A stretch of DNA of 39,144 nucleotides, taken from IMG/VR virus record IMGVR_UViG_3300008221_001529, positions 1-39,144 of that record; one strand, given 5' to 3'. This document shows, piece by piece, positions 1 to 39,144 of the stretch (its first letter is position 1; each line of letters opens with the position of its first letter). The notes under the pieces were generated by a model. It ran no database searches. It was not told the DNA's origin and saw nothing but the letters and a program-made list of their open reading frames with translations. The position numbers were made by a program, and so were the translations under genes. Source of the DNA: a virus.

Positions 1-1164
1 ATGGGTAGTGTAAATGTCCGTAATAATAAGTTGTTACTCGATTTCCGGTATAAAGGGATTCGCTGTCGTGAAATGACAATGTTGGAAGATAGCGTTGCAA
101 ATCGGAAGAGAGCTGGTGCCGTGTTGAAGCGAATTGAGGCTGAAATTCATCTAAATCAATTTGAATATGCTAAGCATTTCCCTAACAGTAATAATGTTAA
201 AAAGTTTGCTGAATACGATCGGATTACAATGTTAAAAGAGTCTACCGAGTCTTTGAAGGTGATTGAGTTTGTTGAGCGATGGCTAACTGAGAAAAAAGCC
301 GAATGGCGTCCTTCTCAACTTCGAACCATTGAAGATATTTTGAATCTTTATATTTTGCCCCGCTTTGGTGAAATGCAAATTAGCTTGATCACTAAATCGG
401 ACATTATGACATTTAGAGCAGATCTAGTGGATGGTAAAGCTTTTGCAAAAGAGCTTTCAGCTTCTCGCATCAATCAAATATTGTCACCTTTACGTGTGGT
501 GTTAAATGATGCCTCAGAACGATATGAATTCGTCAGTCCTTGGAAGTCGATCAAGCCATTGCCTGTTAATCGTCAACCTGTACATCCATTTACGCTGGAT
601 GAAGTGCTTAAGATTTTGAGCTTTGTTCGCAAGGACTTCCGTTGTTATTTCTTAGTGCGATTTTTTAGTGGGTTACGTACGGGTGAGATTGATGGTTTGC
701 AATGGGAGAATGTGGATTTTGAACGACGTCAAATACTGGTTCGTCAGTCTTGGGTACGAAATAAACTAGGCCCAGTGAAGACAAAAACGTCATTGCGTGA
801 AATTGATATGAATGACCTTGTTTATGAGGCGCTAACTCAGCATTTCAAACTCTCGAATGGCCGTGGTTTTGTCTTTCAAACATCTGGAGGCCATCCGATG
901 AACAACAAAAACATGTCTTATCGTGTTTGGTATCCCACATTGGATATCTTAAAAATACCAAGACGCAACCCATATCAAACTAGACATACAGCAGCCACCT
1001 TATGGCTAGCATCAGGGGAGTCTCCTGAGTGGATAGCTAAACAAATGGGACATGCGAATACCAATATGCTTTTTACTGTGTATTCGCGTTATGTACCCAA
1101 TTTAACCCGTCGAGATGGCAGTGCTTTTGAAGCATTTTTAAATCAAAAACTGAAAGGGGAATAA
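1..1164 (+). CDS. Tyrosine recombinase/integrase with N-terminal arm domain
   Basis: This 387-residue site-specific recombinase cuts and rejoins DNA through a tyrosine. The first ~60 residues (starting MGSVNVRNNKLLLDFRYKG) look like the DUF3596-type arm-DNA-binding domain. A SAM-like core-binding domain follows at about 85-185. The catalytic domain shows box I arginine in FFSGLRTGEIDGLQW, a lysine-bearing hairpin (VKTKTS), the H-x-x-R region as YQTRHTAATL, then GHANTNM and the nucleophile in VYSRYVP. All catalytic residues appear present. The ORF begins at base 1 with an ATG, so the start and any attachment site to its left cannot be judged. The next small ORF follows after 2 bp, suggesting co-transcription. 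It lies outside the Mu-like prophage and probably belongs to an older island or defective element in the host. Confidence 0.9.
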   Translation: MGSVNVRNNKLLLDFRYKGIRCREMTMLEDSVANRKRAGAVLKRIEAEIHLNQFEYAKHFPNSNNVKKFAEYDRITMLKESTESLKVIEFVERWLTEKKAEWRPSQLRTIEDILNLYILPRFGEMQISLITKSDIMTFRADLVDGKAFAKELSASRINQILSPLRVVLNDASERYEFVSPWKSIKPLPVNRQPVHPFTLDEVLKILSFVRKDFRCYFLVRFFSGLRTGEIDGLQWENVDFERRQILVRQSWVRNKLGPVKTKTSLREIDMNDLVYEALTQHFKLSNGRGFVFQTSGGHPMNNKNMSYRVWYPTLDILKIPRRNPYQTRHTAATLWLASGESPEWIAKQMGHANTNMLFTVYSRYVPNLTRRDGSAFEAFLNQKLKGE

Positions 1165-1166
1165 CC

Positions 1167-1397
1167 ATGAACCATGATACTCGTATTAACCTCGCGTATT
1201 ATTTATGCCAACGGTTTTATTGCCAACCCACAGGAAGAGAGCTGAGCTGTATTTTGGATTTACCTCGTTCTTTTAACAATTTATCAGCATTGGTTGAATG
1301 GATTAACCAATTGTATTTTAAAGAAAGAGGAAATGATTTGTTGTGGTGGGAGAGGCGGTTGCAAAGACAACTGGAGTCCAAGGGCTATCAACTTTGA
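1167..1397 (+). CDS. Small hypothetical protein downstream of integrase
   Basis: This 76-residue protein starts 2 bp after the integrase stop (AATAACCATG), with a GGGGA ribosome-binding stretch inside the end of the integrase gene, so it is probably translated from the same message. It is rich in aromatic and basic residues (LAYYLCQRFYCQPTGRE, then LLWWERRLQRQLE). It has no membrane segment or recognisable motif. The tight coupling suggests a recombination directionality or accessory factor, but that rests on position only; I do not recognise the family. Confidence 0.6.
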   Translation: MNHDTRINLAYYLCQRFYCQPTGRELSCILDLPRSFNNLSALVEWINQLYFKERGNDLLWWERRLQRQLESKGYQL

Positions 1398-1438
1398 AAA
1401 TACCGTTATGATTAATTTTAGTTGACTCTAATAACCAA

Positions 1439-1471
1439 AATGCACCTTTCATTTTAGATAGGTGTATTTTG
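1439..1471 (+). terminator. Probable rho-independent terminator after integrase operon
   Basis: Inverted arms AATGCACCT (1439-1447) and AGGTGTATT (1460-1468) form a stem with one G-U pair around a 12-nt loop and run into TATTTT. It lies about 40 bp after the small ORF, in an otherwise gene-free 205-bp stretch before the antitoxin gene. Confidence 0.5.
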
Positions 1472-1602
1472 CTTATTAATGTTAGTGAGAAATACCGGTT
1501 ATCAATTCGCTTTCAGGCATATAATTTGACGACAATTAGCTTGAAGAACACAATAAGACTAAGTTATGCAATACTTAGAATAATTACGGTAATGAGGTGT
1601 AT

Positions 1603-1968
1603 ATGAGTCAAGATAGCCTTATAGATGAAAATGCGGTAAGAACAGGGCTGAAAGCAGCTTTGACTATTTTAGATAAATGGCAATGTAATACTGCGCAGAT
1701 TGAAAAATTACTTGATTTGAAGTTTGCTGATAGTGAATTGAAATCCGCACCTGATTTGACTAGAAATCAGCAATTAAGGATTAGCTATATTCTTGATATA
1801 CATGCAAGTTTACGGAGCTTTTTTTCAAACACTGACAATATATACGGCTATATGACCATGATAAATCATAATGCACCATTCAATGGCTCGACGCCGCTTG
1901 ATATTGCAATGGAGCATGATGGGCTGAAGAGCGTTATGGAGCATGTGGTGTCCATGGGGCAATGGTAA
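1603..1968 (+). CDS. Xre/MbcA/ParS-type antitoxin-like protein, no partner toxin seen
   Basis: This protein has 121 residues if it starts at ATG 1603, which has GAGG five bases upstream; a GTG six bases earlier is less likely. The N-terminal half is helical (AVRTGLKAALTILDKWQCN). The C-terminal half (LRISYILDIHASLRSFF, then FNGSTPLDIAMEHDGLKSV) matches the DUF2384 toxin-binding pattern of Xre/MbcA/ParS antitoxins, in which an 'F.G.TPLD' segment precedes the last helix. Such antitoxins normally sit directly upstream of a RES-domain toxin, but here the next gene is a convergent recombinase 10 bp away and no RES ORF is visible. It may be an orphan, or a recombination-associated relative. The family call is from residue patterns only. 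Confidence 0.6.
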   Translation: MSQDSLIDENAVRTGLKAALTILDKWQCNTAQIEKLLDLKFADSELKSAPDLTRNQQLRISYILDIHASLRSFFSNTDNIYGYMTMINHNAPFNGSTPLDIAMEHDGLKSVMEHVVSMGQW

Positions 1969-1977
1969 ATTAGGGCG

Positions 1978-3475
1978 TTACGTTAGGCTCTCTCTGTTTT
2001 TTATCATCATTATGCCCATCATATGAAACAGAAATATTAGTGCGCTAGACGAGTGCTTTTTCTGCTTGCCGTGGGCAATGATTTCTTTTTCGTCAGAATG
2101 CCTTAACTCTAGCCATATAGCCCCTTTGCCAGTGCGTCCATTACCTGAAGATGATTTTGACGTGAGAGCTTGAATGCCCTTGTAAGCATTTATCCAATGC
2201 TCTTTCTGTGTGCTGTGCTTCATCGAAAGTGTTAATACTCGCCATTTACTTTTCGAAATGGCAAATGAAAATATATCAACAAAGCGTGCTAAATCTTCAG
2301 CTTTTGAAAAATATATACCTGACTTACTGATGCTTTTGTTATGCAGCGCATAGTCTATTGCCCATAAGATCTCCTGACGATTATTGGGGAACTCGTGTTT
2401 AACTTTTATAATAACCGAATCAAGCCATGCTAACTCTGCTGTAGCATTGGGCTTGGATGGCAGAAGTGAATGAGCGCTGCATTTAGTTTGTAACCGAGGG
2501 GAGCCATAGCGTGTCTTTATTGACATGAATGCTATGGCATTGCTATGCCATTTATCAATTGTTTTTGAATCAATATGGTACTTAAAAGCTAACTCAATCG
2601 GATCAATTCCGCGTTCTATTTGAGCTACAATGCTATAACAAGTTTCAATGTTTATAATAGATTTGGGACGCGGCGATTTTGACTGATTAGCCAAAGATTC
2701 TTTTGTATTTTTTGTTTCTGGTGACTTTATTGGCGTTATTTTAAGTTTTTTTATGGTGTAATCAAGAAAGCTATCTATGCGCCAACACTCGTCTTTATTT
2801 TTTGATTGGGCAAATTGACGCAAATGTCTTCTAGACCCTAGACCAAGGTTAACTAATTGTTTTTGGGTTAGATTAAGTCTCATTTTAAGTAAGTTACAGT
2901 AAAGTATTAAATCACAAAAATGAAAGTAGTGATTAAAGCAAGTTTCTGGGGATGAATGGCCATCAAATGCTGCAATCGCATAATATTTATTACGTAATGT
3001 TTTGGCCGCTATGGTGTCAGTTATTTTGTTGATTTGCCCTGCAGAATAAGGAACGATCTCAGGATAATTAACACTCTCCTTTGCACCTAGCTCAAACATT
3101 AATTGCAATCTAGATACCGCACTATGTCTTAAGTGATGAAAAACCAAGTGCTCAAGCCCTGAAATCGCCCTAAGAGCCGTTGATGTAAAGTTCGATATTA
3201 GAAACTTATCTATCGGTTGGTTTTTATCTTGTCCAATCGTAAAGACTAAACGGTTCTCTGCCCCATTGATATTGTCTTGTCTTGTCAAGTTTAGTGATGC
3301 TGTAACAATCTTTTTTTCATGGTCGAGTAATGATATATAAAGCGGCACTTTTCGTAGTGAAGAAGGGCTCTTATTATTACCAAATTTGTTTTCTCTAACT
3401 TTGAGCCAGCCTTCTTGTGAATTTTCAATATCTATTAGTCTGAGCTTGATGATCTCGCTAATACGTAAGCCACAT
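1978..3475 (-). pseudogene. C-terminal half of large tyrosine recombinase, split by the prophage
   Basis: Reading leftwards from the prophage junction, the frame is open from 3475 and begins CGLRISEIIKLRLIDIENS, the box I region of a tyrosine recombinase including its catalytic arginine. It continues through a lysine-bearing strand (REN...SLRKVPLYIS), the box II motif HHLRHSAVSRL, and GHSSPETCFNHYFH, which is the box III and tyrosine region. About 300 more residues include a helix-turn-helix-like segment (ELAFKYHIDSKTIDKW). The nearly 500-residue fragment ends at 1978, convergent with the antitoxin gene. The matching N-terminal half is at 37725..39144. The fragment has no native start; GTG 3348 is only the first in-frame start-like codon. 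The intact protein would exceed 960 residues, like the big integrases of multi-recombinase elements. Confidence 0.88.
3471..3475. repeat. 5-bp target-site duplication, left copy (CACAT)
   Basis: CACAT here and at 37725-37729 flank the element directly. Removing the prophage and one copy restores an open reading frame, ...SYR-CGLRISE..., across the junction. Five base pairs is the duplication length made by Mu transposition. Confidence 0.9.
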
Positions 3476-3553
3476 TGAGCGCGGCCGAGAGAAAAGAGCA
3501 GAAAAGACTAGGTTAATGAACATTTTTTTATTGCTCAACAAACTAGTCTTTTT
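3476..3553. other. Prophage right end (attR): probable transposase-binding sites and terminator stem
   Basis: Reading inward from 3476 the end is TGAGCGCGGCC, then GAAAAGA twice (3491-3497, 3501-3507). A block AAAGACTAG-GT-TAATGAACA begins at 3503 and is shared with the opposite end, where it starts six bases from the terminus. This is the likely transposase recognition element. AAAAGACTAG (3502-3511) is repeated inverted as CTAGTCTTTT (3543-3552). The stem could end tailspike transcription, since it follows that gene's stop by only a few bases on the minus strand. The assignment as binding sites is by analogy with the MuA R1-R3 sites. Confidence 0.6.
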
Positions 3554-3558
3554 GAGCT

Positions 3559-5382
3559 TTATTGATTGACTAAAAAAACTTCTGCCTTGGAATCGAACGT
3601 CAACGAATGAACCAAACCAGTTCCCACCGCATTGCACATTATCTTTATTGTTGACTCTGCATAAACAGTTCGGCTAAAACAAAACTTAATAGCTGATTTA
3701 CTTGAAACAGAGCCGATATCAACTCCCCATATGTGATCAACATCAGTGCCATCGACTTCTATTGTTAAATATGTACCGTTGTGGTCTATAGTCGTTCCTG
3801 CAATGAGCCCATCAAATTGAACATTATAATACCCTTTGTATGCTGCAGGAAAAGTTGTAACTTCCTCAGCAGGCAATAAGGCTCTTGTGTCGCCACCTGG
3901 GCGAATCTCGGAAAATGATAAGGCTGTTTTTACACCACTAGTAATCGCCTGAGAAGTACTTCCTATCCGTTTAACTAGAAATGCTATCGGTGCCACGTCA
4001 TTAACATTCAATCCATCAACACTATTTATTGCACCCGATCCACGTATTCCACTGGTCAGCATAGTTGCCGCCCTTATACCCAACTTATTGGCAACTTTTA
4101 ATAGGCCATAACCTCCAGGAGCAAAAATATCTCGGATAAAATTATCGCCTATGCCAGGTACAGGAGTTTCATCTATTTCAAACCAACAGTCGTACACACC
4201 TCCATGAAAGTCGATACCGCTAGACTGAATTATTTCAATCTTTCCTGAACCGTTTGCGTCATTAGCATATGAATGACAACCCTCAAACGTGAAGCCATTA
4301 CCAGTTCTGTCTATTAGAATATTTCTATTTTTATTGTGGTTAAATGAAACGCCAATCGCTATACCGTGCCCATTATTTGGTCCATCTGACACTATAAATC
4401 CATCATAATTGTTAGTGCAACTTCCCCCAACCCATTTAAGATTTCCACCTTTTGCATCAAAACCCTTTTCATTACCTATCACGTTTAGGTTTGTAAAAAC
4501 TTCATACTCTGCTGAATTATTACCAGCTTCTAAATTCTCAAACATGAAGATATTACTGTACTGACCTCTGTTACCATAGTACTTAGTAACCGCACCCGTT
4601 TGACCTTGACGATCAAAAGATAACCCTTTGAATCTAGCGAATACTACGTTTTCAACAATGAAGTCTTCGCCGTCAATTATTTTTAAGCCTGTCTCACCCG
4701 TATTTATTTTGTCAGCTAACGTCGCGCGATGACCTAAAAATATAGTCTTTCCGGTCAGCGACCACCCTTTCTTTTTGTCTGCGATAACCGCAGTGTCAGT
4801 ATCAGCTAAAGGGATCAGTGTCGCGTTTTCACTAACAATATGTTGATTATCTAAGATATTGTAGTCTTTAAGCAAATATCGCCCATACGACCATACTGTC
4901 GCTGTTGCAGCAGAATCTCTTGCTGCGATAAACGCTGCTGTTGAATCAGTTGTACCTGTTTTGTCCGCACCAAAATCAATCGGGTCAACTCTAGAAATAG
5001 ATACAGCATATAAACCGCCACTGAGGTTTATTCCATTTGGAGTTGTTTTGACCTCCCAAAAAGTCCTTCCTGTGCAATAGCGATTGCCGACTTCATGATT
5101 ATCAAATGAAATCATTTCCCCTACATTATCGAAGCTAATTACTGAAAATTTATCATTTTTACTAAAAACCTTAGCAAGGTGATCATCTTTTTCGGGATCA
5201 AATACAATGCCGCGTGAAGTCAATAAATTATCAAACTCTGCAACGTTGTGGTTAAACCAATCTGCACCAGGATAGCTTGGCTTATTGTCATCACCAGACT
5301 CAGTAAACCAACCCGCTGTTCCAGATACTGGCTTTGCTGCTGGACGCGCTACTGCTTGTGAACCATTGCGTAACGGATGCAT
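3559..5382 (-). CDS. Tailspike with beta-helix (pectate-lyase-like) domain
   Basis: This 607-residue last gene of the tail operon is the receptor-binding protein. The first ~55 residues (GWFTESGDD...YPGADWFNH) resemble the particle-binding N-termini of Mu-like tail fibres. A VDPIDFGADKTGTTDSTAAF segment near residue 130 is the typical entry to a right-handed beta-helix of the pectate-lyase/GH28 type, and the next ~250 residues are rich in short N/G-punctuated strands (NNYDGFIVSDG, NHNKNRNILIDRTGNGFTFEG). Such spikes usually bind and often cleave surface polysaccharide; enzymatic activity here is inferred. The start ATG has GGAG upstream (TTAGGAGAGTTAACATG). Unlike Mu, there is a single receptor gene with no chaperone and no invertible alternative. 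Confidence 0.8.
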   Translation of the reverse strand: MHPLRNGSQAVARPAAKPVSGTAGWFTESGDDNKPSYPGADWFNHNVAEFDNLLTSRGIVFDPEKDDHLAKVFSKNDKFSVISFDNVGEMISFDNHEVGNRYCTGRTFWEVKTTPNGINLSGGLYAVSISRVDPIDFGADKTGTTDSTAAFIAARDSAATATVWSYGRYLLKDYNILDNQHIVSENATLIPLADTDTAVIADKKKGWSLTGKTIFLGHRATLADKINTGETGLKIIDGEDFIVENVVFARFKGLSFDRQGQTGAVTKYYGNRGQYSNIFMFENLEAGNNSAEYEVFTNLNVIGNEKGFDAKGGNLKWVGGSCTNNYDGFIVSDGPNNGHGIAIGVSFNHNKNRNILIDRTGNGFTFEGCHSYANDANGSGKIEIIQSSGIDFHGGVYDCWFEIDETPVPGIGDNFIRDIFAPGGYGLLKVANKLGIRAATMLTSGIRGSGAINSVDGLNVNDVAPIAFLVKRIGSTSQAITSGVKTALSFSEIRPGGDTRALLPAEEVTTFPAAYKGYYNVQFDGLIAGTTIDHNGTYLTIEVDGTDVDHIWGVDIGSVSSKSAIKFCFSRTVYAESTIKIMCNAVGTGLVHSLTFDSKAEVFLVNQ

Positions 5383-5406
5383 GTTAACTCTCCTAATCGA
5401 AATTCA

Positions 5407-5423
5407 TTTAAACGCCGTTTAAA
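5407..5423. promoter_or_regulatory. 17-bp dyad TTTAAAC-N3-GTTTAAA, copy 1 (before tailspike)
   Basis: TTTAAAC, GCC, GTTTAAA is a perfect inverted repeat 24 bp upstream of the tailspike start, in the 66-bp gap after the gp48 homologue. The same architecture occurs at 20116 and 37468. The end of the gp48 homologue (CGCCGTTTA) could also pair with TAAACGGCG here to form a stem. Role unknown: operator or hairpin. Confidence 0.5.
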
Positions 5424-5448
5424 GCGGTTTTGTTGATGTTAAAAATGC

Positions 5449-6033
5449 CTAAACGGCGTAATAAAACTCGTAATACAATCCGCCCACTTTGTAACGTTGT
5501 AGGGTGCATTCGAGCACACGCGCATCAGACGTCAGCAAAGGGGTTAATACATCGTCTAAACAGGTCATGTATGCGCCTGGTATGCCGTAAACATTTACCC
5601 GTAAGATGTAGCGGTATTTCTGTTCCCATAATGGGTAAATGCATGAGCGCAAACAGTGGTGAGGGAACGTCTCATCAACCTCAACCGTAAAGCCCAAATC
5701 GGTGGCTAATTTCTGGATATTCCACGCTTGCAAACCACCCTTGCGGTGGTACTTCTCAACCACGGCATAACGACGATATTCAATACTTGATACTGGCTCT
5801 GCTACGCACTCAGGAAGCCCCAAATAGGTTTCCCACTCATCTAGCATTTGCAAGGTTGTTTCTGGCCGCATCTCAAGTAGCAGATTTTCGGCACTCACTT
5901 CGGCTTGCTCTAAACGTGGCGCATAACCTTGGCTGTACTTATAAAGATCTAATGACGTAGAACGCTGCCACAACACACCACGCGGCATCTGTGACAGGAT
6001 GGCATTAGTCCATTGCGCTACGGAGTGCCCCAT
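5449..6033 (-). CDS. Baseplate protein, Mu gp48-like (DUF2313)
   Basis: This 194-residue protein is homologous in position and pattern to Mu gp48, which joins the wedge of the contractile-tail baseplate. It opens MGHSVAQWTNAILSQMPRGVLW, resembling the 'Y...l..LLPrG.aW' start of the family. It continues with ETTLQMLDEWETYLGLPECV and YHRKGGLQAWNIQKLATDLGF, both family hallmarks, and has a C-terminal aromatic strand (VGGLYYEFYYAV). Its start overlaps the end of the gp47 homologue by 16 bp, so the two are translationally coupled. The plus-strand ORF inside it is a shadow. Confidence 0.85.
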   Translation of the reverse strand: MGHSVAQWTNAILSQMPRGVLWQRSTSLDLYKYSQGYAPRLEQAEVSAENLLLEMRPETTLQMLDEWETYLGLPECVAEPVSSIEYRRYAVVEKYHRKGGLQAWNIQKLATDLGFTVEVDETFPHHCLRSCIYPLWEQKYRYILRVNVYGIPGAYMTCLDDVLTPLLTSDARVLECTLQRYKVGGLYYEFYYAV

Positions 6034-7085
6034 GTAATGGCTCCCAATGCATGCAGTTCAGTCTCTTCTGCGGTGACATCAGCGCTTAAATCCAACTCGT
6101 AATCACTTATGCCAACGGTTGATCCAATGGCCGTTCTAACCGCACTTAATAGCAAGATAGAACCTGGGCTTAATGTCTTAAAATAACCATTGATACTGGC
6201 CTGCACGCTTTGGCGCAGGTCAGTATTATCGGGAAATATTGTGATAGCCAGAAAGGTCGTCTTTAGCGTCAAGGGGATGTAAACCGCTTCTATGCCACCA
6301 GGGCGACCAACGTCGGTTCCTGTGGCGGGGTCTTTATGGCGATAGATATAATCAGCCATAGTCACTTGGTCTATGTAGGTGGGCAAAATATCGGGGCGAC
6401 TATCGAATACAAAGGCATAACCAACCGTGGCTGGGCCTTGATAATTATCTACTGCCCAAGCCCGATCAACGCCTGCCACCTCACGGCACCAGCCAACATA
6501 ATCATGCACCGCACCGCCCATTGGCGGGTTGCGCTTACGGAACAATAAACGCTCAAGAACTTTTAGTGGGGTTTCAAGTTCTGCGCCGCCCGTAATGCTG
6601 CCCGATACGCCATTAGGTTGAATGCCTGGCACAGTTGATATTAGAGTAAGCGTTTCACCTGTTAACAAGTTGCCTGCAATACCTGCGGCCTCTGCTTCTA
6701 CTTGCACGACTACATTGCCACCCGATGGCGCATTCGATAGCATCACTTTATACAAGCGGCCATCAGAATGCGTCATCACAGTGTCAATAGGGAGCGCGGT
6801 GTTACCCACAAAAGTCACAGGCCCGTTGGCGCTGGTTGCCAGTTTTTGAATGATGCCCTCATAGCGTGCAGTGTCTATAATCGTCTGCTCTTCTGACTCT
6901 GACGACGGGATGATCTGGCGCACTATCCAGCTTTGATAATCGTATAAATCGCGTAGGCTGCCGCTTACTGCTGAGTTAAGCGCTTGCTCAATGCCGAACT
7001 TTGGCAGAATGGTATCTAGCGAGGCTTCAATGTCGATCAAGCCGCTTTCAATCAGTGTTCTAAGCGTGGGTACATTAAACGGCAT
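6018..7085 (-). CDS. Baseplate wedge protein, Mu gp47 / baseplate J-like
   Basis: This 355-residue protein belongs to the baseplate J/gp47 family, which forms the wedge that triggers sheath contraction. Recognisable parts are the N-terminal FNVPTLRTLIESGLIDIEA, a YDYQSWIVRQIIPSSESEEQTI segment, the sugar-like beta stretch VTFVGNTALPIDTVMTHSDGRLYKV, the Ala/Gly-rich AEAAGIAGNLLTGETLTL, and the conserved ETPLKVLERLLFRKRNPPMGGAVHDYVGWCREVAGVDRAWA block near residue 190. Length matches Mu gp47. It overlaps gp46 by 11 bp and gp48 by 16 bp, placing it in one tail operon. Confidence 0.92.
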   Translation of the reverse strand: MPFNVPTLRTLIESGLIDIEASLDTILPKFGIEQALNSAVSGSLRDLYDYQSWIVRQIIPSSESEEQTIIDTARYEGIIQKLATSANGPVTFVGNTALPIDTVMTHSDGRLYKVMLSNAPSGGNVVVQVEAEAAGIAGNLLTGETLTLISTVPGIQPNGVSGSITGGAELETPLKVLERLLFRKRNPPMGGAVHDYVGWCREVAGVDRAWAVDNYQGPATVGYAFVFDSRPDILPTYIDQVTMADYIYRHKDPATGTDVGRPGGIEAVYIPLTLKTTFLAITIFPDNTDLRQSVQASINGYFKTLSPGSILLLSAVRTAIGSTVGISDYELDLSADVTAEETELHALGAITWGTP

Positions 7086-7524
7086 GTTGAGTCTCCCATC
7101 GTTTGGATACAGTGAATGAAATCACCTCACCATCGGGTTTAGTAACAACAATATTCAATGCCAAGGTTTGAAATTTAGGGATAGAACCTGTCACCACAAC
7201 GCTCTTGGCCGTCACACCATAACCATCATCACGCAGCATCCACGCTAACGCATCTTCGGCATATTTAACGGCTTTGTTGCGCACATCAGTGGTCATCTTT
7301 TCGCGGTATAACAACCACAATTTGCTGCCCCAAGGAGAGGGCGAAAAGGTATCGCCAGGCCAACCGCGCAGGTCAGTTGAACCATCAGGTAAGGTATCGG
7401 AATCATCGGCACGGGCATCGGTGAATAATGAGACCAAAGCAAGGGTGGAAATCTCGCCATCGATATTTCCACCCTCTATTTGTACACCTGTATTTTTCAT
7501 CATCTCTAACACGATGGCGCTCAT
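7075..7524 (-). CDS. Baseplate protein, Mu gp46-like
   Basis: This 149-residue protein is of the GP46 family, related to T4 gp25, which links sheath and baseplate. The sequence includes STLALVSLFTDARADDSDTLPDGSTDLRGWPGD and SKLWLLYREKMTTDVRNKAVKYAEDALAWML, both typical of the family. I chose ATG 7524 (MSAIVLEMM). The frame stays open for 20 codons upstream, but that stretch lies inside the spike gene. The preceding stop is 8 bp away. It overlaps the gp47 start. Confidence 0.88.
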   Translation of the reverse strand: MSAIVLEMMKNTGVQIEGGNIDGEISTLALVSLFTDARADDSDTLPDGSTDLRGWPGDTFSPSPWGSKLWLLYREKMTTDVRNKAVKYAEDALAWMLRDDGYGVTAKSVVVTGSIPKFQTLALNIVVTKPDGEVISFTVSKRWETQHAV

Positions 7525-7531
7525 AACTAAC

Positions 7532-8179
7532 CTATTCTGGTGGTGTAGTTGGCCTGCTTTCCGCGTCTTTGTGGACGTGCCCAAGGTAAGAAATACTGTT
7601 AGCGCTTAAATCAGAACCGGTAACTAAACTGTCTGAAGTAATACCGCTAACGGCATAAATACCAAGGTCTGTTGATATGCCACCAGTGACGTGTAAAGGG
7701 CCTTGAATTAATGTCTCTGGTGAGATGATAGTAAACGCGTTGGATGCATCGAAAATAACGTCGGTTGCTCTAATGGTAAATGTGTTTTCGATTTCAAAAA
7801 TAACATCAGTAGCAGTAAGAATAATCTTACCGTCTTTGGTTAAGCGGATTTTATGACCTTCCAGATGGTATAGAAAAACATCACCACTTTCACCCTGTGG
7901 CCGTACTTTTTTATCTTCAACCGCAATGGCAACTAAGCCCGATAATGAGCCACCCAGCGCGGCCACAATCGCCTCAGCACCTTCGGGTGGATGCGAACTC
8001 ATACCATAGTTTTGGAAGCGCTCAATGTTATCTGCTGATTCATCAGCATGCATTTTCACTTGTAGGTTTTGACGTTGTAAATCTTCAACAATGCCACTCA
8101 CAACAGCACGGGTGAGCATGCCCGTAATACGGCGGCGAAGTGGTGCCAGCAAGCGGTCAACATAACGTTCAGTTACCAT
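7532..8179 (-). CDS. Baseplate spike, Mu gp45-like, with GHVH tip motif
   Basis: This trimeric membrane-piercing spike has 215 residues from ATG 8179, which follows GGAAGAAAAAA; the frame extends upstream only into gp44. An N-terminal OB-like domain (YVDRLLAPLRRRITGMLTRAVV, then NIERFQNYGMSSHPPEGAEAIVAAL) precedes a repeated beta-helical shaft (KIILTATDVIFEI, FTIRATDVIFDA, FTIISPETLI). The C-terminus carries GHVHKD; an H-x-H motif at this point coordinates iron at the needle tip of Mu and P2 spikes. Intact shaft and tip suggest a functional spike. Confidence 0.92.
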   Translation of the reverse strand: MVTERYVDRLLAPLRRRITGMLTRAVVSGIVEDLQRQNLQVKMHADESADNIERFQNYGMSSHPPEGAEAIVAALGGSLSGLVAIAVEDKKVRPQGESGDVFLYHLEGHKIRLTKDGKIILTATDVIFEIENTFTIRATDVIFDASNAFTIISPETLIQGPLHVTGGISTDLGIYAVSGITSDSLVTGSDLSANSISYLGHVHKDAESRPTTPPE

Positions 8180-9269
8180 TTTTTTTCTTCCAATCAGAGG
8201 CGCTAAGCTGAGTGTCTTTAACAACTTCTGCGGGTATATCCATTGCCTCTGGCCTTACCACACTAATCACGGCTAAACGGCCTGCATCATCTTCGCTGAA
8301 CATCACAGATAAAATAAGCATTTCTTCATCCAGCCCAAAGATCTCATCAATCACAGGCACAACTGTATTGATGTTCCACAGCTTACCCGTTTGCGGGATA
8401 CGCCAACCCGTTACCGTATATTCAGCCGTGTTTGATTTACCAATACTGCGCTGGCGTTCCCACTGGCCGCGCTTAGCCGCACCTTCAGCAGTAGTGATTT
8501 CTTCATTGACAATGATCAACGGCCGATAGCGCCCAATCTCGTTGTCTTTTACATCTACCTTAATGCCACCAACCGCAGTTAAATCAGCTTCTTTCCATTC
8601 CTCTCCAAATGCTGCACCTACGGCTTTAATAGTGAAATTACTATACCGCTGACGCCAACTAAATCGGCCTCGGGCAGCAAGTACGTTTTCGCCCAGTATC
8701 AATGACACCCCCGCCTTTTCTTTACTGGCACGAGTTACCACTAAATTGCCAAAGGTGTCACTGGTCAGCAGCACGCCACGCTGTTTAGCCAGGCGAGATA
8801 ACAGCTCATGCGGTGTTTCACCTTGTTCAATTTGAATGCGTTGAAATGGCTCACCCGCATCGGTATTCACGATCACCTTAATACCAAAAGGCTTACACAC
8901 AACCTCAGCAATTTGGGTTAGCGTTTGGTTGTTAAACTGGCCGCTAGGGTAGTCGATAGAACAATCCACCAAGTCAGCGGTTTTATCACGGCCGCTGACC
9001 GATATCGTTACAGTCGTAGCATCATAACTGGGCACCCAGTCATCAATGTAGCCGGTAATAACACGCTCGCCGCCAATATCCACAGTGCAAGCTTGGCCTT
9101 GCTTTATGGGGGCAACAAAGGCTTTATATTGCTGCTCGTTGCCTTGCCACTTCCATGTCAGTTCTAAGTCAAACGCACCCGACATGGCATCGAGTGAGCG
9201 GGTCACACTAATCTTGGTCCAGCCTTGGTAAATATTGCCACCGGCTTTTAATACTATGTCCTCAGCCAT
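8169..9269 (-). CDS. Tail hub protein, Mu gp44 (P)-like
   Basis: This 366-residue homologue of Mu gpP is the baseplate hub, related to gpD of P2 and gp27 of T4, on which the spike sits. The family start IVLKAGGNIYQGWTKISVTRSLDAMSGAFDLELT is clear. The mid-region (GETPHELLSRLAKQRGVLLTSDTFGNLVVTRA) is the usual bridge between the two barrel domains. The stop/start junction with gp43 is within one base, and it overlaps the spike start by 11 bp. Confidence 0.92.
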   Translation of the reverse strand: MAEDIVLKAGGNIYQGWTKISVTRSLDAMSGAFDLELTWKWQGNEQQYKAFVAPIKQGQACTVDIGGERVITGYIDDWVPSYDATTVTISVSGRDKTADLVDCSIDYPSGQFNNQTLTQIAEVVCKPFGIKVIVNTDAGEPFQRIQIEQGETPHELLSRLAKQRGVLLTSDTFGNLVVTRASKEKAGVSLILGENVLAARGRFSWRQRYSNFTIKAVGAAFGEEWKEADLTAVGGIKVDVKDNEIGRYRPLIIVNEEITTAEGAAKRGQWERQRSIGKSNTAEYTVTGWRIPQTGKLWNINTVVPVIDEIFGLDEEMLILSVMFSEDDAGRLAVISVVRPEAMDIPAEVVKDTQLSASDWKKKNGN

Positions 9270-10585
9270 TAGCTAATCACCTCAACCGTATCGGTCGGCA
9301 AAATAAAAGCAGGGTTAGCAAAACCATTACGTTGCACTATGCTGTTGCGGCGTTCGGTATTGCCTGTTTGCTGCCAAGCCACCAACGCCACAGGCACAGT
9401 GTCAACGGTTTTATAAATACTCACCTGAGGTAACAACTCAGCACGGGCGCGAGTATCAGCTAACACAGCTTGTCTTAATACCCGCATTTGGCGCCATACC
9501 GCCGAACGACCTGACTCAACGGCAGTCGCGGCATAAAGCACGAGTTGATCCGCAATACCATAACCAAAATTTTTTAATTGCTGCCCCGTTAATATTGCGT
9601 TGCGCTCGGCACCAGACAAGCTCTCAACAACTTGTATTTCATCAATAAGTTTATTCATCATTTCGGCATTAGCTAAGGCTGAACACTTGGCAACAAGGGC
9701 GCTGTTTAACGTAAGGTTTTTAAATGCATCAGCATTAGCAAGAATCACCGCGTTTTTAGAAGGGTTAGCAAACTTAGGTACGCTTCCTGCTATGCCACCA
9801 TCACTTGATATGTTACGCGCCAAGCCGCCTGTAGCACTTAATTCAGCGCGCATACCTTCCCAACGATTTTGTACGTTCTGGTAAACATTCAATGAACGAA
9901 TAGGATCTTTAACTATGCCTTTAATATCTTCAAGTAGCCCCATCACTTCACGCGCTAATTCTCCTGGGTAAGCTAATAACTTGCCGATTGAATATTTAGC
10001 GCGCATTAAGCGGTCAGTCCATTGGCGCAAATCATCTGGCAAGGACGGTAAGCTGCGGGTTAATTCATCTAAGTCATCTAAAAACGCATCGACCATTTCA
10101 CCCATACCATCAAGGGTATTGGTATCAAAACCTTTTTCAAAATCCTTATTTACCGCCTCTTTAGTTTTTTCAGCTTCACTGTTAACTTGAGTGGCCGTAT
10201 CTGATTTCGCATTGGGGAACAGGTTTTCACCCACTTCAAATACTTCAAAATTAATCGTCGCAGTGCCATCAATGCGATTAACTAACTTATGGCTAACTTT
10301 ACCCACTTGGACTTTACGGATCCCAAACCAAGGATGAACTAACTCACCCGCACCAGGCTTATTTAGTGCCTCAAGAATAGCCGTAAGCTGATTTAGATAA
10401 TCATCACCGACCACTCGACCACTAATGCGCTCTTGAGTTAATACCTTGCCATTGTCTTCGGTGTAACCAAGTTCTTTTTTAGGGTAAGCGTGGGGAATAG
10501 CGCGACGGCCACTTTCGCCATCCGCCTCTTCAAGTAAAAATTCAACCCCCCTAAACGAGGCGGTTAAACGGTCTTCAAATGCCAT
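9269..10585 (-). CDS. Tail/DNA circularisation protein, Mu gp43 (N)-like
   Basis: This 438-residue protein has the DNA_circ_N domain of Mu gpN: MAFEDRLTASFRGVEFLLEEADGESGRRAIPHAYPKKELGYTED and a downstream HPWFGIRKVQVGKVSH strand region. The middle is mostly helical (NTLDGMGEMVDAFLDDLDELT, AREVMGLLEDIKGIV), and the C-terminus ends in a short beta segment (NGFANPAFILPTDTVEVIS). In Mu this is an essential tail component close to the hub. The start has AGGAG upstream (TTAAAGGAGCTTTAAATG). It lies 34 bp after the tape measure. Confidence 0.9.
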   Translation of the reverse strand: MAFEDRLTASFRGVEFLLEEADGESGRRAIPHAYPKKELGYTEDNGKVLTQERISGRVVGDDYLNQLTAILEALNKPGAGELVHPWFGIRKVQVGKVSHKLVNRIDGTATINFEVFEVGENLFPNAKSDTATQVNSEAEKTKEAVNKDFEKGFDTNTLDGMGEMVDAFLDDLDELTRSLPSLPDDLRQWTDRLMRAKYSIGKLLAYPGELAREVMGLLEDIKGIVKDPIRSLNVYQNVQNRWEGMRAELSATGGLARNISSDGGIAGSVPKFANPSKNAVILANADAFKNLTLNSALVAKCSALANAEMMNKLIDEIQVVESLSGAERNAILTGQQLKNFGYGIADQLVLYAATAVESGRSAVWRQMRVLRQAVLADTRARAELLPQVSIYKTVDTVPVALVAWQQTGNTERRNSIVQRNGFANPAFILPTDTVEVIS

Positions 10586-10619
10586 TTAAAGCTCCTTTAA
10601 TTTTCCGACATGTATCGAG

Positions 10620-12368
10620 TTAGTTGATGCCAGTGTCTGGGTCAACAGTAATACCCGCTGGAGTTCTAGTGGCAGTCAATCTTGGCCTTTTATCAGACAG
10701 TTCAAGCTTGAGATTAATACTCCCCTCAAGTGCTCTGGAATAGCTGGTTATGTCGGTATGAGTTGCAGCGTCTTTACTAGTACTCGGTTTGACGGTGACA
10801 TCCTGAATATTTTCACCAAAGATACTGGGGAATAAATCTCTTTCGAGGTGAGTGGTTTTCTTAGCCCATTTAGCAAAATCAGTATCACCTACCGCAGCAT
10901 CAGCAATAGATTCAATAATGGGGTACATAAATAATGCCGCTGCACCAGTTTTTGCAGCAGAACCGACTTTGCTCCATTTACTTTTTCCTTTACTGTTACC
11001 ACCCATGGCATCAGTAATGTCTGCACCCATAGCACCACCCATACCGCCAGCGCCCATGTTGACAACATAAACAGGCATTACGCCCATGTCGGAAAAACCA
11101 CCTTTACCGCCTTTGCCTGGCTTGCTGCTACCAAATACATTTTTAATCGAACCCGCAAGGTCTAAGCCTTTTTTAGCAGCAACCAAACCGCCCACAACCC
11201 AAAGGGCTGCTTCACCCCATTTAAGCCAGTTATCTATGGTTTTATCATCAACACTATTAATTGAATCAGCGAGGTCTTGAATAGGTTTTGACAATCTACT
11301 TTCAGCAAACTTATTAAATGAGGTGTTTAAAGACTTAACCGCATTATTAAATTCGGCGGCATTTTTAGCAGCGGCTTTTTGGGTTTCACCATATTCACCC
11401 GTAGACGTATTCATTTTAATTAATAAGTCTTTATTCTCTTGCGAATATAAAGACGCCAAACCTTGTAATGATGATTGGTCAAATACATCACCTAATTTAA
11501 GCGGGTCATTTTTCGCTTTATCTAAAATCTCAAGCAGTAACTCAATGGGTTCACGTAATTCTTTAGTGCCTTGTTTAAATACCGCAATGCCTTGTTTATC
11601 TAAAAACTCAACTTTCGTTTTGTCTGAAAATGCAGCAAATACACCTTGAATAGAAGTTAATGATTCATTAGCGTTACCTTTTGCTTTAGCAAACAATTGG
11701 ACTAATGACGCCATTTGGGTAATAGCAGCAGGGCCTTTACCTTGATAGGTTGCAAATAACTGTTCAGATATTGAGGCTAAATCTTTTACGTTAACGCTAC
11801 CTATCGCAAACTGACTGTATAAGTCATCAATGGTATTCATCACGTCCTTGGCATCTTTAATACCTTTCTCTCTAAACTGAGCAAACAAAGCGCCACTCGA
11901 TTTAGCATCAGCACCAAAAGCTTGCATGAATAAACCCATGTTCTCAAGGTTTGCTATGGTGAATTCAAAGTCACCCGTCTTACCTAATAGCTCATCAATG
12001 GCTGAGGCAAACTCTGTGGTATCAATTCGAATGTCTTTCTGATTAGCGAGTTCAAGGATATTGCCTTTAAGGGATGCCACCTGATCATCGGTTAATTTGG
12101 CATTGGTACCAATACGAGTCATTTGCTCTGAAAAGTTACCAATATTTCTAACTGCAGCCCCTGTTACAAAAGCCGTTGCCATACCCACATAGCGATTACC
12201 TAAGGTATCAATACCGCGCCCAGCAGCGGCAGCTGAACGCTTTACCATGCTCATTGCCGTTTCATTTTTCTTGGCAAAGTCGCTCATTGACGTGCCGTAC
12301 TGACGTGCTTTAGCGGCAAGGTTGCCAGCAAGGTTTAAAATAATATCGGTTTTAAGTTGCTGGGCCAT
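10620..12368 (-). CDS. Tail tape measure protein, Mu gp42-like
   Basis: This 582-residue tape measure sets tail length. The N-terminal ~100 residues are Ala-rich helices (AGNLAAKARQYGTSMSDFAKK, AAAAGRGIDTLGNRYVGMATAFVTGAAV), followed by the TIGR01760-like minor-tail core (MTRIGTNAKLTDDQVASLKGNILELANQ). A glycine-rich hydrophobic stretch near residue 390-460 (LWVVGGLVAAKKGLDL, then GAGGMGGAMGADI) is the usual membrane-active part. It is short for a tape measure, implying a short tail compared with large myophages. Its ATG lies inside the frameshifted end of the tail chaperone gene, overlapping it by 17 bp. Confidence 0.92.
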   Translation of the reverse strand: MAQQLKTDIILNLAGNLAAKARQYGTSMSDFAKKNETAMSMVKRSAAAAGRGIDTLGNRYVGMATAFVTGAAVRNIGNFSEQMTRIGTNAKLTDDQVASLKGNILELANQKDIRIDTTEFASAIDELLGKTGDFEFTIANLENMGLFMQAFGADAKSSGALFAQFREKGIKDAKDVMNTIDDLYSQFAIGSVNVKDLASISEQLFATYQGKGPAAITQMASLVQLFAKAKGNANESLTSIQGVFAAFSDKTKVEFLDKQGIAVFKQGTKELREPIELLLEILDKAKNDPLKLGDVFDQSSLQGLASLYSQENKDLLIKMNTSTGEYGETQKAAAKNAAEFNNAVKSLNTSFNKFAESRLSKPIQDLADSINSVDDKTIDNWLKWGEAALWVVGGLVAAKKGLDLAGSIKNVFGSSKPGKGGKGGFSDMGVMPVYVVNMGAGGMGGAMGADITDAMGGNSKGKSKWSKVGSAAKTGAAALFMYPIIESIADAAVGDTDFAKWAKKTTHLERDLFPSIFGENIQDVTVKPSTSKDAATHTDITSYSRALEGSINLKLELSDKRPRLTATRTPAGITVDPDTGIN

Positions 12369-12838
12369 GGATTAACTCTCTTAATTTGTAATAAGTGCGA
12401 ACAAGTCGGCGCAGTGACATAGCACCTGAGACGCTAAGCGGAATACGAGAACTCATAGCAAACTGCAAGTCCTCGCAAATCTCTGCTAGCGCCCTAAGCT
12501 CGCCCCCGATTCTCTAGCTCCTGCGCGATGAGTTGATCAAGTTCCGATGCCTTAACCTGTAACAAGTTAAAATCTTCTTGATGCAATTTACGCAGTTCTT
12601 TAACGCTAATCGGTCCTTGCACTGCGCCAATAAACTCGACTTGGCGCAATAACAACTCCAAGCCGTACATCACGTCAGACGTATAGGCAATTGCCTTGCC
12701 GTCTTGCACAATCACTTTCTCGGCCGCTAACTGCGCATCGATATAGTCACCTGAGGTCAGCTCACGTAACCCCACTTCAAGATGGACGGCGTCGCCCACT
12801 TTAAGGCCATGGGTTAAATCAAAGGTCATGACGGCCAT
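12352..12838 (-). CDS. Tail assembly chaperone, -2 frameshift fusion product
   Basis: The gp41-like frame shifts at GGGGGCGA (12500-12507). Slipping back two bases joins residue 113 to a 49-residue extension beginning ELRALAEICEDLQFAMSS and ending LRELIHGPAT, with a stop at 12352-12354. The total is 162 residues. The extension reads as a real protein (amphipathic helices, no early stop) in a 125-bp stretch otherwise without a gene. Long-tailed phages commonly make a short and a frameshifted long chaperone that coat the tape measure, and Mu is reported to use a -2 shift. The fusion is inferred from sequence. Confidence 0.75.
12494..12838 (-). CDS. Tail assembly chaperone, short form, Mu gp41-like
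   Basis: This is the unshifted 114-residue product, from ATG 12838 to TAG 12494-12496. It matches the Mu gp41 tail-chaperone pattern (DAVHLEVGLRELTSGDYIDAQLAAEKV, YGLELLLRQVEFIGAVQGPISVKELRKLHQEDFNLL). It binds the tape measure during tube assembly. Its start shares a base with the tube gene stop, and its end contains the slippery site. Ribosomes that do not slip stop after ENRGRA. Confidence 0.88.
   Translation of the reverse strand: MAVMTFDLTHGLKVGDAVHLEVGLRELTSGDYIDAQLAAEKVIVQDGKAIAYTSDVMYGLELLLRQVEFIGAVQGPISVKELRKLHQEDFNLLQVKASELDQLIAQELENRGRA
12500..12507 (-). promoter_or_regulatory. Slippery site GGGGGCGA for -2 frameshifting
   Basis: In the zero frame the codons are CGG GGG CGA GCT TAG. 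Moving two bases back lets the GGG and CGA tRNAs re-pair on GGG GGC, and translation resumes at GAG. The octamer is the same as the one I recall for the Mu tail chaperone. Confidence 0.75.
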
Positions 12839-13191
12839 TAAATGCGCTCCACCTTGTTACCTTGGAACGTGCCGGTCACATCGCCACTATCGCTAATGGT
12901 AAAAGGAGCCTGCGGCGCGGCATCGGTCATCATATAGTCAACACCGTTGTCACCCTCCCATGTCAATGTCGCATTGGTCATTGCGTTAATAGCTAACACG
13001 TCCACGTCTTCATCTGCGGCAATCACCACAGCAATGGTGGGCACAGTGTATTCATTAGACTGACCCCATACACGACCAGGGCCCACATGTGAGGTTCGGG
13101 TGTAACCGCCTGGGTTTAAGGTTGAGCCCTTTTTCGTTTTCAGCTGTTTGCTGTTGGCACGAATAACCACTTCACCTAGGATTTGTCCCAT
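12838..13191 (-). CDS. Tail tube protein, Mu gp40 (M)-like
   Basis: This 117-residue subunit of the inner tail tube matches the Mu gpM family: GEVVIRANSKQLKTKKGSTLNPGGYTRTSHVGPGRVWGQSNEYTVPTIAVVIAADEDVDVLAINAM. It is an all-beta protein with a final strand (GTFQGNKVERI). It sits directly after the sheath gene (15-bp gap) and before the chaperone (one-base overlap), the standard sheath-tube-chaperone order of contractile tails. Confidence 0.92.
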   Translation of the reverse strand: MGQILGEVVIRANSKQLKTKKGSTLNPGGYTRTSHVGPGRVWGQSNEYTVPTIAVVIAADEDVDVLAINAMTNATLTWEGDNGVDYMMTDAAPQAPFTISDSGDVTGTFQGNKVERI

Positions 13192-13206
13192 GTGCTTATG
13201 CTCCTA

Positions 13207-14688
13207 TTAGAGTTTGAACTGCATCAACGCAGCAAAGATACGGAACTGGTTAACGATGTCAGGATTAAACACGCAGTTAAGGCGGTTCTGATCGCTGCTA
13301 TCGCGGTAGACATTTAGCGTCTCTTTAAAGCCGTCAAAGTCTTCCATTAACCCTTTGGGTACCCAATCATTATTGGCCAGCTCTAACATGGCATTACGCA
13401 TGATCTTCGGCGTCACCACGGGCTGACCAGGGTCAAGGCGATTCAATACATCATCATTAGCCAACTTGTGGCGCGGGAAGCGCTTCGTCACCATAGTGCG
13501 CAGTGAATAACGCAAGTAGCCCAAGGTCGCTGGGGTGGTGATATCTAAATAACTTGGGTCAGGGTCGCCATAGCTGTTCTCACGGTACATAGACACTTCA
13601 CGCTCAATGGCCACTTCACCGCTTGGCGTCACCATATAAGTGGCAATACCATCACCTAATAACAAGTTGCGTTCGGTCATATCCCACTGGGCATTTTTAG
13701 CAGGTGGCAACAATCCGGTCATTACTAAGGTTTGCAGTGGCCGCGCAGGGTCAATGCCTAATGAATAAGACGCTTGCCCCGCATAAGCGGCAGCAAACTC
13801 ACTCGGTGAATGCGGCGTTTTGTTGGTACCCATGCAGGTAAAAAGGTAATCATTACGGCCAACACCAAACGCGCCAGACTCGGCAAAGGTGCCACGGAAC
13901 GCCGTATAAGCAATGCCTTCAATCATCTTGAGTGGGCCCCAACGCATCACTAACTCATCACGTAGCTTGTTCAGGCTTTGGGTATCGTTATAAGGCATCA
14001 CAATATGGTTGTACCATTCGTTAGGTACAGCTGCGATCACCGCGTCCATATCCGGAGTGCCAGCACCACCTGCCATGTCAACTAACGTTAAGGTTACGCC
14101 CTGCGGCAGCTGTTCGCCGTCGTAGTAATTGAAACGCACATCGATGTCGTTACCCGTTGAGCCTTTCCACTTACAGGTTAATTCAACGGTATCGGTACTG
14201 GCCGCTTTAAGTGCCGCGGTCACTGGTAAGTTTTTATTAGCATTGATTTTAGTGATGATGGTAGTGGCAATAATCGCCGCAGTGTCAGTATCGTTAACAC
14301 CCACTTGCACCGACTCACCAGCAATCAGCAGCGCAATCACACCGGCTTTAGCCGTTGATGTTGCAACAGTAATTTCACCCTTAGCCGCTGTACCAGAAAC
14401 AAGATCCGCAACTCCAAGAGCGTACACATCGGTATAGCTATTGGACTTACGGAACATCTTCAACATGCGCGACATCATCGAGCCGTAGCCATACAGTTCA
14501 TCCATCTGGCTATCGCTGTTAGTAATGCGATTTAAGGTCAGTGCTGCAGCCGTACCTGAGGCTAACTGTTGACCTATCACTAATACTTTTTGCGCTAATG
14601 CAGGCGTACCCGATAGCGCGTTAGAGTTCTCTATCTCGATATAAACGAGAGGGACCTTAATATCATTAGGGATGCTACCGAGTGACAT
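13207..14688 (-). CDS. Tail sheath protein, Mu gp39 (L)-like
   Basis: This 493-residue contractile sheath subunit starts SLGSIPNDIKVPLVYIEIENSNALSG, and LAQKVLVIGQQLASGTAAALTLNRI follows as in Mu gpL. An inserted protease-resistant domain (about 90-210, CKWKGSTGNDIDVRFNYYDG) is present. The C-terminal ~130 residues (YLRYSLRTMVTKRFPRHKLAND, then DQNRLNCVFNPDIVNQFRIFAALMQFKL) are the conserved sheath core. Length is as in Mu (495). The ATG 14688 follows the small gp38-like gene by two bases with AGGAG upstream. Confidence 0.95.
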   Translation of the reverse strand: MSLGSIPNDIKVPLVYIEIENSNALSGTPALAQKVLVIGQQLASGTAAALTLNRITNSDSQMDELYGYGSMMSRMLKMFRKSNSYTDVYALGVADLVSGTAAKGEITVATSTAKAGVIALLIAGESVQVGVNDTDTAAIIATTIITKINANKNLPVTAALKAASTDTVELTCKWKGSTGNDIDVRFNYYDGEQLPQGVTLTLVDMAGGAGTPDMDAVIAAVPNEWYNHIVMPYNDTQSLNKLRDELVMRWGPLKMIEGIAYTAFRGTFAESGAFGVGRNDYLFTCMGTNKTPHSPSEFAAAYAGQASYSLGIDPARPLQTLVMTGLLPPAKNAQWDMTERNLLLGDGIATYMVTPSGEVAIEREVSMYRENSYGDPDPSYLDITTPATLGYLRYSLRTMVTKRFPRHKLANDDVLNRLDPGQPVVTPKIMRNAMLELANNDWVPKGLMEDFDGFKETLNVYRDSSDQNRLNCVFNPDIVNQFRIFAALMQFKL

Positions 14689-14690
14689 GG

Positions 14691-14867
14691 TTATGCTCCT
14701 GCTTTCGCTTTGTTGGCTGTTGTTTTAACTTCGATTACATCGCCATCGTTTAGGCGACGCACCCAAAACGATGAACGTTCAACCTTTTCGCCTTCGGCCT
14801 TGAGGTATTCGCCATTCGGTTTGCGTACTGGTACCGCAGCTTTTGCGGGTTTTAGGTTAATCAACAT
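14691..14867 (-). CDS. Small gp38-like protein (DUF2635)
   Basis: This is a 58-residue ORF from ATG 14867 to TAA 14691-14693. The protein opens MLINLKPAKAAVPVRKPNGE and continues with a Lys/Glu-rich turn and SSFWVRRLNDGDVIEV. This matches the DUF2635 family, found between gp37 and the sheath gene in Mu-like phages; its role is not established. The C-terminus is short and basic (ANKAKAGA). AGGAA precedes the start. The gene supplies the ribosome-binding site for the sheath gene in its last codons. Confidence 0.88.
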   Translation of the reverse strand: MLINLKPAKAAVPVRKPNGEYLKAEGEKVERSSFWVRRLNDGDVIEVKTTANKAKAGA

Positions 14868-14918
14868 GAGTTATGTTCCTGTTGTTAATAAAATTAGTTG
14901 TCGTAAGCACTGCAGACG

Positions 14919-15509
14919 TTATTGCGGCAAATCCACCACGCTTTCTATGTCTGGCGCACCATCAGCGATTTGGCCTTTCAAGCCAAAGCGTAAAAATTCA
15001 TCTAGGGTTGTTGGGTCTATCAATTCATCTAGATACCATTGCTGTGACCAGGTAACAGACCAAACCGACACACCTAACTCATCAATCTTGGTGCTGTAAA
15101 GGTTGTCACTGCGCACTGACGTAGCCTTACTGTATGCCGTTGGTAGTGCACCTTTGCGCAACAACAAGCCAGCGATGGTGCCAGTGATCACTTCAGCACG
15201 AGTGTCTTTTTCATAACCAAATTGGTCAGTGGTAAACACATAGGCCACAAAGTTAACGTGACCAATTAGCCGGCTACCCACAGTTTCATATTGCGGTACT
15301 TGTAGCGCCGCAATGCGCACACCACCATCACGATTAGACAACCAACGCTTCACGTCGCTAGGCGTATCAAATTTACCTATATGGCGCTCAACGGTTTGCA
15401 CCTTGTTTATTTCGCGCTCACCGCCTTCAAGTGCCGGCTTAAGGTAATTAACTATTTGCTGACAAGCCCATACGGTTGAGCCTGTCACATTAAAATCGGG
15501 ACGACTCAT
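14919..15509 (-). CDS. Tail terminator-like protein, Mu gp37 (K)-like (DUF1834)
   Basis: This 196-residue protein is of the DUF1834/Mu gp37 family, thought to act at the head-proximal end of the tail. Supporting features are VWACQQIVNYLKPALEGGEREINKVQTVERHIGKFDTPSDVKRWLSNRDGGVRIAALQV and the later GYEKDTRAEVITGTIAGLLLRKGALP. WSQQWYLDELIDPTTLDEFLRFG near the end is a common strand-loop of the family. It lies between the G-like gene (25-bp gap) and the gp38-like gene. Confidence 0.85.
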   Translation of the reverse strand: MSRPDFNVTGSTVWACQQIVNYLKPALEGGEREINKVQTVERHIGKFDTPSDVKRWLSNRDGGVRIAALQVPQYETVGSRLIGHVNFVAYVFTTDQFGYEKDTRAEVITGTIAGLLLRKGALPTAYSKATSVRSDNLYSTKIDELGVSVWSVTWSQQWYLDELIDPTTLDEFLRFGLKGQIADGAPDIESVVDLPQ

Positions 15510-15534
15510 TGCAATTCCTTATTAAGTTCATTAC

Positions 15535-16077
15535 TCATGACATTAACTCTTCAAAAAAACTGCCTAATACGGCATACACTTCGCTTTGGTTATCTCTGTT
15601 TAAGCCTAAAAACTCACGCTGTGGAATATTCATTAGCCGGCTAAATGCGCCTACCGATTGATACACAGGAAACGCCAATGCTTTACCAAAGGCTTGTGTA
15701 ATAAGGCGCGTATGCGCATCCACTTGAACCGCGCCGCTAAAGCCGTCTTGGTGTACTGCGGCATAGGCCAGTGGTGAACCAATGCGCACCTGAGATTTTT
15801 CAACGACATATTGGATGGAGTCGAGTAAGTCTCCACCACTCTGCAGCAGTGACTGGTTACCAGTACGGCTCCGCTTATAACTATCAGACCAGTCAGCCCA
15901 AGGGCTGCCCTCTGGAGATGATTTCTCATCAGCAATACGTCTCCGCGTTTGGCTTTCAACTATGCCGCCAAGGGCATCTAACAATTCCGCTTTGTGCTTA
16001 GGGTCGCCTAAGGTGTCCATTAACTGCTGATAACGTTGCAGCTCATGGGTGCCAGATACCTGCACACTAATAGCCAT
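15535..16077 (-). CDS. Tail completion protein, Mu G-like (virion morphogenesis family)
   Basis: This 180-residue protein is of the Phage_tail_S/virion morphogenesis family, which includes Mu gpG and P2 gpS. The key block is RRIADEKSSPEGSPWADWSDSYKRSRTGNQSLLQSGGDLLDSIQYVV, with 'F..e..PdG..W' and 'lL..tG.L..Si' spacing, then VRIGSPLAYAAVHQDGF. In Mu this gene lies between F (gp30) and I (gp32); here it lies between the J-like and K-like genes. It shares one base with the gp36-like stop, so coupling to head-tail connector genes is likely. Confidence 0.88.
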   Translation of the reverse strand: MAISVQVSGTHELQRYQQLMDTLGDPKHKAELLDALGGIVESQTRRRIADEKSSPEGSPWADWSDSYKRSRTGNQSLLQSGGDLLDSIQYVVEKSQVRIGSPLAYAAVHQDGFSGAVQVDAHTRLITQAFGKALAFPVYQSVGAFSRLMNIPQREFLGLNRDNQSEVYAVLGSFFEELMS

Positions 16078-16508
16078 TACAAAACACCACCCAAACTTTT
16101 ACGGGTAAACAGGCGCTCATTGTCTTGAACTATCTCAACCTTGCCTAAGCTGGTTTCTGTCGGTTTGTCTGTTACGGGTAAACCAAGGTCGCGCTTCCCT
16201 GCGCCAATTTCCCTTAACGTGGTGAGCGCCATTTTGTAGCGCTCGTCTAACAAGTTAGTGGCCTGTTGGTCACGGTCTGCTAACCAATAAAACGTAATGG
16301 TGATGGCGAGCTTGTTCAACATGCCTGGAACGGTTGCCAAGGGCAGAACATAACGAGTCAGAAATGAGTTAATTTCATCGTCAGCTTGTTCCAGCGCCTG
16401 ATTGATATAAGTGTCGTTTAGCTCACCAGTGCTTCTATCAATGGCAAAGTTCCATACCATTGTTTCATCACGATCAATCAAATCTTGCTTAGTTGCATAC
16501 ACTGCCAT
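16077..16508 (-). CDS. Head-tail connector, Mu gp36 (J)-like (DUF1320)
   Basis: This 143-residue DUF1320 protein starts MAVYATKQDLIDRD, and LNDTYINQALEQADDEINSFLTRYVLPL followed by LNKLAITITFYWLADRDQ gives the family's helical connector pattern. I chose ATG 16508 with AAGGCGG upstream; a GTG immediately before it extends the frame by one codon. Such proteins form the ring joining portal and tail terminator. It is directly downstream of the gp35-like gene (10-bp gap). Confidence 0.88.
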   Translation of the reverse strand: MAVYATKQDLIDRDETMVWNFAIDRSTGELNDTYINQALEQADDEINSFLTRYVLPLATVPGMLNKLAITITFYWLADRDQQATNLLDERYKMALTTLREIGAGKRDLGLPVTDKPTETSLGKVEIVQDNERLFTRKSLGGVL

Positions 16509-16518
16509 CACTGCCGCC

Positions 16519-17193
16519 TTACTGTTTCTGACTTACTATGCTTGCTGGGTCGATAAGGCTTTCGACATCGACATCGATAACGACCAAGTTGGGTTCACTG
16601 TGGACGCGTTTAGCCTTTTCACGAGTGAGACACACCACACGTTCTGGCTCATGATCTTTCGTATAAACTCCGTTAGCTGCATCCGACTCGTGTTCAACCA
16701 CAAGCACCAAGGTTTCGGTGAGACGATGGAACTGTATACCCGAGCGCCAAAATCCAGCGTCCGATTTAGCGCGTACTGCAAAGGCGCCAAGGATGTGCAT
16801 AGCATTACTGTCAGCGCCATCAACGACAGCATTACCTTTCGATGAATCATCTTCATTTGAAGTGTCCTGTTTAGATTGGGATAGATTTGATTGAGAGAGT
16901 TTGGCTTGCTCATCCACTTTCGCCTCAGCCTCGGCTTTAGCTTGTTCTTCTACTTGCTGTTTAGCCTTGGCTTCTTCCTGTTCCTTGGCTAACGCGTCTG
17001 CTTCTGCCTTAGTTTTTGCTTCTGCATCAACTTTGGCCTTAGCTTCATCACCACTTACTGCCGTGTTCTGTTCGGTTTTCGGCGCATTGATGGCTGTATC
17101 CGTTGCCACTGTTGCTGCTGTTGAAGCGCCATCGGCCTTAACGGTTTTGGTTTTGGCTTTGCCCGTTTGGGCTTTGGTTGATTGTCCACTCAC
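16519..17193 (-). CDS. Mu gp35-like protein with Ala/Lys/Glu-rich N-terminus
   Basis: This 224-residue protein has two parts. Residues 1-115 are low-complexity and charged (KAKVDAEAKTKAEADALAKEQEEAKAKQQVEEQAKAEAEAK), probably an extended coiled coil. The C-terminal ~95 residues carry the Mu gp35/HI1506-like pattern (AFAVRAKSDAGFWRSGIQFHRLTETLVL, where Mu relatives have 'FRRaGi.F'), then VCLTREKAKRVHSEPNLVVIDVD. It lies between major capsid and the connector and is probably virion-associated. The repetitive N-terminus creates long shadow ORFs on both strands. Confidence 0.75.
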   Translation of the reverse strand: MSGQSTKAQTGKAKTKTVKADGASTAATVATDTAINAPKTEQNTAVSGDEAKAKVDAEAKTKAEADALAKEQEEAKAKQQVEEQAKAEAEAKVDEQAKLSQSNLSQSKQDTSNEDDSSKGNAVVDGADSNAMHILGAFAVRAKSDAGFWRSGIQFHRLTETLVLVVEHESDAANGVYTKDHEPERVVCLTREKAKRVHSEPNLVVIDVDVESLIDPASIVSQKQ

Positions 17194-17272
17194 GTTGAAC
17201 TCCTTCTAAGCTGGGATAAGCGTTGGCGGTGAAGTCACACCGCCAACACTTGCTAATAAGACAAAACACGGC

Positions 17273-18169
17273 TTAAGCGATAAACGGACTCACTACAATT
17301 TCAACATCGTTGTAGTAAGGGTTTGAGTCGCCACCATCAATTAACATACGATTAATCAACTTTTTCGCAGCAGCTTCATTAGCCGGACCTACTACCAACT
17401 TAGTTGCACGCACACCTAACGGCGTTCCATCTGCACGTTTCATTTGCGCAAATAACTGTTTAGCGGCTTCATAGTTCGCTTCAGTCAGCGCTGCTTTAGA
17501 GCCAACGGCTAACTGAGGTAAAGAGAAACCTACGTTACAACGGCCATCAACACCCGCTGCCATTTCATTGTTAAACCAGGTGTACTCTTCATTCGGGTTC
17601 ATATTTTTGAACACAAATGGACGGCGATTTTGAAACACAATTGGTTTTAAAAACTTACTGTCATCAATTAAGAACCACGGCGAACCTGTGTCAGTTGATG
17701 GGTCACCAACCACGTTAGAGAACACAGATGCTGGGGTCGTGTCACGCGGGTGGTCACTATCAAAGAAGTTCTGCCCGTCAAAACATAAAGTAGTAAAACC
17801 TGCCACGAGTAGCGGGTAAGACAAGGTGTCTGGGAACATCGCCACTTGATCGCCATAGTTACGAGAAATCACTGAATAGATACCAATTTGGTCATCTTCA
17901 ATGTCTTCACGCTTAACTTTGATAGAGCTTTCAAAGGTTTTGTTAGTGATTGAATAACCGTGCTTACCGATATCCGCTAACTGACGTGCACCAATCCATT
18001 CTTTAATGCCTGGTAAATCCTTTAACCAGCCGTAATAGTTTGCTGCACCTGATGATGGAATTTCAGTCGCAATCATATTCCACTGCGGTTTAGCGGCTTC
18101 TACGCCTTGCGTAAACGCGCCAGACATTGAGACAAATAGCGCCTCTAACACTTGTGCTTCAGTAGCCAT
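17273..18169 (-). CDS. Major capsid protein, Mu gp34 (T)-like
   Basis: This 298-residue head subunit matches Mu gpT: FVSMSGAFTQGVEAAKPQWNMIATEIPSSGAANYYGWLKDLPGIKEWIGARQLADIGKHGYSITNKTFESSIKVKREDIEDD is the canonical N-terminal region. FDGQNFFDSDHP, FKNMNPNEEYTWFNNEMAAGVDGRCNVGF and NEAAAKKLINRMLI follow. It has the length of Mu T (305) and is probably HK97-fold. Its ATG overlaps the scaffold stop (TAATG), coupling scaffold and capsid synthesis. The 79-bp gap after it contains no gene. Confidence 0.95.
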   Translation of the reverse strand: MATEAQVLEALFVSMSGAFTQGVEAAKPQWNMIATEIPSSGAANYYGWLKDLPGIKEWIGARQLADIGKHGYSITNKTFESSIKVKREDIEDDQIGIYSVISRNYGDQVAMFPDTLSYPLLVAGFTTLCFDGQNFFDSDHPRDTTPASVFSNVVGDPSTDTGSPWFLIDDSKFLKPIVFQNRRPFVFKNMNPNEEYTWFNNEMAAGVDGRCNVGFSLPQLAVGSKAALTEANYEAAKQLFAQMKRADGTPLGVRATKLVVGPANEAAAKKLINRMLIDGGDSNPYYNDVEIVVSPFIA

Positions 18170-18675
18170 TATTGAGCTCCCTTACTTAAAGCCTGTTTTG
18201 CTTTTAAGAATGACTCTTGGGTCATTCCTGTTTTGCGGCACATGGCAATTTCATGATCTTCAAGTTGAGACTCTTGGCCCTCAACCTTCGGGGTTTTCTT
18301 TTGCGTATTAGTCGCAATGGCCGGAGCCGTTTTGACAAAGGCCGTGAACTGATCAACACCACCTTCACTGCGGCACATACCGATAAACATGTCCTTGTTA
18401 GCCGGTGCAATTTTTCCTTCATCAATCGCTGTTTGCACCAGGGCTGTAATCTTCTGGTCGTCGATATCTTTCAGTTTGCTTTCGGCTGTGGTGGCACGGT
18501 TAAGCGCAACAGTGTGGGTTTCAATCGGAATAAACTTATTCAAGTCCGGTGTACTGGCACGATTTAACGCTATTTCTTTGTCTTGCTTAATAGTGTTAAT
18601 CGCAACAACGGCTTGTTCTACAGTTGCATCTTCGGCAATGCCAAGTGCAGCAGCGAGTAGCTGGGGCAGCTTCAT
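18169..18675 (-). CDS. Nested scaffold protein (Mu gp33/Z-like), internal start
   Basis: In-frame ATG at 18675 (residue 153 of the protease) is preceded by AGAGGA seven bases upstream, a far better ribosome-binding site than expected inside a gene. The 168-residue product MKLPQLLAAALGIAED... is exactly the helical scaffold part, as Mu Z is nested in I. The protease later removes the scaffold from the prohead. The nested start is inferred from the sequence and the Mu precedent. Confidence 0.75.
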   Translation of the reverse strand: MKLPQLLAAALGIAEDATVEQAVVAINTIKQDKEIALNRASTPDLNKFIPIETHTVALNRATTAESKLKDIDDQKITALVQTAIDEGKIAPANKDMFIGMCRSEGGVDQFTAFVKTAPAIATNTQKKTPKVEGQESQLEDHEIAMCRKTGMTQESFLKAKQALSKGAQ

Positions 18676-19131
18676 TGGGTTGTCCTCTTTACGGTTAAGG
18701 GCGGGTACATTTAAATTGGGATCGTTGGTTAGGCCTGAACTGGCAAGCGCTAATACTTGTAGGGTGGTTTCGTCAAACGCAAACGCGGGTGAGTAGAAGG
18801 CATATTTCTTCTGCTCAATCATTTCTATGCCTTCACTGTTCCATTCAGTAAAGCCCCATACCTCACCAGCACGGTTTTCAAGCTTGGTTATCCAACCATA
18901 AGCCGGAGCAGGTTCACCTTTAGGACCTTTAATGTGCGTTGAGTGCTCAATATCAAATGGGCGTTTTTTAACAAAGTTAGCCACTACTGCATCAGGGTTA
19001 TCGTTTACCCAGCTGCGGCCATCCGTGCCAGTAAAGCGACCTGCTGGCACCATAGGCAACCATATGCCATTAGTATCTGGGGCTAATGCCGTCATGTTGA
19101 AGCAAAGCGCGGTGAGGGCTTTCACTTGCAT
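18169..19131 (-). CDS. Prohead protease with fused scaffold, Mu gp32 (I)-like
   Basis: This 320-residue protein is of the Mu I family. The N-terminal ~140 residues are the serine-type maturation protease (VPAGRFTGTDGRSW, then KKRPFDIEHSTHIK with the candidate catalytic His, and KKYAFYSPAFAFDE with the candidate Ser). The C-terminal ~165 residues are the helical scaffold (NTIKQDKEIALNRASTPDL, AESKLKDIDDQKITALVQTAIDEGKI), ending DHEIAMCRKTGMTQESFLKAKQALS. It is translated whole as the protease, and a nested start at 18675 gives the scaffold alone. It follows the moron cassette and its terminator, so it must have its own promoter or receive readthrough. Confidence 0.9.
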   Translation of the reverse strand: MQVKALTALCFNMTALAPDTNGIWLPMVPAGRFTGTDGRSWVNDNPDAVVANFVKKRPFDIEHSTHIKGPKGEPAPAYGWITKLENRAGEVWGFTEWNSEGIEMIEQKKYAFYSPAFAFDETTLQVLALASSGLTNDPNLNVPALNRKEDNPMKLPQLLAAALGIAEDATVEQAVVAINTIKQDKEIALNRASTPDLNKFIPIETHTVALNRATTAESKLKDIDDQKITALVQTAIDEGKIAPANKDMFIGMCRSEGGVDQFTAFVKTAPAIATNTQKKTPKVEGQESQLEDHEIAMCRKTGMTQESFLKAKQALSKGAQ

Positions 19132-19221
19132 GGTTAAACTCCGGTTAAGAATTACATAGCAACCTCCAATCGTGGTTGGTATGGGAAATCTGCTATTGAT
19201 TAACGTTGGAGTTCAGCATGC

Positions 19222-19260
19222 AAAAAAAAAGCAACTGACGATAAATAACGTCAATTGCTT
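19222..19260 (-). terminator. Strong terminator after the SLATT-like cassette
   Basis: On the minus strand AAGCAATTGACG and CGTCAGTTGCTT form a 12-bp stem (one G-U pair) with an 8-nt loop, followed by at least seven Ts. It lies ~30 bp downstream of the 2-TM gene and would stop cassette transcription before the protease gene. Confidence 0.9.
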
Positions 19261-19289
19261 ACAATGAGAAGGGTGAAAAGTGATGGGGT

Positions 19290-19811
19290 TTAGCTATACA
19301 ACCACGATATTACATATTGGTATGAGGTAAGAACAACCTTTCTGTCATCACCAAGATCATAAACCTTAACTAATTCATTGTTGCACTTATGCATCAAGGC
19401 TTCAATTATTGGAGGTTCTTCTACTTCTATCGCTATACGTTTTGCTGTTAACGATTTTTGCTCACATTCATAAATAAAATCACGACCAGATAACTCAAGT
19501 TCAAGCTGTAAATATTTTTGACGTAAAGAGGCATGCAGTGTGGTTTTGGATTTAGAGTCTACTACTAATTCTAACGTTTGGATTAACGCAACTGCACAAG
19601 CTAAAAATTGTGCTGTTCTCATATCGCTATTATAAATAGTAGCAAACGCGGCTGAACTCATGATAAGTGAGAAGGCGGTGACAAACTTGCCAAAACGTGC
19701 ATAACAATTTTGCATGTGCATATGGTAGCGCACGCCCAATTGAGTATTCCATAACAACAACCAATGACGGTTTAAATCATCATCAGTTGGTATCTGTTTG
19801 GTGTCAGTCAT
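19290..19811 (-). CDS. SLATT-like two-transmembrane cargo protein (candidate defence or exclusion)
   Basis: This 173-residue protein has an N-terminal helix (LNRHWLLLWNTQLGVRYHMHMQNCYARFGKF), two closely spaced membrane segments at about 41-60 (FVTAFSLIMSSAAFATI) and 66-84 (AQFLACAVALIQTLELVV), then a cytosolic helical tail rich in charged residues (LHASLRQKYLQLELELSGRD...KRIAIEVEEPP). This layout matches SLATT-type 2-TM effector domains, believed to form pores in nucleotide-dependent immune systems. It has no counterpart in Mu. AAGGGG lies six bases before ATG 19811, and a 60-residue ORF ends 8 bp upstream. Terminators flank the pair. Family membership is inferred from topology, not from a clear motif. 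Confidence 0.6.
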   Translation of the reverse strand: MTDTKQIPTDDDLNRHWLLLWNTQLGVRYHMHMQNCYARFGKFVTAFSLIMSSAAFATIYNSDMRTAQFLACAVALIQTLELVVDSKSKTTLHASLRQKYLQLELELSGRDFIYECEQKSLTAKRIAIEVEEPPIIEALMHKCNNELVKVYDLGDDRKVVLTSYQYVISWLYS

Positions 19812-19819
19812 ACAACCCC

Positions 19820-20002
19820 TTATTTCTTAGTTGGGTTTCCTGTTGGTCTAGGTGGAGTAGATGCGCTTTGAAGTATTGTTGTTTGGTTTTTATTACCGCT
19901 ACTCTCATTGATTCCAAATATTGGTCGCTGGCTATCACCAGTTGATTGACGATTACTATCAGGTCTAGGTTTAGGTTGAGCAGTATCATTTTTATTTGTC
20001 AT
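19820..20002 (-). CDS. Small Pro/Ser/Asn-rich protein paired with the 2-TM gene
   Basis: This is a 60-residue, polar, apparently disordered ORF: MTNKNDTAQPKPRPDSNRQ at the start and PPRPTGNPTKK at the end. It lacks membrane segments. It ends eight bases before the SLATT-like gene, with the latter's ribosome-binding site directly following the stop, so co-expression is likely. Its own ribosome-binding site is weak (AAGAGA, ten bases upstream). A second frame over the same bases (19804..19989) is open but would overlap the 2-TM gene start, and I prefer this one. It could be a leader, inhibitor or partner of the 2-TM protein; I do not recognise it. Confidence 0.5.
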   Translation of the reverse strand: MTNKNDTAQPKPRPDSNRQSTGDSQRPIFGINESSGNKNQTTILQSASTPPRPTGNPTKK

Positions 20003-20054
20003 AATCCAAATTTCTCTTGAGGTAGTTTAAAAGTGAGTGCTTAAAGATTACCCT

Positions 20055-20091
20055 AAAAAAATAGATTGGCAAGCACACAACAGCAAGCCAA
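20055..20091 (-). terminator. Probable terminator before the cargo cassette
   Basis: On the minus strand TTGGC-tt-GC and GC-tt-GCCAA pair around TGTTGTGT (20066-20091), and seven Ts follow at 20055-20061. The internal T-T mismatches weaken it. It lies ~100 bp after the gp30 stop and ~55 bp before the small cassette ORF, so the cassette needs its own promoter. I see TTGCCA (-35-like) near the T-tract but no convincing -10. Confidence 0.5.
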
Positions 20092-20115
20092 CCTAAAACA
20101 TCCTGTGCAACCCCG

Positions 20116-20132
20116 TTTAAACTCTGTTTAAA
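20116..20132. promoter_or_regulatory. 17-bp dyad TTTAAAC-N3-GTTTAAA, copy 2 (before cargo cassette)
   Basis: TTTAAAC, TCT, GTTTAAA. A further GTTTAAAC octamer lies at 20146-20153. The site is in the 184-bp gap between the gp30 homologue and the cassette. Read on the minus strand its 19-bp context differs from the copy at 37467-37485 at only two positions. Probably a shared regulator-binding site. Confidence 0.5.
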
Positions 20133-20186
20133 TCTTCCTAGAAACGTTTAAACTTTTTCCAGAGTAACATTGTAGCCATTAACACA

Positions 20187-20975
20187 TTACACATCGTTAG
20201 AGAGCGTTTGGCGCATTCGTGCTTCTTTAGTTGCAAGGTCATCTGCAAGTAGCTTTTCACGTCCTTTGCCAGGATTATAATTCCAGCCTGGTTCAATACC
20301 TTCAGGTAAGGTTTCTACTTCACCCGTGCGCTTATTCAACCACTGCTTATTTTTACCTGCTGGTGATGTTGTGGTTACAGTGCCAGCGGCAATCAGCTTA
20401 TCGGCTTCATACTGTGATACCTGGCGTATCCAACATTTACAGCCCCAGCCGTTGGGCGTCATGTGTACGTCCCACCATGGGTCATCTGCAGGTAACAAGG
20501 TGTTATTCCACTTAACATGAGCAATGCGGTGATTTTCACTCGGGCCTAGTTGATACAGCAAATACGGCAGTATTCGTTTATTACGCTGAATACGCTCCCA
20601 CTGACCAGCAGAACGTGCCGTTCTCATATTGGTTTTATAAATGGTCTTTAAACGGCCTTCACTGCCCAGTTGAACCAGCTTAGTCTCCAAAGTTAAAGGA
20701 TCTTCCATTGTTTGGACTCCCCACCAACCCGACTTAACCAGTAATGGCTTGAGGATATCGCGAAACTGCTCAAACGTTTGGCCGCTCGCAATCGCATCTT
20801 CAACGATTTGCTTAACATCAACTAGCAAGTCAGCATTAAGCATTTTAGCCACAGTAAACGCATTGGCTTGTTCTTGTTTCCACACATCACGATAATCAAA
20901 GCCTGGCGTAATACCTTTACGTTTGAACCAGGCGAGTGCTTCCTTGGGAATTAAACCAATGCCAGTATCAGCCAT
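20187..20975 (-). CDS. Head morphogenesis protein, Mu gp30 (F)-like
   Basis: This 262-residue MuF-family minor head protein is associated with the portal vertex. The signature SENHRIAHVKWNNTLLPADDPWWDVHMTPNGWGCKCWIRQVS sits near residue 150-195, with the usual His, Asp and paired Cys. The N-terminus is helical (PKEALAWFKRKGITPGFDYRDVWKQEQANAFTVAKM). The C-terminus ends in a short charged tail (GWNYNPGKGREKLLADDLATKE). It overlaps the portal gene by eight bases. It is shorter than Mu F, lacking a long C-terminal extension. Confidence 0.9.
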   Translation of the reverse strand: MADTGIGLIPKEALAWFKRKGITPGFDYRDVWKQEQANAFTVAKMLNADLLVDVKQIVEDAIASGQTFEQFRDILKPLLVKSGWWGVQTMEDPLTLETKLVQLGSEGRLKTIYKTNMRTARSAGQWERIQRNKRILPYLLYQLGPSENHRIAHVKWNNTLLPADDPWWDVHMTPNGWGCKCWIRQVSQYEADKLIAAGTVTTTSPAGKNKQWLNKRTGEVETLPEGIEPGWNYNPGKGREKLLADDLATKEARMRQTLSNDV

Positions 20976-22518
20976 CTTGGGTGTCTCCTAGGCCGCGCAG
21001 CTGAAACATGTATTGCGCCATTTGTGCAATAAACTGCTCGGCACCAAGCTGCTCTTGCAGGGCAGGTAAACCGGCTGTAAAAGCTTCAAAGCTAGCAGAC
21101 TTGTTGGCCAGCTCAATAATCGGGTTCATAAACTCGTCGGCCACTTGTTCCCACTCATTCATGGCCTCATTGGTCAGCAAGTCAATCTCAGTATCAGCAG
21201 TATTCATCACGCGGTTGAATGCAATACTGCGGTTGGTGGCAATGGGTAACGGTTGCATGCCAACGTCTTGCAAAGGCAGTAATGTGTCTTCACCTTCTGC
21301 CACCGCGCTTAATCCAAACTTATCGGCCATGTCAGATGCAGACACTTTTAGCCCACGGTCAATTAAGGGTACTAGGCTATCGACTAACATTTTTAAGTCT
21401 TCTGGCTCTGGTACCTTAATTCTCACCTTAGGGTAACGCTGCTGTACGCCCCAATTTAAAATGATAAACGGTTTGATCAAGTACTCATTGATTGACGACT
21501 CAAGCTGACGCGCATCCCACTTGGCAATATCAATCCGCACTTCGTTATGCACAGTGGCCTGTGATTGCGAACTACCATTGTCGGCGGTCATGGTTTGTCC
21601 GAGAACCGCTTTTGATACTTGCTCGTCACACCAACGGACCATGTTCTCAAACAGGGTATTACCGCCATTGCCTTTAGCAGTCTCAATCAATTCAATTTTC
21701 ATCGACTCTGGGATAACCGCACCGGCATCACTGGCGATTCGACCAATGGCATTAATCAGCGTACTAATGTCATCAGTGCTGGCGTTCGCGCCGTACTTAC
21801 CAATGCGCACCGGAATACCAAACACCTCAGCAAAGGCCCACCAATCGCGAATTGTGAATGACTTAAGCATGTACATCACAGCCACTAAACGCGCTAAGCC
21901 ATTACGCCACACACTGCCAGATTTAGATCGCGGCGTATGAATAATAAATTTGTACGGCTCTAACGGGGCACCTTTTGGCGCATCTTCACTAATCAGCAGT
22001 ATTTGTTCAAGGGTCTCTTGGTCTTGACGCAAGTAGCGCGGGTCAACCCATTTATAGTCCTGCGGCTTCCACGGTGTGGACTTGGTGTCCCACAGTATTT
22101 GCACCACGGCCACCCCTTTACCTAAGCCATCAAGTAAATCAAAAAACAACTCAGGTATTGCGTCATCTTCCATTATTTCCCGCACGCGCTCGGCCATCAG
22201 CACATCGCTAGCATCTTCACTTGCTGCTTCAACGGTTGGGGCAATAGCTGCCACTGCCAGTTTACGGGTGCGCAGCTGCGCAGAGTAATGTAAGTCGCGT
22301 TCTTCAATTTCTTCAGCCAGTGTCATGTAAGCTTCAGGATCTTCGCCATCAATCACACTTCGCAATACGGTAGCTAAACGTTGTGGCGTTAAGGTTGTTG
22401 CAACACTTGCAGGGCTGGGTTTACGCACACCCGTGGTATAGGCTTTGGCAATATCTTCGCTCATGACCTGTTTATCTACTTTAAATGGCTTGCCATTCGC
22501 ATCTAAAATCATACTCAT
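20968..22518 (-). CDS. Portal protein, Mu gp29-like (DUF935)
   Basis: This 516-residue DUF935 portal forms the DNA entry ring. Key segments are RLATVLRSVIDGEDPEAYMTLAEEIEERDLHYSAQLRTRKLAVAAI, FDLLDGLGKGVAVVQILWD, the WAFAEVFGIPVRIGKYG core, and WCDEQVSKAVLGQTMTADNGSSQSQATVHNEVR. Length agrees with Mu gp29. ATG 22518 overlaps the terminase TGA (ATGA). The next gene is the F homologue, the standard terminase-portal-F order. Confidence 0.95.
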   Translation of the reverse strand: MSMILDANGKPFKVDKQVMSEDIAKAYTTGVRKPSPASVATTLTPQRLATVLRSVIDGEDPEAYMTLAEEIEERDLHYSAQLRTRKLAVAAIAPTVEAASEDASDVLMAERVREIMEDDAIPELFFDLLDGLGKGVAVVQILWDTKSTPWKPQDYKWVDPRYLRQDQETLEQILLISEDAPKGAPLEPYKFIIHTPRSKSGSVWRNGLARLVAVMYMLKSFTIRDWWAFAEVFGIPVRIGKYGANASTDDISTLINAIGRIASDAGAVIPESMKIELIETAKGNGGNTLFENMVRWCDEQVSKAVLGQTMTADNGSSQSQATVHNEVRIDIAKWDARQLESSINEYLIKPFIILNWGVQQRYPKVRIKVPEPEDLKMLVDSLVPLIDRGLKVSASDMADKFGLSAVAEGEDTLLPLQDVGMQPLPIATNRSIAFNRVMNTADTEIDLLTNEAMNEWEQVADEFMNPIIELANKSASFEAFTAGLPALQEQLGAEQFIAQMAQYMFQLRGLGDTQDG

Positions 22519-24074
22519 AATCTAATTCCTTTACCGCGCAAGTCATGCTGCGGCATATCGTCGAATCGGTTGTTATCTGCGGCTGTGCCAAAGAACTTGC
22601 GGTGTTGCTCATCTTGCTCGGCTTTAATGGTGTGCAGTTCGTAGCGAGTAATGTCTGCTTTGGATGCCAAGATCCCTAAAAAGATAGCCACCGCGCTATC
22701 GCCGTGGCGCTTGTTGCCGTCACTGCCTGTGGTGCGGCTATCATCAATGCCTGGCACACCTCGATAGATTTGTATCTGGCCTAAGTCGGTAATCACATCC
22801 TCATGCCTAGGCAGCAAGATCTCATCGTCTTCAAACAGGGCTTTAAAGCGCGGCATATTCTCGCGATAAAAAGCCACCGACAGCATGACCTCAACCACCT
22901 CAGCGCCATATCTATAACGGGCTTGCTCGGCTAAGTACTGGCCGTTACCCCGCGCATCAAGATAAATACCATCACGCCTTGGCAGGCGATCACAGATGTA
23001 ATACAGCGCTTGTTCTTGCTGCTTAAACGGCACGTTTTTTAACTCAACTAAAAACGGCACAGTGCGCTTAGTGTTTTCTTCCACCGTGATTGGGGCGAAC
23101 ACGGTTAAGTCGCCACTCCGCGCAAAGTCTTCACCGAGTGCATGGCGTAGATTTACTGGCAAGTCATTAAGCACAGGCTCAACGGATTGCTCTAACCACT
23201 CTTGCATCTCACCCTTACGGGCATGTTCGCTGGCTTGGTTAAATAAGGTTGAACCCGTAAAGCGCAACACGGGGGCATCGAGTATTGCGGCACGTTCACG
23301 CAGGCCACGGCTAATGTAAGCACCGCCGCCATTTTTAGGGACACAGTAGTATTCTTCTAATGCATCTTCTTCGGTGGCAGTGTCTTTAAGAAGGTTGGAT
23401 TTCCATTGGTCTTCTGCTTCTTGCGTCCATACCATACTTTTAACTTGGCAAATTCGCTTATATAAGCCATCACGGCAAGCATCATCTAAAGTTATGGTAT
23501 GGATTGAATAGCGCTTTTTATCTGCGCGTGAATCATTAATTAATTGATTAAAAAGGTTATCAACGCCGTTATGGGTTGAGATTAACCGTACCTTTGCGCC
23601 CCACATTGTTAATGCCAAAGCCGCCTTGAGTACTTCAGCAAGACGCTCGTGAAATGCTGCTTCGTCTATGGTCACACAACCTTGCATACCACGAAGATTA
23701 GATGGGTTACTCGATAGTGCCTGCACTTTAAAGCCTGAGGCAAAGTACACAACGAAGGTCAGAATTTCTTTATTGCCATCGTCATCAAGAAAGACTTCTT
23801 CCTGTACATCTTGAGCAGCATAGTTAAAAGCCTTGGCCCACATAGCCACAGCGTCAATAAACTCCCGCGCCATTTCTTTATTAGAGCCAACATAAAAATG
23901 ATGAGTCCCGCCAGCCGCCTTAGACTTAGAAGCCGTTAATGCAGCGTCCGCAGCTTCTGCCCATGTGATACCTGTACGACGGCTTTTTTCAGCTATCTTT
24001 AGCGGTGAGTCATCTTCAATCCAACGCTTTTGATAGGGCAATAATACATCTTGCTCGCAGAACTCATAGGCCAT
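22515..24074 (-). CDS. Terminase large subunit, Mu gp28-like
   Basis: This 519-residue packaging motor has an N-terminal ATPase with a degenerate Walker A (KSRRTGITW, 30-38), Walker B with catalytic Glu (VTIDEAA, 134-140) and coupling motif (LISTHNG, 164-170). The C-terminal RNase H-like nuclease shows acidic residues D316 (GEDFARSGD), D373 (YLDARGNGQ) and D459 (HGDSAVA). I chose ATG 24074 with GAGG five bases upstream. The longer frame would overlap the 64-residue gene that ends at 24077. It cuts and packages host-linked Mu-type DNA by headful. All motifs look intact. Confidence 0.95.
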   Translation of the reverse strand: MAYEFCEQDVLLPYQKRWIEDDSPLKIAEKSRRTGITWAEAADAALTASKSKAAGGTHHFYVGSNKEMAREFIDAVAMWAKAFNYAAQDVQEEVFLDDDGNKEILTFVVYFASGFKVQALSSNPSNLRGMQGCVTIDEAAFHERLAEVLKAALALTMWGAKVRLISTHNGVDNLFNQLINDSRADKKRYSIHTITLDDACRDGLYKRICQVKSMVWTQEAEDQWKSNLLKDTATEEDALEEYYCVPKNGGGAYISRGLRERAAILDAPVLRFTGSTLFNQASEHARKGEMQEWLEQSVEPVLNDLPVNLRHALGEDFARSGDLTVFAPITVEENTKRTVPFLVELKNVPFKQQEQALYYICDRLPRRDGIYLDARGNGQYLAEQARYRYGAEVVEVMLSVAFYRENMPRFKALFEDDEILLPRHEDVITDLGQIQIYRGVPGIDDSRTTGSDGNKRHGDSAVAIFLGILASKADITRYELHTIKAEQDEQHRKFFGTAADNNRFDDMPQHDLRGKGIRL

Positions 24075-24076
24075 AA

Positions 24077-24271
24077 CTACCTCACCAACAATGCGCGAAC
24101 AGCACAATCTTTAGCTTCAAGCAATTTTCTCATAGCCATTTGGCTTTCTTCATTTTCAGGTAATTCATTAGCTAGCGTCTCAGCAAGCTCTGCAAAAGGT
24201 TTACTTACTGCTTGCAAATGTGGCGGTAAATGTTGGTACTTAAAAAATTCAATCGTCGTTGGTTTAAACAT
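24077..24271 (-). CDS. 64-residue helical protein between terminases, Acb2/Tad1-hairpin-like candidate
   Basis: A short conserved-looking protein: FFKYQHLPPHLQAVSKPFAE followed by LAETLANELPENEESQMAMRKLLEAKDCAVRALL. It should fold as two long helices, the second with the pattern 'E..(A/L)L.KLLEAKD.AVRA'. This recalls the phage Acb2/Tad1 hairpin proteins (pattern 'REqSLAlTkLEEA..wAn.AiaR'), which sequester cyclic nucleotides of CBASS or Thoeris immunity. The similarity is in spacing and key Leu/Glu/Ala positions and is not proof. The gene exactly fills the space between the terminases, overlapping the small-subunit stop by one base and ending 2 bp before the large-subunit start. It could equally be a packaging accessory. 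Confidence 0.6.
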   Translation of the reverse strand: MFKPTTIEFFKYQHLPPHLQAVSKPFAELAETLANELPENEESQMAMRKLLEAKDCAVRALLVR

Positions 24272-24852
24272 TACGCAATCCCCAAGATTTGGTTTTTAAT
24301 ATCAATAGCGGTTTCAGCTGATATCCCCGCCTGTTTTACAATCTGCTCAACCTTAGTTGCAGCCTCGGCAGCAAAGGCACTACGGATTTCTTTCTCTACT
24401 TTAATGCTCGACATCGCCGCCGCTTCAATGCGCTGTACCACTAACGCTAACTGTCCAAGGGCTTTAGGCGAAATAGGTTCAGCACCTTCCTCTTCGGCTT
24501 CATCCATCATCTTCATCGAGGTTTCAAAGGCCATGGTGCGCACAAACTCTTGCAGCAATTTACCCACATCTGAGGTGGGCGCTTGGCCTAGCTTTGCCGT
24601 CCATACTTCAGCCACTTCACGCGACTGGCGAATGCGTTCACCCACTGACTCAAACTTTTTAGCAAAACGATTAAAGCCGGTGCGCGATAACTTGGCTTCA
24701 TCGGGTAAGCCATGTTCTTCAATCATTTGGTTAACAGCTTCAAGAATGTCTTTTTGGTGCATGTTGCCGCTACGTAATAGCGCATGCAGTTGATCGCGAA
24801 TTTCCTGTGGTAACAGGTTAACCTTTGATTTACGGCTACTGGATACTTGCAT
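24271..24852 (-). CDS. Terminase small subunit-like, Mu gp27 (DUF3486)
   Basis: This 193-residue DUF3486 protein starts SSRKSKVNLLPQEIRDQLHALLRSGNMHQKDILEAVNQMIEEHGLPDEAKLSRTGFNRFAKKFE, a typical helix-turn-helix DNA-recognition region. A helical oligomerisation region follows (VGKLLQEFVRTMAFETSMKMMDEAEEE). It recruits the large subunit to packaging DNA. It sits 22 bp after the gp26-like gene and is coupled to the 64-residue gene. Confidence 0.9.
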   Translation of the reverse strand: MQVSSSRKSKVNLLPQEIRDQLHALLRSGNMHQKDILEAVNQMIEEHGLPDEAKLSRTGFNRFAKKFESVGERIRQSREVAEVWTAKLGQAPTSDVGKLLQEFVRTMAFETSMKMMDEAEEEGAEPISPKALGQLALVVQRIEAAAMSSIKVEKEIRSAFAAEAATKVEQIVKQAGISAETAIDIKNQILGIA

Positions 24853-24874
24853 GATAACTCCTTGCTACATGATC

Positions 24875-25165
24875 CTAAGCCCGTGGGCGTTTAACACCTG
24901 GCACAACCGCTTGGCCTGTAGCCGCATCTTCACCACGACCAGTAAGGCGAGCAATTTGACACTCGGATACATTGCGTAATGTGATCAAGCCTTGCTCTTC
25001 AAGCCAGGCTAAATGACTGCGTACTTGGTCACGGCTAATGTTGTGGCCATACGCCTCAAGGCAAGAATCAACAATTGACTCGTTAGCTTCATAACCTTGC
25101 ATCTCTTTTAACGAGCGCAGGATCACAAGACGCTGGTCTTCCAGTAATAGTGTTTTGAAGCTCAT
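24875..25165 (-). CDS. Mu gp26-like winged-helix protein
   Basis: This 96-residue protein of the VpaChn25_0724/gp26 type reads LLEDQRLVILRSLKEMQGYEANESIVDSCLEAYGHNISRDQVRSHLAWLEEQGLITLRNV. It looks like a winged-helix domain with the recognition helix at about 43-57 and a wing after it. Its C-terminus is a flexible basic tail. It stands in the middle-late packaging cluster and its role is unproven; position suggests packaging or transcription of this block. Confidence 0.8.
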   Translation of the reverse strand: MSFKTLLLEDQRLVILRSLKEMQGYEANESIVDSCLEAYGHNISRDQVRSHLAWLEEQGLITLRNVSECQIARLTGRGEDAATGQAVVPGVKRPRA

Positions 25166-25174
25166 ATAAAATCC

Positions 25175-25420
25175 TTATTCATCAGTACCTAATTTGGTTA
25201 ACCAGTATTGTCTTACTTCTTTAATCTGCTTTTGTAACTCAACTTCAGCCGCAAAAACCTTGGGCACTGCTTTTTTTAAAATGATGTCGAGATCCTTTAA
25301 ATGAGGACTTATATGTTTATCTTTTTCTAAAACGTTTTTCGTTAAATCCTTAATAACAAATAAATCCGCAAGCAACCGAATACCATCACGCTCACCTTTA
25401 TTGAGTTGATTTCTAGCCAT
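25175..25420 (-). CDS. Hypothetical helical protein in packaging cluster
   Basis: This 81-residue, charged, all-helical protein (NQLNKGERDGIRLLADLFVIKDLTKNVLEKDK, then EVELQKQIKEVRQYWLTKLG) has no motif I can name. It is tightly packed between the DUF2730 gene (8-bp gap) and the gp26-like gene (9-bp gap), so it is clearly part of the operon. It has no counterpart I recognise in Mu. Confidence 0.65.
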   Translation of the reverse strand: MARNQLNKGERDGIRLLADLFVIKDLTKNVLEKDKHISPHLKDLDIILKKAVPKVFAAEVELQKQIKEVRQYWLTKLGTDE

Positions 25421-25428
25421 ATAAACCC

Positions 25429-25752
25429 CTATTTATCATCCTTTAAACGTTGTTCTAATAGCAGTTGCGCTAAGTGCTGCACCGGCTGTATTTTGGCTTC
25501 AAGTGATTCCATCTTGCCGTTAGTTCGCTCTAATGCGACTAATAGATCGGTCATTTGCTGTTGAGTGGGTAAGTTATCAACATGGGCTTTTAGTTGATCC
25601 ACTTTCTTATCAACCTTTGCCATTTCTGTTTTAACTTCAACCAGTTCATCTCGCTTGGCGTAAGTCTTAGACAGCAACGCGAGGATCAACATACCCAGCG
25701 TGCTCAATATTGCCCATGCCATAGGCCAATAGGCTTTAAGCCAGATTTCCAT
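25429..25752 (-). CDS. Mu gp25-like membrane-anchored coiled coil (DUF2730)
   Basis: This 107-residue protein has one N-terminal membrane segment (about 8-28, YWPMAWAILSTLGMLILALL) and then a long coiled coil (YAKRDELVEVKTEMAKVDKKVDQLKAHVDNLP... EAKIQPVQHLAQLLLEQRLK). This matches DUF2730/Mu gp25, encoded between lysis and packaging genes. A spanin-like or lysis-accessory role is possible but unproven. It shares a base with the zinc-finger gene stop. Confidence 0.8.
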   Translation of the reverse strand: MEIWLKAYWPMAWAILSTLGMLILALLSKTYAKRDELVEVKTEMAKVDKKVDQLKAHVDNLPTQQQMTDLLVALERTNGKMESLEAKIQPVQHLAQLLLEQRLKDDK

Positions 25753-25967
25753 TAGCGTTCCTTAGCCGTTTGGCAATCGACACATCGGGCCGCTGTAGGA
25801 ACAGCCACTAAACGTTCAGTTTCTATTTCAGCACCACAGCCAAGACAATAGCGCCTGCCTTGGCTATCTATATCCGGTTGCTCGACTGCATGAGTTAACT
25901 GGCGAGCAAGGGCGCTGTCTCTAAATGCTTGCTCAACCTCTTGTGCACGATCAAATGGATCAGCCAT
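25752..25967 (-). CDS. TraR/DksA-family C4 zinc-finger protein
   Basis: This 71-residue short TraR-like protein has an N-terminal helix (PFDRAQEVEQAFRDSALARQL) and a zinc finger CLGC...CVDC with family spacing (RYCLGCGAEIETERLVAVPTAARCVDCQTAKER). TraR-type proteins bind RNA polymerase in the secondary channel and mimic DksA with ppGpp. Phage copies may redirect host transcription. Its ATG overlaps the holin-like gene stop (TAATG). Confidence 0.85.
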   Translation of the reverse strand: MADPFDRAQEVEQAFRDSALARQLTHAVEQPDIDSQGRRYCLGCGAEIETERLVAVPTAARCVDCQTAKER

Positions 25968-26575
25968 TAACGCCCCTTAATCACATTGGCGCCAGCACTC
26001 ATTAGTGCACCAACCACTTTTTGGCCGCTCCCTTTTGGGTGCGGCGCAAAACCATCTAAAGTACGTAACCCTAAGTAAGCCCAAGCGGGAGTAGAGAGCA
26101 TTGCCGCTACCGCAACATCAATACCCACGCCATAATCAAAGGCATGTAGGCCTTCCATCAAAAAGCAATAGAGGATAGTTGCCCACATAGATTGGCGCGC
26201 CATCAATGGCCGTGTGGTACGTATGTAAGGATCTTCGGCTTTATCACCACTGCGAATGGTCTCTTGGGTTTCGTGCTGCTGGGCCTGCTTATCGTTAAGC
26301 GCTAGCTCTTGGCGGCGGGTAATTTCCTTTTCCATTTCGACTTTAATGCGCTCAAGTTCCACCAAGCTTTCAGGGGGAAGCTTTTTCATTTGATTGGCGA
26401 GCGCCATCTGTGCATCGGCTTTATTGTCACCAAACACGCTGTCAACTGACTGCACCATGTCGGCGACTTTGTCGGCGGTTTCACTGCCTCCAAACAGTGA
26501 TGAAATACCGCGGATGGCTGAAGGGCCAACCTCCATTGCAAGCTTTGCAGCTCCAAGTATTAGAGAGAGTGACAT
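25967..26575 (-). CDS. 3TM-type holin-like protein
   Basis: This 202-residue protein resembles the Holin_3TMs family. It has an N-terminal hydrophobic helix (LILGAAKLAMEVG), a helical charged middle (ELERIKVEMEKEITRRQELALNDKQAQQHETQE), the family block EDPYIRTTRPLMARQSMW, and C-terminal membrane segments (WATILYCFLMEGLHAF, VAVAAMLSTPAWAYLGL). It would permeabilise the inner membrane to let the endolysin out. It overlaps the preceding gene by 16 bp and lies within the lysis cluster. Confidence 0.75.
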   Translation of the reverse strand: MSLSLILGAAKLAMEVGPSAIRGISSLFGGSETADKVADMVQSVDSVFGDNKADAQMALANQMKKLPPESLVELERIKVEMEKEITRRQELALNDKQAQQHETQETIRSGDKAEDPYIRTTRPLMARQSMWATILYCFLMEGLHAFDYGVGIDVAVAAMLSTPAWAYLGLRTLDGFAPHPKGSGQKVVGALMSAGANVIKGR

Positions 26576-26820
26576 GTTCGTAAACTCCTGAGTTTTGATT
26601 GTCTGTCGGTGCCGCTAGGCACCAGATGTTGATTTAAATGAAGGTTGATATCGCATTGACTGACGTTATGCCACGCCCGTTCAAAGTAATATTGCATGGT
26701 GCCGCAATGGCTAAATAACGGCGGCTCTGTGTCATGTGCGAGTTTGTTGTGTGCTGCTAACTCAGCATTAAGACGCTGTTTGCGCCCTTGTTGTTTTGAA
26801 AACTCCCAGTTTTTACCCAT
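26560..26820 (-). CDS. Hypothetical protein coupled to endolysin gene
   Basis: This has 86 residues from ATG 26820, which overlaps the endolysin stop (TAATG), a coupling typical of real genes; a longer reading from 26835 would lie within the endolysin gene. It is basic and His-rich (NWEFSKQQGRKQRLNAELAAHNKLAHDTEPPLFSHCGTMQYYF). It has no membrane segment or signal peptide, so it is not an obvious spanin. It corresponds in position to Mu gp23. Confidence 0.6.
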   Translation of the reverse strand: MGKNWEFSKQQGRKQRLNAELAAHNKLAHDTEPPLFSHCGTMQYYFERAWHNVSQCDINLHLNQHLVPSGTDRQSKLRSLRTCHSL

Positions 26821-27404
26821 TACTGCATCCCCCACGCGGCATTGGTGAGGTTGACTAAGCGGTTATGCCAGCCCTCAATAAACCGACCTTGAGAGGTATT
26901 CTTTATGATGATACGGGCATAAAAACGCGCACGGCGTAGGCCGTAACGGGCACACAGGTATTCAACATCACAACCATGAATGGCGGCGCGAGTCGCGGGG
27001 CCAATCTTACTGTCCGCTTTAGTGCCAGCAATTTCTTGCAGCATTAAAATGGCATTGGTTACGCCATGCTGCACCGCAGCATCGAAGGTATACAGCGCAA
27101 CAGGGCCAGACCACTCTTGGCAGTAAGCGGGTTTCCAATAGCGGGTGTGATACAGGTTAACAATGGCGTCTAATGTGAGGGATGAAATATCAAGATTAGG
27201 GAACGCGCGTTTACTAATGCCACCCTTGGTTTCACCGCCAGCATCTTTGGGGTCATTCACATAGCCAAGATTAGGCTTAGGTCTCCCGTCTTGATTAAGT
27301 GCACCTTCTTCAATCAATACAAAGCGCACAGCATGAATAAACTCAGGTGAGTATCCAGCAGTTGAAAACGCTATGCTGACAAAAGAATGAGAGGATGAAA
27401 ACAT
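26820..27404 (-). CDS. Endolysin, GH108 family (Mu gp22-like)
   Basis: This 194-residue peptidoglycan hydrolase of the glycosyl hydrolase 108 family has the EEG motif with the presumed catalytic Glu in FVLIEEGAL (~29-37), then NDPKDAGGETKGGISKRAFP, the GH108 hallmark. TFDAAVQHGVTNAILMLQEIAGTKADSKIGPATRAA and RARFYARII..FIEGWHNRLVNL complete the domain and the C-terminal peptidoglycan-binding part. There is no signal peptide, so export needs the holin. The annotated ATG has no clear ribosome-binding site and directly follows a long hairpin; an internal GTG is an alternative start. Confidence 0.9.
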   Translation of the reverse strand: MFSSSHSFVSIAFSTAGYSPEFIHAVRFVLIEEGALNQDGRPKPNLGYVNDPKDAGGETKGGISKRAFPNLDISSLTLDAIVNLYHTRYWKPAYCQEWSGPVALYTFDAAVQHGVTNAILMLQEIAGTKADSKIGPATRAAIHGCDVEYLCARYGLRRARFYARIIIKNTSQGRFIEGWHNRLVNLTNAAWGMQ

Positions 27405-27448
27405 AAAAGCACAACCTGATTAAAATAGCCTAATCGGATTGTGCTTTT
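27405..27448 (-). terminator. 18-bp hairpin abutting the endolysin start
   Basis: Arms AAAAGCACAACCTGATTA (27405-27422) and TAATCGGATTGTGCTTTT (27431-27448) pair at 17 of 18 positions (one G-U, one mismatch in the minus-strand RNA) with an 8-nt loop. The A/T-rich arms supply a U-tract on both strands, so it could terminate transcription in either direction. Its 3' arm ends at the base before ATG 27404. Confidence 0.7.
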
Positions 27449-27464
27449 TATAGTGAGGAGGGAT

Positions 27465-27480
27465 TAATTAACGTTAATTA
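27465..27480. promoter_or_regulatory. 16-bp perfect palindrome upstream of endolysin, candidate activator site
   Basis: TAATTAACGTTAATTA reads identically on both strands. On the minus strand a TATAAA (27452-27447) follows 12 bases after it. A Mor-type activator site for lysis/late genes would be expected hereabouts. This is inference; no Mor consensus for this phage is known to me. Confidence 0.4.
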
Positions 27481-27487
27481 TTCTCTG

Positions 27488-27943
27488 CTACTGTAGTGTG
27501 CAGGTAGCTATTAAACCTAGGTCTGTTTTTAATAACTTAGTTTTAAAGTTATATCCCCAAACCATAGTATTAGTTTCGTTATCATAAGCTTTAATTGCGG
27601 CGGTAAAACTTTCTAACATGTTATTCAATAGCGTCTTGTTTTGTGCCATATCAATTGCAATCAATGATGAACCTGCACAATGCATATTTGCATAAGCAAA
27701 AGAATCCATCACCTTATCATCATCACTTGATATTTCTATCATTGATGAAACACTACTAGCTGACACGATAATAACACCATTCTTAACATTCTGTTTTAAG
27801 CTATCACCAACACTTTCCCATTTGTCACTTAAAGTAATACCAGATAAGTCCAATCGTTCAACCGCTTCATTAGGTGGCGGTAATTCCTTAGCTGTTACTA
27901 CACTAGGTAATATCAAAAGGACTGATAACAAAAACTTCTTCAT
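27488..27943 (-). CDS. Exported small protein of unknown function between mor and endolysin
   Basis: This 151-residue protein has a clear Sec signal peptide (MKKFLLSVLLILPSVVTA, predicted cut after VTA near residue 18). The mature protein is soluble, with two cysteines (MHCAGSS, IATCTLQ) that could pair in the periplasm, and helix-forming segments (MDSFAYANMHCAGS, LLNNMLESFTAAIKAYD). I do not recognise the family. It starts 12 bp after the mor stop, with AAAGGGAA upstream, and ends at the palindrome/hairpin region, so it is co-transcribed with mor. Periplasmic proteins at such positions are often lysogenic conversion or superinfection factors. Confidence 0.7.
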   Translation of the reverse strand: MKKFLLSVLLILPSVVTAKELPPPNEAVERLDLSGITLSDKWESVGDSLKQNVKNGVIIVSASSVSSMIEISSDDDKVMDSFAYANMHCAGSSLIAIDMAQNKTLLNNMLESFTAAIKAYDNETNTMVWGYNFKTKLLKTDLGLIATCTLQ

Positions 27944-27955
27944 AATTCCCTTTCC

Positions 27956-28387
27956 TTAAAACAAATCCGGTTGTCTATTTTTCACTTCTCGTTTGCGCAT
28001 CTTAGCAATAACCCGATAGATATGCTGCATGCTTTTGTCGTATTTGCGCGACAGCTCTTCAACGTTATCGCCTTTAAACTCATGCCAAATCGACAAGTTC
28101 ATAATCTCTGATTCTAATTGACGGCCACGGGGCAAGTACAACTGCACACCGCCAAACTCACGGCAAATACGATTCAATAATGCGATCGCAATTTTACTAT
28201 CGGCATGATGAATTTCAAGCTCATGGCGAAACATGGCATAAATTTGCCGCATGGCTTCAGGCCAGCGCTGTGACTCTTCATCATCTTCGGCTATGCGCTC
28301 AACATCTTCTAAGCTGACATTGTCGTAACCGAAAAAGTCGCCGTTACTTTCCGCATTGCCTGACTGTGTTGCATTGTGTTGTTCCAT
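27956..28387 (-). CDS. mor: Middle operon regulator Mor (Mu gp17-like)
   Basis: This 143-residue Mor/C family transcription activator has an N-terminal acidic region, a dimerisation part (RWPEAMRQIYAMFRHELEIHHADSKIAIALLNRICREFGGVQLYLPRGRQLESEI), and a C-terminal helix-turn-helix (WHEFKGDNVEELSRKYDKSMQHIYRVIAKMRKRE, ~107-133). It recruits RNA polymerase to middle/late promoters. No separate C gene is visible, so Mor may drive all late genes. The ATG follows AGGGGGTGAGCT. A terminator lies ~18 bp upstream, so its expression is insulated from early readthrough. Confidence 0.93.
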   Translation of the reverse strand: MEQHNATQSGNAESNGDFFGYDNVSLEDVERIAEDDEESQRWPEAMRQIYAMFRHELEIHHADSKIAIALLNRICREFGGVQLYLPRGRQLESEIMNLSIWHEFKGDNVEELSRKYDKSMQHIYRVIAKMRKREVKNRQPDLF

Positions 28388-28405
28388 AGCTCACCCCCTA
28401 GATAC

Positions 28406-28431
28406 AAAAACACCCCGCTAGGCGAGGTGTT
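28406..28431 (-). terminator. Early-transcript terminator immediately before mor
   Basis: On the minus strand ACACCTCGC-CTA-GCGGGGTGT forms a strong GC stem (one G-U) ending in TTTTTGT. It follows the membrane-protein gene and precedes mor by ~18 bp. Confidence 0.85.
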
Positions 28432-28434
28432 AAT

Positions 28435-28470
28435 AGTATACGGCACAGGTGATCCCATCGTCATGGGATC
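28435..28470 (-). promoter_or_regulatory. Candidate mor promoter with 20-bp palindromic operator
   Basis: GATCCCAT-CGTC-ATGGGATC (28451-28470) is a perfect inverted repeat. On the minus strand ATGACG in its centre could be a -35, 18 bp from a good -10, TATACT (28440-28435). Transcription would start near 28428, inside the terminator stem, so this message would escape termination. The palindrome could instead be a second hairpin of the terminator. Confidence 0.5.
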
Positions 28471-28472
28471 GG

Positions 28473-28739
28473 CTATTTCTTCCATAGTTCAGCGTTCTTA
28501 TCATCCTCCTCTGTCGATTGAGGAGTTTGCTCTGCCTCTTTATTCATGTATGTATAAATACCAATCACTAAAGCTATGAACAAAATGACTATCTGAAAAA
28601 ATTGCATCAAGCTTAAATTGAAGTGTTCCATAATCCACCCAACAGCTAAGGCAATAAATAAAAAAGGGGCTAACCAGCCAATAATCCTAAATAAAAATAG
28701 TGCAATAACTATGGCTAAAATCAAACCAATAAATGCCAT
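28473..28739 (-). CDS. Small membrane protein, 2-3 TM segments
   Basis: This 88-residue protein has hydrophobic segments at about 3-20 (FIGLILAIVIALFLFRII), 22-38 (WLAPFLFIALAVGWIM) and 45-64 (MQFFQIVILFIALVIGIYTY), then a hydrophilic acidic tail (KEAEQTPQSTEEDDKNAELWKK). It has no family I recognise. It follows gemA directly (stop and start adjacent) as the last gene of the early operon, just before the terminator. Early membrane proteins in transposable phages can block superinfection, but that is speculation here. Confidence 0.65.
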   Translation of the reverse strand: MAFIGLILAIVIALFLFRIIGWLAPFLFIALAVGWIMEHFNLSLMQFFQIVILFIALVIGIYTYMNKEAEQTPQSTEEDDKNAELWKK

Positions 28740-29261
28740 TCAAACCTCCTGTTCAAAATGTTTAGCATAATATAAAGCTAATTTTTCATATCCTGCTTGA
28801 GCTGTCAATTTATCGTTAGACGGTATACGCCCACCACTGATGGTAATAGCATTAACCATACAGCGATAATGCCACTTCTTTAACGCTTCCAATACTTGTG
28901 CTGCCTGTACCGACTTTAACCACTCAATGCGATCTACCCCTTGGCCATTACTGGTTTTAGTCATCCGCTTTACGTAAGTGTTTAACGCCACCTCGGTTTT
29001 ACTGCGCACAAAGCCCTGGTCAAACATAGTCAGCCAAATAGCGCGGATTTTAGCCACCTCAGCAGCCCGAGCTTTTGGCTTGCTAGACTTGGGTTTAAAG
29101 CCGCGCAACTTCATCGCATCCACCACAGCATTAAGCTGGGTATCACTCATGCCTTTAGCACTGCGTTTTCCGGTTATCTGCTCTAATAAATTACGGTACA
29201 TATCATCATCAAGGTGCAGATCACGTTTACCGATTTGGACTAACTTGAGGGCGTTAGACAT
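28740..29261 (-). CDS. gemA: GemA, Mu gp16-like regulator (DUF1018)
   Basis: This 173-residue protein is of the DUF1018/GemA family. The start LKLVQIGKRDLHLDDDMYRNLLEQITGKRSAKGMSDTQLNAVVDAMKLRGFKPK is characteristic (Mu: 'i.l.hva.reLgl.ed.Yr..L...tG..S...l'). A C-terminal region (IRAIWLTMFDQGFVRSKTEVALNTYVKRMTK...VDRIEWLKSVQAAQVLEALKKWHYR) completes it. GemA modulates host gene expression and gyrase-linked functions in Mu. It lies 9 bp after the zinc-ribbon gene. Confidence 0.92.
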   Translation of the reverse strand: MSNALKLVQIGKRDLHLDDDMYRNLLEQITGKRSAKGMSDTQLNAVVDAMKLRGFKPKSSKPKARAAEVAKIRAIWLTMFDQGFVRSKTEVALNTYVKRMTKTSNGQGVDRIEWLKSVQAAQVLEALKKWHYRCMVNAITISGGRIPSNDKLTAQAGYEKLALYYAKHFEQEV

Positions 29262-29270
29262 AAATACCCC

Positions 29271-29540
29271 CTAAGCTGTTTTCAAGTCAGTCGATGGATG
29301 AACAACACGAAATAACTCCACTCGGGTGCTGTAAGCTTTTTTGATAAAGGGTTCGTGACAGTGTGGACAAACTGAAATTGAATCCCACATGGTATTTTTC
29401 TCTTCAGGTACAACCGTTTTTAGCTCGCCTAAACAGCATGGCGCCTTAAAGGTAATCATTTTAAAGCCCGCTATTTCGGCTTTTTGTAACCATTGTTGAT
29501 ATTCAACTAAGGCATTATTGGTTGTGTTAACGTTTTCCAT
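29271..29540 (-). CDS. Small zinc-ribbon protein
   Basis: This 89-residue protein has paired cysteines CC (APCCLGELKTVVPEE) and CPHCHEPF, spaced like a zinc ribbon at about 35-63, and a helical N-terminus (NALVEYQQWLQKAEIAGFKM). Proteins of this type are common in the early region of Mu-like phages, but their function is unknown. It lies 8 bp after the next zinc-binding gene and before gemA. Confidence 0.65.
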   Translation of the reverse strand: MENVNTTNNALVEYQQWLQKAEIAGFKMITFKAPCCLGELKTVVPEEKNTMWDSISVCPHCHEPFIKKAYSTRVELFRVVHPSTDLKTA

Positions 29541-29548
29541 TATGTCTC

Positions 29549-29785
29549 CTATGCAGCGTTGCTGCGTTCATGTCTATGTTCGGCTTGGCACGCTTTACAG
29601 CGACACTGTAGGCCGTCGGCCTCACGTACTGACGGCGACCAAAATAAAGTGTCTTGCGGCCAAAACTCAAGGCAGCGAGGGCATAACTTCTGCAGGCCAA
29701 CCTCGTCATCAATGACAGCTTTACCCGTCGCTAAACGACGTTGCAATAGCATTGGTTTCATTAATGGCGTGTATTCACCGAACAT
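29549..29785 (-). CDS. Small C4 zinc-binding protein
   Basis: This 78-residue protein carries LCPRCLEFWPQDTLFWSP and then CRCKACQAEHRHERS. The two CxxC knuckles are spaced like the zinc-binding part often found next to HNH or recombination-associated phage proteins. No nuclease motif is present, so it is a stand-alone knuckle. ATG 29785 (MFGEYTPLMKP) is preceded by GGGGGTGAACT. Confidence 0.65.
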   Translation of the reverse strand: MFGEYTPLMKPMLLQRRLATGKAVIDDEVGLQKLCPRCLEFWPQDTLFWSPSVREADGLQCRCKACQAEHRHERSNAA

Positions 29786-29812
29786 AGTTCACCCCCCTTA
29801 AACCGCTTTTAA

Positions 29813-30082
29813 TTAATATTCAGTTGAGGTAAAAAGGCGCGGAAAATCGCCGCCAGTAGCAACTTCAATCGCAAGTTGTTCTTTGAAAGTTCTTTTTAAA
29901 AGTTCACCACCTTCATCCCGTTCATCAACAAAATGAGTCAATGATTCAAGCTGCGTTTCAGTTAACTCTTGTGGTTCATCTATTATCTCAGGATCGCCAT
30001 AGCATAAAATGTACTCATTAATACAATCTTCAAGCGATGCACCTATCATCCAGTCGTATTCATTTATTGCATAAACGTTCAT
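29813..30082 (-). CDS. Acidic hypothetical protein
   Basis: This 89-residue, strongly acidic protein (LEDCINEYILCYGDPEIIDEPQELTETQLESLTHFVDERDEGGE) has a hydrophobic C-terminus. Charge and size recall DNA-mimic or antirestriction proteins, but I see no specific motif. GGAG precedes the ATG at 30082 (TAGGAGTGAGTAATG). It is separated by a 92-bp gap from the upstream gene, which I find empty. Confidence 0.6.
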   Translation of the reverse strand: MNVYAINEYDWMIGASLEDCINEYILCYGDPEIIDEPQELTETQLESLTHFVDERDEGGELLKRTFKEQLAIEVATGGDFPRLFTSTEY

Positions 30083-30174
30083 TACTCACTCCTAATTTGG
30101 CTGCTCATCAGTGCTTGGCTACCACGCCAAACAGACAAACCAGGCACTGCAAGCGCCTAGCTTGTTTCGCTTAA

Positions 30175-30687
30175 TCAACTCAGTGCTTGTTCGGTTGTTT
30201 CTGAACCAGTACTCAGACAATCGGCTTTGGTTACAAATAAACCATCAAGCTTTTTAAATTGACGACAAAGTACTGAGGCTTTAGAAAAGTAGGGAGAAAT
30301 CCAAATCAATTTTTCATGTAGATCGGGGTATTCATGTTTCGCTCTACGTTTGCCATAGATCTTCTCTATTTGAGTAATATCCTTTAGTTTGTAACGCGAT
30401 ACAGTTTTATGACACCAAACATCAGGTAGAATGCTGGGCGCATCATCAGGTAGATTTTTAACCTGTTTACACCAAGCGCCTTTAATTACTCCGTCTATGT
30501 AAACAGCCAATAACGTTTTAGATTCACCATCACGACAACGGTCTATACTTATCTCATGTCCTTTGTAACTAAACTTCACTGATACCCATGGTCGCGCCAT
30601 TTCAACTTCAAGGTTTTTCCACTTTTCTTTGCTAATCAAGCTTGAAGCTTTAGCAGTAGTAGGTTTATCGCTGGTTGTTTTACTCAT
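30175..30687 (-). CDS. Hypothetical early protein
   Basis: This has 170 residues from ATG 30687, chosen because AAAGGA lies eight bases upstream; another ATG at 30693 is two codons earlier. A Ser/Thr/Lys-rich N-terminus is followed by a beta-rich core (WVSVKFSYKGHEISIDRCRDGESKTLLAVYIDGVIKGAW) and a basic helical part (YKLKDITQIEKIYGKRRAKHEYPDLHEKLIWISPYFSKASVLCRQFKKLDGLF). It may bind nucleic acid. It is not recognisable as Gam. It overlaps the upstream small gene by eight bases. Confidence 0.65.
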   Translation of the reverse strand: MSKTTSDKPTTAKASSLISKEKWKNLEVEMARPWVSVKFSYKGHEISIDRCRDGESKTLLAVYIDGVIKGAWCKQVKNLPDDAPSILPDVWCHKTVSRYKLKDITQIEKIYGKRRAKHEYPDLHEKLIWISPYFSKASVLCRQFKKLDGLFVTKADCLSTGSETTEQALS

Positions 30688-30859
30688 TGTCATGTTCCTT
30701 TTCTTCACTATTTTTAAGCACGGTTCGTTTTGTTTTTTGTGGCTTTCTGGTGCGCCAGTCATTGCCTAAGTGTTCATTGGACCAAGCTTCTGCACTAGGC
30801 TCATCACAGCTGCGGTGCGCCATGATGTAGGCGATAAGTTGGTCATGCCGTTTGCTCAT
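30680..30859 (-). CDS. Small basic hypothetical protein
   Basis: This has 59 residues from ATG 30859 (MSKRHDQLIAYIMAHRSCDEPSAEAWSNEHLGNDWRTRKPQKTKR). The longer frame begins inside the upstream gene, and GGATGATAAAC precedes the chosen start. It has a short helix, then a Lys/Arg-rich tail. It overlaps both neighbours, as expected in a compact early operon. Function unknown. Confidence 0.5.
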   Translation of the reverse strand: MSKRHDQLIAYIMAHRSCDEPSAEAWSNEHLGNDWRTRKPQKTKRTVLKNSEEKEHDNE

Positions 30860-31094
30860 GTTTATCATCCACTGAACGTTCATTTTTCAATGCGTCATAC
30901 TCTTCACGCACGTTGGAACTCTCGCGGCCCAGTACAAAGTTAAGTGCAGCAATGTAGCCATCTTCAAAGGTCGAATCTGGGAATACAGTTCCGGTGATAT
31001 CGCTTTCAATTAATGTTTCAGCCATGTCGATTTCACGCTCTAATTCACCTTGGCTATAGGGCGCGGTGAACAGCCATTTAAGATCATTCATCAT
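30843..31094 (-). CDS. Acidic hypothetical early protein
   Basis: This has 83 residues from ATG 31094, preceded by AAGGAG. It is helical and acidic: LKWLFTAPYSQGELEREIDMAETLIESDITGTVFPDSTFEDGYIAALNFVLGRESSNVREEYDALKNER. The 'EDGYIAALNFVLG' helix suggests a small bundle. I do not recognise the family. It overlaps the preceding gene's stop by 11 bp and the next start by 17 bp. Confidence 0.6.
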   Translation of the reverse strand: MMNDLKWLFTAPYSQGELEREIDMAETLIESDITGTVFPDSTFEDGYIAALNFVLGRESSNVREEYDALKNERSVDDKHEQTA

Positions 31095-31356
31095 CGGTTT
31101 CACTCCTTCGCGTTTTGTCATACACGGTGACAATGTTGTGGTTTTTAATTAGCAAGTAACCTTGTTTGCATTCCAATATTCGTTTGGGTTGCCAGCCTGT
31201 ATGGCGTTTAATCCGCCTTAACTGCTGTTTTGTAGGCCGCGTTGCTGTGGCAATTGCTTCGACTAGCTGTGGTAAGTTGCAGCCAGTTCGTTGTCGCCAT
31301 CGTTCAATAGCATGGCGACTTAGGCGCACTTGTCCGTATCGACTCAGTAGCACCAT
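31084..31356 (-). CDS. Small basic protein with SRHAIERWRQRTG motif
   Basis: This 90-residue protein starts LSRYGQVRLSRHAIERWRQRTGCNLPQLVEAIATATRPTKQQLRRIKRHTGWQPKRILECKQGYLLIKNHNIVTVYDKTRRSE. The 'HAieR..qR' helix and the final beta strand followed by 'VYD' resemble small RNase-fold proteins (DUF4258-like or barnase-like toxins), although I cannot assign a catalytic site. It sits 6 bp after the DUF3164 gene in the early operon. Confidence 0.6.
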   Translation of the reverse strand: MVLLSRYGQVRLSRHAIERWRQRTGCNLPQLVEAIATATRPTKQQLRRIKRHTGWQPKRILECKQGYLLIKNHNIVTVYDKTRRSETDDE

Positions 31357-31362
31357 AACCGG

Positions 31363-31977
31363 TTACAACTTGGCGATATCGAGCGCAACTTGCTTATAGG
31401 TGCCATCGTCTTGGCGCTCATAAACGCGCAGGTAAGGCGTACTTCCCATCACTTGGATTGAATCTGCTATGGCGTCCATAGCCTCACGCCAATCGGCGTC
31501 ATCTATGTTTAACTGGCGTAGGCTCAGCACTTGGTTAATGTCGATATAACCCTGCTTATTCACCTTGAATGACAGTTCAACCAAGGCTTTGATATGGTCG
31601 TTTGAACCTACCGACCAGCGCTGAATACATTCATCAATCTTTGATTTAGCCGCCTGTATCCGTTCATCAAAAACCCTGTGTTCGCCTATGCTGCGCTGGA
31701 CCTTGTATTTGCCATCGAATGACACTAGCGAGACGTTGCCCTTAGTGCCGCCAAACTTAACGCCAAACTCACTGGCGCTGAGGTCAATAAAGTCGGTAAC
31801 GGCTCGCATTGAGGTCGCTTTGTAGGTCGCCATTTGCCCTTGCATTTCTTTGGCTGCGCTGACGATTTTCAGCACAACTTCATCACGCAGTTTGTCGATA
31901 TCTTTTACTTGGCTTTCGGGTACGGCATGGCCAAGGGCATTTAAGCGGAAGCCCTGTGGGGCGATTGGGTTAGTCAT
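31363..31977 (-). CDS. DUF3164 family early protein
   Basis: This has 204 residues from ATG 31977, which follows GTGGAGAAAACAA. The frame is open further but only within the upstream gene. The N-terminus PIAPQGFRLNALGHAVPESQVKDIDKLRDEVVLKI is the DUF3164 signature, followed by TDFIDLSASEFGVKFGGTKGNVSLVSFDGKYKVQRSI and a helical C-terminal half. DUF3164 is a frequent but uncharacterised member of Mu-like early regions, probably linked to replication or host takeover. Confidence 0.85.
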   Translation of the reverse strand: MTNPIAPQGFRLNALGHAVPESQVKDIDKLRDEVVLKIVSAAKEMQGQMATYKATSMRAVTDFIDLSASEFGVKFGGTKGNVSLVSFDGKYKVQRSIGEHRVFDERIQAAKSKIDECIQRWSVGSNDHIKALVELSFKVNKQGYIDINQVLSLRQLNIDDADWREAMDAIADSIQVMGSTPYLRVYERQDDGTYKQVALDIAKL

Positions 31978-32185
31978 TTGTTTTCTCCACGATATTGAAT
32001 GAAAAGTTTTCACCCTCTTGAACAACTTCTACCTGTTCAAAATCAAGTTCTTCCAAGTCATCAATCGCACAATCTAAGGTGGCGTAATTTTGTTTTGCTG
32101 CATCAACTTGGCTTTTGTAATTCGCTAATTGCTGCTTTAAAATTTCCATGTACTTCGCTTTGGATATCAATTTTTTATCTGTCAT
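31970..32185 (-). CDS. Small coiled-coil hypothetical protein
   Basis: This has 71 residues from ATG 32185 (a GTG four codons upstream extends it). It is helical and heptad-like (YMEILKQQLANYKSQVDAAKQNYATLDCAIDDLEEL), with a short acidic beta tail. It overlaps the DUF3164 start by eight bases. No known family. Confidence 0.6.
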   Translation of the reverse strand: MTDKKLISKAKYMEILKQQLANYKSQVDAAKQNYATLDCAIDDLEELDFEQVEVVQEGENFSFNIVEKTND

Positions 32186-32200
32186 TTCAGTTCTCACTTA

Positions 32201-32521
32201 TTAAAAAATCTTCGGCCACTGGCTGATTAACTCAGGTGAATATGGGTTAATCTTTTGACACAGCTCAGCGGTGATCTCCATGCCATCATCTACCCAGCGC
32301 ACTAAGCAGCCGCTGTAACTGGCAACACAGATCTGATTGACCATGCCGTGCAGTACTTCGGTAATGCGATGCGCTTTCGAACGCAGTTTGAACGGCGGTT
32401 TATCAATGTCGATCACAGGTGTCATTGGTGTGTTATTAATGCTTTTAATCACGCATCCAGCCATTTTTAAACGGCCAACTGCAGTAAGTGATAACGCTTG
32501 TTTTTCGAGTTGTGTTTTCAT
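32201..32521 (-). CDS. Hypothetical early protein
   Basis: This 106-residue protein has a basic N-terminus (KTQLEKQALSLTAVGRLKMAGCVIKSI), a Pro-rich linker (TPMTPVIDIDKPPFKL), and a helix-strand core (HRITEVLHGMVNQICVASYSGCLVRWVDDG). It has no motif that I can name. A well-placed AAGGAG precedes ATG 32521, adjacent to the stop of the upstream gene at 32523. Confidence 0.6.
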   Translation of the reverse strand: MKTQLEKQALSLTAVGRLKMAGCVIKSINNTPMTPVIDIDKPPFKLRSKAHRITEVLHGMVNQICVASYSGCLVRWVDDGMEITAELCQKINPYSPELISQWPKIF

Positions 32522-32522
32522 A

Positions 32523-32738
32523 TCAATTCTCCTTCACTAAACGGTAAATAAGCCCTGGCGATAAAATCACCTCATCTTCACGCATTTGGTCTAAACAAAA
32601 GCTATGACGCACCTGAACAGCAGGTCGATCAAACTGGTATGTCACGCCTTCGCGATTAGTGATAAAACGTTGTGCTTCAACTGGCTTACCCTTAATAACA
32701 ACAATGACTGTCTCTTCAATTTTTTCTGTTACGTACAT
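32523..32738 (-). CDS. Small hypothetical protein directly after B
   Basis: This 71-residue protein is mainly beta (EETVIVVIKGKPVEAQRFITNREGVTYQFDRPAVQVRHSFCLDQMREDEVILSPGLIYRLV). It begins 8 bp after the B gene with GAGG before the ATG. Function is unknown; the compact beta pattern could be an SH3-like or OB-like fold. Confidence 0.6.
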   Translation of the reverse strand: MYVTEKIEETVIVVIKGKPVEAQRFITNREGVTYQFDRPAVQVRHSFCLDQMREDEVILSPGLIYRLVKEN

Positions 32739-32746
32739 CTCTCACC

Positions 32747-33700
32747 TCACTCGTTAGTTTCTAGTTCAGCAAAGGCTGTGCGCAGCAATTGCTCGGTAAT
32801 CTCGTCACCTTTGGCAAACATAGCCGCTAGCTTTAGGGTTTTACTCAGTAAGCGCAGGCCTCCTGGGCGCTCGCTAATTTGGATCATTAAACTCAATTCA
32901 CTGCCGCCGTTAATGTTCCACGCATCGCTAATGGCACGCACATCGGCTTGTTTGGTTTTATGAATGCCGCGCTTTTTGGCAATGCGACTGAATAGCCGTG
33001 CAAAATCTTCATTGCGACGGCCACCTGTTAACTGGGTATAAACCTTGTTGTTACCCACTAGCACCATGCCTATGGCGGTTTCTTCTTGCAGAATGCGCAG
33101 CTCTTCAAGGGTGGGGTAATCAAGGTGATCCGCTTCATCAATAATGATTAAGCCTTCACTGCCTTTTAAACGTTGGCGAATAACACGGCTAAGGGGGCCT
33201 TTACGACGTGGGGCGTCGTCCATACCCAGTTCCATCGCTATTTCATAAAGGCATTCGGTGAGGCTTGAACGGCTTGGGCTGGCAGTCACTTTCCACACGT
33301 TGTTATTAGTGCGTTGGTACTCGTCCAGTGTTTTGCTTTTACCCACACCCGATGCGCCATAAATCACCACTATCGATTCGGTAATTTGGGCATAGGCCAA
33401 GTCGTCCATAATCTGTTTAGCGGTAACGGTCATCACAAAGCCAGGGTCAACACTTGGGTTTGCACTGCGTTGTTCACGCATGCGTAGCCAGTTCTCTAAC
33501 TTTTCAACAATCTTTACTGGGTCAGCTTTGTATAAACCATTCAACACTTGGCTAAGCGTTGACGGTGACACGCTGATCTCTTTTGCAATTTGCGATGAGC
33601 TCACGCTCTTTGCATCAATCAAACGGCTAATGCGCATTAACACGCTAACGTGCTTATCATCACTGTTGCTTTTTGGGGTTAACCCAATCACATTTGTCAT
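32747..33700 (-). CDS. B: Transposition target protein B (AAA+ ATPase)
   Basis: This has 317 residues from ATG 33700, chosen because AAGGGA precedes it; Mu B has 312. An N-terminal helix-turn-helix (about 36-58, SSQIAKEISVSPSTLSQVLNG) precedes the AAA+ domain with Walker A GASGVGKS (115-122), Walker B LIIIDEAD (184-191), sensor LVGN (214-217) and a candidate arginine finger in RLFSRIAKK. The C-terminal helical part (SLMIQISERPGGLRLLSKTLKLAAMFA) contacts DNA and A. MuB coats target DNA, confers target immunity and stimulates A. Unusually, it is separated from A by ~580 bp. Confidence 0.95.
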   Translation of the reverse strand: MTNVIGLTPKSNSDDKHVSVLMRISRLIDAKSVSSSQIAKEISVSPSTLSQVLNGLYKADPVKIVEKLENWLRMREQRSANPSVDPGFVMTVTAKQIMDDLAYAQITESIVVIYGASGVGKSKTLDEYQRTNNNVWKVTASPSRSSLTECLYEIAMELGMDDAPRRKGPLSRVIRQRLKGSEGLIIIDEADHLDYPTLEELRILQEETAIGMVLVGNNKVYTQLTGGRRNEDFARLFSRIAKKRGIHKTKQADVRAISDAWNINGGSELSLMIQISERPGGLRLLSKTLKLAAMFAKGDEITEQLLRTAFAELETNE

Positions 33701-33733
33701 TGTTATTTCCCTTACTCTTAAATAGGAGCTTGT

Positions 33734-34219
33734 ATGCCAAGCCATGTCACAGAACAAAACGCCACTCACGTTTCACATATTCCGCATCAATACCAAGGCT
33801 GTTTCGCTGTCTTTTCACGCCGCGCAATAATGGATGAATACCAATTGCTGCATGATTTACTTAAATCCGAATATCCCTCCCTCAAATCGTCTAAAAACAT
33901 GGAAGACAATGAATGGGAGACCTTAATTAAAAATCTGTGCTCTCGTTTTTCACTTCAGTTTGAAACCGATACCTACGTTGATTTTTTGCGGGGTGAAATG
34001 AGCGATCAGGACCTACGGGCTTTACTTCGTCAGCTGCAAAGAGTGTTGGCTGCCCTTCGATATACAGAAGACGTACTAGACCACATGAGTTCTCCAACTG
34101 GGCTCTTGCTGCCTGCGTCATTTTCAAACCGCATGAACATGCTTTTGGGTCATGCTGCACTTCCGGTTGTGTGGGTTCGCATGCTGGACGTGATGGCACT
34201 TGAAACCGATATTTGTTAA
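33734..34219 (+). CDS. Antisense ORF between A and B, candidate cargo gene
   Basis: This 161-residue ORF is on the plus strand, opposite to the early operon, with AGGAG six bases before ATG 33734. Residues 30-110 look like a genuine helical protein: MDEYQLLHDLLKSEYPSLKS and YVDFLRGEMSDQDLRALLRQ followed by LQRVLAALRYTEDVLD. The last ~45 residues read less convincingly. It runs toward the repressor and could be expressed in the lysogen. It overlaps the minus-strand ORF 33927..34244, and probably only one of the two is functional. Function unknown. Confidence 0.5.
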   Translation: MPSHVTEQNATHVSHIPHQYQGCFAVFSRRAIMDEYQLLHDLLKSEYPSLKSSKNMEDNEWETLIKNLCSRFSLQFETDTYVDFLRGEMSDQDLRALLRQLQRVLAALRYTEDVLDHMSSPTGLLLPASFSNRMNMLLGHAALPVVWVRMLDVMALETDIC

Positions 34220-34244
34220 CGCTACCTTGTAAAAATTTACTCAT
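33927..34244 (-). CDS. Alternative ORF between A and B (uncertain)
   Basis: This 105-residue ORF is in operon orientation with TGGAG seven bases before ATG 34244, 35 bp after the transposase stop. It contains four cysteines (PACEPTQPEVQHDPKACSCGL, ENSCGLV) and an Arg/Lys-rich C-terminus that is not convincing. The good start and position argue for it, while composition and the plus-strand ORF argue against. It leaves 226 bp without a minus-strand gene before B. Confidence 0.35.
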   Translation of the reverse strand: MSKFLQGSVNKYRFQVPSRPACEPTQPEVQHDPKACSCGLKMTQAARAQLENSCGLVRLLYIEGQPTLFAADEVKPVGPDRSFHPAKNQRRYRFQTEVKNESTDF

Positions 34245-34279
34245 TTTATTGCTCCATTTCTTAGTGGTTTAAACCGTCA

Positions 34280-36286
34280 TTACAGGCGGTTTTTGCTTTT
34301 AAGTTCGCGCAAGTACGCAATGCTTTCGCTAAAATTAGCGGCGCATTCTGCCTGGTGTTCAGTTTCATGTTCGGGTTGATAACTAAGTGCTGTGGCGGTG
34401 TTGCCTATGGATGCTGGGCGCATCATCATCACCACTTTGGTTTCAGGAATAACTTCTTCTGCTACTGGGCGCATCATTGCGGCCAACTCAAGCGAGTCGA
34501 TACTGATTTTGGCCGCCGCGGCAATCTTGTTAGCTTTAGTAAACTGGGTACGTTTACGTTTGGTTTCACGCGCGGCTTGGGTGTCACCAAAGGCCACTTT
34601 TTCAAGGCATTCAGCCGTACAGATATGCACACCATTGAGGGCGTAAATCTCTAGTGCGTCATGCAGTTTTAATGGGTCAAAACGAGCAACCAATTTTTGA
34701 CCTACATAGTTCATCATCACTTCGTTGAAGTAGCGGTTTTTACGTCCTTTTAAGCTGCCGCCAGCATCCAGTTCGATATAGCCGCTTTTAGACACTGTCA
34801 CCGCTTCGGCTTGCAACATCATTAGCTGTAATTGAGCTGAAGTAGCCTTACGAATTTCAGCCTGTTGGTAACTGACATTAAACGCTTGATCAAAGCTCAT
34901 AAAGCCTTTGCAGATTTCGGTATTGCGGTTGATTTTGGCGTTATACATTTCAACGCCTTTGGCGATAACCTGTAAAAAGTCCTCTGCATCAATAAGCTTG
35001 CTACCGTAATTATCTGGCTTAGCCATGGGGTTTGCACCGGTATAAGCACCATGGCAAGCGGGGTGTTTGTCGATGTACTCTTCAAGTCCACCCACGCCAA
35101 AAGCGCGTTCAATCGGTTTTGCCTGGCCGTGGCCTTTACCAAGGATCACACTCGACCAATGCAGCTTGATCCCAAGCATGGGAATGATGCCTAACGGGTC
35201 ATCTTCTTTCACTTTAAAGCGGTAACGGTTAGCCACGCCGCCCGTCATCCATTTATTAGCAGCTGCGCGGGTGTTATCAATAGTGATCTCTTTTGGCACA
35301 CCGTACTTCTCGCACACGTCCATTAGTGATAACCGAATGCTGTCGGTGTTTTCACTAATATCACAGCGCCAACCGATGATCTTCCGGCTGTAAATATCCT
35401 GCCAAAACCATGTTTTAGGACGAGTTTCTTCACCGTTAAACCACTTCACAAATACGTTGTGTTGATAGCCATCGCCGTTAATCCATTCAAGGGCATGTAA
35501 ACCTTCTACACTGCGTACTTGTGGCGGGTAAAGCTGATGCAATGCATGCTGACCTTCACGTAGTAGCACTAATTGCTGTGCGGGTATTTCGTGTGCAATA
35601 CGGCGGGAAAGGCTTTTTAAACTCGGTATTTCCCAATTCGTGTCTACGGCCTTATCGAGCAAACGCTGATAACACACTGTCATTGCTGGCTGTTCTAGGC
35701 GTAAATAATCCGCTTTAAACATTTCCCAGGCCTCTGGCGACACAAAAGCAAACTGGTTTTTCTTCTTAGTCTGTGAGGCTTCAAAGTGCTTAGGCAGTAA
35801 GGCGGGGGCCCAATCTGCTTCATCAATCCCTTTAACCATCGCGCAATGACGGCGCAGCGTGCTAAGTGCAATGTCATATTCATCACACACAGACTCATAC
35901 GCATCCATTAATTTGATGCCATTACGCTTCAAAGCGAACACCGCTTTTACCGTAAGCATGGCTTCTTGGGCTTTGTCTTTAGCTGCATGATTGGTCTTAT
36001 TCCAACGGCCCCAAAGTGCATCACGGCAATAGCCATCTGACTGCGCTTTCTTTTTTGGCAAAGTAAGCACGTGATCGCCCACTTTGATTTTTCCGTCACG
36101 TTTATATAAAGCGGTTTGGGTGGCCGTCGGCAAAAGGCTGATATGGTATTCAGTCCCTTTCGTCCCTTTTCTTTTTCTCGCGAGTTCTGGATTTTCAGTG
36201 GCAAGCTTTTTTAATTGCTCGCGTATATTTCTGTCAGAACCTGGCAAGCCAACAACACCCGCTAATTCACTCGCTATTAGCCACAT
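34280..36286 (-). CDS. A: DDE transposase A (Mu A-like)
   Basis: This 668-residue transposase for integration and replicative transposition has several parts. Residues 1-60 form a winged-helix domain (MWLIASELAGVVGLPGSDRN), which in MuA binds the internal enhancer. The Ibeta/gamma end-binding domains span about 75-240. The RNase H-like core has D272 (NGDGY), D337 (TIDNTR) and E393 (KPIERAFG), almost the same positions as in MuA (269, 336, 392). The C-terminal part is helical and basic (FTKANKIAAAAKI), the B/ClpX-contacting region. AAGGAG precedes the ATG, 11 bp after ner. It appears intact. Confidence 0.97.
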   Translation of the reverse strand: MWLIASELAGVVGLPGSDRNIREQLKKLATENPELARKRKGTKGTEYHISLLPTATQTALYKRDGKIKVGDHVLTLPKKKAQSDGYCRDALWGRWNKTNHAAKDKAQEAMLTVKAVFALKRNGIKLMDAYESVCDEYDIALSTLRRHCAMVKGIDEADWAPALLPKHFEASQTKKKNQFAFVSPEAWEMFKADYLRLEQPAMTVCYQRLLDKAVDTNWEIPSLKSLSRRIAHEIPAQQLVLLREGQHALHQLYPPQVRSVEGLHALEWINGDGYQHNVFVKWFNGEETRPKTWFWQDIYSRKIIGWRCDISENTDSIRLSLMDVCEKYGVPKEITIDNTRAAANKWMTGGVANRYRFKVKEDDPLGIIPMLGIKLHWSSVILGKGHGQAKPIERAFGVGGLEEYIDKHPACHGAYTGANPMAKPDNYGSKLIDAEDFLQVIAKGVEMYNAKINRNTEICKGFMSFDQAFNVSYQQAEIRKATSAQLQLMMLQAEAVTVSKSGYIELDAGGSLKGRKNRYFNEVMMNYVGQKLVARFDPLKLHDALEIYALNGVHICTAECLEKVAFGDTQAARETKRKRTQFTKANKIAAAAKISIDSLELAAMMRPVAEEVIPETKVVMMMRPASIGNTATALSYQPEHETEHQAECAANFSESIAYLRELKSKNRL

Positions 36287-36297
36287 ACGAATTCTCC

Positions 36298-36555
36298 TTA
36301 ACTCGCTGCGCGTAATGAACGGTAACGGCTAGGCCATACTTGTTCTGGTTTCATACCTATCGCAGTTGCGATGATCTTTTCACCTTTAGGCCAAGGCGAA
36401 CGCAGGGCATTAGCTAGTGTGTTTTCCCCTAATCCTGCGTCCCTTGATAGTTGACGAACGGACAAACCACGCTTTTTTAATGCGGCGATAATGTCGGCTC
36501 GATGCCAATCGCTTCCATATTGGTTGCTTTTTTGAGAGACTATTTCGTTATTCAC
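36298..36555 (-). CDS. ner: Ner, early transcription regulator
   Basis: This 85-residue Ner/Nlp family DNA-binding protein reads DWHRADIIAALKKRGLSVRQLSRDAGLGENTLANALRSPWPKGEKIIATAIGMKPEQVWPSRY; the helix-turn-helix is at about 32-52. Ner turns down early transcription and prevents repressor synthesis during lytic growth. The start is GTG 36555, with AGAGG eight bases upstream; an ATG is absent. It is the first gene of the early operon, 39 bp from the promoter -10. Confidence 0.93.
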   Translation of the reverse strand: MNNEIVSQKSNQYGSDWHRADIIAALKKRGLSVRQLSRDAGLGENTLANALRSPWPKGEKIIATAIGMKPEQVWPSRYRSLRAAS

Positions 36556-36593
36556 CTTGGTAACCTCTGTGAGTTGCTCTACTTAGTAACTAG

Positions 36594-36622
36594 ATAATGG
36601 ATTAAAGGGATGAATCGGTCAA
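36594..36622 (-). promoter_or_regulatory. Early promoter Pe
   Basis: On the minus strand TTGACC (36622-36617) and CATTAT (36599-36594) are 17 bp apart and point into ner. An AACGGATG operator copy lies just upstream of the -35 (36627-36634), well placed for repression. Confidence 0.65.
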
Positions 36623-36626
36623 TAGC

Positions 36627-36781
36627 AACGGATGATATTTTTCAATAACCATCCGTTGCTATAATTTAAACAATTGGATGAAAACATTTATATGGCATTT
36701 AAAAACAAGGACTTAAAGCAAACGGATGCACGAGACGCAGAAACGGATGAATCATCCGTTTGTGATGGTGATCAACGGATA
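36627..36781. promoter_or_regulatory. Operator/enhancer array: six AACGGATG-type repeats
   Basis: AACGGATG occurs at 36627-36634, 36721-36728 and 36742-36749. Its complement CATCCGTT is at 36650-36657 and 36753-36760, and AACGGATA is at 36774-36781. Two pairs are inverted: AGCAACGGATG (36624-36634) with CATCCGTTGCT (36650-36660), and AAACGGATGA with TCATCCGTTT around one A (36741-36761). Three sites lie inside the repressor gene. By analogy with the Mu O1-O3/IAS region, repressor and transposase N-termini, which are alike here, should both bind this array. Confidence 0.75.
36638..36665 (+). promoter_or_regulatory. Repressor promoter Pc
   Basis: A perfect TATAAT (36660-36665) with a weak -35 (TTTTTC, 36638-36643) faces the repressor gene. 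A CATCCGTTGCT operator arm overlaps the upstream edge of the -10, suggesting autoregulation. The start would fall near 36672, giving a ~20-nt leader before ATG 36692. Confidence 0.6.
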
Positions 36782-37459
36782 GTATGGTTTATCGCATCCG
36801 AATTAGCCGGACATGGAAGTTTTCCAACATCAGATAGATGGACGCGAGACCACTTAAAGGAATTAGCAGAGGGAAAGGAACATCTTTGCAGAAAAAGGAA
36901 AGGTACTAAGGCCATTGAATATCACATCAGTTTATTACCAGCGGATACACAAAGAAGTTTGTTAGGCGCTAATTCACATGGCATAGTTGAAGCCCCAACC
37001 GCATATTCACTCATGCCTATCGTTCCAAATTTCATGGATGAATTTGTATTAATACCTGGATATAGAATCCAAGTTTCAGCAGGACATGGTTCATTAAATC
37101 CAGACCAACTAGAACCAGTTAGACACCTAGCATTTAGGCGTAAGTGGTTGAAGTACAGAGGTTTCAGCGAAAAGGATTTAGCGATAGTATGGGCTAAAGG
37201 CGATAGCATGGAACCAACCATCCACAACAACGATACGTTAGTCGTTCATTTGGGGCGGAATAAGCCAGCCGATGGCCACATATATATTTTCAGGAATGGT
37301 GAAGAGTTGTTCGTTAAGCGGTATCAAAGCGTTTTAGGCTCTTGGCGTTTGATTAGTGATAACCAGCTATATGACAAAATAGACGTTAAGCAAGAACACC
37401 AGCACCAATTTGAAGTAATAGGCCAGGTGGTTCATATTGCTAAAGACATAGGTGACTAG
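36692..37459 (+). CDS. c: Hybrid repressor: Mu-type DNA-binding domain plus S24/LexA-like self-cleaving domain
   Basis: This has 255 residues from ATG 36692; a TTG at 36674 would sit almost at the transcription start. Residues 32-91 (WFIASELAGHGSFPTSDRW... RKRKGTKAIEYHISLLP) match the transposase N-terminus at about 36 of 60 positions and should bind the same operators. Residues ~105-250 are a LexA/CI-type peptidase: VSAGHG gives an Ala130-Gly131 cleavage site, GDSMEPT the catalytic Ser172, and LFVKRYQ the general base Lys209. Mu c has no such domain and is controlled by ClpX. This repressor should therefore be cleaved after RecA activation, making the prophage SOS-inducible. The induction mode is inferred. 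Confidence 0.93.
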   Translation: MAFKNKDLKQTDARDAETDESSVCDGDQRIVWFIASELAGHGSFPTSDRWTRDHLKELAEGKEHLCRKRKGTKAIEYHISLLPADTQRSLLGANSHGIVEAPTAYSLMPIVPNFMDEFVLIPGYRIQVSAGHGSLNPDQLEPVRHLAFRRKWLKYRGFSEKDLAIVWAKGDSMEPTIHNNDTLVVHLGRNKPADGHIYIFRNGEELFVKRYQSVLGSWRLISDNQLYDKIDVKQEHQHQFEVIGQVVHIAKDIGD

Positions 37460-37467
37460 TTTAAATG

Positions 37468-37484
37468 TTTAAACAGTGTTTAAA
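37468..37484. promoter_or_regulatory. 17-bp dyad TTTAAAC-N3-GTTTAAA, copy 3 (between repressor and attL)
   Basis: TTTAAAC, AGT, GTTTAAA lies nine bases after the repressor stop, inside the 265-bp gene-free left-end region. It has the same architecture as the copies at 5407 and 20116. Confidence 0.5.
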
Positions 37485-37591
37485 CTCACTTACAACTATG
37501 TTTTGTTATGCTCAATTTACTAGACTAAATAAGCACATTTTTAAAGGAGTGCTCAAACCTGCTCAAATTACATAACTCACCAAATAAAAAT

Positions 37592-37621
37592 GGGGCCCAC
37601 GATATTTAAATCATGAGCCCC
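37592..37621 (+). terminator. Hairpin after the repressor, possible terminator
   Basis: GGGGCCC (37592-37598) and GAGCCCC (37615-37621) pair at six of seven positions around a 16-nt AT-rich loop. No T-tract follows, so termination would be weak or factor-assisted. It may also stop host transcripts entering from the flank. Confidence 0.4.
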
Positions 37622-37644
37622 GCGCCATACCTAGCTTTCATCAA

Positions 37645-37724
37645 CATAACGATCCCATTTAAACCTCATAGATCCAATACGATCCCTAACCTATGGTATT
37701 GTTCATTCATCTAGTCTTTATACA
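37645..37724. other. Prophage left end (attL) with probable transposase-binding sites
   Basis: Reading inward from 37724 the end is TGTATAAAGACTAG then ATGAATGAACA; the AAAGACTAG...AATGAACA block matches the other end. TGTAT also matches the first bases of the Mu left end. Further in, GATCCCAT (37651), GATCCAAT (37671) and GATCCCTA (37681) are spaced 20 and 10 bp apart and may be weaker sites. There is no gene between 37460 and the end. Confidence 0.6.
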
Positions 37725-37729
37725 CACAT
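37725..37729. repeat. 5-bp target-site duplication, right copy (CACAT)
   Basis: Direct repeat of CACAT at 3471-3475, bordering the terminal TATACA of the prophage. Confidence 0.9.
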
Positions 37730-39144
37730 CGATAAGAAATAATTAATATGCTTTTTATAACTAATTTGTTGTTAAAGTCCAAATCAATAATTTGATCAGC
37801 AGCATCTAAAAGTGCCTTAAATAGTGTTTCATCGACAAAACCTGCATTAGTATGACTTTTATGCTGAGAATCATTGGATATCGACTCTAGTAATAATGGA
37901 AAATCAAATTCTTGGACTGCAAAAGCATGAAAGTCACTTAATCTAGCTGTAAGTTTAGTTTTTTGTTTCTGGTAATGAGTGAGTTCGATTAATTCAGCGT
38001 AAAGATCTTGGAAGTCTTGCTCCTCTGCCTGTTCAAAATTAAGCCCTTCAGTTTGATAAAGCCATTTCCTTGAGATGGTCGAATGGTAAGTTCGAATAGT
38101 TGATGGTTTACAGGTGTCTAGCTTGTGGATAAACCACTTGATGAGTACTTCTTGGGCTGTTGATAATTGATTTTCATTTACGACATTTTTAAGTTTTTTT
38201 GCCAAGGATTCAGATGTTAACTTCTTCTTAGCATTCTCCTTTAGTTCACCAGCTAGCGTCTGATAAAAGTTAGATAATGGCAACGTAGGCTGTAAACGAA
38301 GTCTTGCTTTGCTTTTAATCTGTCTCAGTGGGTTATAAAAATGAAGCTTGGGATGCTCTTTAATGGCACAAGTAGCCAATCGAGCTAGATTTTCTTTAGG
38401 TAGACAATACGCTTTGTTTCTGCCCATTGCATATTCAAGAATAGACTGTGATATTCGCACATCGGGGAAAAATGTAATTAAGCTTACCGCTGATTTTACA
38501 AGTTTATTTAGTGTGTTAGGTAAAGGTATGGGGCCAACATAGTCCTGAATGATTAAAGCGTGGATGTTTTTATTTTCAGAAGGAGCTTGCCAAAGTGTAT
38601 TTAGAGGGACTTTTTTAAGTGCTAAAAAGTGGCTTATGCAGCTAATTGTAATAGGGGATAAGTAGCAAGTAATTTGGGTTGTTTTTTTATCCTGATTTAC
38701 AACATTTGTATTGAATCCGTTTTCATTAATTTCTAAGTTGATAAAAGGTAAATTATTGATCGTTGAAATGTCCAACGAGGTATTTAATTGATTTGATATT
38801 GCGCTTAATAAATGGTGGTTTAGACAGCTTGAGTGACAAATGAATGACATAATAATAGCGCGATAAGCATCTGATATATTATTGCTTTGTCCATTGTTAG
38901 ATAAGTTGTCAAACCAATGGGTATAGAGCCAATTAAATGCAAGCCCATCTTGCATTAATTTTTGAGTGTATATTGGTATTTCAGCCCTTTGAGTGACCAA
39001 AAAAGAGGGGATAGCAATATCGACTTGTTTTTCTTTGATAAGTGAGATGCAATGATTAAAGGCTCGTTTGAAGTCTATTTGTGATTTGAAAACCTCAGCG
39101 AGGTTTTCAGTTAGCTTAAGCCAAGTTGAATCAAAATTTTCTGA
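37725..39144 (-). pseudogene. N-terminal half of the split large tyrosine recombinase (runs off the window)
   Basis: The minus-strand frame is open from the last base of the window, so the true start lies beyond 39144; TTG 39000 is not convincing. The encoded part (~470 residues) includes YRAIIMSFICHSSCLNHHLL and a core-binding-like helical region near the end (AQEVLIKWFIHKLDTCKPSTIRTYHSTISRKWLYQTEG). Its last native residues are LVIKSILIISYR, exactly what precedes C-G-L-R of the fragment at 1978..3475. After the junction, translation enters prophage DNA for only a few codons (CVYKD, stop at 37711). Lacking all catalytic residues, the fragment must be inactive as a recombinase. Confidence 0.88.

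Follow-up and report, generated by a model that had tools for sequence, protein, structure and literature searches.

The gene c in the window, by which we mean the whole 39,144-nucleotide stretch of viral DNA analysed here, is on sequence and model evidence the repressor gene of a Mu-like prophage, and its product has an S24/LexA-type C-terminal domain with the predicted cleavage site and Ser/Lys dyad in place. We consider it likely that c is a LexA/CI-type self-cleaving immunity repressor that sits on an operator array and would be triggered by RecA, and that the DNA-binding half of c, its operators, ner and the N-terminal domain of transposase A form a cassette exchanged between phages as a block. 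S24 repressors in Mu-like phages are already known in kind; what is new here is a two-gene immunity cassette that appears to be exchanged while the S24 switch and the transposase core stay constant.

A transposase-like winged HTH joined to a predicted S24 autoprotease

The c gene starts with ATG, a TTG 18 nt upstream being a possible alternative, and encodes from N to C terminus a leader of ~30 aa, a Mu-type winged HTH, a linker and an S24/LexA-type autoprotease domain (Table 1). A sequence-only reading of this DNA had noticed that the N-terminal domain matches the phage's own transposase at about 36 of 60 positions, and BLASTP of c residues 31–90 against A residues 1–60 returned the same count (36/60 identical, E=2e-18). 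That reading had also proposed a profile search of both domains. For the C-domain the outcome was clear, with Peptidase_S24 (PF00717) covering c residues 127–247 at E=2.3e-24. For the N-domain it was divided: the PHROG transposase profile phrog_310 (1e-10) and a Mu-type repressor profile (3.5e-6) matched the c N-terminus, and HTH_Tnp_Mu_1 (PF02316) stayed under its curated cut-off (19.7 bits vs 23.3). The Mu-type DNA-binding domain was assigned from PHROGs, pairwise and fold evidence in place of the sub-threshold PF02316 score.

The AlphaFold model of c was confident for the winged HTH (~31–92) and the S24 domain, with the leader and linker disordered. The modelled C-domain aligned to LexA (Z 14.4, rmsd 2.3–2.6 over 120–125 residues; RecA-bound LexA was also matched) and to RecA-bound lambda CI (Z 13.8). 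The cleavable LexA and lambda CI were the best fold matches of the S24 model. Residues 29–96 aligned to 1qpm, the DNA-binding domain of the Mu repressor (Z 5.5, rmsd 3.6, 63 residues). The Ala-Gly pair, Ser172 and Lys209 of the earlier reading could be read directly from the DNA, and the GDSM and KR motifs around the catalytic residues are intact, as they are in the majority of the S24 repressors surveyed below (cleavage-site A in 58/64 and G in 59/64; catalytic S in 62/64 and K in 60/64). The spacing from A130 to S172 is 42 residues; the corresponding cleavage site-to-Ser spacing of LexA is 35 residues, and this difference was counted against the cleavage reading. The S24 fold, the Ser/Lys dyad and the Ala-Gly site are common to c, LexA and lambda CI, but the latter two have another DNA-binding fold or family and do not belong to a transposable phage.

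Table 1. Features of the c-ner-A-B region, in window coordinates.
Feature	Coordinates	Strand	Evidence
Transposition protein B	32747..33769	-	PF09077 E=4e-27; phrog_296
Transposase A, 668 aa	34280..36286	-	PF02914 E=9e-108 and others
A N-terminal winged-HTH domain (A residues 1-60), within exchanged cassette	36107..36286	-	similarity to c N-domain
Ner (early regulator), within exchanged cassette	36298..36555	-	PF13693 E=3e-29; phrog_769
Promoter-like site for ner-A-B, TTGACC-17-CATTAT; O1 covers it, O2 adjoins it	36594..36622	-	consensus match only
Operator-like O1, degenerate AAAGGGATG	36604..36612	+	repeat families; aligned in relatives
Operator-like O2, CAACGGATG, arm of 13-bp perfect inverted repeat	36626..36634	+	repeats; relatives
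Operator-like O3, inverted, other arm (36650-36662), overlaps c -10 box	36650..36658	-	repeats; relatives
TATAAT, probable c -10	36660..36665	+	sequence
c repressor, 255 aa	36692..37459	+	ORF; Pfam/PHROGs; AlphaFold model
Operator-like O4, within c coding sequence	36720..36728	+	repeats; relatives
Operator-like O5, within c coding sequence	36741..36749	+	repeats; relatives
Operator-like O6, inverted, within c coding sequence	36752..36761	-	repeats; relatives
Operator-like O7, CAACGGATA, within c coding sequence	36773..36781	+	repeat families; relatives
c winged-HTH DNA-binding domain, residues 31-92	36782..36967	+	own-A match; 1qpm Z 5.5
c S24 domain, residues 118-255	37043..37456	+	PF00717; LexA Z 14.4
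Predicted self-cleavage site Ala130-Gly131	37079..37084	+	sequence
Predicted catalytic Ser172	37205..37207	+	sequence
Predicted catalytic Lys209, 37 residues past Ser172	37316..37318	+	sequence

The divergent arrangement of c and ner-A-B is the gene order of Mu, and the window holds the Mu-like hallmarks PF02914, PF09039, PF09299, PF09077, HTH_35 and GemA, with a MuA-type DDE transposase and MuB. Mu, D108 and SfMu have the same c-ner-A order and related repressor and transposase N-domains. The c proteins of Mu and D108, however, are 174 aa long and have no S24 domain, and the window c is unlike Mu c proper with its short C-terminal tail.

S24 repressors among Mu-like phages

Mu-like loci were gathered by transposase similarity and the divergent repressor of each was then read. 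An S24 domain was found in 64 of the 93 phages with a readable repressor, and the two-domain build of winged HTH and S24 in at least 42 of these 64. Average-linkage clustering of the trimmed DNA-binding domains divided the 64 S24 repressors into eight classes, namely class 7 with the winged HTH of the window (23 phages), class 5 with another winged HTH (18 phages), the Cro/CI-type classes 1 (12 phages) and 2 (7 phages), and four singletons. These class sizes make winged HTH plus S24 a frequent architecture. Single-linkage clustering was rejected, as 62 of the 64 domains fell in one group, and further transposase scans to enlarge the set yielded few additional class members. Four Mu-like repressors (L036, L037, L109 and L176) have an S24 domain from which the catalytic Ser, the Lys or the Ala-Gly site has disappeared, which suggests that they are non-cleavable descendants and thus that the domain can persist without cleavage.

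When the 93 transposases were ranked by similarity to each of the 55 winged-HTH repressors, the own transposase came first for only eight, and that of the window was fifth. The idea that the DNA-binding domain of the repressor is a copy taken from the transposase of the same phage was therefore rejected as stated. The mean rank of the own transposase was nevertheless 6.4 versus 46 expected with shuffled partners (minimum of 1000 shuffles, 35.8). Thus, the match between repressor and transposase is at the level of the class and not exclusive. The transposase-like DNA-binding domain joined to a predicted switch, which the earlier reading had stressed, is seen here, but such sharing is standard in Mu and D108. 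Related phages also carry almost the same S24 domain (77–79% identical) after a Cro/CI-type HTH, so that S24 does not depend on a transposase-like DNA-binding partner. Vibrio phage 1.028.O, vB-Vv-ZX4290 and Shewanella MuM16-2 resemble the window in S24 (78–79% identical) and in array geometry, and differ from it in their Cro/CI-type HTH and the operator word AAAGGAAC.

An operator-like array across the c and ner-A-B promoters

The word AACGGATG occurs in six copies in the 39 kb, five of them within 36627–36760, against a shuffle mean of 0.95. Two copies make up a 13-bp perfect inverted repeat that runs onto the TATAAT of the probable c promoter, which the consensus scan missed because its -35 is weak. 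The candidate for ner-A-B was the only promoter found by the sigma-70 scan, and as this count is below the shuffle mean the promoter calls are tentative. In aligned relatives about seven sites keep constant positions. Four of these lie within the coding sequence of c, in its first 90 bases, and dictate a conserved 'TD.SSV' leader peptide. The site word (AACGGATG, AACGGACG, AAAGGAC or ATCGGAA) switches at most sites together across relatives. At least two copies of AACGGA[TC]G were present in 20/23 class-7 phages and in 0/41 others, and at least two copies of AAAGGAAC in 12/12 class-1 phages and in 0/52 others. These patterns point to the c-ner array as putative operators with class-specific words. 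A conserved TTAG/GTTA-rich block beside ner (window 36556–36602 and relatives, in classes 1 and 7) differs from the repressor words and is a candidate site for Ner to bind.

Exchange of the immunity cassette

Among pairs of phages with A cores 85–97% identical, the median identity of the A N-domain was 89% when the repressors were of the same class (n=48) and 44% when they were of different classes (n=94). The identity of ner changed likewise (89% vs 57%), and that of S24 was 88% in the same class and 86% in different classes. Several chimeric pairs (L022/L121, L001/L121, L018/L021, L069/L072, L015/L026 and others) have A cores 99–100% and S24 domains 78–100% identical and carry different cassettes; L022 and L121, for example, are 99.8% identical in the A core and 100% in S24 but 55% in the A N-domain and 47% in Ner. 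The DNA identity of chimeras was ~95–100% up to A residue ~60–85, then 30–65% across most of the cassette, and climbed again from the start of S24 (97–100% in the clearest pairs). In the nine different-class pairs profiled the breakpoints lay at A residues ~55–85 and at the junction between the DNA-binding and S24 parts of c, and were sharpest where the A cores were nearly identical. There were seven clusters of phages in which the A cores are at least 97% identical and yet two or more DNA-binding classes occur. The reverse case was seen between the window and L008, with 92–98% DNA identity from the A N-domain through ner into the adjoining intergenic DNA and only ~72–90% in the A flank. These comparisons together indicate that the DNA-binding half of c, the operators, ner and the first ~60–85 residues of A are exchanged as one immunity cassette, and that recombination joins a new DNA-binding cassette to the resident S24 switch and the resident transposase core.

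A genome comparison of Mu, D108 and SfMu placed a breakpoint near A residue 70 (A 71–end 98–100%, A 1–70 41–43% and ner 49–52% identical). For Mu versus D108 the values were 99–100% for A 71–end, 43% for A 1–70, 49% for Ner, and 28% and 39% for the two halves of c. As both halves of c differ, the second breakpoint of Mu and D108 is not at a DNA-binding/S24 junction, and the Mu, D108 and SfMu group differs from that of the window in having no Cro/CI-type exchange. The shared A breakpoint nevertheless means that the cassette finding extends a known principle; the control regions of Mu and D108 were reportedly the subject of a paper by Mizuuchi et al. in 1986. C and Ner of SfMu are close to D108 and far from Mu (PMC4406740).

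Part of the linkage within the cassette could be due simply to c, ner and the 5' end of A being neighbours. That physical linkage is all there is to it, so that recombination within ~1.2 kb carries the neighbours along and the A N-domain need not recognise the operators, is a reading that we find rather unlikely. The DNA-binding domain of c, the operators, ner and the A N-domain do lie next to each other, but the A breakpoints of the profiled chimeras all fall at ~55–85, near the end of the N-domain, with none scattered into the core, and Mu and D108 have the same A breakpoint. Furthermore, residue 20, in a helix of A, co-varies with the operator word, being G with AAAGGAAC in 12/12, N with AACGGAT in 15/15 and R with GGAC in 7/7 phages, counts that are not independent because the class members are related. 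The pattern also holds in two phages added by a later scan, L227 (R with AACGGAC) and L229 (N with AACGGAT).

One array, possibly read by two DNA-binding folds

The site offsets of the window array are ~0, -24, +94, +115, -127 and +147, the sign giving the strand. Arrays of the Cro/CI-type classes 1 and 2 fall on this geometry at 6/6 sites in L004 and L066 and at 4/4 sites in L018 and L043, where random placement would give ~2.0 and 1.6 matches for six and four sites, respectively. Classes 1 and 7 have a GGA core in common despite their class-specific words, and the A N-domain is a winged HTH in every class. In two phages, L083 (1–966, minus strand) and L084 (1–969, minus strand), the repressor has three domains, a Cro-type HTH_3, an HTH_Tnp_Mu_1 winged HTH and S24, and sits on a AAAGGAAC operator array. 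These repressors are plausibly a fusion intermediate in the replacement of DNA-binding domains; a scan with the three-domain repressor returned only the two known copies.

From these arrangements we infer that the array is constrained by the transposase, for which it would be an enhancer, and that the DNA-binding domains of repressors have been replaced upon it. Two unrelated folds would then read one fixed array whose words change together, and a winged or a Cro/CI-type HTH would be grafted, maybe via fusions such as those of L083 and L084, on a constant S24 SOS switch. We put this forward tentatively, with somewhat less than even confidence. No description of a Cro/winged-HTH exchange on a fixed array was found in the literature outside subscription papers.

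Predicted induction by DNA damage

In the mechanism that we propose, c dimers held by their S24 domains would place winged HTHs on the ~seven AACGGATG-type sites, which extend over both divergent promoters, that of c and that of ner-A-B, and 90 bases into c; ner-A-B would be shut off and c tuned by autoregulation. Upon DNA damage, RecA filaments would stimulate S172/K209 to cut A130-G131, and this cleavage would part the two halves of c, allow expression of ner, A and B and so set off replicative transposition. The N-terminal winged HTH of A probably uses the same array as a transpositional enhancer, as in Mu.

The c repressor of the Mu-like Mannheimia phage vB_MhM_3927AP2 (KP137440) has the same build (PF02316 E=4e-13 and S24 E=8e-22), and its N-domain is 57% identical to the transposase of that phage; it is only ~34% identical overall to the window c and has a short leader. 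The phage was recovered after mitomycin C, and the table of the original paper gives only an S24_LexA-like motif for c (PMC4553209). Mu-like phages are generally not inducible by mitomycin C, but a growing number are, and those checked by Bujak et al. (2021) have repressors with S24 peptidase domains, for which these authors proposed a correlation (PMC8541194). The c repressor of Shewanella MuM16-1 is likewise an S24 protein of a transposable phage with the same predicted RecA-stimulated induction, but has a lambda-type HTH and not a transposase-like winged HTH (PMC8541194). The central prediction of the sequence-only reading, an SOS-inducible Mu-like phage, is thus sound, being supported by the domains, the dyad, the c/ner/A/B neighbourhood and homology to 3927AP2; it had already been proposed for such phages, and its novelty did not stand (PMC8541194). 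Induction by DNA damage is our best prediction for the window phage.

It is improbable, in our judgement, that S24 serves for dimerisation only, or that an antirepressor of the phage or the host, and not RecA-stimulated self-cleavage, inactivates it, with no direct SOS induction. In that direction point 186 CI, which has an S24-like CI domain without cleavage and is among the fold matches of the c model, and the few related repressors without the Ser, Lys or Ala-Gly site. The Mu-like prophages of Mannheimia 535A and 587A were moreover not recovered after mitomycin C, which counts against full confidence in induction (PMC4553209). Against it, the window c and most of the 64 repressors have kept Ser172, Lys209, Ala130-Gly131 and the GDSM and KR motifs, and the model is closest to the cleavable LexA and lambda CI. 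Derepression as in Mu, through ClpX/ClpP or dominant-negative forms with S24 as a passive relic, would suit the Mu c type of the N-terminal domain but is very hard to reconcile with a full S24 C-domain in place of the short Mu c tail and with the strong conservation of its catalytic residues.

Mu is the textbook case of a prophage that DNA damage does not induce, since its repressor is handled by ClpX; in a large group of Mu relatives, replicative transposition appears instead to be coupled to RecA. The natural chimeras show how phages could change immunity, by recombination that cuts within two genes at domain junctions, and yet keep the damage switch and the transposase. Phages with the same A core and S24 and a different cassette are ready-made pairs for questions of superinfection immunity and of enhancer/operator matching.

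Phage ends and flanking DNA

Inverted 20-bp repeats (AAAGACTAG..TGAACA-like, 90% identical) were seen at window 3503–3522 and ~37701–37720. They are probably the right and left phage ends with the transposase end sites, in which case the phage covers ~3.5–37.7 kb of the window. An ORF at 37711–39000 (minus strand), which had no Pfam match, resembles by eye the N-terminal part of a tyrosine recombinase broken close to the left phage end. A 'GLRISEI' stretch that likewise looks recombinase-like by eye is encoded on the minus strand directly beyond the right end, before ~3500. The phage seems to be inserted within a host recombinase gene. A second tyrosine integrase (Arm-DNA-bind_2, Phage_integrase) at 1–1164 (plus strand) in the host flank is perhaps part of an adjoining mobile element, and the region 1597–1968 beside it bears a weak resemblance to an Xre/MbcA/ParS antitoxin.
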